Source: Candidatus Gastranaerophilales bacterium | GTDB taxonomy: Bacteria > Cyanobacteriota > Vampirovibrionia > Gastranaerophilales > Gastranaerophilaceae | Reading direction: 5' to 3' | DNA length: 36,820 nucleotides | Assembly: GCA_944326125.1 (NCBI GenBank) | Contig: CALVCR010000051.1 | Span: 1 to 36,820 of the forward strand | Shown here: in pieces, positions 1 through 36,820 of the stretch | Layout of the letters: each line of letters opens with the position of its first letter | Position numbering within the stretch: the stretch's first letter is position 1 | Notes under the pieces: model-generated | What the model was told of the DNA's origin: nothing | Database searches by the model: none | Seen by the model: the letters and a program-made list of their open reading frames with translations, nothing else | Position numbers and translations under genes: made by a program

Positions 1-178
1 GCAATAAAACCAAGAAACCTATAAGTTCTCTTAGTGTATTGAACGTGAAAGGCCCCACATATTCCATTCCGATTTTTTGAGCAACAAAAGATAAGCCTGA
101 AATAATTGCTGTTAAAAGCAATGCCAGATTACAACATATACAAAGCCTTTTGAAGGCCTCTTTGCTCATCATTATCAT
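1..178 (-). CDS. DMT-superfamily (EamA/RhaT-like) transporter, N-terminal fragment
   Basis: The minus strand reads an open frame from ATG at 178 to the window edge, about 59 residues, so only the N-terminus is present. After a short basic start (residues MIMMSKEAFKRL) comes a hydrophobic segment containing LLLTAIISGLSFVAQKIGME and then GPFTFNTLREL. This looks like the first membrane helix and loop of EamA-type drug/metabolite exporters. A GGAAGG ribosome-binding site lies 11 bases upstream of the first ATG, and later ATGs at 172 and 169 are possible. It follows the glycan locus but has its own -10 box, so it may be independently expressed. Export of a sugar or small metabolite is only the family expectation; no substrate can be read from this piece. 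Confidence 0.7.
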   Translation of the reverse strand, partial: MIMMSKEAFKRLCICCNLALLLTAIISGLSFVAQKIGMEYVGPFTFNTLRELIGFLVLL

Positions 179-202
179 ACTTGTGCTTACCTTCCGGTAA
201 AC

Positions 203-208
203 ATTATA
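203..208 (-). promoter_or_regulatory. -10 box (TATAAT) for the EamA-type transporter gene
   Basis: A perfect TATAAT on the minus strand lies 24 bases upstream of the ATG at 178, in the short gap after legF. No good -35 hexamer is seen 17 bases upstream, so this is a partial promoter call. Confidence 0.4.
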
Positions 209-284
209 CGATAAGCATAAAAAATTTTAAAATGTAAGTAGTATTGTGTTTTTTAGATATCTTGTGCGAAGTTGGCGCTTTGTG

Positions 285-974
285 TTATTTATACCGGCTT
301 ATTATTGTTTCTGCTAATGTGAAATCAAGTTCTGTATCAATATCTACCGATTTTACAGCATCCATAATATAGGCAAAACTTTTCTCCCCGTAAAAATTCG
401 GGTTTGTTTGTAATAATTCTGTTTTGCAGATATAAATGGCTCCGTTAAGGGTATAAGTTTTAGGGAGTTCTTGTCTTGGTTTTTGATATTCTTTTTTTAT
501 AAAATCCTGCATTGACAACGATTCATCTAAGGTATTACACCAGAATGCCGAATGCGGGGTCTCGCATACAGAACACACAGTATCAGCATTTTTTGAGAAA
601 AATAAATCCAGAGCTTCCAGTATATTATTTGAGTTTCTTAGAGGCGAGGTCGGCTGTAGAAGAACAACAATATCAAATTTTTTATCAAGTTTTGAAAGCA
701 CTTCTCTTACAACATCCCAGGAGCCGGCCTTGTCGGAAGAATTTTCGCTAGTGCGCAAGAAAGGAACTTCTGCTCCATATTCTCTTGCTATTTGTGCATA
801 TTTTTCGCTGTCTGTTGAGACAAAAACACAGTCAAAAACACCGCATCTGTTTGCTTCTTCAATGGTGTAAGCTATTAACGGCTTTCCGTTTAGTTCTTTT
901 ATGTTTTTGTCTTTTACTCCTTTTGACCCTGAACGCGCAGGTATAATAGCTATAATTTTTTTATCTTTATACAT
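285..974 (-). CDS. legF: CMP-nonulosonic acid (CMP-legionaminate type) synthetase
   Basis: Predicted acylneuraminate cytidylyltransferase (NeuA/LegF/PtmB family), which activates a nonulosonic acid with CTP to the CMP-sugar used by glycosyltransferases. The start was set at 974, giving 229 residues, because TAGGAG lies 5 bases before that ATG. A longer frame to 1007 would run back into the previous gene. Residues 6-20 read IIAIIPARSGSKGVK, the nucleotide-binding signature of the family, followed by KNIKELNGKPLIAYTI; PTSPLR and the LNGAIY stretch also fit. It is the last gene of the locus, 7 bases after the Ppd-ADH stop codon. In Campylobacter the equivalent ptmB lies close to ptmE; here ptmE is separated from it by the phosphonate cassette. 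The specific sugar (legionaminic rather than sialic or pseudaminic) is inferred from the neighbours. Confidence 0.88.
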   Translation of the reverse strand: MYKDKKIIAIIPARSGSKGVKDKNIKELNGKPLIAYTIEEANRCGVFDCVFVSTDSEKYAQIAREYGAEVPFLRTSENSSDKAGSWDVVREVLSKLDKKFDIVVLLQPTSPLRNSNNILEALDLFFSKNADTVCSVCETPHSAFWCNTLDESLSMQDFIKKEYQKPRQELPKTYTLNGAIYICKTELLQTNPNFYGEKSFAYIMDAVKSVDIDTELDFTLAETIISRYK

Positions 975-980
975 AATTCT

Positions 981-1030
981 CCTAAAACTTAATAAATCTA
1001 ATATCATCCTGAGCTTTTGCGTAATTCTGG
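981..1030. repeat. Direct repeat copy A (duplicate of the ptmE 3' end)
   Basis: Fifty bases that match 5625-5674 at 48 of 50 positions in the same orientation. The repeat encodes the last residues QNYAKAQDDIRFIKF plus the stop codon. In ptmE this is the natural end of the nucleotidyltransferase; here the same bases cap the alcohol dehydrogenase domain. The two copies flank the 4.6-kb phosphonate cassette. Confidence 0.93.
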
Positions 1031-3186
1031 ATATTATTCAATAAATATCGAAGTTCTTGTTTACTGAGTTTTTTGGGATTGTTATTTAATCTTTCAATAT
1101 TTACTGTGTCAATAATATTATTAATATCTAAAAGCTGCTTTTTAACAGAGTCCATATCAAGTCCCATATCTAAGAACAGTTTATTAAAAAAGGAAGTCGG
1201 ATTGGTAAAGTCCAATATTCTGTATATTTTTTTTATATTTTCAACTACAAAATCAACCCCTCTTTTGTCCTGGTTAGTATTATTATCTATTTGACTGTTT
1301 AATTCTATTAATTTTGCAATTGTAATTGCGCAAGCCAAACCATGCGGTATTCCATATTCACTTGTTATTTTATAAGATAGCGCATGAGCCGCAGTGGTTC
1401 GTGAAATATTAATAGCTTTACCTGCCAAATTTGCAGCATAAGCCATTTGTTCTGCAGCATCCGGATCGTTAGAATTTACATATTTAACTATATTATTTTT
1501 AATTAATAGCATAGCTTCTTCTGCATATTTTCTGCTTTGCGGGGTTGACCTAACTGCCCAGAAGCTCTCTATGGCTTGGCATAATGCATCTAATGTTGTG
1601 CATATTTTTAGATTTTTAGGATTCTTTTCCACAAACTGACTATCAACAATTGAATATTCTGGAAGTATGTTTTTGGCATCAAGAGAATGTTTTTTCCCTT
1701 CTTTATAGTAAACTGCAAATTGGGTAGCTTCCGAACCTGTACCGCAGGTTGTTGGAATTGCTATTAATGTTTTTATTCCTGTTTTATATTTATATATTTT
1801 AGCAAAATCAATGACACTTCCGCCTCCTATTGCAATAATTAAATCATACTTATGCGTGATTTGATTTATTGCACGTTCAAGCTCCTCTATTTTGGGGTTA
1901 GAAGAAAAGTCATTATAATAACTATATTGATACCCTTTCAAATTTGATTCAACAGTTTCTCTTATTGACTCATAAGATTTCTTACCGGTAAAAATTAATA
2001 TATTTTCAGGTTTTTCAATTTTTAATATTTCTGTTAAATTTGTTATTGCTCCTTTTTTAATAAACTCAATTTGATTCAAATTTTGCATAAAAAATTCTTT
2101 ATTTTCAATAGGTCTTTCTTTTGGTCTTCCTAAATCTTTTCTTGCGCCGCACTTGACCTTGATCTCTAACAATGAAGTACATTTATTGTTTATAAATTCA
2201 GGTAAAATCGTTTCCAGATCTTTTTTATTTGATACAGAATAAGTTTTATCATATCCTGAGTATAAAACCAACTTATCAATTTGAGCATTATTTATCGCAG
2301 TGGGTTGTGCACCTACAGAATCATGTGCTTCATTATTAAAGATAATATGTTTGAAATTTTTTAATTTTTTTGAAGCATTAACAACAATAGCTCCCTGATG
2401 CATTAGAAGTGCTCCATCACCGTCAAAACAATAAATATTTCTTTCAGGATGTTCAATAGCTATTCCAAGAGCTATTGAACTGGAATGCCCCATTGAACCT
2501 ACAGTTAAAAAATCTTGTTTGTGTTGTTGCCCCAATCTTTCTCTGGTTTCATAAACCTCTCTCGATATATGTCCAGTTGTTGATACAATTATGTCTTTTA
2601 TATTCAGGTGTTTTATTATACATTCTATGGATTCTTCTCTCAGGAGCTCGTAATTATTAGTATATTTTAGTTCGTATTTTTCAAACGTTCCTTTCTTAAT
2701 TATAAACGCGAAAGGCTTATTAGTTTCTCTCATATAAATAAAAGCTTGACTTATTAATGGTTTAGCTTCTTCAAAACTTTTGGGCAGTATATTGTATTTT
2801 ATACCCATTGTATCAAGAAGTTTTTCTGTTAATTTTCCTTGTTTAATATGCTGTGGTTCATCTTTTTGCCCGGGTTCACCTCTCCATCCGATAATCATTA
2901 ATAAAGGGATATTATAGACATCTTCATCTGTTAATGATAATAGAGGATTTACACAATTCCCAATTCCAGAATTTTGCATATATACCAATGCAGGGTTCCC
3001 GCTTGCTAAATAATGTCCGGCTGCGAGTGCGACAGCATTGCCTTCATTAGCTGTTATGGTGTGTTCCAATGGTGTGGTATTATCAGTAATATATGCACAA
3101 AAATCTTTTAACAAACTATCCGGAACACCGCAGAAACAATTTATATTATTTTCTTTTAATACATTAAAAAAATCTTGGACGTTCAT
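982..3186 (-). CDS. Phosphonopyruvate decarboxylase fused to iron-type alcohol dehydrogenase (predicted 2-hydroxyethylphosphonate synthesis)
   Basis: A 734-residue two-domain protein. The start at 3186 overlaps the stop of the PEP mutase gene by one base (TAATG); the upstream in-frame stretch is part of that gene. Residues 1 to about 370 form a thiamine-diphosphate phosphonopyruvate decarboxylase (AepY/Ppd type): FCGVPDSLLKDF near the start, the ANEGNAVALAAG cofactor-activating Glu region, and a GDG...NN motif near residue 255. Residues about 373-717 form a group III metal-dependent alcohol dehydrogenase: GGGSVIDFAK near 455, TTCGTGSE, and HALSYKITSEYGIPHG near 600. Together the domains would convert phosphonopyruvate to phosphonoacetaldehyde and then 2-hydroxyethylphosphonate. 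The usual metal motif D-x-x-x-H reads DALCQ near 535, so one His ligand is Gln. The last 16 or so residues are a copy of the PtmE tail, not dehydrogenase sequence. Confidence 0.87.
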   Translation of the reverse strand: MNVQDFFNVLKENNINCFCGVPDSLLKDFCAYITDNTTPLEHTITANEGNAVALAAGHYLASGNPALVYMQNSGIGNCVNPLLSLTDEDVYNIPLLMIIGWRGEPGQKDEPQHIKQGKLTEKLLDTMGIKYNILPKSFEEAKPLISQAFIYMRETNKPFAFIIKKGTFEKYELKYTNNYELLREESIECIIKHLNIKDIIVSTTGHISREVYETRERLGQQHKQDFLTVGSMGHSSSIALGIAIEHPERNIYCFDGDGALLMHQGAIVVNASKKLKNFKHIIFNNEAHDSVGAQPTAINNAQIDKLVLYSGYDKTYSVSNKKDLETILPEFINNKCTSLLEIKVKCGARKDLGRPKERPIENKEFFMQNLNQIEFIKKGAITNLTEILKIEKPENILIFTGKKSYESIRETVESNLKGYQYSYYNDFSSNPKIEELERAINQITHKYDLIIAIGGGSVIDFAKIYKYKTGIKTLIAIPTTCGTGSEATQFAVYYKEGKKHSLDAKNILPEYSIVDSQFVEKNPKNLKICTTLDALCQAIESFWAVRSTPQSRKYAEEAMLLIKNNIVKYVNSNDPDAAEQMAYAANLAGKAINISRTTAAHALSYKITSEYGIPHGLACAITIAKLIELNSQIDNNTNQDKRGVDFVVENIKKIYRILDFTNPTSFFNKLFLDMGLDMDSVKKQLLDINNIIDTVNIERLNNNPKKLSKQELRYLLNNIQNYAKAQDDIRFIKF

Positions 3187-4499
3187 TATTTTGCTCCCGG
3201 TATTAAAGTTATGATATCTTTTATTTTCATACAATATTCATCAGAGGCTTCTTTGCATCTATGGTTTCTCAAAATAGATTCCGCTGTTTTTACCATAGCG
3301 GGGTAAGCTGCCCTTAAAAGATGATTTGCATAAATTACAATATTTATATTATTTTCGAGTAATTCTTGTTCTGTTACCTGAGGATATGATGACGGAACGA
3401 CAACAAGAGGTTTCCGGTTTGGTAATTGATTATATAAAGTTGTAAATTCTTTTATTTCATCAAAAGTTTTTGAGCGTGAATGAATCATAATACCATCAGC
3501 ACCTGCATCAAGATATATTTTTGCTCTTGAAATCGCATCTTGAATACCTTGTTCAAGTATTAAACTTTCAATTCGTGCGATTATCATAAAATCATCACTT
3601 ATTTGAGCTTGTTTACCAGCATTAATTTTTTGGGCAAAATCCTCCGGAGAATCTTGCTCTTGAAAGACTTCTGTTCCAAATAAAGAATTTTTCTTTAATC
3701 CAACTTTATCTTCAATAATAATAGCTGACACTCCCAGCCTTTCCAAAGTTTTTACAGTAAATACAAAATGCTCTTGCGGTCCGCCGTTATCTCCATCATA
3801 AATAATTGGTTTTGTTGTTACTTCTAATATGTCATTTAAAGTTTCCATTCTCGATGTTGTATCCAGATAGCCAATATCCGGTTTACCCTTTGCAGCAGAT
3901 TGGGTTAATGAAGATATCCAAATTCCATCAAATTCAATAGCTCTCCCAGCTTCGTTAATATTTGTATGTTCTACTATTAAGCCGGATAATCCATCATGAG
4001 CTTCACATATTGTGATGAGGTTTTTTGATTCCAAAAGCCTTCTTAATCTGTGGCACCGTATTTCCGGAGTTGTTCCCACTTCTTTAAGGGCTTTGTTTAA
4101 TTTTGTAGAGGAAATACCTTCAGTATAAGGAATATCAATAACCTTGCCGTTCCATTGTGACATTATTTCAATAACTCTTTGTCTGGTTTGGGCTTGTATA
4201 CCTGTTTTCCAGTCATCGCCATGCAGAACAAAATCTGGTTTTATTTTTAGTAAATTAGGTACATAATCTAAAGTTTCCTGCGGGATAACGGTTGTTACTC
4301 CTTTAACATTTTCTATGATTGTTTTCCTTTGTTCCCAGGTCATATATGGTAAACGTTTATAACTTGCAATAGCTCTGTCAGTTAGCAGTCCTATAATAAG
4401 TTCATCACCATTTTGCATAAGTTTTCTTGCTTCATTTATGATATTTAAGTGCCCGGGATGCAATAAATCTGCGCTCATTCCAATATAAATTTTTGTCAT
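3186..4499 (-). CDS. Cytidylyltransferase-phosphoenolpyruvate mutase fusion (phosphonate C-P bond formation and activation)
   Basis: A 437-residue bifunctional protein. Residues 1 to about 135 are a small nucleotidyltransferase of the PntC/CTP:glycerol-3-phosphate type, with HPGH at 14-17 and the ISSTK motif near 127. The rest is a phosphoenolpyruvate mutase of the isocitrate-lyase superfamily: YDGDNGG, then [10 protein letters not shown] near 263-272, which fits the mutase signature EDK-x5-NS exactly. The mutase rearranges PEP to phosphonopyruvate, the entry step of nearly all phosphonate pathways. The transferase domain would couple the finished phosphonate to CMP. It is followed directly, with one base of overlap, by the decarboxylase-dehydrogenase gene that pulls the unfavourable mutase equilibrium forward. 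The fusion implies that the product is meant for transfer onto a macromolecule rather than secretion as a free antibiotic; that last point is inference. Confidence 0.92.
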
Positions 4500-4511
4500 A
4501 TAAGTATCCCC

Positions 4512-5600
4512 CTAACAATATTCTTTTAGATTTTCACGTATATAGTTTATTGAGTATTCATCTAATATATTTTTGTATATACCTATATTTTTAGAAGAAA
4601 TTTCTGGTTTTAAACAGGTTTTAGGTTTTGTATGAAGAGTTTTATCTATATTTAAAAATTTCTCAATTTTGGATTTTGTATTATCATAATCTAAAATTAG
4701 ATCTTCAAATCTAATCATCAGGAAATGATCATTTTTAATATTTAAATAAGGTTCAATAGTTGATTTATACCAATCAACAAAAGGTTCAGGTTCTTGTGGA
4801 ATATAGTACAATTTTTTTCTAATGGCTTCCGCAAATACATCTAAAGGGTTTCTGTAAACAGCAATATTTTTAAATTCTCCAAAATATTCTATTAACTTAT
4901 CAATATCTGTGCACCCGTTTGAAAAAACTTGATCAAGTAGTAAAAATTCCTTTGACTCTATTGTTTTTAAGAATTTTTCGATAAAATTATGAGCAAGCAA
5001 TCTATATTCTTTTATAGATAATTTTTTAGGGAAGTATACCAAGATATCCTTTGTTCGGTCTTTGACAAAAGGTGCTGCTAAATTTATATATTTTTTTCTA
5101 TAGATATTATTATGAGAATATTCTCTGTTGATACCGATATAATACTCGCTTTTTTGTCTATATGCGACTATGGAATCTATAAATTCCCAAACTAATTTCA
5201 TGTACTCATCATTATATATACCACCTTTTTTATAACAGTATTCAGCGGAAGTAATGTACATTTTTATACGTAAGTCATTTAAATAAGGATAGAAAAATGT
5301 AAAACACTGTTCTAAATCTAAAACTCCTCCAAGGGTACTAAAAAATTCTATTTCCTGATTGCATTTTTGATTGTTACATTTACCGCTTTCCGGATCAGAA
5401 AATGCAATCGAGGTTATATTATCATATTCTGATAATAAATCTATAACCGCTCCAGAACCGCTGTATAAAAAACCTGTTACACAGATTAATTTTTTATAAA
5501 CAGATTTTGGCTTTTTATATGGAACTGAATAATACGGTAGAAAAACCGGCATTCTTTTTTTTATAAAATTAATTGTTTTTTGAACAAAAGGTATTCTCAT
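4512..5600 (-). CDS. P-loop sulfotransferase-like protein of the phosphonate cassette
   Basis: A 362-residue protein with the layout of cytosolic sulfotransferases. Near residue 42 is GFLYSGSGAVIDLLSEY, resembling the loop that binds the 5'-phosphosulfate of PAPS. Mid-protein VYRNPLDVFAEAIRKK resembles the 3'-phosphate-binding R...S segment, and LMIRFEDLILDY...IEKFLNI matches the usual C-terminal Y/F-E-D-L...I..FL block. The canonical Lys/Arg of the first loop is not obvious. The ATG at 5600 has AAGG eight bases upstream. It is the first gene of the cassette, 12 bases before the PEP-mutase fusion. It could add sulfate to the glycan or, because no other transferase is encoded in the cassette, might transfer the activated phosphonate. 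The second idea is speculation from position only. Confidence 0.7.
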   Translation of the reverse strand: MRIPFVQKTINFIKKRMPVFLPYYSVPYKKPKSVYKKLICVTGFLYSGSGAVIDLLSEYDNITSIAFSDPESGKCNNQKCNQEIEFFSTLGGVLDLEQCFTFFYPYLNDLRIKMYITSAEYCYKKGGIYNDEYMKLVWEFIDSIVAYRQKSEYYIGINREYSHNNIYRKKYINLAAPFVKDRTKDILVYFPKKLSIKEYRLLAHNFIEKFLKTIESKEFLLLDQVFSNGCTDIDKLIEYFGEFKNIAVYRNPLDVFAEAIRKKLYYIPQEPEPFVDWYKSTIEPYLNIKNDHFLMIRFEDLILDYDNTKSKIEKFLNIDKTLHTKPKTCLKPEISSKNIGIYKNILDEYSINYIRENLKEYC

Positions 5601-5624
5601 GGGTTATCCTTTCTTGCAATAATA

Positions 5625-5674
5625 CCTAAAACTTAATAAACCTGATATCATCCTGAGCTTTTGCGTAATTCTGG
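5625..5674. repeat. Direct repeat copy B (original 3' end of ptmE)
   Basis: Partner of 981-1030, with 48 of 50 bases identical and in the same orientation. It contains the true end of the nucleotidyltransferase gene (WLDIGNAQNYAKAQDD and onward). Recombination between the copies would delete about 4,644 bases and restore ptmE directly upstream of legF. Confidence 0.93.
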
Positions 5675-6672
5675 GCATTTCCTATATCCAGCCAGTATCC
5701 GCGTATAGGGAAATGACTTACTTTTTTGCCTTTTGAAATTAATGTTTCCATCAAATCTGTTGAATCAAATTTTTCTTCTTCCGGAATATATTTAATCATA
5801 TCTTTATTAATAAGATATATTCCTGCATTTGAATAATATGTAAAAGACGGTTTTTCAATCAAAGAGTTTATCTTTTTATCAGTTGTATCCAAAATTCCGT
5901 ATGGAATATTAATTCTTATATTGAAGGTTGCAATAGACATATTATCCTTAAAATTTTTATAGTTTGTATAAAAGTCGTAGAAATCAATATTTGTTAAAAT
6001 ATCGGCATTCATAACCAGAATATCTTCATTTTTGAATTCTTTTACAAGTTTTACTGAGCCTATAGTACCCAAAGGCTTATTCTCTTCAATAAATTGTATA
6101 TTTAAGCCGGAATAATTTTTGTTAATGTAATTTATTATCTGTTCTTTCATGTGATTAACAGAAATATAAATATTTTTTACACCATAACTTATAAGCCTAT
6201 CAATATTATGTGCAATAATGGGTTTTCCGTTTAATTCAAGCAACGGTTTCGGTCTGTCGTTTGTATAAGGTTTTAACCTTATTCCCCGTCCGCCGGCCAT
6301 AATGACTGCATCAACAGGAATCATTGCTTTGATGGTTCTTAAGTCGATGAATTCAATAAGTTTAAAATTTTTGTCCACAAGAGGAACCATTTTAAGATCC
6401 ATCTCTTTGTACATATTTATTTTTTTATAATCAGCTCGGTCTTTGATAAATTTAAAATCTTTGTGCATTACCTCAGTAACCGAACAGGTAAGTGCTGTTC
6501 CGTTAACAAGTCCGCGGCGGATATCACCGTCTGTAAGAGACCCGATGATTCTTTCTTCGTTATTTACAATAAACAAGACAAGAGGATTGGTAATATCAAA
6601 ACTATTTATCCTCTCAAGAGCGGTTTTTATTGTATCGGAATGTTTTATTATATGTTTTGAGTTATCCGACAT
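5626..6672 (-). CDS. ptmE: CBS-domain sugar-1-phosphate guanylyltransferase (legionaminate pathway)
   Basis: A 348-residue protein. Residues 1 to about 115 form a pair of CBS modules (ITNPLVLFIVNNEERIIGSL, DGDIRRGL, then VMHKDFKFI). Residues 120-348 form a nucleotidyltransferase with VIMAGGRGIRLKPYT, the pyrophosphorylase loop, then RPKPLLELNGKPI. This architecture is that of Campylobacter PtmE, which makes the GDP-amino-sugar that feeds the legionaminic acid pathway and is regulated through its CBS domains. The gene starts 2 bases after the legG stop codon and is clearly in the same operon. A generic mannose- or glucose-1-phosphate nucleotidyltransferase is the alternative, but the CBS fusion and the leg neighbours favour PtmE. 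Its last 50 bases have been duplicated 4.6 kb downstream. Confidence 0.85.
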   Translation of the reverse strand: MSDNSKHIIKHSDTIKTALERINSFDITNPLVLFIVNNEERIIGSLTDGDIRRGLVNGTALTCSVTEVMHKDFKFIKDRADYKKINMYKEMDLKMVPLVDKNFKLIEFIDLRTIKAMIPVDAVIMAGGRGIRLKPYTNDRPKPLLELNGKPIIAHNIDRLISYGVKNIYISVNHMKEQIINYINKNYSGLNIQFIEENKPLGTIGSVKLVKEFKNEDILVMNADILTNIDFYDFYTNYKNFKDNMSIATFNIRINIPYGILDTTDKKINSLIEKPSFTYYSNAGIYLINKDMIKYIPEEEKFDSTDLMETLISKGKKVSHFPIRGYWLDIGNAQNYAKAQDDIRFIKF

Positions 6673-6674
6673 TA

Positions 6675-7823
6675 TTACTTTTCTCCGTGTTTTAAATTTT
6701 CAGGAATATCTATATTATAAAATACTTTGTGCAGTATATTTTGTAAATTATAATTCTTAATAATATTTACAATATTATTTGCGGTATTTTCTTTATAATA
6801 TGGTGAATCTATATTTGAACAATCTTTCTTATAAGCAATAGATATTGCGTTTAAAATGTCACCTTTTTCAGGTTTGCAATTAATAATTGATTCACATTGC
6901 AAACGTCCTCTTTGCCGGTTGCCAATATTTACAGTAGGTTTATGAAAGGCCGGTACTTCATAAATTCCGCTTGATGAATTTCCAACTGCCATATCGACAT
7001 ATTTCAGACAGGATAAGTAGCGCTTCATACCTAAAGACTTATAAGCCTTAACGTTTCTATGCGCTTTTTCAAATTCAGTTATAAGTTCGAAAATTTCTTC
7101 GTTCCCTTCATCGGAATTTGGGCAGGTAATTATAATATTTGTATCTTTGAGTTCCTTTAATGCTTCCAATAATTCGTTAAACTGAATTTTTGCATTACCT
7201 TCCAAAGTAACGGGATGAAAAGTTACCAGAATATTTTTTTGTGCGAATTTGAAATCCATGGCTTTTTCCAGTTCTTCTTTGGAAAGGAGCGGTGCATTTT
7301 TTATATTTTCAATGGCTAAAGCACCAAAGTTGAATACTCTTTCGGGATTTTCTCCCAGTTGAATAACTCTTTTTCTAGATTCTTCGCAGCTTGTAAAATG
7401 CAAATGGCTCATTTTTGTTATGGAGTGTCTGATGGCTTCGTCAATAGCCCCTTCTGTAGTATCCCCGCCGTATAGATGTGCAATAGGTATATTATTAAGC
7501 ATTGCGGCTTGAGCTACTCCCATAATTTCATATCTGTCTCCCAGAATTACTAATAAATCCGGACGGAGTTTCCTTAAAGCTTGATCAAATTTTTCAATAC
7601 AAAGAGCCAGCGAGTGTGCCGGTGTCTTCTCAATTTCTATGTCAATTTTTTTTGTAACAGGGTATGTAATTTCTTTTATGGTATTCCCGAACTTTTCAGA
7701 CAAATGGGTGCCTGTAACGATTAACTGAAGTTCTATAGCCGGATCTTCTTCCAGTTTTCCGATAAGCCGGCTCAGTATTCCGTATTCAGCCCTTGTAGAT
7801 GTTACCAATGCTATTTTTCGCAT
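6675..7823 (-). CDS. legG: NDP-N,N'-diacetylbacillosamine 2-epimerase (hydrolysing), NeuC/LegG family
   Basis: A 382-residue protein of the hydrolysing UDP-GlcNAc 2-epimerase family, which releases the NDP and inverts C2 to give the 6-deoxy mannosamine-like precursor for the nonulosonate synthase. Landmarks are KIALVTSTRAEYGIL at the start, TGTHLSEKFGNT, LVILGDRYEIMGVAQAAM, HLYGGDTTEGAIDEAIRHSITK near 115-138, LVTFHPVT, and a C-terminal MAVGNSSSGIYE loop that binds the nucleotide phosphates. The start overlaps the end of legI by 13 bases, showing translational coupling. The family includes NeuC (sialic acid) and LegG (legionaminic acid); the GDP-type partner PtmE and the legB/legC genes nearby point to LegG. 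Confidence 0.88.
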   Translation of the reverse strand: MRKIALVTSTRAEYGILSRLIGKLEEDPAIELQLIVTGTHLSEKFGNTIKEITYPVTKKIDIEIEKTPAHSLALCIEKFDQALRKLRPDLLVILGDRYEIMGVAQAAMLNNIPIAHLYGGDTTEGAIDEAIRHSITKMSHLHFTSCEESRKRVIQLGENPERVFNFGALAIENIKNAPLLSKEELEKAMDFKFAQKNILVTFHPVTLEGNAKIQFNELLEALKELKDTNIIITCPNSDEGNEEIFELITEFEKAHRNVKAYKSLGMKRYLSCLKYVDMAVGNSSSGIYEVPAFHKPTVNIGNRQRGRLQCESIINCKPEKGDILNAISIAYKKDCSNIDSPYYKENTANNIVNIIKNYNLQNILHKVFYNIDIPENLKHGEK

Positions 7824-8809
7824 ATTAATTCATCCTCTGAGTAATTTTTATCAGAAATCTTTCCTATTATGTCATCCCATTTCATAGGTGAAATTCCGTT
7901 CCCCGGACGTTTTGTTGTAAGATTTTTTTCTGTAAAAATTTCTCCTTTTTTTATATTACATTTTGCAACAATAGATTTTCTTGCAATTGCAATATTTTTT
8001 AGTTCAGCCTGTTGAGGTTCTTTCTTCCCGTCTCCAAATGCTTTTTCCACATTTCTTATTGATTCAGCCATTTGTTTTAATTCATCGGGTTCAAGACTGG
8101 CCTTATGGTCAGGTCCTTCCATGTTTTTATCAAGCGTAAAATGTTTTTCAATTATTTCGGCCCCCAGGCTTACTGCCATAATTGGGATTTCTATTCCCTG
8201 CGTATGGTCTGAGTATCCTGTTGGCAGATTAAAAACTTTTTTCATTGTCAGCATTGCATTCATATTGACTGATTCATAAGGGCAAGGATATTCTGTTGTG
8301 CAATGCAAGAGCTTTACCTTACAATCTTTTAGAACTTTAAGGGCCTCTTGAATTTCTTCAAGGGTTGCCATACCTGTTGATAAAATAACATCTTTTTTAT
8401 AGGAATTGATTTTCCTTAAATACGGAAGATTTGTTATTTCACCGGATGGAATTTTAAAGATGCTCATCCCGAGGTTATTCAAGAAATCGCAGCTTTCAAG
8501 GTCAAAAGGTGTTGATAAAAACATTAATCCTTTTTTCTCGGTATATTCTTTAAGTTCGGCAAAATCTTCAAAAGATAGCTGCAGTTTTTTTACCATATCT
8601 AACTGAGATTCATTACTACTTGTATTTGTAATTTGGTATTCAGCCTTTGGTGCAAATTTACTCATAACATTTTCTGCTATATATGTTTGGAATTTTACAC
8701 AATCAACCCCCGCTTCATAAGCCTTGTCAACAAGCTTTTTGGCAATTGCCATGGAGCCGTTATGATTAACCCCTGCTTCTGCTATTATAAAAGTATGTTT
8801 TTTTTCCAT
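7811..8809 (-). CDS. legI: N,N'-diacetyllegionaminate (NeuB-family) synthase
   Basis: A 332-residue nonulosonate synthase that condenses phosphoenolpyruvate with a 6-carbon amino sugar to make the 9-carbon acid. Residues 6-19 read TFIIAEAGVNHNGS, the family signature. CVKFQTY, FLSTPFD, FKIPSGEITNLPYL, STGMATLEEI, LLHCTTEYPCP and KHFTLDKNMEGPDHKASLEP carry the metal- and substrate-binding residues of the TIM barrel. Residues about 275-332 form the C-terminal SAF (antifreeze-like) domain (ARKSIVAKCNIKKGEIFTEKNLTTKRPGNGI). The upstream NeuD-like gene ends 18 bases earlier and legG overlaps its end. All key motifs look intact, so it should be active. Legionaminic versus sialic specificity rests on context. 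Confidence 0.9.
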   Translation of the reverse strand: MEKKHTFIIAEAGVNHNGSMAIAKKLVDKAYEAGVDCVKFQTYIAENVMSKFAPKAEYQITNTSSNESQLDMVKKLQLSFEDFAELKEYTEKKGLMFLSTPFDLESCDFLNNLGMSIFKIPSGEITNLPYLRKINSYKKDVILSTGMATLEEIQEALKVLKDCKVKLLHCTTEYPCPYESVNMNAMLTMKKVFNLPTGYSDHTQGIEIPIMAVSLGAEIIEKHFTLDKNMEGPDHKASLEPDELKQMAESIRNVEKAFGDGKKEPQQAELKNIAIARKSIVAKCNIKKGEIFTEKNLTTKRPGNGISPMKWDDIIGKISDKNYSEDELICEK

Positions 8810-8827
8810 AATATTCCTATCAAAATT

Positions 8828-9451
8828 TTATTCTTTATTCCCGACCTTTTGAGCAGGATTTCCCATTATATAACAATTATTTTTACAGCCTTTGTATATT
8901 GCACTTAGTGGTGCAATTATATTATTCCTTCCTATTTTACATTTCGGTAGTAAAATACTGCTCGTTCCGATACTGTTAAAATGTTCTATAGATACTCCAC
9001 CTAAAATCTGAACATTTGGCGCTATAAAATTAAAATCTCCTATTTTAACATCATGTCCGATTAGGGTTTGATTATTAAATAAATTACATTTTCCTATTTC
9101 TATGTCAACAGTTAGGGTACAGTTTATAAAAATATTTCCTTCGCCATATTTTACTGTTGGATTAACTTGTGTCTTGTATAGAAGAGTATAAAAACTTCCA
9201 CCTTTTGTTTTTATTTTTTCAAATATTTGTTGCCTCAATTCTACATTACCAGTGCAAATAATGAAATAGTCTCCTTCGCATATAGTGTAATCTTCCAATG
9301 ATCCAAGATATAATGTTTCAATTTGCGGAATTTGCGGTACAAATCCGTCAACTCCTAAAACACCTTTAAAAGTGACACCATCTGTTAGAGAAAGGTAGTA
9401 TATGCATTCTTTTAAAAACCCTTGGCCGCCCACTGCGATTATATTTTTCAT
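8828..9451 (-). CDS. NeuD/PglD-family left-handed beta-helix sugar N- or O-acyltransferase
   Basis: A 207-residue protein. Residues 1 to about 75 are a small Rossmann-like substrate-binding part beginning NIIAVGGQGFLKEC, and the rest is a hexapeptide-repeat left-handed beta-helix. The motif IGHDVKIGDFNFIAPNV carries the likely catalytic His, and the terminal GNPAQKVG closes the helix as in PglD/NeuD/LegH. Such enzymes N-acylate the 4-amino sugar (LegH) or O-acetylate the finished nonulosonic acid. The reductase gene stops immediately before this ATG, so it is the next gene after the ketoacyl-synthase, carrier-protein and reductase trio. That placement makes it the natural candidate to transfer the acyl group the trio prepares, in addition to or instead of acetyl-CoA use. 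This is an inference from gene order. Confidence 0.8.
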   Translation of the reverse strand: MKNIIAVGGQGFLKECIYYLSLTDGVTFKGVLGVDGFVPQIPQIETLYLGSLEDYTICEGDYFIICTGNVELRQQIFEKIKTKGGSFYTLLYKTQVNPTVKYGEGNIFINCTLTVDIEIGKCNLFNNQTLIGHDVKIGDFNFIAPNVQILGGVSIEHFNSIGTSSILLPKCKIGRNNIIAPLSAIYKGCKNNCYIMGNPAQKVGNKE

Positions 9452-10192
9452 TTATATGCTCCCGCAATCAATTGTATAAACTTGACCTGTAATCCATCTG
9501 GACTCTTCAGATAAAAGATACATTACAAAATTAGCGACATCTTCAGTTTTGCCATATCCCCAAGGATATTTATTAGTATGCCCTATTCTCATTTCCTCCA
9601 GTTTTTTAGTCATTTCTGTTTCTATATCACCTGGGCAAAGAGTATTAACTCTTATTTTTTGAGAACTTAGTTCTCTTGATATAACTTTAGCTGCAGCTAT
9701 TAACGCTGCCTTACTGGAACTGTATGCTAACATTGCTTTTTCACAGGTTTTTGCAGCTATTGAGGAAATAAAAACAATACTTGCACCTTCTCCAACATTG
9801 CAGCGTTTATCAGAAAAGCCTTTTGTTAGCATAATTGGAACATAAAAATTTATATCAAATACTTCTTTAATACGTTTTGGGTCTAACATTCGCAACGGAG
9901 TAAAATCAATAATTCCTGCGCTGTGAACAATTCCCTTAAATTTGCCATATTTATCTTTTAAATTTTTAATATATTCCGGTAAATTAGTTATATCAGAGAC
10001 CAAATCATTTATTTCAATAAAAATATTTTCCGGATAGCTGCATTGTTTTCTTATTGCAATCATTTTTGATTCATTTCTGGCTATAGCAACAATGGTAGCG
10101 CCGTTGTCGTTTAAGAGTTCGACAATTTTGGCGCCAATTCCAGAACTGGCTCCGGTTACAATATAAATATCATTCTTATTAAAGTTCTGCAT
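9452..10192 (-). CDS. Short-chain dehydrogenase/reductase (FabG-like; PtmA-like alternative)
   Basis: A 246-residue classical SDR: IVTGASSGIGAK near residue 12 binds NAD(P), HSAGI corresponds to the NNAG strand, ISS precedes the YSSSKAAL catalytic Tyr-x-x-x-Lys, and LCPGDIETEM plus the C-terminal DCGSI complete the fold. Its ATG overlaps the last base of the acyl carrier protein stop codon, so the two are translationally coupled. That coupling and the KAS III gene next door suggest it reduces a 3-ketoacyl-ACP to a 3-hydroxyacyl-ACP, as FabG does. Campylobacter flagellar glycan loci also contain an SDR, PtmA, that serves early sugar steps, and this gene could be that instead. Fold and activity class are certain; the substrate is not. 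Confidence 0.8.
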   Translation of the reverse strand: MQNFNKNDIYIVTGASSGIGAKIVELLNDNGATIVAIARNESKMIAIRKQCSYPENIFIEINDLVSDITNLPEYIKNLKDKYGKFKGIVHSAGIIDFTPLRMLDPKRIKEVFDINFYVPIMLTKGFSDKRCNVGEGASIVFISSIAAKTCEKAMLAYSSSKAALIAAAKVISRELSSQKIRVNTLCPGDIETEMTKKLEEMRIGHTNKYPWGYGKTEDVANFVMYLLSEESRWITGQVYTIDCGSI

Positions 10193-10410
10193 TAAATCCC
10201 TGCTTTTTTTGCAATATCATTTACGGTTATAAAACTATTAATTTCTGTGATGTTAGATTGAACATTAAAATTTTTATCTAAAAATGCTATGGTAGCTATT
10301 TTAGATAAAGAATCCCATTCATATAAATCGTTTAAGACTGTATCAAAGTCAATATTTGTTTCTGTTTGCAAAACCTCAGCCAGACTTGATAAGAATTCGC
10401 TTTTATCCAT
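10192..10410 (-). CDS. Dedicated acyl carrier protein
   Basis: A 72-residue acidic four-helix carrier protein. The sequence EWDSLSKIATIAFLD contains the D-S-L phosphopantetheine attachment site, with Ser at about residue 34, which a holo-ACP synthase must charge. Flanking helices (SLAEVLQTE and FITVNDIAKKAG) match the ACP fold. It sits 18 bases after the KAS III gene and overlaps the reductase, so the three are one translational unit. It is distinct from the housekeeping fatty-acid ACP, being shorter and divergent. It probably carries a short acyl chain for modification of the glycan. Campylobacter jejuni flagellar glycosylation loci also carry extra acpP and fabH2-like genes, a precedent for this pairing. 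Confidence 0.83.
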   Translation of the reverse strand: MDKSEFLSSLAEVLQTETNIDFDTVLNDLYEWDSLSKIATIAFLDKNFNVQSNITEINSFITVNDIAKKAGI

Positions 10411-10428
10411 AGTTTCTCCTTTATTCTA

Positions 10429-11475
10429 TTATCTTTCTATTATACCAGAACAATAGATTTTATCAGTTTCAACAATAGCATTTGCCCAACTCAAGCCTAC
10501 ACCAAAACCACTAAGTAATAAACGGTTTTTTTGCGTTGATATTTCTTGTTTTAATGTATCTGATATGGCACAAGGAATTGATGCTCCACATTGATTTCCA
10601 TATTTTGTTAAAGTTTGCATTGGAACTAGCTCTGTTGAAATATTCAACTTCCTAGCAATATTTTCAAGTATAAACTTATTTGCCTGATGTAATATAAACC
10701 AATTAATTTCTTCTTTTGCAATCTTTGAGAAATTCAATAAAGATTCAATTGACGGTGCAATTTTTTCCATTGTAAAATCAAAAATCCTACCGCCATCCAT
10801 TTTAGCCTGATATTTATAGCTTCCATTTGTATAGAAGTCTGTCTGTTTAGGAATATTCCGAAATCCTCCATTTTGGCATATTAGTGCATCATAATGCTTG
10901 CCTGAAGAAAAAACATTAAAGTACATATTATTAGTATTTGTTTTTTCAATTAATGTAGCACTTCCGGCATCACCAAACACAGGAGCGGTGTGGTCAATAA
11001 ACATATCTGAAAATTTAGAGAAAGTATCTCCCGTAAGAAGCAGGATTCTTTTTAATCCGGAGTTAATAAGCATTGCTGCTTGCATTAGTCCTATTATGTA
11101 ACCTGAACAAGCTTGAGGTATATCCATTACTACACAATTTTCATTTAGCTTTAATCGTGAGTGAAGAGCATAAGAAGTTGCAGGCATTATATAGTCAGGT
11201 GTATAACTTATAAAAAGCAGCCCATCGATGGTATTTTTATCTATATTTAATTTACTAAGCAAATCTTTTGCTGCTTCATAACATAAATCTGATGTTGTTA
11301 CATCAGTATCTGCAATTCTTCTTTTTAAAAATCCCGAAGATTTGATAACACGATCAATTCTTCTACTGTCTCCGTTATAAAGTTCCGGATCATCTAATAA
11401 TGATTTCTCATTCTTAGGAACTATTGTTGATATTCCGCTTATTTTAGCATTTTTAAAAACAAATTCTGTCATCAT
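10429..11475 (-). CDS. 3-oxoacyl-ACP synthase III (FabH-like) of the glycan locus
   Basis: A 348-residue thiolase-fold condensing enzyme. The catalytic triad is visible: Cys in IPQACSGYIIGL (about residue 113), His in FILHQANKFIL (about 255) and Asn in YGNQCGASIP (about 289). The terminal GFGVGLSWA matches the FabH end. It therefore looks active and should condense a short acyl-CoA with malonyl-ACP. Two ATGs in tandem start it (MMTEF), with AAGG upstream. It has its own plausible promoter (11495-11523) and is followed closely by an acyl carrier protein and a reductase. Such an isolated trio, set among nonulosonate genes and beside a NeuD-like acyltransferase, would supply something like 3-hydroxybutyryl groups. 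The product identity is inferred. Confidence 0.85.
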   Translation of the reverse strand: MMTEFVFKNAKISGISTIVPKNEKSLLDDPELYNGDSRRIDRVIKSSGFLKRRIADTDVTTSDLCYEAAKDLLSKLNIDKNTIDGLLFISYTPDYIMPATSYALHSRLKLNENCVVMDIPQACSGYIIGLMQAAMLINSGLKRILLLTGDTFSKFSDMFIDHTAPVFGDAGSATLIEKTNTNNMYFNVFSSGKHYDALICQNGGFRNIPKQTDFYTNGSYKYQAKMDGGRIFDFTMEKIAPSIESLLNFSKIAKEEINWFILHQANKFILENIARKLNISTELVPMQTLTKYGNQCGASIPCAISDTLKQEISTQKNRLLLSGFGVGLSWANAIVETDKIYCSGIIER

Positions 11476-11494
11476 TAAACCTTATTTGCAATCT

Positions 11495-11523
11495 AGTATA
11501 TCTTTAATAGTGCTTCTAAGCAA
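11495..11523 (-). promoter_or_regulatory. Internal sigma-70-type promoter before the acyl-synthesis trio
   Basis: On the minus strand TTGCTT and TATACT are separated by exactly 17 bases in the 58-base gap between legC and the KAS III gene. This would allow expression of the ketoacyl-synthase genes separately from the upstream legB/legC side of the locus. Confidence 0.5.
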
Positions 11524-11533
11524 ATTTTATTTT

Positions 11534-12640
11534 TTATACCCTCACTCCGCTTGGAATATTTACAATTCTGTCTTCCAACCACTGTGCGTTGCTTAAATCA
11601 CCATGTGCACAATTTTTATACATTTCAAGCTCTGTCATCAGCGTCCAAACAGGTCTTGTCATTACTCCGTTATCGTTAGTGTATGCTAAAAACTCATCCC
11701 GTTCTTTCCTGTTCTCAAGACGTATTGCCTGAAGCCAATAATTTGATCTGGCATTTTCGGGTCCCGAAACGAATCTTTCTTTAAAATACTTTTTATAAAT
11801 TTCCGCAAGTTCTCTTTGACTTGAAAGAATTTTATCTATTTTTTCAAACTGTGCCAGACCTAAAGCCGCATTAAGATTTGGCATTCTATAGTTATATCCG
11901 ACAGTATCATGTCTAAATTCCCACCTGTGCGGCATTTTAGCCTGAGTTGTCAGATGTTTTGCCCTATCGGCCAGTTTTTCGTCATTGAACAGCAGCATGC
12001 CGCCCCCGCCGGTTGTAATTGTTTTGTTTCCGTTAAAACTCATTGCGGCGGATTCTCCCCAGTTGCCCGTATGTATGCCCTTATAGAAACTTCCTATACT
12101 TTCCGCACAATCCTCAATTAGAATAACTCCGTATTTATCACAAATATTTTTTATTTCATCAATCCGGCATGGGTGTCCGAAGGTGTGCATTGGAATAACG
12201 GCTTTTATACCCCTGTTTTTCTTTAAAAAATCTTCCAGTTTTTCAGGGCTTAATCCCATTGTGTCTTTATCAACATCTACAAATACAGGTTCAGCACTAC
12301 AGTATTTAATAGCGTTGGCCGTTGCAATAAAAGTCAGGGGCTGTGTGATAACTTTATCGCCAGGTTGTATCCCTGCAAGCACCATGCAGAGATGCAGCGC
12401 GTTCGTCCCGTTTACGCATGCTACTGCCCTCTTAACTCCGCAAAATTCAGCAATTTTGTTTTCGAAATCAATTACAAACTGTCCTACACTGGAAACAAAT
12501 GTTGACTTTATACATTCTGTTGTGAGTTCTATCTCCCGATTATCAAAATACGGAGGATGAAGGGGCAAAACCTCTTCATCCTCTTTATTAAATACAGTTC
12601 TTATAAATTCCACATCTTCTTTAAAAGTCTTTAACATCAT
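11534..12640 (-). CDS. legC: LegC-type PLP-dependent sugar aminotransferase
   Basis: A 368-residue DegT/DnrJ/EryC1 aminotransferase, which converts the 4-keto-6-deoxy nucleotide sugar made by LegB to the 4-amino sugar. Landmarks are FVSSVGQFVIDFENKIAEF near residue 50, CVNGTNALHL for PLP phosphate binding, IEDCAESIGSFYKG with the Asp that contacts the PLP nitrogen, and SFNGNKTITTGGGGML with the Schiff-base Lys at about residue 208. VGYNYRMPNLNAALG is the usual late motif. The start overlaps the end of the amidotransferase gene by 20 bases; a second ATG three bases on is equally usable. The overall layout (N-terminal extension of about 20 residues, HPPYF near the start) is that of LegC rather than PseC. 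Confidence 0.87.
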   Translation of the reverse strand: MMLKTFKEDVEFIRTVFNKEDEEVLPLHPPYFDNREIELTTECIKSTFVSSVGQFVIDFENKIAEFCGVKRAVACVNGTNALHLCMVLAGIQPGDKVITQPLTFIATANAIKYCSAEPVFVDVDKDTMGLSPEKLEDFLKKNRGIKAVIPMHTFGHPCRIDEIKNICDKYGVILIEDCAESIGSFYKGIHTGNWGESAAMSFNGNKTITTGGGGMLLFNDEKLADRAKHLTTQAKMPHRWEFRHDTVGYNYRMPNLNAALGLAQFEKIDKILSSQRELAEIYKKYFKERFVSGPENARSNYWLQAIRLENRKERDEFLAYTNDNGVMTRPVWTLMTELEMYKNCAHGDLSNAQWLEDRIVNIPSGVRV

Positions 12641-13736
12641 ACCTTAGTTTCCACTTGCCATTCTTTTGTTTTTCAAACAATTCTTTATTGTATAATTTAT
12701 CAACAATTGACCAGAATTCTTCTTTAGTATACCCCAAAAATTCACAAAAGTCTCTAACGCAAAGCGGATCTAAAAATGCATCATGTCTTTTAACAAGTTC
12801 AACAGCCTCTTCCCTTGTTATTAAGCCATATCTGACCATTCTTGAAGCATAGTCGGTTGCAACTTGGTGTCCGAATTTAGGATATTTTAGCCAAGGATGC
12901 ACAAGATATGCTCTTGAATCTATTTGGTCAAAATCTTCTACGTGATGAGATCTTCTCCATTCATCGCTTAAATCTCTGAATCCGAATTTTTCTGCAATTT
13001 CCTTGTTTTTAAAGCTATTCCAAGGTATGAAATAGGATACATAGATAGGATCTATGGAATCCAAATCTCCATCACTCAATGCATTCGTCAAAAATAGCTC
13101 TTGTCTGGCAACTCCGGTTTCTCTTATTAGTTCATCAATATTCATGTCACTGGCTACACCGTTTTTCAGAATACCTCTTGCGCTGTATGTTTCTTCATCA
13201 TCGCTTCCGCCATATTCATAACTTACATTTTCCCCGTATACAAGAAGCGGTGTGTTAAATTTTTTAGCCATCATTAACGGATAAGTATAGATAAGTCTGT
13301 CTATGTACCAGGTGGGTTTTCCGTATTTTTCAAAAGTGTAGCGCATTATCTTTTTTTGAGCTCTTATATTTGGCTTTAAACTTATCAGTTCGCATCCGAA
13401 TGCTTCTGAAATATTCTTTAGATTATGTATTCCTGCTTCTGTCATCGGAAAATTATCTTCCACTGTAAAAAGAATAGGGTTCATTTTTAATTTATTCTTA
13501 AATAAATCAACCTGATAGTGAGAATCTTTACCGCCTGATACTGCAATTGCACAATCCCATCCGTCACCGTTCATCCCTCTGTACTTATCACAGAGAGCCT
13601 CAAGCTCTTTATATCTTTTATTCCAATCAACAGTTTTTCTGGCTTCATACTTTTGGCATGCTGAACAAACTCCTTCTTCATTAAAACTTATCCCCGGTCT
13701 TGTGTCCGGCATTACACATTTTTTGCAGAATTTCAT
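12621..13736 (-). CDS. N-acetyl sugar amidotransferase (PseA/PtmG/WbpG family)
   Basis: A 371-residue PP-loop enzyme: CAIAVSGGKDSHYQVDL near residue 65 is the ATP-pyrophosphatase loop, and CKKCVMPDTRP...GVCSAC at the start is the N-terminal Cys pair that probably binds zinc. NTPLLVYGENVSYEYGG and the C-terminal LCVRDFCEFLGYTKEEF also fit. The family turns an N-acetyl group on a sugar into an acetamidino group; PtmG does this in the Campylobacter legionaminic acid branch and PseA in the pseudaminic branch. The usual HisH/HisF-like ammonia-supplying partners are not in this window. A good AAAGGAAG site precedes the ATG. It is the first gene of the second transcription unit of the locus, and legC overlaps its end by 20 bases. 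Confidence 0.85.
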   Translation of the reverse strand: MKFCKKCVMPDTRPGISFNEEGVCSACQKYEARKTVDWNKRYKELEALCDKYRGMNGDGWDCAIAVSGGKDSHYQVDLFKNKLKMNPILFTVEDNFPMTEAGIHNLKNISEAFGCELISLKPNIRAQKKIMRYTFEKYGKPTWYIDRLIYTYPLMMAKKFNTPLLVYGENVSYEYGGSDDEETYSARGILKNGVASDMNIDELIRETGVARQELFLTNALSDGDLDSIDPIYVSYFIPWNSFKNKEIAEKFGFRDLSDEWRRSHHVEDFDQIDSRAYLVHPWLKYPKFGHQVATDYASRMVRYGLITREEAVELVKRHDAFLDPLCVRDFCEFLGYTKEEFWSIVDKLYNKELFEKQKNGKWKLRYDVKDF

Positions 13737-13972
13737 CAGTACTTCCTTTCTCTTAAATAATATGCTTTAACCCTATAACTTCATTTGTATAAAATAAATA
13801 GGATATTTTACCTATTTTTTATGCGAAGATATATAAAATTTCTACGATGCAAATACCCTCTGTTTTAATCAAAAGAAATGATTACTTATAATTAAGATTT
13901 ATTGACCTATACATCAATACATGTAAATTATACTTCCTAATATTTATTAAGCAAGCTTGCTAATATAATAAA
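13737..13972. promoter_or_regulatory. Divergent control region between the amidotransferase and the XRE regulator
   Basis: 236 gene-free bases between divergent genes. Visible elements are an inverted repeat AAATAGG/CCTATTT (13796-13802 and 13811-13817), a TATTGA/TCAATA pair (13900-13919), a 12-bp palindrome AGCAAGCTTGCT (about 13950-13961) and a TATAAT at 13964-13969. The TATAAT is too close to the ATG at 13973 to be its promoter. The palindrome next to an HTH gene could be its operator. No confident promoter was found for either side. Confidence 0.4.
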
Positions 13973-14212
13973 ATGGACAGGGGTACTGTAATTAAAATTT
14001 TTGCAAGTAATTTAAGGGCTGAACGAGCTAGAAAGCATTATTCTCAAGAATATCTGGCAGAAAAGGCAGGTATAACAACAGAATATTTAAACAGAATAGA
14101 GAGAGAAAGATTCAATCCGTCTATTGTCGTTGCAGCAGCCTTAGCAGAGGCATTAGAAGTGGATCTGAATACCTTACTGCCTATTAGTCAAGTTCTCTCT
14201 TATACGTTGTAG
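13973..14212 (+). CDS. XRE-family helix-turn-helix regulator inside the glycan locus
   Basis: A 79-residue protein that is almost entirely one HTH_3 domain: LRAERARKHYSQEYLAEKAG then TTEYLNRIERERFNPSI, the usual scaffold-recognition helix pair, then ALAEALEVDLNTLLP. No sensor or dimerisation domain is present. It is the only plus-strand gene in the first 18 kb and splits the locus into two minus-strand units. Its 3' end overlaps the 3' end of legB by 13 bases in convergent orientation. No Shine-Dalgarno sequence is visible before the ATG. It probably regulates the divergent amidotransferase-legC unit through the palindromes in the shared intergenic region. SinR/ClgR-like small regulators are the closest general comparison. 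Confidence 0.82.
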   Translation: MDRGTVIKIFASNLRAERARKHYSQEYLAEKAGITTEYLNRIERERFNPSIVVAAALAEALEVDLNTLLPISQVLSYTL

Positions 14213-15189
14213 ATATCTGCTTTATATTTCTTTAAATTATTTTTATCACTAAACCACTTAACAGTTTCTTCCAAGCCGCGTTTGATGTCATATTGCGGTT
14301 TGAAGCCTGTTAATTCCAGAATTTTTGAATTATCACACCACAGACGGTTAACCTCTGAATTTTTAGGTCTGATTCTCTGTTCATCAGTAACAAACTCTAC
14401 GTCACTGTTCATAATTTCTTTAATCAGGTTTAGAGTATCTCCTATTGATATTTCAAAATTGGAACCAATGTTAATTTCTTCGCCTATAGCTTTATCGCAA
14501 TTTGCAAGTGCAACAAATCCTGAACAAGTATCTTTAACATAATTAAAATCTCTTGTCGGTGTTGTATCACCTAGTTTAATCTGTTTTTTACCGGCTGCTA
14601 TTTGGGTAATAATAGTCGGGATTACTGCTCTTGCGGATTGCCTTGGTCCGTAAGTATTAAAAGGCCGTGCTATAACAACCGGCAAATCAAAAGCATTATG
14701 AAAACTTTTTGCAATAGCATCCGCACCGATTTTTGTTGCAGAATACGGTGATTGCGGCTGCTTAGGGTGTTTTTCATCAATAGGGACATATTTTGCTGTT
14801 CCGTAAACTTCGCTGGTAGAAGTTATAATAACTTTTTCGACATTATTGTCAAGAGCAGCCTGACATACATTTAATGTTCCCTTTATATTTGTATCTACGT
14901 AGCTTTCAGGTGCAATATAAGAATACGGAATTGCTATTAATGCTGCTAAGTGAAAAATTATATCTACTCCTTTAGTAATGTGTCGTATATAATTGTTATC
15001 CCGAACATCGCCGCAAAGGACTTCTATATCGTTTTTACATTCAACATCTTCAAGCCAGCCCCAATTGTTAAAAGAATTGTATTGAGAGAGTGCTTTAACG
15101 TTTGCGCCTTCTTTGACAAGCTTTTCCGTTAAATGTGAACCTATAAAACCGTCAGCGCCGGTTATTAAAACAGTTTTATTTTTTAGCAT
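14200..15189 (-). CDS. legB: NDP-N-acetylglucosamine 4,6-dehydratase
   Basis: A 329-residue extended SDR: VLITGADGFIGSHL at the start binds NAD, FHLAALIAIPYSY is the second nucleotide motif, TSTSEVYGTA carries the catalytic Thr/Ser, and YSATKIGAD is the Tyr-x-x-x-Lys. RPFNTYGPRQSARAVIPT is the usual sugar-binding stretch. LegB removes water from (GDP-)GlcNAc to give the 4-keto-6-deoxy sugar, the first committed step before LegC. The gene overlaps the preceding surface-carbohydrate gene by 14 bases and converges on the XRE gene. A plain NDP-sugar epimerase is possible from fold alone, but the sequence style and locus favour the LegB dehydratase. Confidence 0.85.
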   Translation of the reverse strand: MLKNKTVLITGADGFIGSHLTEKLVKEGANVKALSQYNSFNNWGWLEDVECKNDIEVLCGDVRDNNYIRHITKGVDIIFHLAALIAIPYSYIAPESYVDTNIKGTLNVCQAALDNNVEKVIITSTSEVYGTAKYVPIDEKHPKQPQSPYSATKIGADAIAKSFHNAFDLPVVIARPFNTYGPRQSARAVIPTIITQIAAGKKQIKLGDTTPTRDFNYVKDTCSGFVALANCDKAIGEEINIGSNFEISIGDTLNLIKEIMNSDVEFVTDEQRIRPKNSEVNRLWCDNSKILELTGFKPQYDIKRGLEETVKWFSDKNNLKKYKADIYNV

Positions 15190-16588
15190 TTTGTTTCCTC
15201 AACTTTCTTTTATCAATCAGTTCCAACCCCATAAAGTTCCCTTCATGTGGAGACTTTGCTTTATAGTATTTATAATCTTCGCCAAATGTTTCATTATAAT
15301 ATGCATAAGGATAGGTATTTTCTTTCGGTTTTGGTTTTAAATTTGGATTATCAATCAAAGCGTACAGTTCATCGTATGATTTTGCCTGATATGCGCAATC
15401 AAGATCTTCGTAAGGGGCTTTCCCCGCAAATATTGATACTTTACCCCAGTATGTTGCTTCAAATCCTGTAGTTGAATATGTTGTCACAACTTTATCACAC
15501 GAATCCATCAAAGCATAAGTGTCAATTTTTTCATCCGGTTCAATAATTGTCAGGTTTTTAAACTTATCTTTAAATTTACGAATTTCTCTAATTTGTGTTG
15601 TATTGTTTTTCTTAGAAATGGTTAGATTCGGATGTATTCGTAAATAGAAATGCTTGTCAGAATCATCTTTGTAATGTTCAAAAAGATTCTCCAGCAGTTC
15701 ATTTTCTGTTTTTGCAAAAGGATGTTTCCAACAATCAAATGCATATATTTCATCAATTGAAGAATTAAAAAATACTATATTTTGTTTATTAAAATCAAAA
15801 TTTTCAGGCAAAAGATTTTTAACCTGATCTTTTGTAAAAGATTCTATGGCCTGAAATTTTCCGACTCTCCTGTTATGAAACCACTCTTCGGCAAGCTGAT
15901 TTCTGTCGTCACCGGCTTCATTCCATAATGTTTTGATGTCTTTTTTAAGATTATCAAAGTCGTGGACGACAGTATTATTATAAATCCCCAATTTATTAAT
16001 ATTGGCGCCGACTTCATACGTAACATATGGAATTTTATTTGTTTCTGCAAAACTTACCAACGGATAAGTTATGGGGGTTCTGCCGGTAAAACAGTGGATT
16101 TCATCAAAATGAAATTCTTTATTATATTTAAAAATATTTTCCAGAATAATACATTCTATCTTAAAAATCTTTGCTAAATGTTTACCCCACTTTTTTAAAC
16201 TGTAATCATAATCTCTGGTTATGGTCATTATAGAACTCACAGGGCTGAGACCTATATTATAGCCTTTGTAGTCATAGTGCAAAGCTTCATCTAAAGAACT
16301 GAATTTAGGGATTTGAGGGATATTTAATTTTTTTATTTTAAGAATATTTTCTTTTTTTAAACCCGTCATCTGGGCAATTTTATGACAAGGTTTCAAACAT
16401 TTGCTGCAATAACCGATTTTAGAACAAGTCCCATACCAGCAATATCCTGGGAAATTACCATTGCAATCCAAAAGATAAACTTCATATTCCGGATTATCCA
16501 ACAGTCTTTTTAGAATTTCGCCAAACATTCCCCAAGACTGCGGAGCGCGGGCATGACCGTATGTAAATAATATATTTTTCTTAACCAT
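15176..16588 (-). CDS. Capsule/surface carbohydrate biosynthesis protein, GT-B-like
   Basis: A 470-residue soluble protein of unknown exact activity. It begins KNILFTYGHARAPQSWGMFG and includes a Cys-rich stretch (CWYGTCSKIGYCSKCLKPC, residues about 50-70) that may bind metal. In the C-terminal half, FYLRIHPNLT and then VVTTYSTTGFEATYWGKVSIFAG resemble the nucleotide-sugar-binding end of capsule synthesis transferases (KpsS/LipB-like or CDP-glycerol-transferase-like GT-B folds). It lies 5 bases after a glycosyltransferase gene and overlaps legB, so it belongs to the glycan operon. It could attach the nonulosonic acid to its acceptor, such as flagellin, lipid or capsule. No signal peptide or membrane helix is visible. 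I am sure of the locus role, less of the chemistry. Confidence 0.65.
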   Translation of the reverse strand: MVKKNILFTYGHARAPQSWGMFGEILKRLLDNPEYEVYLLDCNGNFPGYCWYGTCSKIGYCSKCLKPCHKIAQMTGLKKENILKIKKLNIPQIPKFSSLDEALHYDYKGYNIGLSPVSSIMTITRDYDYSLKKWGKHLAKIFKIECIILENIFKYNKEFHFDEIHCFTGRTPITYPLVSFAETNKIPYVTYEVGANINKLGIYNNTVVHDFDNLKKDIKTLWNEAGDDRNQLAEEWFHNRRVGKFQAIESFTKDQVKNLLPENFDFNKQNIVFFNSSIDEIYAFDCWKHPFAKTENELLENLFEHYKDDSDKHFYLRIHPNLTISKKNNTTQIREIRKFKDKFKNLTIIEPDEKIDTYALMDSCDKVVTTYSTTGFEATYWGKVSIFAGKAPYEDLDCAYQAKSYDELYALIDNPNLKPKPKENTYPYAYYNETFGEDYKYYKAKSPHEGNFMGLELIDKRKLRKQNAKK

Positions 16589-16593
16589 CTTAT

Positions 16594-17589
16594 TTACTGC
16601 CCGCCTTCTTCTGATTCTATAATAGCTCGTATTTCCGGATACTTAGAAATAATTTTATTGTAAGCATCTTCCGTATCCATACCCTCTGAATTGCCTCTGG
16701 AATTAATATTACGAAGAGCAACTTGCTGCGTATCTTCAACAGATACTATGGAAAGGTTATATCCGTTAACAGTTTTCGTCTTTGTTCTCCCAAGAACAGA
16801 CATTGCCCATAGCCAAACGTCATCATGGGTTGGAATTAATTCCATAAAAATTTCTTTGTCCTTAAAAATAGGAGAAAGTGAGTTTGGCGGATATAATACG
16901 GCGCCGTAGCCCATTAAAAGATTTTTAAAGGAGGGCTCGGAATAAGTATTTTCAAACATTTTATTAGTGGAACTTAACACAAAACGATTATTTTTGAACT
17001 CACCGCGCCAGGTTCTATTTGCGTGAATATATTCAGGAGCTTTTAAATAAGAAACAAGCAGGTCTTCAATCATATCATCCGTGTAATAAAAATCATCATC
17101 AAAAGTAATAATTATATCATCCGGATACTTTTGCATAGCCGGAACAAGTTTCTGATAGGAGCGCATATATTCACACCATTCTATGCTTAATCCAAAATTT
17201 TTTAATCTTAATAAACTATCCGGCAAATCTTTTTCCTTATTAGGGAATTCTTTTTCATTAAGCCAAAGTATTAACTTATCCGGCTTTATAGTTTGAGTTA
17301 ACAGGTTTTCAATTGTGCAGTGAACTCTTTGTATTCTTCCCGGAAAAGATGTAAGTGAGACAATAATTTTAGGCTGTCTTTTTAATGTATTAAGCCCAAA
17401 ATCTGTTGCAGACCTCTTGTCATAGTTTTTAACCTTATGCCGGACTTTAAAAAGAACTTTTCCGAATAAGAAAACAACATAATGAGCATCAATATCCCTG
17501 ATGGAGAAAAGATTGTTAATTTTATCCTGTTTTTTTACCATTTCTATAATTCCGTTTTTTTGATTCAAATACTGAATTAATTCTACCAT
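16594..17589 (-). CDS. GT-A fold glycosyltransferase
   Basis: A 331-residue protein. The region KIIVSLTSFPGRIQRVHCTIENLLTQTIKPDKLILWL (from about residue 75) is a typical GT2-like entry strand and helix. IIITFDDDFYYTDDMI near residue 160 supplies the DxD metal and nucleotide-sugar site, and a later THDDVWLWAMSVL resembles the acceptor-side acidic motif. It is the first gene of the locus, with a TATACT box 32 bases upstream. No Shine-Dalgarno sequence precedes the ATG at 17589; a second ATG at 17541 (MVKKQDK) is also weak, so the start is uncertain. It probably adds a sugar in the same glycan as the downstream leg genes. Confidence 0.78.
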   Translation of the reverse strand: MVELIQYLNQKNGIIEMVKKQDKINNLFSIRDIDAHYVVFLFGKVLFKVRHKVKNYDKRSATDFGLNTLKRQPKIIVSLTSFPGRIQRVHCTIENLLTQTIKPDKLILWLNEKEFPNKEKDLPDSLLRLKNFGLSIEWCEYMRSYQKLVPAMQKYPDDIIITFDDDFYYTDDMIEDLLVSYLKAPEYIHANRTWRGEFKNNRFVLSSTNKMFENTYSEPSFKNLLMGYGAVLYPPNSLSPIFKDKEIFMELIPTHDDVWLWAMSVLGRTKTKTVNGYNLSIVSVEDTQQVALRNINSRGNSEGMDTEDAYNKIISKYPEIRAIIESEEGGQ

Positions 17590-17620
17590 GAAATAAAGTT
17601 AAAAAATGTTTTCTTTGTAA

Positions 17621-17626
17621 AGTATA
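17621..17626 (-). promoter_or_regulatory. -10 box (TATACT) before the first glycan gene
   Basis: TATACT on the minus strand lies 32 bases upstream of the ATG at 17589, placing a start site near 17614. The -35 region is poor, so an activator or extended contacts may be needed. Confidence 0.35.
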
Positions 17627-17682
17627 ATCGAATTTTTTACAGATAGAATAATTTCTATTCTTAAAGGAGTAGAAGAAAATTT

Positions 17683-17784
17683 TACTAATGAGCAAATCTT
17701 AGTTTTACTAATAATAACCCCGCGTACTAATAATTCCGGAAAGCTCGTCTATCCGGAAATCCGCCGAACCACTGAGGGTGGTTC
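17683..17784. other. Structured gene-free stretch: three TACTAAT repeats and two hairpins
   Basis: Between the glycan locus and the tRNA terminator the sequence holds TACTAAT at 17683, 17706 and 17725. It also has an inverted repeat TTCCGGA/TCCGGAA (17734-17740 and 17752-17758) and a hairpin GAACCAC-TGAGG-GTGGTTC (17766-17784). No gene or promoter assigns it to either strand. Confidence 0.45.
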
Positions 17785-17805
17785 TCATCCTACCCCTTTA
17801 GCAAA

Positions 17806-17833
17806 CAAAAAAGACTCCCTTTTGGGGAGTCTT
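17806..17833 (-). terminator. Intrinsic terminator of the tRNA operon
   Basis: On the minus strand a 9-bp perfect stem AAGACTCCC/GGGAGTCTT (17811-17819 with 17825-17833) and a 5-base loop are followed by a run of T, 8 bases after the tRNA-Tyr 3' end. Confidence 0.85.
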
Positions 17834-17840
17834 AAAGAAC

Positions 17841-17923
17841 TGGGCAGGGGTGGATTCGAACCACCGTACACTCGCGTGAACAGATTTACAGTCTGTCGCC
17901 TTTAGCCACTCGGCCACCTACCC
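17841..17923 (-). tRNA. tRNA-Tyr (GTA)
   Basis: An 83-base class II tRNA with acceptor GGGTAGG/CCTGCCC, a D arm GGCCGAGTGGCTAAAGGC, and an anticodon stem around CTGTAAATC giving GTA (at 17887-17889). It has a long variable arm and a T arm GGTTCGAATCC. The discriminator is A and CCA is not encoded. It is the last gene of the three-tRNA operon. Confidence 0.95.
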
Positions 17924-17955
17924 TTATTTAGTTTTCAAAATCTTTTTATAAAATA

Positions 17956-18027
17956 TGCCTTTGACGGGATTTGAACCCGTGGCCTCTCCCTTACCAAGGG
18001 AGTGCGCTACCCCTGCGCCACAAAGGC
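17956..18027 (-). tRNA. tRNA-Thr (GGT)
   Basis: A 72-base cloverleaf with acceptor GCCTTTG/CAAAGGC, anticodon loop TTGGTAA (GGT) on a CTCCC stem, and T loop GGTTCAAATCC. The discriminator is A and there is no encoded CCA. It lies 32 bases upstream of tRNA-Tyr in transcription. Confidence 0.95.
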
Positions 18028-18142
18028 TTGTAGTTACCCATCGGTGGGTTACATCCGCCCTTTTCCAAATCTTAAGGTTTGCTTGTGCCGCCCTCATCCG
18101 ATTCGGAGTGTTTTTTTGCCCTTGCTCCACCGGGGGATAAAA

Positions 18143-18214
18143 AGCCGGTAATAGGAATCGAACCTACAACCTACGGTTTACAAAACCGTTGCTCTACCGT
18201 TGAGCTATACCGGC
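18143..18214 (-). tRNA. tRNA-Thr (TGT)
   Basis: A 72-base cloverleaf with acceptor GCCGGTA/TACCGGC, anticodon loop TTTGTAA (TGT) and T loop GGTTCGATTCC, with no encoded CCA. It is the first gene of the operon. A 115-base spacer (18028-18142) without any recognisable gene separates it from the second Thr tRNA. Confidence 0.95.
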
Positions 18215-18224
18215 AACAAAGTTA

Positions 18225-18253
18225 ATGATATAAGAAACAAAATCTATTGTCAA
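18225..18253 (-). promoter_or_regulatory. Strong sigma-70 promoter of the tRNA operon
   Basis: The minus strand carries TTGACA (18248-18253), a 17-base spacer and TATCAT (18225-18230), starting transcription a few bases before tRNA-Thr(TGT). Confidence 0.8.
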
Positions 18254-18314
18254 CTTTGACTTTCTGAAAATTATACTTATATATTTATTAACTCCATTAA
18301 TCGGAGGATTTTAT

Positions 18315-18341
18315 CAAAAATCATTAAAGTAACCCCGATAA
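18315..18341 (+). promoter_or_regulatory. Candidate flagellar sigma-28-like promoter
   Basis: CAAA, 15 bases, then CCCGATAA resembles the TAAA-N15-GCCGATAA consensus of FliA-type promoters and lies about 35 bases before the first rod gene. An 8-bp inverted repeat TTAATCGG/CCGATTAA (18297-18304 and 18345-18352) brackets it. Alternative sigma-70 elements in the gap have poor spacing. Confidence 0.4.
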
Positions 18342-18376
18342 ACACCGATTAACATGGGAGTAATGAGGTAAAATAT

Positions 18377-19075
18377 ATGCAAATAAACGGCGGCGTAAGA
18401 TTTTGTGAACAAGGTATGAAATCATCAATCCGAGCTATGCATCTTCAAAGTGAAGTGCTCGGCATGATTAATGAAAATGTTGCGGGTTTTGATAAAGTCG
18501 GTTTCCAAAGACGTGAACCTGTCGTATCCTCCTTTACCGAATATATAGGTGTCCACGGGCTTTCAAATACAATTGATGATGCCGTCGGCAGAATCATGGT
18601 TTCTAAAAATCCGCTTGATATAACTATGGCAAATAAAGGTTACTTCCAAATCCAAACTCCGGAAGGTGTTAAACTCACACGTGACGGTCGTTTCAAACTT
18701 GACAAAAACGGCAACCTCTTGGATCTTGAAGATCAGCCGGTGCTTTCCGATGCCGGTATGCCGATTAAGCTTCCCGTAGTTCCTGATAACCCGTCTCAGG
18801 TTGTTGTGAATACTAAAGGTAAAATAAGTGTTTGGGATAAAGCTTCCAACCAGCTTGTAGAAGCAGGCTATCTGGGTATTGTGGACGCAAACGGAATGGC
18901 GGTGCTTAACCCTGATGTTAAACAAGGATATAATGAACATTCTAACGTTGTTCTGCAAAATGAGTTTTTAGCCGTAAAACCTGTTGTAAGGAATTTTGAA
19001 GCAAACAGACAGATCTTTTTGATAGAAAGTTCCAATTTACAAAGAGTGATAAGCCAGTTAGGATCAACTTCATAG
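18377..19075 (+). CDS. Flagellar basal-body rod protein, FlgF/FlgG family (FlgF-like)
   Basis: A 232-residue protein of the flagellar rod/hook family. The N-terminus has the rod-protein helix with INENVAGFDKVGFQR in place of the usual ANxxTxGFK motif. The core follows as SKNPLDITMANKGYFQIQTPEG and TRDGRFKLDKNGNLLD, a signature shared by FlgE/F/G. The C-terminal FEANRQIFLIESSNLQRVISQL is the second rod helix, which packs against the first. It is slightly shorter than enterobacterial FlgF (about 250). A GAGG site precedes the ATG. It heads an operon of four rod genes, and the next gene starts 12 bases after it with an AGGAGG. FlgF versus FlgG cannot be settled between the two paralogues by eye. 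Confidence 0.85.
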   Translation: MQINGGVRFCEQGMKSSIRAMHLQSEVLGMINENVAGFDKVGFQRREPVVSSFTEYIGVHGLSNTIDDAVGRIMVSKNPLDITMANKGYFQIQTPEGVKLTRDGRFKLDKNGNLLDLEDQPVLSDAGMPIKLPVVPDNPSQVVVNTKGKISVWDKASNQLVEAGYLGIVDANGMAVLNPDVKQGYNEHSNVVLQNEFLAVKPVVRNFEANRQIFLIESSNLQRVISQLGSTS

Positions 19076-19087
19076 GAGGTCTAGAGA

Positions 19088-19801
19088 ATGTATAATTTAC
19101 AGGCAGTAATAAGAAAAAGTATAAATAATACAACAATGCAGTTTGAGAAACTGGGTTATCTTGCTAATAACCTGGCAAACTACAATACTATAGGTTATAA
19201 GACATCACGTTTTGAACAGATACTCCGTGAAGATGGATACGTTGACGGCGCAATAAGATGCAACGCGCTTCAGGGTTCAATTAGAGTAAGTAAAAATCCT
19301 TATGACATAGCTATTGAAGGTGAAGGTTATATTCCGGTAGTTTCTCCGGAAGGCGAAATTCAATATACCCGTGACGGCTCTCTTAAAAGAGGTGCTAACG
19401 GATATCTTATGACAGTGGATGACTGGATGGTCGGCGATGGAATTAAAATTCCTGCGAACTCTTACAAATTCGAAATTAAACCTAACGGTGACGTTATAAA
19501 CTATGATACAGCAGGTTCTCTGCCTGAAAAAATCGGAACAATACCTATTGTTCAGTTTGATTCTCCTGAATCTCTTGAGCAGGGGCATAACAATAAAATG
19601 GTTATTACTGAAGAGTCCGGAAATCCGAGAATTGTTAAAGACGAACAGAACATCAGGCAGTATGCTACTGAGGCTTCCAATACCAATATCTATGATGAAA
19701 TTAACGATCTAATGAGACTTAATACTTCAATGATTGCAAGTATGAACCTTATGAAAGTTGCTGATGATATGTACAACAAGGCAATTAACATAAGAGAATA
19801 G
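19088..19801 (+). CDS. Flagellar basal-body rod protein, FlgF/FlgG family (FlgG-like)
   Basis: A 237-residue paralogue of the preceding gene. LANNLANYNTIGYKTSRFEQI (near residue 25) is a close match to the rod N-terminal motif. SKNPYDIAIEGEGYIPVVSPEG and TRDGSLKRGANGYLM form the conserved core, and the C-terminal EASNTNIYDEINDLMRLNTSMIASMNLM carries the heptad-like rod helix. Typical FlgG is about 260 residues, so this is a compact version. It is preceded by AGGAGGT and followed 12 bases later by flgB. Exported by the flagellar type III apparatus; no cleavable signal peptide is expected or seen. Confidence 0.85.
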   Translation: MYNLQAVIRKSINNTTMQFEKLGYLANNLANYNTIGYKTSRFEQILREDGYVDGAIRCNALQGSIRVSKNPYDIAIEGEGYIPVVSPEGEIQYTRDGSLKRGANGYLMTVDDWMVGDGIKIPANSYKFEIKPNGDVINYDTAGSLPEKIGTIPIVQFDSPESLEQGHNNKMVITEESGNPRIVKDEQNIRQYATEASNTNIYDEINDLMRLNTSMIASMNLMKVADDMYNKAINIRE

Positions 19802-19813
19802 CGGGGTGTATAA

Positions 19814-20164
19814 ATGTCATTCACAAGTTTAGATTCAATGGGTAAAACTTCTTTAATGCTGGATTTGATATCACAAAGACAGCGTGCTCTTGGTGCCAAT
19901 ATCGCTAACGTAGATACCCCGGGGTATGTCAGACGTGATATTGATTTTTCTCAATATCTGGGAAGTATGAACAGTCCTATTGAGACTAAACTCTCATCCG
20001 CTCTCGGCCCTTCCGGTGTTATAGAAGATCGGACAAATCAGGAAATAGATATAGCAGAAGAACTTGCGGAAATCCAAAAAAACTCTATTATGTATACAAT
20101 GGCAACAAGACGCATGTCTAAAATTATTACCGAAATGAAAACGGTATTAAATGTAGGAAAGTAG
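19814..20164 (+). CDS. flgB: Flagellar basal-body rod protein FlgB
   Basis: A 116-residue proximal rod protein. The diagnostic motif LGANIANVDTPGYVRRDIDF lies at residues about 30-49, and the rest is helical with a C-terminal rod helix (IMYTMATRRMSKIITEMKTVL). It is shorter than the E. coli protein (138) mainly in the middle. The start has GGGGTG upstream. Rod proteins build the drive shaft through the periplasm. Here flgB follows the FlgF/FlgG-like genes, rather than leading a flgBC-fliE set. Confidence 0.9.
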   Translation: MSFTSLDSMGKTSLMLDLISQRQRALGANIANVDTPGYVRRDIDFSQYLGSMNSPIETKLSSALGPSGVIEDRTNQEIDIAEELAEIQKNSIMYTMATRRMSKIITEMKTVLNVGK

Positions 20165-20171
20165 GTTAATT

Positions 20172-20618
20172 ATGAGTATTCTTGAATCAATTAACATAGG
20201 CTCAAACGCATTAAAAGCTCACGGATTAAGACTTGATATCCATGCTAAAAACATTGCGAACATAGATACTCCTAATTACGTGAGAAGAATTCCCGTACTT
20301 AATGCTTCCGAAGATATTTCATTCCATGGTTTAATGAATACAATGAAGAATGATGTTTTCGGCGTTGGTACTCTTCCTTATTTGCAGGGAGGTGTAGTGT
20401 TTAACGGTTGTGTAGAAGATCCGACGCTCGGGGAAAGAATTTATTCCCCTGGGCATCCGGATGCCGATGCTAACGGGTATATACGAGCATCCAATGTTAA
20501 TGCCATGGTTGATATGGCAGATGCTATTATGGCTCAAAGGGCTTACGAGGCTAACCTTGCACTTATTAATATTTCCCGTTCAATGGCCTCAAGAGCAACG
20601 GAAATAGGTAACTCATAA
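20172..20618 (+). CDS. flgC: Flagellar basal-body rod protein FlgC
   Basis: A 148-residue proximal rod protein with the motif AKNIANIDTPNYVRRIPVL at about 26-44. The FlgC-type tail has YSPGHPDADANGYIRASNVNAMVDMADAIMAQRAYEANL, with the conserved GYI...NV..M.DM...RAYEAN block. Its start lies 7 bases after the flgB stop. fliE, which usually follows flgC, is absent; the next gene is a prephenate dehydratase-like gene with its own -10 box. Confidence 0.93.
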   Translation: MSILESINIGSNALKAHGLRLDIHAKNIANIDTPNYVRRIPVLNASEDISFHGLMNTMKNDVFGVGTLPYLQGGVVFNGCVEDPTLGERIYSPGHPDADANGYIRASNVNAMVDMADAIMAQRAYEANLALINISRSMASRATEIGNS

Positions 20619-20642
20619 TATTCTCCTATTCTTATTTTTAAT

Positions 20643-20648
20643 GTATAA
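20643..20648 (+). promoter_or_regulatory. -10 box (TATAAT) before the prephenate dehydratase-like gene
   Basis: A perfect TATAAT in the 53-base gap after flgC has only a weak -35 17 bases upstream (TTCTCC). It suggests partial independence from the rod operon. A GGAG site follows, 8 bases before the ATG at 20672. Confidence 0.35.
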
Positions 20649-20671
20649 TTAAAAACAAACTGGAGTTTATT

Positions 20672-21517
20672 ATGTTTAGAGATTTTAATGAAGTAATCTG
20701 TCTTGGTATGGGCGGATCTTACTCAGAAATTGCCAAAGATAAGCTTTTTAAAGCATATGATTTATACCTTTATCAAAGATCGTTAAGTTCTATAAAAGAA
20801 TGTATTGATTATGTTGATGAAAATTGTAATGCTATAGCTGTTTTGCCTGTTGAAACAACTTATAAGGGAATTATAAGAGAAACAATAGATAATCTTATAA
20901 TGACTAAGAATCAAAATATTCAGATTCTGGCAGAGACTATCGTGCCCGTTAACGACTGTATTCTTTCTAAAACGACTGAGTTTTACAGTTTGATGGGGTT
21001 AATAGCAAATCCAAATGCTCTTGCCAAATGTAAAAAATTTGTACGTGATGAAATGCCAAGACAACTAAGTATTGTTATGGCAGAAAATATGGATGAATCC
21101 GCAAGACTATTGAATAATTATAATTTAACATATTCAATAATAGGTACTCATAAAACTGCAGAACTGTATAATCTTAATATTTTAAGAGAACATATTGAAG
21201 ATGATAAAAATAATAACAGAAGATTTATTGTAATAGGTGACGGCACGACAGAGCCTACGGGAAAAGATAAAACCAGTATTGTGCTTTTCCTTAATGACAG
21301 GCAGGGTGTTCTTCTTGATATTGTACAGGTTTTTGTAAAATATCATATCAATATTACTCAGATTAATTCTAAAATGATGAATAACAGATCAGAAGAACAG
21401 GCGGTGTTTATTGATTTTGACGGACATTGGAAAGATGAAATCGTCAAAAATCTTATTTCAGATCTCGAACCTTATTCAAAAAGTGTAAGGGTTATAGGAT
21501 CATATACCGGATTTTAG
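20672..21517 (+). CDS. Divergent prephenate dehydratase-like protein with ACT domain
   Basis: A 281-residue protein with the two-part layout of bacterial prephenate dehydratase, which makes phenylpyruvate for phenylalanine. Residues about 1-190 are the periplasmic-binding-protein-like catalytic fold (GMGGSYSEIAKDK, VLPVETTYKGIIRETIDNL, LIANPNALAKC, IIGTHKTAELYNLNIL). Residues about 205-281 are an ACT domain (VLFLNDRQGVLLDIVQVF). Key positions deviate: the G-P-x-G-T-x-S start is GMGGSYS, the E-N-S motif is ETT, and the catalytic T-R-F reads NNRRF, with Thr replaced by Arg. The ACT ligand motif E-S-R-P reads INSKM. It may be an altered-specificity or regulatory protein rather than an active, feedback-controlled enzyme. 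It follows the flagellar rod genes without a clear functional link. Confidence 0.75.
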   Translation: MFRDFNEVICLGMGGSYSEIAKDKLFKAYDLYLYQRSLSSIKECIDYVDENCNAIAVLPVETTYKGIIRETIDNLIMTKNQNIQILAETIVPVNDCILSKTTEFYSLMGLIANPNALAKCKKFVRDEMPRQLSIVMAENMDESARLLNNYNLTYSIIGTHKTAELYNLNILREHIEDDKNNNRRFIVIGDGTTEPTGKDKTSIVLFLNDRQGVLLDIVQVFVKYHINITQINSKMMNNRSEEQAVFIDFDGHWKDEIVKNLISDLEPYSKSVRVIGSYTGF

Positions 21518-22182
21518 ACTGCAACAGATTTTTCATTCCTTTTTAAGAATTCAGTATAACTTTTCTGAAACTCTTCTTGTGCTGATTTGAGAGATTCCGG
21601 TGTGAATTTGAGTTCTGTTTTTGCTGCGCTTTTTGCAATTTCATCCCAGTACTCGGATTTAACTCCGAACATTTTTAAGATTTCGGACGGAAGTTTTCCG
21701 GCGGCTAAACTTATTTTAGCTAAGAACTTTGTTTCAAGTTTTTTTATGCTTTCATTTGTGTAGTCGGCTGCAAAATCAGCAGTTTTGTCCTGATACTCAA
21801 ATGTTAATTTATCAAGCATTCTTTCATTGATGCCGCTATGGTCAAGTGCCCCTGTGAACATATCAAGGTTTTCCGTATATTTAAGCCCTGGAAATCTGCT
21901 GTTTGTTACATCAATTTTATAATAAGTTTTGTTAGACCATATATAACTTCCCTGAACATTTTTAGTGATTTCAGGTAAAATATTGGTGTATTTATCACCG
22001 GCATTATCAATAAGTTTTTTCATACCCTCAAGCTGTTTAAGTCTATGAGCCTTGTTGTCTCCAATTCTTATAAAAGGAGCTGTTTCCAAGGTTCTATAGA
22101 TTTTACCATAATTTAGAATTTTTGCTTGAAAACTCGGGCTATTGGAATAGTTTGTAGTTGCTGTAATACTGTTAACGTTCAT
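21514..22182 (-). CDS. Hypothetical protein with N-terminal PSFQAK motif
   Basis: A 222-residue protein that I cannot assign to a family. It starts MNVNSITATTNYSNSPSFQAKILNYG, a polar Ser/Thr/Asn-rich leader ending in P-S-F-Q-A. A similar leader (SPAFQGT) is seen in the small protein at 36250-36528. The rest is soluble, Lys-rich and mixed helical, with no signal peptide, membrane helix or Cys. The ATG has GGAG seven bases upstream. The 3' end overlaps the end of the dehydratase-like gene by 4 bases in convergent orientation. A function near flagella or cell division cannot be inferred from position alone. Confidence 0.7.
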   Translation of the reverse strand: MNVNSITATTNYSNSPSFQAKILNYGKIYRTLETAPFIRIGDNKAHRLKQLEGMKKLIDNAGDKYTNILPEITKNVQGSYIWSNKTYYKIDVTNSRFPGLKYTENLDMFTGALDHSGINERMLDKLTFEYQDKTADFAADYTNESIKKLETKFLAKISLAAGKLPSEILKMFGVKSEYWDEIAKSAAKTELKFTPESLKSAQEEFQKSYTEFLKRNEKSVAV

Positions 22183-22253
22183 TCTTACTCCTTATATTTA
22201 GGGATGAATAGATTAAAACACATAATTATTTTTTTTGCTAGGTAGAAATTATT

Positions 22254-22282
22254 GGAGCGGATTCTCTTAGAAAATCCGCTCC
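22254..22282 (-). terminator. Hairpin terminator after the min operon
   Basis: A 10-bp perfect stem GGAGCGGATT/AATCCGCTCC with a 9-base loop lies 18 bases after the minE stop. The minus-strand tail (AATAATTTCT) is only moderately T-rich, so termination strength is uncertain. Confidence 0.6.
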
Positions 22283-22299
22283 TTATATTTTTTAATAAC

Positions 22300-22887
22300 T
22301 TAACCTTCGGTGGTTTCAAATACAACTTCTTGAGGAGGTTCTTCGGTATTATGATTTTCCATTTCTTCCGGATTGGAAACTTTTTTAGAACGTTTTTTCT
22401 TAGGTTTAGGTGCCTCTTCTGTTTGTTCATCTTTTGTTTCATCTGTTTCGGAGGTTTCCGTCTCCTTATTTTCTTCAGAATTTTCAGAGTCTTCTATTTC
22501 TTCATTGTTTTCTTCTTCTTCTTCTTCTTCTTCTTCAGAATTTTCAATCTCTTCTGATTCTGTTTGAGAAGCTTTTATTGCTTCTTCAATTTCGTCTTCG
22601 TCTTTAGCCCGAATAACAGGAATAGATAGCATTAAAGCAACCTGTTCGCCTTCCTGCTCGAAATTGAGTTCAAGAAGTTCTTTATCCATTTCGAGATATT
22701 TAGAAAGAAGGTCAATTAATTCGCCTCTCATTTGTTCCAGAATTTTTGGAGTCAGGTTAGTTCTGTCCTGCATAAGAACAAGTTTAAGCCTGTTTGCGGC
22801 TACTGCTTTAGAAGGACCTTCCCCTTGTTCTTCCTGTGGTCTGAAAAACCTTGCTACTGTATTATAAATATCAGAGAAAAGTCCCAT
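22300..22887 (-). CDS. minE: Cell division topological specificity factor MinE with long acidic extension
   Basis: A 195-residue protein, about twice the usual MinE length. Residues 1-15 (MGLFSDIYNTVARFF) form the amphipathic membrane-targeting start. Residues about 30-100 are the MinD-binding and dimerisation part: AANRLKLVLMQDRTNLTPKILEQMRGELIDLLSKYLEMD, followed by beta strands. From about 105 the chain becomes an extremely acidic low-complexity tail with nine consecutive Glu (118-126), then a short basic block PKPKKKRSKK near 165 and an acidic end. MinE stimulates MinD ATPase to drive pole-to-pole or static patterning of the division inhibitor. Start is one base after minD. The tail may be a spacer, a binding platform or a charge regulator of membrane contact. 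Confidence 0.88.
   Translation of the reverse strand: MGLFSDIYNTVARFFRPQEEQGEGPSKAVAANRLKLVLMQDRTNLTPKILEQMRGELIDLLSKYLEMDKELLELNFEQEGEQVALMLSIPVIRAKDEDEIEEAIKASQTESEEIENSEEEEEEEEENNEEIEDSENSEENKETETSETDETKDEQTEEAPKPKKKRSKKVSNPEEMENHNTEEPPQEVVFETTEG
22510..22536. repeat. TTC (GAA) microsatellite in minE, nine units
   Basis: Nine perfect TTC units on the plus strand encode nine Glu residues in MinE on the minus strand. Length changes would stay in frame, so it can vary between strains without breaking the gene. Confidence 0.95.
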
Positions 22888-22888
22888 T

Positions 22889-23701
22889 TTACACCTTCGC
22901 TTTCAGTTTAGCAAACACATTTTTAATTTTAGCCATAAAGCCTTTTGGTTCGTCTAAGTCCAAAAACGGAACTTCTTCGCCGAGAATTCTTTGAGCTACG
23001 TTTCTGTAAGCTTTACCTGCCATAGAATTTTCATCATTAACAATAGGTTCACCTTTGTTTGTAGAAGTAATAATTCCTGTGTCTTCCGGAATTATACCGA
23101 TGAGCGGGCAAGAAAGTATTTCTACAACATCATCAACACTCATCATATCATTTGATTTTATTAAGTTTGGACGAACTCTGTTTAGAAGCAGTTTGTAACT
23201 TTTTATTTCTTCTTTTGCTTCCAATAAGCCGATGATTCTGTCTGCGTCACGGATAGCGGACATTTCAGGAGTCGTAACAACGATTGCTTCGCTTGCACCT
23301 GCAACGGCGTTTTGGAACCCTTGTTCAATACCGGCAGGACAGTCGATAAGTACAAAATCATTCTTTTCTTTAAGTTTGTCGCATATGTCTTTTAACTGTT
23401 CTGCATTAACTGCGGATTTATCTCTTGTTTGGGCAGCAGCAAGGAGTGAAAGATTAGGATTCTTTTTATCCTTAACCAGAGCCTGTTTTAATTTGCAGCG
23501 TTCTTCTATAACATCAACTATTGTGTAAACAATTCTGTTTTCAAGACCCAGTAGTAAGTCTAAGTTTCTTAACCCGAGGTCTGTATCAATAAGCACAACT
23601 TTATAGCCTTCTTTAGCCAGGGCAGTCCCTATGTTTGCGCTTGTTGTTGTTTTTCCGACTCCGCCTTTACCGGAGGTTATTACTATTACTCGACCAGTCA
23701 T
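22889..23701 (-). CDS. minD: Septum-site determining ATPase MinD
   Basis: A 270-residue ParA/MinD ATPase: VITSGKGGVGKTTTSANIG at residues 6-24 is the deviant Walker A with the signature Lys, and LIDTDLGLRNLDLLLGLENRIVYTIVDVIE, FVLIDCPAGIEQGF and VVTTPEMSAIRDADRIIGLL are textbook MinD. The end GFMAKIKNVFAKLKAKV forms the amphipathic membrane-targeting helix. It recruits MinC to the membrane to block FtsZ assembly away from midcell. The ATG overlaps the stop codon of minC by one base (TAATG) and minE follows after one base, the normal C-D-E order. Nothing about the enzyme looks unusual. Confidence 0.97.
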   Translation of the reverse strand: MTGRVIVITSGKGGVGKTTTSANIGTALAKEGYKVVLIDTDLGLRNLDLLLGLENRIVYTIVDVIEERCKLKQALVKDKKNPNLSLLAAAQTRDKSAVNAEQLKDICDKLKEKNDFVLIDCPAGIEQGFQNAVAGASEAIVVTTPEMSAIRDADRIIGLLEAKEEIKSYKLLLNRVRPNLIKSNDMMSVDDVVEILSCPLIGIIPEDTGIITSTNKGEPIVNDENSMAGKAYRNVAQRILGEEVPFLDLDEPKGFMAKIKNVFAKLKAKV

Positions 23702-24735
23702 TAATCTCTCCTTAACTTTTTATAAATAACAATTTTGCCTTCTTCAATTTGAGCTTCTTCCGGGGTAAACTCATTTGTTTTTTGAACATAAGGAACATTG
23801 AGAGTATCGTTTCTTCTTGCGTAAAGCCCGGCGATTCTCAATTGGATTGCGTTCAATTTTAATGCTCTTACTTTTGAAGAAATATTTCCTTTAGCTCCGG
23901 CGTGGGCGATTCCGCCTAAAATCCCCCAAACGGTAATATCTCCGTCTGCGATAATTTCGCTTCCCGGGTGGGCATCTCCTATTATAAGGATATTTCCTTC
24001 ATAGGTTACGGTTTGTCCGGACCTAAGAGTTTGATTTATATAAAGAGTCGGAAGTGTTTTTGTATCAATAATATTTTCTTCCGCATCTTGAGGTAAAACA
24101 TCTCCGGTATCAAGCAGGATATATTTGCTGGTTTCTTCATTTGAAATTAACCCTTCATTAACCGCAAGAGTTTCAAAGTCTGTCTCAAAGTTTTCTGAAG
24201 GAATGATCTCTGACAATTCATTGGCTGTTTGTTCCGTATATACGTCCTCGATGCCTTCCAGAGTGCTTATAGGTTCATTGCTTTGCTCTTCAGAGTTTGC
24301 TGTTGCAATATCAGCGTGAACCTCAACAGTTTTGCCTTCTTCAACTTCATCATGAACAGGAGGCTCTTCAACGGCATTTTCTTCTTTTACAACTACCGAC
24401 TCTTCCTGCAAGTTGCTTGGTGAAGCGACATAAGATTCCATATCTGTGCTTTCGCCAACCTTAGAGACAATTATACCGAGGCTTACAGCTGCAGCATCAG
24501 TTTGCTCTGAGGAGGTGTCTATAAATGCGATTGAAGCATCCATTGATTCAATTAATGCTTTTATACTCAATAACTGAGATTGTTTCAGATCAAGACTTCC
24601 CAGTTTTAAACAAATCCGTTTTCCCTTAACTTCAGGGTGTTCCATTATAGAACTGAGCTCAAATACAAGCTGGGTGGTATTCATAGCATTGCTTAAGTCT
24701 ATAATGAAGCCATTCTCAACAAAACCTTTTTCCAT
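23701..24735 (-). CDS. minC: Septum-site determining protein MinC with extended acidic linker
   Basis: A 344-residue division inhibitor, longer than usual (about 230). Residues 1-100 are the N-terminal FtsZ-interacting domain (FIIDLSNAMNTTQLVFELSSIM, MDASIAFIDTS). Residues about 110-225 are a low-complexity linker rich in Glu, Val and Thr, of a type absent in E. coli. Residues about 230-330 are the beta-helical MinD-binding and dimerisation domain: LRSGQTVTYEGNILIIGDAHPGSEIIADGDITVWGILGGIAHAG and VRALKLNAIQLRIAGLY. The conserved R-G-x-A loop that binds MinD reads GGIA here. It is first in the min operon, 87 bases from the MCE gene end. The acidic linker parallels the acidic MinE tail. Confidence 0.92.
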   Translation of the reverse strand: MEKGFVENGFIIDLSNAMNTTQLVFELSSIMEHPEVKGKRICLKLGSLDLKQSQLLSIKALIESMDASIAFIDTSSEQTDAAAVSLGIIVSKVGESTDMESYVASPSNLQEESVVVKEENAVEEPPVHDEVEEGKTVEVHADIATANSEEQSNEPISTLEGIEDVYTEQTANELSEIIPSENFETDFETLAVNEGLISNEETSKYILLDTGDVLPQDAEENIIDTKTLPTLYINQTLRSGQTVTYEGNILIIGDAHPGSEIIADGDITVWGILGGIAHAGAKGNISSKVRALKLNAIQLRIAGLYARRNDTLNVPYVQKTNEFTPEEAQIEEGKIVIYKKLRRD

Positions 24736-24768
24736 TTAATATACCCAATATAAACTACCACTGAAAAA

Positions 24769-24797
24769 AGGATATCCCAAAGATTTTTTCAATTCAA
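24769..24797 (-). promoter_or_regulatory. Promoter of the min operon
   Basis: On the minus strand TTGAAT, 17 bases and TATCCT lie about 35 bases before the minC ATG. Spacing is ideal, the hexamers moderate. Confidence 0.42.
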
Positions 24798-24822
24798 TAA
24801 AGTGTATCGGATTGTAACGATT

Positions 24823-25677
24823 TTACTTTGTACTCATTGTTTTGCCAAAAAATAACCTCAGACCGCCGCCTCTTTTCTGAAGGGTGTTCCCGATACCTAT
24901 AATAATATCATTGATGTTGTTTGTAATGATGTTAATATTCCTTATAACACAATTAACAAGATTAACACTTGTGTTATTAACCTTATCTGTTATACCTGTA
25001 ATATTTTGGGTCGTGAGAACCAGATTTTCACTTGTTCTTTCTAAGTTATAAAGTGTTGAGGAAATAGAATTTCCTTTTATAGAGTCTTTTACTTCATAAG
25101 ACATGTCTGAAAAATTTCTTGTTGCCACAGTCAGGTTATCTGCAGCTTCATTCAAGGACGGCTTTACATCAATTAAGATGGAATTTAGTGTATCAATCAT
25201 TTCTGTAAGAGAATCAAAGGTTTTTCCGGCAGCTACTATTGTTCCGTTAAGATTTTCTTTTATTTCATCCAGTCCGCCGTTCTTTGCCTGATCTTGCAAA
25301 TAAGTTTCAAAATTTATCCCTTTTTGCCCTTCTATCAAAGAGTTGCTCCTAAGGTTTGCAAGATACGGGCTGTTCGGGTATACAAGTTCGATATAATCTT
25401 TTTTATCCTTTCTTCTAATTATCGCATATGTGTTTTCAGGCAGTTTAAGATTTTTCAACCTTATTTTTAAATCTACTCTTGTAGATTGATAATCCGGTCC
25501 CGGGTAAACTTTAGAAGTATGTCCGAGTTTAAACCCTTTATAAAAAACCGGCAGACTTCCCTTAAAAGGCTCCAGTTCTTTAAAATCAACTGTTATACGA
25601 ATTTGTCCCATTAAGTAGATTATGTAAATAATAAGTGCTGCTATGACTAAAATATAAATAAAAAATTCTTTCTTCAT
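24823..25677 (-). CDS. MCE-domain lipid transport protein (MlaD-like)
   Basis: A 284-residue membrane-anchored MCE protein. Residues 5-23 (FFIYILVIAALIIYIIYLMG) form a single N-terminal membrane helix. Residues about 28-110 are the MCE beta-barrel core: ITVDFKELEPFKGSLPVFYKGFKLGHTSKVYPG, then VDLKIRLKNLKLPENTYAIIRR. The remainder is a long helical region with many Asn and Thr, as in proteins that form a tunnel for phospholipids between membranes. It lacks adjacent ABC ATPase and permease genes (MlaF/MlaE), which must lie elsewhere. It follows a secreted protein and a degenerate peptidase-like protein on the same strand, suggesting an envelope-maintenance cluster. A promoter of its own in the 63-base gap was not found. 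Confidence 0.85.
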   Translation of the reverse strand: MKKEFFIYILVIAALIIYIIYLMGQIRITVDFKELEPFKGSLPVFYKGFKLGHTSKVYPGPDYQSTRVDLKIRLKNLKLPENTYAIIRRKDKKDYIELVYPNSPYLANLRSNSLIEGQKGINFETYLQDQAKNGGLDEIKENLNGTIVAAGKTFDSLTEMIDTLNSILIDVKPSLNEAADNLTVATRNFSDMSYEVKDSIKGNSISSTLYNLERTSENLVLTTQNITGITDKVNNTSVNLVNCVIRNINIITNNINDIIIGIGNTLQKRGGGLRLFFGKTMSTK

Positions 25678-25740
25678 AAAAGAATTATTATTTTATTAAT
25701 AAACAGAAAACATCCCTAAGAGGTTATATCTTATAGTCTA

Positions 25741-26310
25741 TTATTTCCAGTTAGGAAAATAATAGACAACTATTGTATCTCCGGTTGAAATTTTTGCATG
25801 TCCGCCTTTGATAAAGTTAGTAAGTGATCCGGTAGGAGGAAGCGGGGTCAATGCCCACTTTAATGGCAGTACCCAATAAGTTCTGTTGCAGCCTGATTTT
25901 TTATAATCCGCAAGAATTCTTGATGATTTAAGATTTTGGAATTTAAAATCATCAAGATAGATGTAGTATGGAATTCCGTTCATTCCGCTGTCAACGACAA
26001 GTTTAATTTCTGCTGTTACGGGTTCTCCGCGTTTTACAATAAGCTTATCATTATGATAAACGTTTTTTATTGCTTTTAAGTTGATAATCTGTCCTTCCTT
26101 TGCGGAACCGTCTTTCGTTGAGATATCTGTTACTACACGAAGATAAATCGGAATCCTTTCCGTATCTGAAAAGTCATAGTCAGTAAACGTTTCAGGTTTA
26201 TCAAATTTTCTTCCTGCCAAAAATTCATCAACAAGAAAATCTTTTTCGATTGCGGATACACTCAACGGAAAAATTATTAACGTAAAAAGTATAATCAATA
26301 ACTTATTCAT
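25741..26310 (-). CDS. Secreted hypothetical protein of the MCE cluster
   Basis: A 189-residue protein with a signal peptide: MNKLLIILFTLIIFPLSVSA, cleaved probably after about residue 20. The mature part has beta-rich repeats of charge (IPIYLRVVTDISTKDGSAKEGQI, LIVKRGEPVTAEIKLVVDSGMNG) and ends with VVYYFPNWK. I do not recognise the family. A surface or periplasmic beta-sandwich is plausible. Its start overlaps the end of the M48-like gene by 8 bases and it ends 63 bases before the MCE gene, so the three are likely one operon acting at the envelope. Confidence 0.72.
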   Translation of the reverse strand: MNKLLIILFTLIIFPLSVSAIEKDFLVDEFLAGRKFDKPETFTDYDFSDTERIPIYLRVVTDISTKDGSAKEGQIINLKAIKNVYHNDKLIVKRGEPVTAEIKLVVDSGMNGIPYYIYLDDFKFQNLKSSRILADYKKSGCNRTYWVLPLKWALTPLPPTGSLTNFIKGGHAKISTGDTIVVYYFPNWK

Positions 26311-26992
26311 AATTTACCTTTTCGGAAGATTTACTTCTTATTTTAGATTCCAAAAGTTTTCTGTTATTAACAGAGTTGAGAAGAAAATTCTGATAAACAG
26401 GATTTTCTAAATAAGTATTATTTTCAAGAAAATACGGGTACTTTGTAAAAATGTACTCATATATATTTGCAAGTCTTTTCGAAGTTAGATTATGATTCGA
26501 GAATCTGTCAAAACGCCTTTGCGGGCAGGATTTGTTTATAAAAGTAATAAGTCCGAGAGGGTTGTATCCGGCTTTTACCATAAAATCAACCGCTCTTTTA
26601 TCTGCTACCATTTCATATTTTTTAGGAGCCATTTTTACCTGCGCAGCACTGACCATTCCTCCCCATGCTCCGTCAAAAGATTTTAATGCGTCTGATATTT
26701 TTCTTGATAGTAATGCTGCAACTTCATCTTCGTATTCAACATACTTTAATGTATCATCATAAACAATAATCTGGCGTTTGGTAAGTTCAGGGACTCCTTT
26801 ATATTTCTTATCATCTTTTGAGTAAGTAAAAACAATCCGCTTATCAATTTTATTTGAATTTAGAATCTTTACTCCAATATTACTAATTTGGTTTTGAATA
26901 GTAATTTCTTGTGTGATTTCTTCCTCGCTTGCAGCATAAACTCCGCAGTACATTGATAACATTGCTAGTAAAATAAAAATCTTTTTCAACAT
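26303..26992 (-). CDS. Degenerate M48-peptidase-like secreted protein (catalytic site lost)
   Basis: A 229-residue exported protein: MLKKIFILLAMLSMYCGVYA is a signal peptide. The central part resembles the M48/BepA-Oma1 metalloprotease fold. VEYEDEVAALLSRKISDAL aligns with the usual DELAAVLAHEISHVL, and KYEMVADKRAVDFMVKAGYNPLGLITFINK aligns with the downstream E-x-x-AD...AGY(D/N)P block. In the active-site helix the H-E-x-x-H reads RKISD, so both zinc His and the catalytic Glu are missing. It should be inactive as a protease and may act as a chaperone or regulator. An AAGGAG site precedes the ATG, and a promoter lies just upstream. It heads the three-gene envelope unit. Confidence 0.72.
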   Translation of the reverse strand: MLKKIFILLAMLSMYCGVYAASEEEITQEITIQNQISNIGVKILNSNKIDKRIVFTYSKDDKKYKGVPELTKRQIIVYDDTLKYVEYEDEVAALLSRKISDALKSFDGAWGGMVSAAQVKMAPKKYEMVADKRAVDFMVKAGYNPLGLITFINKSCPQRRFDRFSNHNLTSKRLANIYEYIFTKYPYFLENNTYLENPVYQNFLLNSVNNRKLLESKIRSKSSEKVNYE

Positions 26993-27008
26993 AACAGCTC
27001 CTTAAGTT

Positions 27009-27036
27009 ATTATAACAGATTCCTATTTCTGGTAAA
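27009..27036 (-). promoter_or_regulatory. Promoter of the envelope (M48-like/MCE) cluster
   Basis: On the minus strand TTTACC, 16 bases and a perfect TATAAT, with TG one base before it, end 17 bases upstream of the M48-like ATG. Confidence 0.55.
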
Positions 27037-27041
27037 AGGTT

Positions 27042-27608
27042 CTAAAATATTTCTGCTAAAACCTTTCTTCTGTGCGGAATGTCTCGATGAATTGTTTCAA
27101 ATAAAGATATAATAAAACTTTTGATTTCATCTTTTGAAGGTACTTTAGGTTTATATCCTATATAATATAAATCCATAGGCAGGGCTCCTTCTTTGTTTGG
27201 ATACAAATAATTTAAATCAATTTTTTTTGCACCGTGCATATCATAGAAACGAATCCTTCTAATTGTATTGTAATTGTTTGGGTCAGGTTTTTCTACTTCT
27301 AAAAAACAGCCATCTTTATCAAGATAGTAGTCCCTCAGCATATCGAGAATTTCACCTCCAAAACCTTTTCCCTGACGGACTTTGAATATAGCAATATAAT
27401 CCAGAAAAATATATTTTTCATTCTTGAAAATTAAACAGTATCCAACTGGAACTGAATTTTCTTCTGCAATAATAGCATCATAAATACCTTCATCAATTAG
27501 ATCTGCAAAAGTTTGAAAAGACTTAAGTTCCGAAAGGGGAAATTGTTCCAGCATATCATGATATATGCCATGGAAATCTTCACTTTTGATTTTTCTAAAA
27601 TTTAGCAT
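27042..27608 (-). CDS. GNAT-family N-acetyltransferase
   Basis: A 188-residue acetyltransferase. The acetyl-CoA-binding motif Q/R-x-x-G-x-G is seen as VRQGKGFGGEIL near residue 77, after the strands IIAEENSVPVGYCLIFKNEKYIFLDYIAIFK. LEVEKPDPNNYNTIRRIRFYDMHGAKK is the usual second part with the conserved Tyr. The substrate is unknown. It is transcribed away from the MarR gene, and the two share a palindromic operator region. The -10 box (TATGTA at 27615-27620) sits just upstream and no Shine-Dalgarno is present, so the messenger may be leaderless. Coregulation with marR is likely. Confidence 0.82.
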   Translation of the reverse strand: MLNFRKIKSEDFHGIYHDMLEQFPLSELKSFQTFADLIDEGIYDAIIAEENSVPVGYCLIFKNEKYIFLDYIAIFKVRQGKGFGGEILDMLRDYYLDKDGCFLEVEKPDPNNYNTIRRIRFYDMHGAKKIDLNYLYPNKEGALPMDLYYIGYKPKVPSKDEIKSFIISLFETIHRDIPHRRKVLAEIF

Positions 27609-27636
27609 AATTAATACATAGCAAAAATTTTTACTC

Positions 27637-27665
27637 TTGACAATAGTTAGATATCTAACTATAAT
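27637..27665 (+). promoter_or_regulatory. Consensus promoter with MarR operator in its spacer
   Basis: TTGACA (27637-27642), 17 bases and TATAAT (27660-27665): a perfect consensus promoter for marR. The 20-bp perfect palindrome ATAGTTAGATATCTAACTAT (27643-27662) fills the spacer and overlaps the -10, so bound repressor would block RNA polymerase. The likely -35 of the opposite GNAT promoter (27638-27643) lies here too. Confidence 0.88.
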
Positions 27666-27674
27666 ACTTGTATT

Positions 27675-28094
27675 ATGAATGATACCATTTCTGTGATAGC
27701 AAGAATACGAGAAGAGGCAAACAAGCTTATTTTGACCGAACTTGAAAGGGCTGGTTTATCTGGTATTGTTCCTTCTCACGGAGATATAATTGCAGTTTTG
27801 CTTGAAGAGAAAATATGTACAATGAAAACTCTTGCAGACAGAATTCACAGAACAAAAGCAACTTTAACGGTTTTGGTTGACAAGCTTGAGAAGCAGGGAT
27901 TTTTAGCAAGGCAAAAATCTACAGAGGACAATCGGGTTGTTTATATAGCTCTAACTCCTAAAGGCAAGGCATTAAAACCTGTTTTTGAACAAATTTCTGC
28001 AAAGCTTAATAATAAGGCTTTTGAAGGAATTGAAAATAAAACTTTGGTGGAGCTGAATGTTTTATTAAAAAAAATATATAAAAATCTGCAGTAA
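27675..28094 (+). CDS. MarR-family transcriptional regulator
   Basis: A 139-residue winged-helix protein. Helices ANKLILTELERAGLSGIVPSHGDIIAVLL lead to the recognition region MKTLADRIHRTKATLTVLVDKLEKQGFLARQKSTEDNR, with the wing containing the family motif DNRVVYIALTPKGK. The ATG begins 10 bases after the -10 box, so a normal start site would give a leader of only about 3 bases; there is no Shine-Dalgarno. It is probably autorepressed through the palindrome in its own promoter. A second copy of the palindrome sits between it and the downstream cupin gene, indicating that it also controls that gene. MarR proteins usually respond to phenolic or oxidant ligands. Confidence 0.88.
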   Translation: MNDTISVIARIREEANKLILTELERAGLSGIVPSHGDIIAVLLEEKICTMKTLADRIHRTKATLTVLVDKLEKQGFLARQKSTEDNRVVYIALTPKGKALKPVFEQISAKLNNKAFEGIENKTLVELNVLLKKIYKNLQ

Positions 28095-28109
28095 AATTTT
28101 TTAACCAAA

Positions 28110-28127
28110 TAGTTAGATGTCTAACTA
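28110..28127 (+). promoter_or_regulatory. Second MarR operator, before the cupin gene
   Basis: TAGTTAGATGTCTAACTA is palindromic except for the two central bases and matches the operator at 27643-27662. It lies 20 bases before the cupin ATG, just upstream of the AGAAAGGAAG ribosome-binding site. Confidence 0.82.
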
Positions 28128-28146
28128 AAAAGAAAGGAAGGTAATT

Positions 28147-28611
28147 ATGAACACACTATTTAATTTGGCAGATGAATCAAAACAACTTGAAAACAAAATT
28201 GTGGGGGACAATTTTTCAATGATTGATCTTGGGGGTCTGGAAAGTCTTAAGGATTATGTATGTGAAAACAGGGATTTAAATCTTAAAAATACAGGTAAAG
28301 TATTTATTCATGAACTGTTAGGACTAACAGGCTCTGAAATTTCGCTTAATTATATTCCTGCAGGAAGTAAGGCATCTTTCAGTCATAAACATAAAGAAAA
28401 TGAGGAAGTCTATATGGTGTTAAAAGGCGAAGGTTTAATGGAAATTGACGGTAAAATATTAAAGATAAAAGCAGGTTTCGTGGTTAAAGTTTCTCCGGCT
28501 GCTGTAAGAAAAATTGAAAGCACGGAAGGCTCTGATTTGGTTGTTGTGATTATTCAGACCAGAGCAGGATCGTTAGAACAATTTACGCTTGATGATGCAG
28601 AAATTGTTTAA
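28147..28611 (+). CDS. Cupin-domain protein under MarR control
   Basis: A 154-residue small beta-barrel protein. IHELLGLTGSEISLNYIPAGS leads into HKHKENEEVYMVLKGEGLMEIDG, the first cupin motif with its metal-binding His/Glu set, followed by the second motif region with VKVSPAAVRKIE. The second-motif His is replaced, so metal binding may be partial. It could be a small-molecule isomerase, a dioxygenase-like protein or a sensor. The gene has a strong GGAAGG ribosome-binding site, its own MarR operator and a terminator directly after its stop codon. With marR it forms a compact regulated unit, probably a stress or xenobiotic response. Confidence 0.82.
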   Translation: MNTLFNLADESKQLENKIVGDNFSMIDLGGLESLKDYVCENRDLNLKNTGKVFIHELLGLTGSEISLNYIPAGSKASFSHKHKENEEVYMVLKGEGLMEIDGKILKIKAGFVVKVSPAAVRKIESTEGSDLVVVIIQTRAGSLEQFTLDDAEIV

Positions 28612-28618
28612 TTAATTT

Positions 28619-28651
28619 AACGGAGTGAAAATTTATTTTCACTCCGTTTTT
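28619..28651 (+). terminator. Intrinsic terminator of the marR-cupin unit
   Basis: A 13-bp perfect stem AACGGAGTGAAAA/TTTTCACTCCGTT with a 4-base loop followed by TTTT, 8 bases after the cupin stop. Confidence 0.93.
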
Positions 28652-28800
28652 AACAAAATTATTTCCTTATTGCTTGGTCTTGGCTCTTATGTTCAGTTTT
28701 TGTGCGGGTAGTATATAATTAAGTAAGAGTTTTTTTATATTCAAAAATAACTTTGTAAAGAAAAATTTTGCTAGTAATATTTTTTCTTTTCGGGTTTAAT

Positions 28801-28806
28801 TATACT
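28801..28806 (+). promoter_or_regulatory. Possible -10 box of pgi
   Basis: TATACT lies 38 bases before the pgi ATG, which has a strong AAGGAGGG ribosome-binding site. An alternative TATAAT is at 28714-28719. Both have weak -35 partners. Confidence 0.35.
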
Positions 28807-28844
28807 ATTAGAGGATAAATACTTGTAAATTATAAGGAGGGAAG

Positions 28845-30167
28845 ATGGAAAGTACTCTTAATAGGGAAATTGGAATATCAACTCATTATTACAACACGGA
28901 CTTCTCCAGAGCGGAAGATGTTATGGCTGAAGTTATCAACTCTTTTTCTAAAAGAGCTAATCAACCGGGACAATTTTTGAACTGGGTTGGACTTCCGGAT
29001 GTACAGTTGAAGCGGGTTGATGAAATTTATGAAATGGCTGAAAATTTCAAAAATCAAACAGGTGCAAAATTTTTAAGCGTGTTTGGTATTGGCGGTTCTA
29101 AACATACTGTTGAACATATGTTAGGCATCAACGGTTTAAATATTAATAAGGATAAAATCCTCTTTTTCTCAGATGTAGATTCTGTGAGCTTGAACAGATA
29201 TCTTTTCAGACTTGACAACGATGTTACAAAATCAAATTATATGATCGCATCAAAATCGGGTTCAACCTTTGAGACAAAAGACGGATTTTTAAAGATTAAA
29301 CAATTATTGGAAAAGGCATATCAAGAGAAAGGTTTTAGCCAAACTGAAGCAGCTCAAAAAGCATCAAGACACTTTATTGCAGTTACCGATAAAAATGCTG
29401 CGGGAAGTGAATTGAGAAGAACTTCAGATTCAGAAGACTGGTTAGGAAAGTTATATATTCATGATGATGTTGGGGGCAGATTCTCTGCACTTGACGATCA
29501 CAGTTTATTTACTCTGGCTTATGCAGGTATGAGAAAAGAAGATATGATAGAGTTGTTGAATGCTGCTAAACAAGTTTCCGAAAATGCTATGATTGCTGAT
29601 ATTAAGATAAATGATTCATATGCTCAAGCTGCATTTTGGGTAACAGCAAGGCTGAACGGCATTTCAGCATCAGTACATGAATACATGGGCTCAATGTTTG
29701 AAGATACTGTTAACTGGCATTCACAAATGCAAAATGAATCTGTAAAAGATACTCTTAAACAGATTGCAAAAGTTCCTGATGCAATGCATCATAGTGCCGA
29801 AGCTCACTTTAATCCTGCAAACAAGTATGCTTTTGCACTTACAACTCCTGTTGATAATGGTATTTCTAAAGAAAATGCTAATGGATATATAGGAGCTTTG
29901 GATAAATCTTATTCTAACGCAGGACCGTTCTTTAATGAATCTGTAGCAACTGCTAAGTATGGCTTGACACCTGCTGCGGCAGGCGCAATGACTCAATCAA
30001 GAGCGTTTTCTACCGTTTATCAGGAAATGATCGAAAAAGCTATTAATAAAGAACCTCTTCCGGAAGTTCTTGCCAGTGTTTTGCAGCCTCATGTTGAAGT
30101 TTATAAGAAAAACTTGAAACCTCAGCCGGGAGAACCTGATGTTGTGGTAGCAGGCAGATTTTCATAA
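28845..30167 (+). CDS. pgi: Glucose-6-phosphate isomerase
   Basis: A 440-residue sugar isomerase with two SIS-type subdomains. FLSVFGIGGSKHTVEHML (near residue 75) and YMIASKSGSTFETKDGFLKIKQL (near 132) are phosphate-binding loops. IHDDVGGRFSALDDHSL holds the G-G-R-(F/Y)-S signature, and HEYMGSMFEDTVNWHSQM plus the C-terminal EVYKKNLKP region supply catalytic residues. The size matches compact bacterial Pgi enzymes rather than the 550-residue enterobacterial type. It interconverts glucose-6-phosphate and fructose-6-phosphate, the latter also the source of the amino sugar for the glycan locus. It is a single-gene unit between two terminators. Confidence 0.9.
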   Translation: MESTLNREIGISTHYYNTDFSRAEDVMAEVINSFSKRANQPGQFLNWVGLPDVQLKRVDEIYEMAENFKNQTGAKFLSVFGIGGSKHTVEHMLGINGLNINKDKILFFSDVDSVSLNRYLFRLDNDVTKSNYMIASKSGSTFETKDGFLKIKQLLEKAYQEKGFSQTEAAQKASRHFIAVTDKNAAGSELRRTSDSEDWLGKLYIHDDVGGRFSALDDHSLFTLAYAGMRKEDMIELLNAAKQVSENAMIADIKINDSYAQAAFWVTARLNGISASVHEYMGSMFEDTVNWHSQMQNESVKDTLKQIAKVPDAMHHSAEAHFNPANKYAFALTTPVDNGISKENANGYIGALDKSYSNAGPFFNESVATAKYGLTPAAAGAMTQSRAFSTVYQEMIEKAINKEPLPEVLASVLQPHVEVYKKNLKPQPGEPDVVVAGRFS

Positions 30168-30178
30168 TTAACTTTTAT

Positions 30179-30218
30179 AGAGGAGGAATAAGATTTATCT
30201 TATTCCTCCTCTTCTTTA
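30179..30218 (+). terminator. Intrinsic terminator of pgi
   Basis: A 14-bp perfect stem AGAGGAGGAATAAG/CTTATTCCTCCTCT with a 6-base loop, followed by TCTTTAT, 12 bases after the stop. Confidence 0.9.
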
Positions 30219-30229
30219 TATCTCAAAAT

Positions 30230-30265
30230 AAAAGGATGTGATTTATTATTTATCACATCCTTTTT
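30230..30265. terminator. Bidirectional hairpin terminator between pgi and tRNA-Met
   Basis: A 13-bp perfect stem AAAAGGATGTGAT/ATCACATCCTTTT with a 9-base loop and T tracts on both strands. It ends the minus-strand tRNA-Met transcript and backs up the pgi terminator. Confidence 0.87.
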
Positions 30266-30268
30266 AAA

Positions 30269-30345
<77 letters not shown>

Positions 30346-30396
30346 ATATTTTGTTTTGGGATTCTGACAACTACCGTTATCATTTACCCCCACCCC

Positions 30397-30425
30397 ATTA
30401 TTAAACGCTAAAAAACAAAAATCAA
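30397..30425 (-). promoter_or_regulatory. Promoter of the initiator tRNA
   Basis: TTGATT, 17 bases and AATAAT on the minus strand, about 50 bases before the tRNA. A C-rich leader lies between. Confidence 0.55.
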
Positions 30426-30467
30426 GTTTTGCTGGCTGATATTATATGATTATTAAGTTTTGTAACA

Positions 30468-30517
30468 ATATATATAAAGTATTGCAATTTTATTTCCGAT
30501 AAATACTTTATATATAT
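30468..30517. repeat. 16-bp perfect inverted repeat in the tRNA-Met/priA gap
   Basis: ATATATATAAAGTATT (30468-30483) and AATACTTTATATATAT (30502-30517) are exact inverted copies with an 18-base loop. It may be an RNA hairpin or a protein-binding site. It stands immediately before the CA-rich tract. Confidence 0.85.
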
Positions 30518-30632
30518 GTAAATACGAAATACACACACAACCTTTCATACAACCTACACACTAACCTTCTACACACATGAGGAATTATTAAAAAAGATTC
30601 CGAACCTTTCTTTCTGAGAAAGGTTTTTTCTT
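30518..30632 (+). ncRNA. Candidate small RNA: CA-rich with four AACCT motifs and terminator
   Basis: This stretch lacks a convincing reading frame. Downstream of the inverted repeat is a single-stranded-looking A/C-rich tract containing AACCTTTC, AACCTACA and AACCTTCT, spaced exactly 12 bases apart (30539, 30551, 30563). A fourth AACCT (30603) lies in the stem of a good plus-strand terminator. A possible promoter is TTGCAA (30482-30487), 16 bases, TACTTT. CCU-rich unpaired loops are typical of small RNAs that pair with Shine-Dalgarno regions. No family is recognised; transcription is unproven. Confidence 0.4.
30603..30629 (+). terminator. Intrinsic terminator on the plus strand
   Basis: A 9-bp perfect stem AACCTTTCT/AGAAAGGTT with a 5-base loop and TTTT tail. 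There is no plus-strand protein gene upstream closer than pgi, which has its own terminators. Read on the minus strand after priA it lacks a T tail. Confidence 0.75.
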
Positions 30633-30640
30633 ATGTGGAT

Positions 30641-32845
30641 TTATAAAATATCCAGCGGATCTACGTCTATTGCAAGTTTAATGTCTTTAGGAAGTGTAAT
30701 TTTGTCTAAGAATCTTGAAACAAAATCGTGTCCCTTTTGTGAAAGTTTGTTTTTAATAAGTATTTGGAACCTGTAGTATCCGTTAATTTTTGCTATGATA
30801 CAAGGTGTCGGACCGAGAGTTTCCAAATATTCAGTGAACCCGAATTTTTCAGTCATTGTATTTAGTCTTAAAGCTATTTCCATTGCCGATTTTTCAGCCC
30901 TGTAATTATTCAGCGAGGATAAAATTAGTCTGATAATCTGGCTGAATGGCGGATAGTCAAATTCTTGCCGGGCTTTAATTTCTGTTTCAAAGAATTTTTC
31001 ATAATTCTGTGATTTAGCGGTCTGGAAGGCGTAATAATCCGGATTATATGTCTGGAATAAAACCTTACCTTTATATTCACCTCTGCCCGCTCTTCCCGCA
31101 ACTTGGGTTAACAGCTGGAATCCTCTTTCAGATGCACGGAAATCAGGAACCGAAAATCCTGTATCAGCACTTATTACCCCGACCAGAGTTACGTTAGGAT
31201 TGTCTAACCCTTTAGCTATCATCTGGGTTCCGACAAGCACATCGATTTCGCCCTTTTGGAACTTGTTTAAAAGTTCAATATGAGCGTTTTTCTTAGTTAA
31301 AATATCACTGTCAATTCTTTCTACCCTATAATCAGGGAAAAGTTCTTTTACAAGCACCTCAATTTTCTGGGTGCCGCTTCCTGAATTTGAAAGGGCATCG
31401 CTTCCGCAAACAGGGCAGTAGTCAGGAAAACTCATTTCTTTGCTGCAATAGTGGCATTTAAGTTTTTTTATTGAAGAGTGCCATACCATAGGGATAGAAC
31501 AATCAGGACATTCAATTACCGTACCGCAGGATTTACACTGTGTATATGTTGAATAGCCGCGCCGGTTCATTAGCAGGATAGCCTGTTTACCGTTTTCAAC
31601 GGCATCTTTAATCTCTGTTTGCAGAGGTTTAGAGATAATCCCTCTGTAAGCCGCTTTTCCGTATTCCTGCATATTAATGACTTCAGGTTTTGCAAGCGGT
31701 GCGTTATTATACCGTTTCAACATCTGGAATAAGTTATTATTGTTCAGTGCGTAATAATAGGTTGAAACATCCGGAGTAGCTGAGCCCAGCAGAAGCGGAG
31801 CTTGGTGGAATTGGGCAAGGCGCCGCGCTATGACGCGCGCGTCATAGCGCGGCGCAGGGTTTGTCTGCTTATAGGCTCCTTCGTGCTCTTCGTCTATTAT
31901 GATTAAACCTATATTCTGCAGCGGTGCAAAAACGGCTGAACGTGCGCCTGCAAGGATTTTAATTTCGTTATTATACAACCTTTGCCATACATCGTATTTT
32001 TCGCCGTCTGAAATACTGCTGTGCCAGATTGCAACATCTTTTATCCCGAACTTTCGCGCAAGGCGTTTTGTCAGCTGGGATGCAAGCGCAATTTCCGGCG
32101 CAAGAAACAGGACATTTTTACCGGAATCTATTACATCTTTGATTAGTTTGAAATAAACTTCGGTTTTTCCGGAGGCGGTTACACCGTGAAGCAAAATCGG
32201 GTTCTGGGAGCGCATTTTTGACTTAATGCCTTCATAGACTTCCTGTTGTACCGGTGAAAGTTCATATAGCGGCTCAATTTCTACATCTTTAAATATAGTA
32301 AGCGGATTTCTGTAAATATATTCAAGTTCAAATTTTACATAGCCGAGATCTGCGAGCTTTTTCATTGTGGCTCGTGTTGTTTTAGCTTTTTCTTCAAAGT
32401 ATGTAAGAGAAATTTTACCTTCTGTTTTCAGGAGTTCAAGAATTTCTTTTTGTCTTTTGGTTAAACCTGTAAAGTCGTCTTTAATAAGAGTTACTGACTG
32501 TTCTGTTTTTGAATTCTTTTCAATGAGTTTCATCGGGATTGCCGCATTGAGTACGGTAACAAAATCTGTGCAGTAATAATTTGCAACCCATTCGAGAAGT
32601 TTCAGGTATTTTATTGAAAATAAAGGAGTCGGATCAAGAATTCTATTAATTCTTTTTGCTTTGATACCTTCCGGAAGATAGTCTGAAAAACCGACCACAA
32701 AAGCATTAATAAGTCCCTGCCGTCCGAACGGTACAAGAACGGCCTGCCCGATTTGGATGGTTTCGGACATTTCATCCGGTATCAGGTAGCTGAATGTTTT
32801 TACTCCAAGCCCTTTGATATTTACTAAAACTAATGCGTATTTCAT
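30641..32845 (-). CDS. priA: Primosomal protein N' (replication restart helicase PriA)
   Basis: A 734-residue SF2 helicase that reloads the replisome at stalled forks. The N-terminal DNA-binding part begins YALVLVNIKGLGVKTFSYLIP. Motif I is LLHGVTASGKTEVYFKLI near residue 222. Motif II is IIIDEEHEGAYKQ, followed by PAPRYDARVIARR (the PRYxAR block), then LLGSATPD. Eight Cys residues from CKSCGTVIECPDC to YCPVCGSD form the two zinc sites. VLVGTQMIAKGLDNPNVTLVGV and QVAGRAGRGEYKGKVLFQT are motifs V and VI. It is 24 bases downstream of a helicase-nuclease gene in the same direction. A 36-bp perfect palindrome lies within the PRYxAR coding region. Confidence 0.96.
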   Translation of the reverse strand: MKYALVLVNIKGLGVKTFSYLIPDEMSETIQIGQAVLVPFGRQGLINAFVVGFSDYLPEGIKAKRINRILDPTPLFSIKYLKLLEWVANYYCTDFVTVLNAAIPMKLIEKNSKTEQSVTLIKDDFTGLTKRQKEILELLKTEGKISLTYFEEKAKTTRATMKKLADLGYVKFELEYIYRNPLTIFKDVEIEPLYELSPVQQEVYEGIKSKMRSQNPILLHGVTASGKTEVYFKLIKDVIDSGKNVLFLAPEIALASQLTKRLARKFGIKDVAIWHSSISDGEKYDVWQRLYNNEIKILAGARSAVFAPLQNIGLIIIDEEHEGAYKQTNPAPRYDARVIARRLAQFHQAPLLLGSATPDVSTYYYALNNNNLFQMLKRYNNAPLAKPEVINMQEYGKAAYRGIISKPLQTEIKDAVENGKQAILLMNRRGYSTYTQCKSCGTVIECPDCSIPMVWHSSIKKLKCHYCSKEMSFPDYCPVCGSDALSNSGSGTQKIEVLVKELFPDYRVERIDSDILTKKNAHIELLNKFQKGEIDVLVGTQMIAKGLDNPNVTLVGVISADTGFSVPDFRASERGFQLLTQVAGRAGRGEYKGKVLFQTYNPDYYAFQTAKSQNYEKFFETEIKARQEFDYPPFSQIIRLILSSLNNYRAEKSAMEIALRLNTMTEKFGFTEYLETLGPTPCIIAKINGYYRFQILIKNKLSQKGHDFVSRFLDKITLPKDIKLAIDVDPLDIL
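31820..31855. repeat. 36-bp perfect GC-rich palindrome inside priA
   Basis: Two 18-base arms meet at 31837/31838 with no loop; the left arm begins GCGCCGCGCTATGACG. All 36 bases match the reverse complement. GC content is far above the surrounding AT-rich gene, and the Arg/Ala codons used (CGC, CGG, GCG) are unlike those of the neighbourhood. The reading frame is intact and encodes the conserved residues PRYDARVIARR. Confidence 0.95.
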
Positions 32846-32869
32846 TAGTTTCTATTATATATTAAAAAC

Positions 32870-35800
32870 TTAAAGATTGCTGTTAATAATTCTATCTATA
32901 CAAGCTTTGGGCGAGTAGCTCCATTCTCTGGCAGAGATTCTTGAAACTTTCATTCCTGTGCGCTCAAGAATTGCCTGCTTTTTCATATTTGATACGCGGG
33001 ATTGGATTTTATCTTCCACTCCGTCGCATTCTATAATGAATCTGTCATCTACAAGCAGGTCTGCGCTCAGCCCTGCAATTTCTTCTCCGCAGACTACTTT
33101 GTGGCCGATTTCTCTGAATGCTTGAGCGACTTCTTTTTCAAAAGAGTTTTTATAAATATTTTCATCAAAATCATCTGAATTAATCAAAGAATATCTGTTT
33201 TCATATTCTTCAATATAGCCAAAGTAGCTTCTTAGAAGTCCTTCCGGAAGCTCGCGCGGATTTTTGGAGATAAAGTTAATGCATTTATACCGTGCTCTTG
33301 TAATAGCAACGTTAAACAGATTCGGTTTTTGTAAAAATACAAGACTTTGCGGGAAACTGTTCGGGGCATAAGCCCAGGATATAAGCATTATGTCTCTTTC
33401 ATCACCCTGGAATGTGTGAGCGGTACCGATTTCTATCTGGTGTTTTTCCATCATGTGTTCTGAAATGACCTTTGCTACAGATATTTTAAGCTGTTCAACC
33501 TGAGCTCTGAAAGGTGAAATTATACCGATACTAACAGGATTATCAGGGTTTTTCCTTTCATCTTCTATAATTATTTCATGGAGTTTTTTTACAAGTGCTT
33601 CTATTTCCGGCAGATTTCTTGTAGCATCGACATCGATTTTGCCATCAGGAACAACAATTGCTTCAAGTACTTTTGAAGAATTATCGTTTCTTCTCATAAC
33701 TTTGATTCTTCCGCCGTAAAATTCTTTGTTAGAGAAGTTTATAACCGGAGGCAAGCTTCTAAAATGCTCATCTAAAAGCACCGGATGAGTGGAATAGTAA
33801 TTTGCAAGATCAAACATTGAATTTGTTCTGAATCTCCACATAAGCTGGTATCTGTCAGAGATTCCGTACTGGCTCATAAAGGACTGTTCTTTTGCTTTTT
33901 CCAGGAAGGAAAGGTGCGGCAGCTGTTTGTCGTCACCGACTATAACAGCTTTTTTAGCTCTGAAAAGAATTGGGAAACAGCTTGCAATATCGCATTGAGA
34001 CGCCTCATCTATAATTACTACATCAAATAATCCCGGCTTAAGCGGAAGCGAACCGGAGACCGCGTAAGTAGTTACACACCAGCAAGGAAAAGCTTCAAGA
34101 AGCGGTTTGAAATCTTCTGTTTCAAGAAGTCTGTTTTGAAGATTTTGCCTTCTTTCAACCAGAGATTTTGAGTGGACAAAAAGACGCTGCCTTTTTATTG
34201 AATCTCTGAGTAATCCTTTTAATGCCTCTCTGCGTTTGGTTTTAAGTATATCTGTTGCAAGACGCTTTTGTTTTTTTCGCATATTTCTTATCTGTTCGGA
34301 AAGAATATGAACATTTCCTATTGTTTGGATTTCTGTTTCAATCATTCTTGCTTTGCATATTAATTTAGCGAATTCCAATTCTGTCTTTAAAATCATAAGA
34401 TTTTCATTATTCACATCAAAATTAGAGACCTTTAAGATTTTCTTTAATTTACCAACAGCGGAACTGTTTTTTATTCCTGCCCAGAAGCCGGCTTTTTCAA
34501 TATTTCCTGTAAGCGTTGTTATGATTTCTTCAATTGATTTAATCTCATCAGCTTTGAGTGTTGATTTTATAAACTGATGATTTTGATGCATAGGCTCTTG
34601 GAGTTTAATTTCTTCATTTACGCTATTCCAGTCTCCTTCAAGTTTAATAATCTTTTCAGCTTTACCTTCCAGATCACTGATTGCTTTCAACAGGTTTTCC
34701 ATATCGGAAGTGTCGCAAAGAATAGAATTCTCCACTCCTTCATCAAGATCCGCTTTACCTGCGAGAAGATCCTGCAGCTGCATTGAAAGTTCTCTTTGGT
34801 AGTTAAGTCTGCCGGCTCTCAGTGCAAGGAAAGGTGCGCCCAGTTCGTTAAGTCTTTCTGCCACAACATCTACTGCTTTATCCATACGGGATGCGACGAG
34901 GACTGTTTTCCCGTTTGCGATAAGATGGGCTGCAAGATTAACGATTGTTTGTGATTTACCGGTTCCAGGAGGTCCGAAAACGGAAACCAGTTTGGTATTT
35001 TCAACATTCTTTATAACATTTAATTGAGCATCCGATAGTGATAACGGGGTTACCGGAAAGAAATCCGCAAGAGTCTTTTGCTGTGTATCTACAGGTTTTG
35101 ACTGGGTGTATTCTTCATTTATTATGTTTAAAACGGTTTCTCTGTAAACACCGCTCGGTTTTTCCGCAATCTGGGTGAGTTCGTGCAAAACACCTGCCGT
35201 TACTGACGGACGTTTGGTTAATATTATTGCACACTGATTGGTAAGATGAATTTTTTCATAAGAGGCGGATGCTTTTTTAGATGATTCTTCCTCTTCTTCA
35301 ATAATTTCATCAATATTATCCGCGGTTATTTTTTCATTATAAAAATCTTTTGTTACATTATCTTCTTTAACATCCATTTCGTGATTGAGTGAAATATCAA
35401 TATCAGGAATGATTGATTTTAAGGTTGTCAAAAAGATATCCATTTTTTCCTGTGTAATAGGAACAGACGGAACTACATCCAGTAACCCCTCAAGAAGCTG
35501 TTCTGTTTCATCTTCATCATCGCTTTTTTTCATCAAAGCAGTAAGAGCTCCGGTATTAAGTGAGATAAATTCATCCGTCAGCATGCAATTTATATTTACT
35601 CCGTTGCGCTCTAACCGGCATGGAGAGTACAAAAGCGGAGTTAAAAACTCGTTTTTTCTTCCGGATTTTGTTTTTCCGACCAAAAATAAATATCCGTAGA
35701 TAAGGTATTTGTCTTTTTGGCTTGTTTCTGACTGAATCATTAATTCAGTGAGTTTAGGGTCTGAGCCTTCAAGTCTTAAGTATTCAAGTCCCTGAGTGAA

Positions 35801-35974
35801 GAGAGTGTCTTCCTCATTGAGAAAAATCCACTTGTTATCTCGATCTGCTTTTAGGTTTCTAAATGTTGAGCTTTTTACTTCTTCCCTTACGCAATCGTGT
35901 AGATATTGGCTCAATTTCTTTATAAAACTGTTATTAAATGCAGAATTAATCGCTCTTGTAGCTTCCTGAAGCAT
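32870..35974 (-). CDS. Superfamily 1 helicase fused to a C-terminal restriction-endonuclease-like domain
   Basis: A 1,034-residue protein. After a charged N-terminal region with acidic segments (EEEEESSKKA near 230), helicase motif I is VFGPPGTGKSQTIVNLAAHL near residue 335. Motif II is VIIDEASQCDIASC, then VGDDKQLPHLSF (III), LDEHFRSLPP (IV), IGIISPFRAQVEQ (V) and GTAHTFQGDERDIML...NVAITRARY (VI). This is a Upf1/Dna2-like AAA_11/AAA_12 helicase. A coiled-coil insertion fills about 430-590. The last 100 residues (SFEKEVAQAFREIGHKVV, SADLLVDDRFIIECDG, ILERTGMKVSRISAREW) look like the PD-(D/E)xK MTES_1575/DUF559 nuclease. Such fusions occur in DNA repair and in phage or plasmid defence. It lies directly upstream of priA. 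Confidence 0.88.
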   Translation of the reverse strand: MLQEATRAINSAFNNSFIKKLSQYLHDCVREEVKSSTFRNLKADRDNKWIFLNEEDTLFTQGLEYLRLEGSDPKLTELMIQSETSQKDKYLIYGYLFLVGKTKSGRKNEFLTPLLYSPCRLERNGVNINCMLTDEFISLNTGALTALMKKSDDEDETEQLLEGLLDVVPSVPITQEKMDIFLTTLKSIIPDIDISLNHEMDVKEDNVTKDFYNEKITADNIDEIIEEEEESSKKASASYEKIHLTNQCAIILTKRPSVTAGVLHELTQIAEKPSGVYRETVLNIINEEYTQSKPVDTQQKTLADFFPVTPLSLSDAQLNVIKNVENTKLVSVFGPPGTGKSQTIVNLAAHLIANGKTVLVASRMDKAVDVVAERLNELGAPFLALRAGRLNYQRELSMQLQDLLAGKADLDEGVENSILCDTSDMENLLKAISDLEGKAEKIIKLEGDWNSVNEEIKLQEPMHQNHQFIKSTLKADEIKSIEEIITTLTGNIEKAGFWAGIKNSSAVGKLKKILKVSNFDVNNENLMILKTELEFAKLICKARMIETEIQTIGNVHILSEQIRNMRKKQKRLATDILKTKRREALKGLLRDSIKRQRLFVHSKSLVERRQNLQNRLLETEDFKPLLEAFPCWCVTTYAVSGSLPLKPGLFDVVIIDEASQCDIASCFPILFRAKKAVIVGDDKQLPHLSFLEKAKEQSFMSQYGISDRYQLMWRFRTNSMFDLANYYSTHPVLLDEHFRSLPPVINFSNKEFYGGRIKVMRRNDNSSKVLEAIVVPDGKIDVDATRNLPEIEALVKKLHEIIIEDERKNPDNPVSIGIISPFRAQVEQLKISVAKVISEHMMEKHQIEIGTAHTFQGDERDIMLISWAYAPNSFPQSLVFLQKPNLFNVAITRARYKCINFISKNPRELPEGLLRSYFGYIEEYENRYSLINSDDFDENIYKNSFEKEVAQAFREIGHKVVCGEEIAGLSADLLVDDRFIIECDGVEDKIQSRVSNMKKQAILERTGMKVSRISAREWSYSPKACIDRIINSNL

Positions 35975-36006
35975 ACTCTCTCCTCATATGTACTTATATC
36001 GACTTA

Positions 36007-36015
36007 ATTGTACCA
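36007..36015 (-). promoter_or_regulatory. Extended -10 promoter of the helicase-priA unit
   Basis: TGG-TACAAT (an extended TGN -10) lies on the minus strand, 32 bases before the helicase ATG, which has a GAGGAG site. No clear -35 is seen, as expected for the extended class. Confidence 0.45.
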
Positions 36016-36027
36016 TAGTTTAAAGAG

Positions 36028-36060
36028 AAAAAAAAGCGGAAATTCTATGTTCCGCTTTTT
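36028..36060 (-). terminator. Terminator of the glycine-zipper unit
   Basis: An 11-bp perfect stem AAAAAGCGGAA/TTCCGCTTTTT (36031-36041 and 36050-36060) with an 8-base loop and a T run on the minus strand. It is also T-rich on the plus strand. Confidence 0.85.
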
Positions 36061-36065
36061 ATATA

Positions 36066-36245
36066 TTATTCTGACAGTTTGTCTCCAATCTTGTCTCCGA
36101 TAGCTCCGCCAACGGCACCTCCTCCTACCATTAAAGCTGTTGCAGCTAAAACGGGAAGCGAAAACCCGGCCGTAACTAAAGAAATTCCCAGAGCAAGAAA
36201 AGTCCCGAAAAATCCTGCTCCAGCTCCAATGACAGTACCTTTACC
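36066..36245 (-). pseudogene. Startless second glycine-zipper gene copy
   Basis: An open frame of 59 codons plus stop encodes GKGTVIGAGAGFFGTFLAL, then VTAGFSLPVLAATALMVGGGAVGGAIGDKIGDKLSE. This parallels GKGAFLGASTGILATFF...GSFLGAAAGDAMEDK of the preceding gene. An in-frame TGA lies directly before the first codon and no ATG, GTG or TTG opens the frame until deep inside. It follows the stop of the upstream gene after 4 bases. It looks like a tandem duplicate that lost its N-terminal leader. Recoding or an ATT start after the GAGG at the junction cannot be excluded. Confidence 0.55.
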
Positions 36246-36249
36246 TCAA

Positions 36250-36528
36250 TTACTTATTTTTATTTGAATTATTCATTTTGTCTTCCATTGCATCGCCGGC
36301 GGCAGCTCCTAAGAAACTTCCCAGAAAAAGGAGCATTCCGGTTACAGATAAAGGACATTGAAAAAGATCAGTTAGTAATCCTGTAAAAAAGGTTGCCAGG
36401 ATTCCTGTGCTTGCGCCGAGAAAGGCTCCTTTTCCGGTTCCTTGAAAAGCAGGAGAAGTATTCTGTGTGCTATTTCGTGTCCTTGCATAAGAACTTTGTA
36501 TTCTAGGTGTGACAGCAGAAATTCTCAT
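36250..36528 (-). CDS. Small glycine-zipper membrane protein with SPAFQG leader
   Basis: A 92-residue protein. The start at 36528 was chosen because TAGGGA lies 8 bases before this ATG; the longer frame to 36552 would need a TTG start and overlaps that site. Residues 1-35 are a polar, Arg- and Ser-rich leader (MRISAVTPRIQSSYARTRN...) ending in TSPAFQGTGKGAF. Residues about 35-80 hold two hydrophobic Gly-rich segments (GAFLGASTGILATFFTGLL and GMLLFLGSFLGAAAGDAM), as in glycine-zipper membrane proteins. The end is polar (NNSNKNK). The S-P-x-F-Q-(G/A) leader recurs in the unrelated protein at 21514-22182. The function is unknown. Confidence 0.68.
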   Translation of the reverse strand: MRISAVTPRIQSSYARTRNSTQNTSPAFQGTGKGAFLGASTGILATFFTGLLTDLFQCPLSVTGMLLFLGSFLGAAAGDAMEDKMNNSNKNK

Positions 36529-36618
36529 TTTTATATCCCTAAAATTTTTCAAAATTGTACCATAATTTTATCTTTATTACAACTTTTTTTATCTTAAAAA
36601 TTGTGCTAGTATAGAGCT

Positions 36619-36820
36619 ATGAATTTGAGGGTTTTAGTTTTATTATTAACATTTTTAACTATAGCAGGCAGCTGCTATGCGGAGCCTGCTGTTCAAGGCG
36701 GGGCGCAGCCTGCGGCTGCGCCCCCGGTAACAGTTCCTCAAAATATCAAATTTGAAGACTGTACAAAAATGTTTGCGGTTAATAAAGATAAATTATTTTA
36801 CCTGACATTAGGTGCAATTA
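36619..36820 (+). CDS. Secreted protein, N-terminal fragment
   Basis: An open frame from the ATG at 36619 runs off the window edge after 67 codons. It starts with a signal peptide (MNLRVLVLLLTFLTIAGSCYA), probably cleaved after A21 (a Cys at 19 makes lipoprotein processing conceivable). A short Ala/Pro/Gly linker (VQGGAQPAAAPPVTVPQ) then leads into NIKFEDCTKMFAVNKDKLFYLTL. The linker is encoded by a GC-rich palindrome unlike the rest. The Shine-Dalgarno is weak. Identity is unknown, but a periplasmic or surface protein is likely. Confidence 0.65.
   Translation, partial: MNLRVLVLLLTFLTIAGSCYAEPAVQGGAQPAAAPPVTVPQNIKFEDCTKMFAVNKDKLFYLTLGAI
36700..36724. repeat. 25-bp GC-rich palindrome in a secreted-protein gene
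   Basis: Arms GGGGCGCAGCC and GGCTGCGCCCC with loop TGC: an 11-bp perfect stem, all G/C-rich, encoding the Ala/Pro linker after the signal peptide. It resembles in style, not in sequence, the palindrome in priA. Confidence 0.9.

Follow-up and report, generated by a model that had tools for sequence, protein, structure and literature searches.

A predicted hydroxyacylation cassette in the acyltransferase position of a legionaminic acid operon from a Gastranaerophilales bacterium

The operon and its acyltransferase position

The DNA analysed here, referred to as the window, is a stretch of 36,820 nucleotides (contig CALVCR010000051.1, positions 1 to 36,820) from the genome of a Candidatus Gastranaerophilales bacterium (GCA_944326125.1). 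Four genes lie on its minus strand in tandem and in a single direction, flanked by legC and legI. They encode a KAS III, the predicted condensing enzyme for acetyl-CoA and malonyl-ACP (10429..11475, 348 aa), a dedicated ACP (10192..10410, 72 aa), an SDR classed as a FabG-type 3-oxoacyl-ACP reductase (9452..10192) and a left-handed beta-helix N-acyltransferase of the NeuD/VioB family (8828..9451). Directly upstream is the gene for the LegC aminotransferase (11534..12640; TIGR04181, 497 bits against a cut-off of 420), the predicted source of the 4-amine acceptor, followed by those for a WbuX/PtmG-like N-acetyl sugar amidotransferase (12621..13736; TIGR03573, 352 bits against 203) and the LegB 4,6-dehydratase (14200..15189; TIGR04180, 529 bits against 475). 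On the other side are the LegI/NeuB nonulosonate synthase (7811..8809; TIGR03569, 513 bits against 400), the LegG/NeuC hydrolysing 2-epimerase (6675..7823; TIGR03568, 445 bits against 236), a PtmE-like nucleotidyltransferase (5626..6672) matching sugar-nucleotidyltransferase models over residues 120-340, and a LegF/PseF-like CMP-nonulosonate synthetase (285..1007; PF02348, with 183 bits to the PseF model TIGR03584, for which the cut-off is 206). All of these genes are also on the minus strand. No FkbH/HAD-IIIC protein, expected of an FkbH glyceryl-ACP route, was found among the scanned operon genes.

The KAS III and ACP genes are separated by 18 nt, the ACP stop codon and the SDR start codon have one base in common, and the NeuD gene follows the SDR gene with no gap. 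A first-pass annotation of the locus had described the KAS III, ACP and SDR genes as a translationally coupled trio abutting a NeuD gene among leg genes. The position and the close spacing are confirmed, with the legB, legC, legI and legG families all present above curated NCBIfam cut-offs. The same annotation had given the trio its own promoter with a 17-nt spacing, which would lie in the 58-bp spacer that separates legC from the KAS III gene (11476..11533, minus strand). The best site there scores 8/12 (3/6 + 5/6), 66% of shuffled versions of the spacer contain one as good, and a promoter scan of the window lists nothing between the two genes. The promoter was rejected as no better than chance.

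Evidence for the role of the four-gene block came from comparison with a leg locus of another genome of the same family (L104). By blastn the two loci are collinear on both sides of the block (6712-8791 and 11529-13736) at 76-84% DNA identity, and the encoded proteins are 94% (LegB), 89% (WbuX), 85% (LegC), 80% (LegI) and 80% (LegG) identical. The intervening stretch (8792..11528, minus strand) is without DNA similarity to L104. These 2.7 kb are absent there and their place is taken by a single NeuD-type gene of 193 aa that overlaps the end of legC. In two further sibling loci the same slot holds a formyltransferase (L108, 8348-9226; L109, 10279-11157), which predicts an N-formyl legionaminic acid. 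As the L104 NeuD and the L108 and L109 formyltransferases stand at the same place, the block is assigned, from gene order, to the N-acyltransferase (LegH) position. The alternation of an acetyl-type NeuD, a formyltransferase and the block across sibling loci makes it plausible that this slot sets the N-acyl group of the sugar. The lone-NeuD form of the slot is commoner than the four-gene form, and the block is absent from every other leg locus examined in 286 genomes of the order (of these loci, L105 is truncated by a contig edge). The window genome is a fragmented MAG, 86% complete, and the joins of the block fall exactly between intact genes. LegG and LegI show no visible alteration relative to those of the acetyl-type locus L104.

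The four proteins and their relatives

The KAS III matches PF08541 and PF08545 above their cut-offs; its best NCBIfam match is PRK12880 (3e-78), under the cut-off of that model. An intact Cys-His-Asn triad had been claimed for it and is present as C122, H263 and N294 in the motifs PQACSGY (120-126), FILHQANK (260-267) and YGNQCGAS (292-299). Relatives of this protein are present in 24/286 genomes of the order, and those found in a contig scan were all distant. The ACP by itself was without a match in a Pfam scan. A profile of 15 ACP relatives recovers solved ACPs, 10 of the 15 aligned proteins match PF00550, and the motif EWDSLS (Ser34 in the window protein) is invariant across all 15, consistent with the DSL site reported at first pass.

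The SDR matches PF13561 (148 bits) and keeps the catalytic Asn, Ser, Tyr and Lys (TGASSGIG, Asn115, Ser143/144, YSSSK). In an SDR tree it falls within a clade of SDRs from similar cassettes (100/97-98); housekeeping FabG and the PtmA-like SDRs of sibling leg loci lie elsewhere in the tree. The latter match NF050062 (2e-43) and adjoin ptmE in three loci (L109-L111). The window genome has a separate fabH-fabG-acpP set on another contig (C7), which indicates that the trio is an accessory set.

The NeuD-family protein contains Hexapep repeats of the left-handed beta-helix type and has NeuD, VioB and PglD as solved relatives. Its catalytic-type His133 aligns with PglD His125. It scores 112 bits against TIGR03570, below the cut-off of 160.8, whereas the slot NeuDs of sibling loci (L104, L107, L112) score 175-182 bits (177 bits for that of L104). 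In a NeuD tree, a long branch (100/99) separates the 13 main cassette members, that of the window among them, from the slot acetyltransferases. At the catalytic His the aligned cassette NeuDs read GH (GHD in the window) and the acetyl-type slot NeuDs EH, while the position of PglD H134, a residue that matters for acetyl-CoA, is Phe in cassette NeuDs (NF in the window) as against His in 5/8 and Asn in 3/8 of the slot NeuDs. Judged by its residues, the window NeuD is without acetyltransferase signatures. An AlphaFold model of the protein is mediocre (pLDDT 73, C-terminus below 50) and a Foldseek search with it returned PglD/PglB/VioB-type acetyltransferases as the best ten matches, none at E 0.001, so pocket geometry is not argued from the model.

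More than a dozen further loci have the same four families in identical order and on one strand, mostly spaced by a few nt. Cassettes from the same family (L048, L049, L052, L053, L056, L058, L061, L062, L068, L069 and others) have NeuDs that are 40-50% identical to that of the window and carry the same signature, that of L048 being divergent. Many are near DegT aminotransferases, one beside a WecE above cut-off (L048). They differ from the window in that other aminotransferases adjoin them (WecE in L048, FdtA in the related L047) and there is no leg pathway. The NeuD and SDR of the window group with the main cassette clade, and its KAS III groups with those of L045-L048. As an independent check, a search for the NeuD in 383 genomes of the family gave 22 places, the window included, and in 21 of these the gene is within a cassette; six of seven previously unseen loci have the cassette. 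In one genome (G170) the KAS III gene is on the far side of the NeuD gene and in two loci KAS, ACP and NeuD occur without an SDR. In L051 and L055 an unrelated GNAT stands where the NeuD would be, as would be expected if the trio supplies a transferase.

A different arrangement was seen in L051, L053, L054 and L055, in which an FkbH-like protein (borne out by a profile match in L051), a small glyoxalase-fold protein and an extra KAS III are found near ACP, SDR or GNAT genes. These sets are possibly another acyl-ACP route to sugar acylation.

Predicted product, alternatives and known systems

The four genes are probably an acyl-making-and-transfer cassette that stands in for LegH and yields 7-N-(3-hydroxybutyryl)legionaminic acid. 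In the proposed pathway KAS III would condense acetyl-CoA with malonyl-ACP to give acetoacetyl-ACP, which the SDR would reduce to (R)-3-hydroxybutyryl-ACP; the (R) product would form if the reductase has FabG stereochemistry. As the cassette combines KAS III with a reductase and a carrier protein but has no dehydratase or enoyl reductase, the chain would stop at this point and 3-hydroxybutyryl-ACP is the simplest product. The NeuD-family enzyme would then use this 3-hydroxybutyryl group to acylate the C4 amine that LegC installs. The acylated intermediate would pass through LegG and then LegI to become 5-N-acetyl-7-N-(3-hydroxybutyryl)legionaminic acid, and the CMP synthetase would activate that sugar. 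Within this scheme we infer the acyl chain length, its stereochemistry, the use of ACP rather than CoA as the NeuD donor and the final site on the sugar.

Measured precedents exist for the gene set and for the sugar. In P. syringae, vioS, acp, vioR and vioB make N-(3-hydroxy-1-oxobutyl)viosamine on flagellin, a sugar shown by MS to be lost in vioR and vioB mutants (PMC3927599). The viosamine island encodes a KAS III (338 aa), an ACP (69 aa), a 3-oxoacyl-ACP reductase (253 aa) and a VioB-family acyltransferase (213 aa) of sizes very similar to those in the window, in which the VioS-ACP-VioR-VioB-type neighbours (KAS III, ACP, reductase and NeuD/VioB) are adjacent and accompanied by the LegC aminotransferase. 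The likeness is one of gene families and sizes, and the acceptor differs, being dTDP-viosamine in P. syringae as against a legionaminic acid precursor in the window. In A. baumannii, Leg5Ac7(R-3-hydroxybutanoyl) has been assigned to the module lgaABCHIFG (PMC9676051). Here the predicted end sugar and the N7 position are the same and the acyl type varies by gene exchange, although the module as listed names no KAS III, ACP or reductase, unlike the window. It has been suggested that in A. baumannii an altered acyl group goes together with a different downstream enzyme (PMC3628348), and the lack of visible alteration in LegG and LegI of the window counts to that extent against the proposal. Also on the negative side are the mixed affinities of the cassette genes and the occurrence of the cassette, among the leg loci found, in a single fragmented MAG. 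The earlier proposal that the trio makes a short 3-hydroxyacyl group for the nonulosonic acid is nevertheless largely supported by the exchange at the locus, the recurrence of the cassette and the P. syringae precedent.

Acyl length is unreadable from sequence and a branched or longer starter is possible. The cassette might in that case make some other short acyl-ACP (a branched or longer 3-hydroxyacyl, or a 3-oxoacyl) that is placed on the same amine. KAS III enzymes differ in their starter, the specificity for which is unreadable here, and related KAS-ACP sets adjoin FkbH, GNAT or extra SDR genes; we nevertheless regard this reading as rather unlikely, as the operon is without a branching or elongation gene and the measured precedents for the gene set or the sugar carry 3-hydroxybutyryl (PMC3927599, PMC9676051). 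It is less likely again that the NeuD is an ordinary N-acetylating LegH while the trio is responsible for a separate compound, for instance a lipid, their adjacency being coincidental. Most NeuD-family structures solved so far are of acetyl-CoA enzymes, but a coincidence is difficult to reconcile with the 21 of 22 NeuD relatives that travel with the trio, with the abutting SDR and NeuD genes and with the difference of trio and NeuD from L104 as a single block. Both the score below the TIGR03570 cut-off and the lack of acetyl-type signature residues also argue against acetylation.

Two further possibilities, raised by the first-pass annotation as observations that would count against its own proposal, are that the SDR acts on a nucleotide sugar in the role of PtmA (GDP-sugar supply) and that KAS III and the ACP serve general fatty acid synthesis. 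PtmA is indeed an SDR of leg loci and FabG-like SDRs as a family are promiscuous. The former role was rejected on the SDR tree, in which the window protein does not group with the PtmA-like SDRs of leg loci, and the latter on the separate housekeeping fabH, fabG and acpP of contig C7. We consider their combination very improbable. The production of a 3-hydroxybutyryl group and its transfer to the legionaminic acid precursor remains the preferred reading.

Comparable gene sets were also seen outside the order. On plasmid p3 of Azospirillum brasilense (L140) genes for a KAS III, an ACP, a ligase and an SDR are flanked by pseI and a flagellin gene, which gives a nonulosonate parallel from an unrelated phylum. 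Glycan loci of Parabacteroides (L139, L141) have KAS-ACP sets, and two acyltransferases adjoining ACP genes there also read GHD, a signature shared with the window. In contrast to the window these three loci carry an AMP-dependent ligase, and their KAS III proteins are just 33-37% identical to that of the window. Searches of the open literature turned up no legionaminate locus with a KAS III set of its own. Cassettes of this kind and sugars of this kind have each been described before, and the locus is a variation on a known theme; what is new is that a legionaminate operon, in this lineage, has the whole cassette in its acyltransferase slot, with acetyl and formyl alternatives in sister loci.

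The collinear pair of loci illustrates how the acyl decoration of a sialic-acid-like sugar can change by the exchange of one gene for a self-contained biosynthesis-and-transfer cassette. Within the NeuD/VioB family, the residue signature may help annotators to tell enzymes that transfer hydroxyacyl groups from those that transfer acetyl. For the glycans of this uncultured lineage the proposal predicts a mass of +44 Da relative to N-acetyl, or +86 Da relative to the free amine. More tentatively, and with appreciably less confidence than in the cassette itself, it can be suggested that the N-acyl position on surface amino sugars acts, throughout the family, as a recombination slot at which donor-plus-transferase cassettes (acetyl, formyl or ACP-borne 3-hydroxyacyl) are exchanged, and that the cassette NeuDs, with their GH...NF signature, are a distinct class of N-acyltransferase using a short acyl group from a dedicated ACP.

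Other features of the operon and genome

Between the CMP synthetase and ptmE-like genes the window carries phosphonate genes (982-4499, minus strand) that encode a cytidylyltransferase-PEP mutase fusion and a phosphonopyruvate decarboxylase-iron alcohol dehydrogenase fusion, and which are kept in L104. Their presence in the operon suggests a CMP-activated 2-hydroxyethylphosphonate as an additional decoration. A 50-bp direct repeat (48/50), at 981-1030 and 5625-5674, consists of the 3' end of the ptmE-like gene and a second copy of it on the opposite edge of the phosphonate block; through this copy the decarboxylase-dehydrogenase fusion ends in a PtmE-derived tail. As ptmE adjoins the CMP synthetase gene in L105 and L108, the repeat looks like an insertion scar. 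Also present (4512-5600, minus strand) is a gene for a 362-aa protein with no Pfam or NCBIfam match, conserved in L104 at 71%, whose N-terminal P-loop-like stretch is reminiscent of a sulfotransferase.

Flagellin is a possible destination of the sugar, since the genome has two PF01973 genes, a family that we take to be that of the Maf flagellin glycosyltransferases, and nine flagellin matches above cut-off, some of them fragments. Genes for tRNA-Tyr and two tRNA-Thr (17841-18214, minus strand) are situated between the glycan operon and the flagellar rod genes, which run divergently from it. Arrays of this type often serve as integration points beside variable glycan loci. The genome of the window also contains a second carrier-protein cluster (L066, G000:C44, 7102-14519) that encodes two ACPs, two ketosynthases, an ApeP-like dehydratase, an SDR and an AMP-binding enzyme, and is like an aryl polyene cluster.
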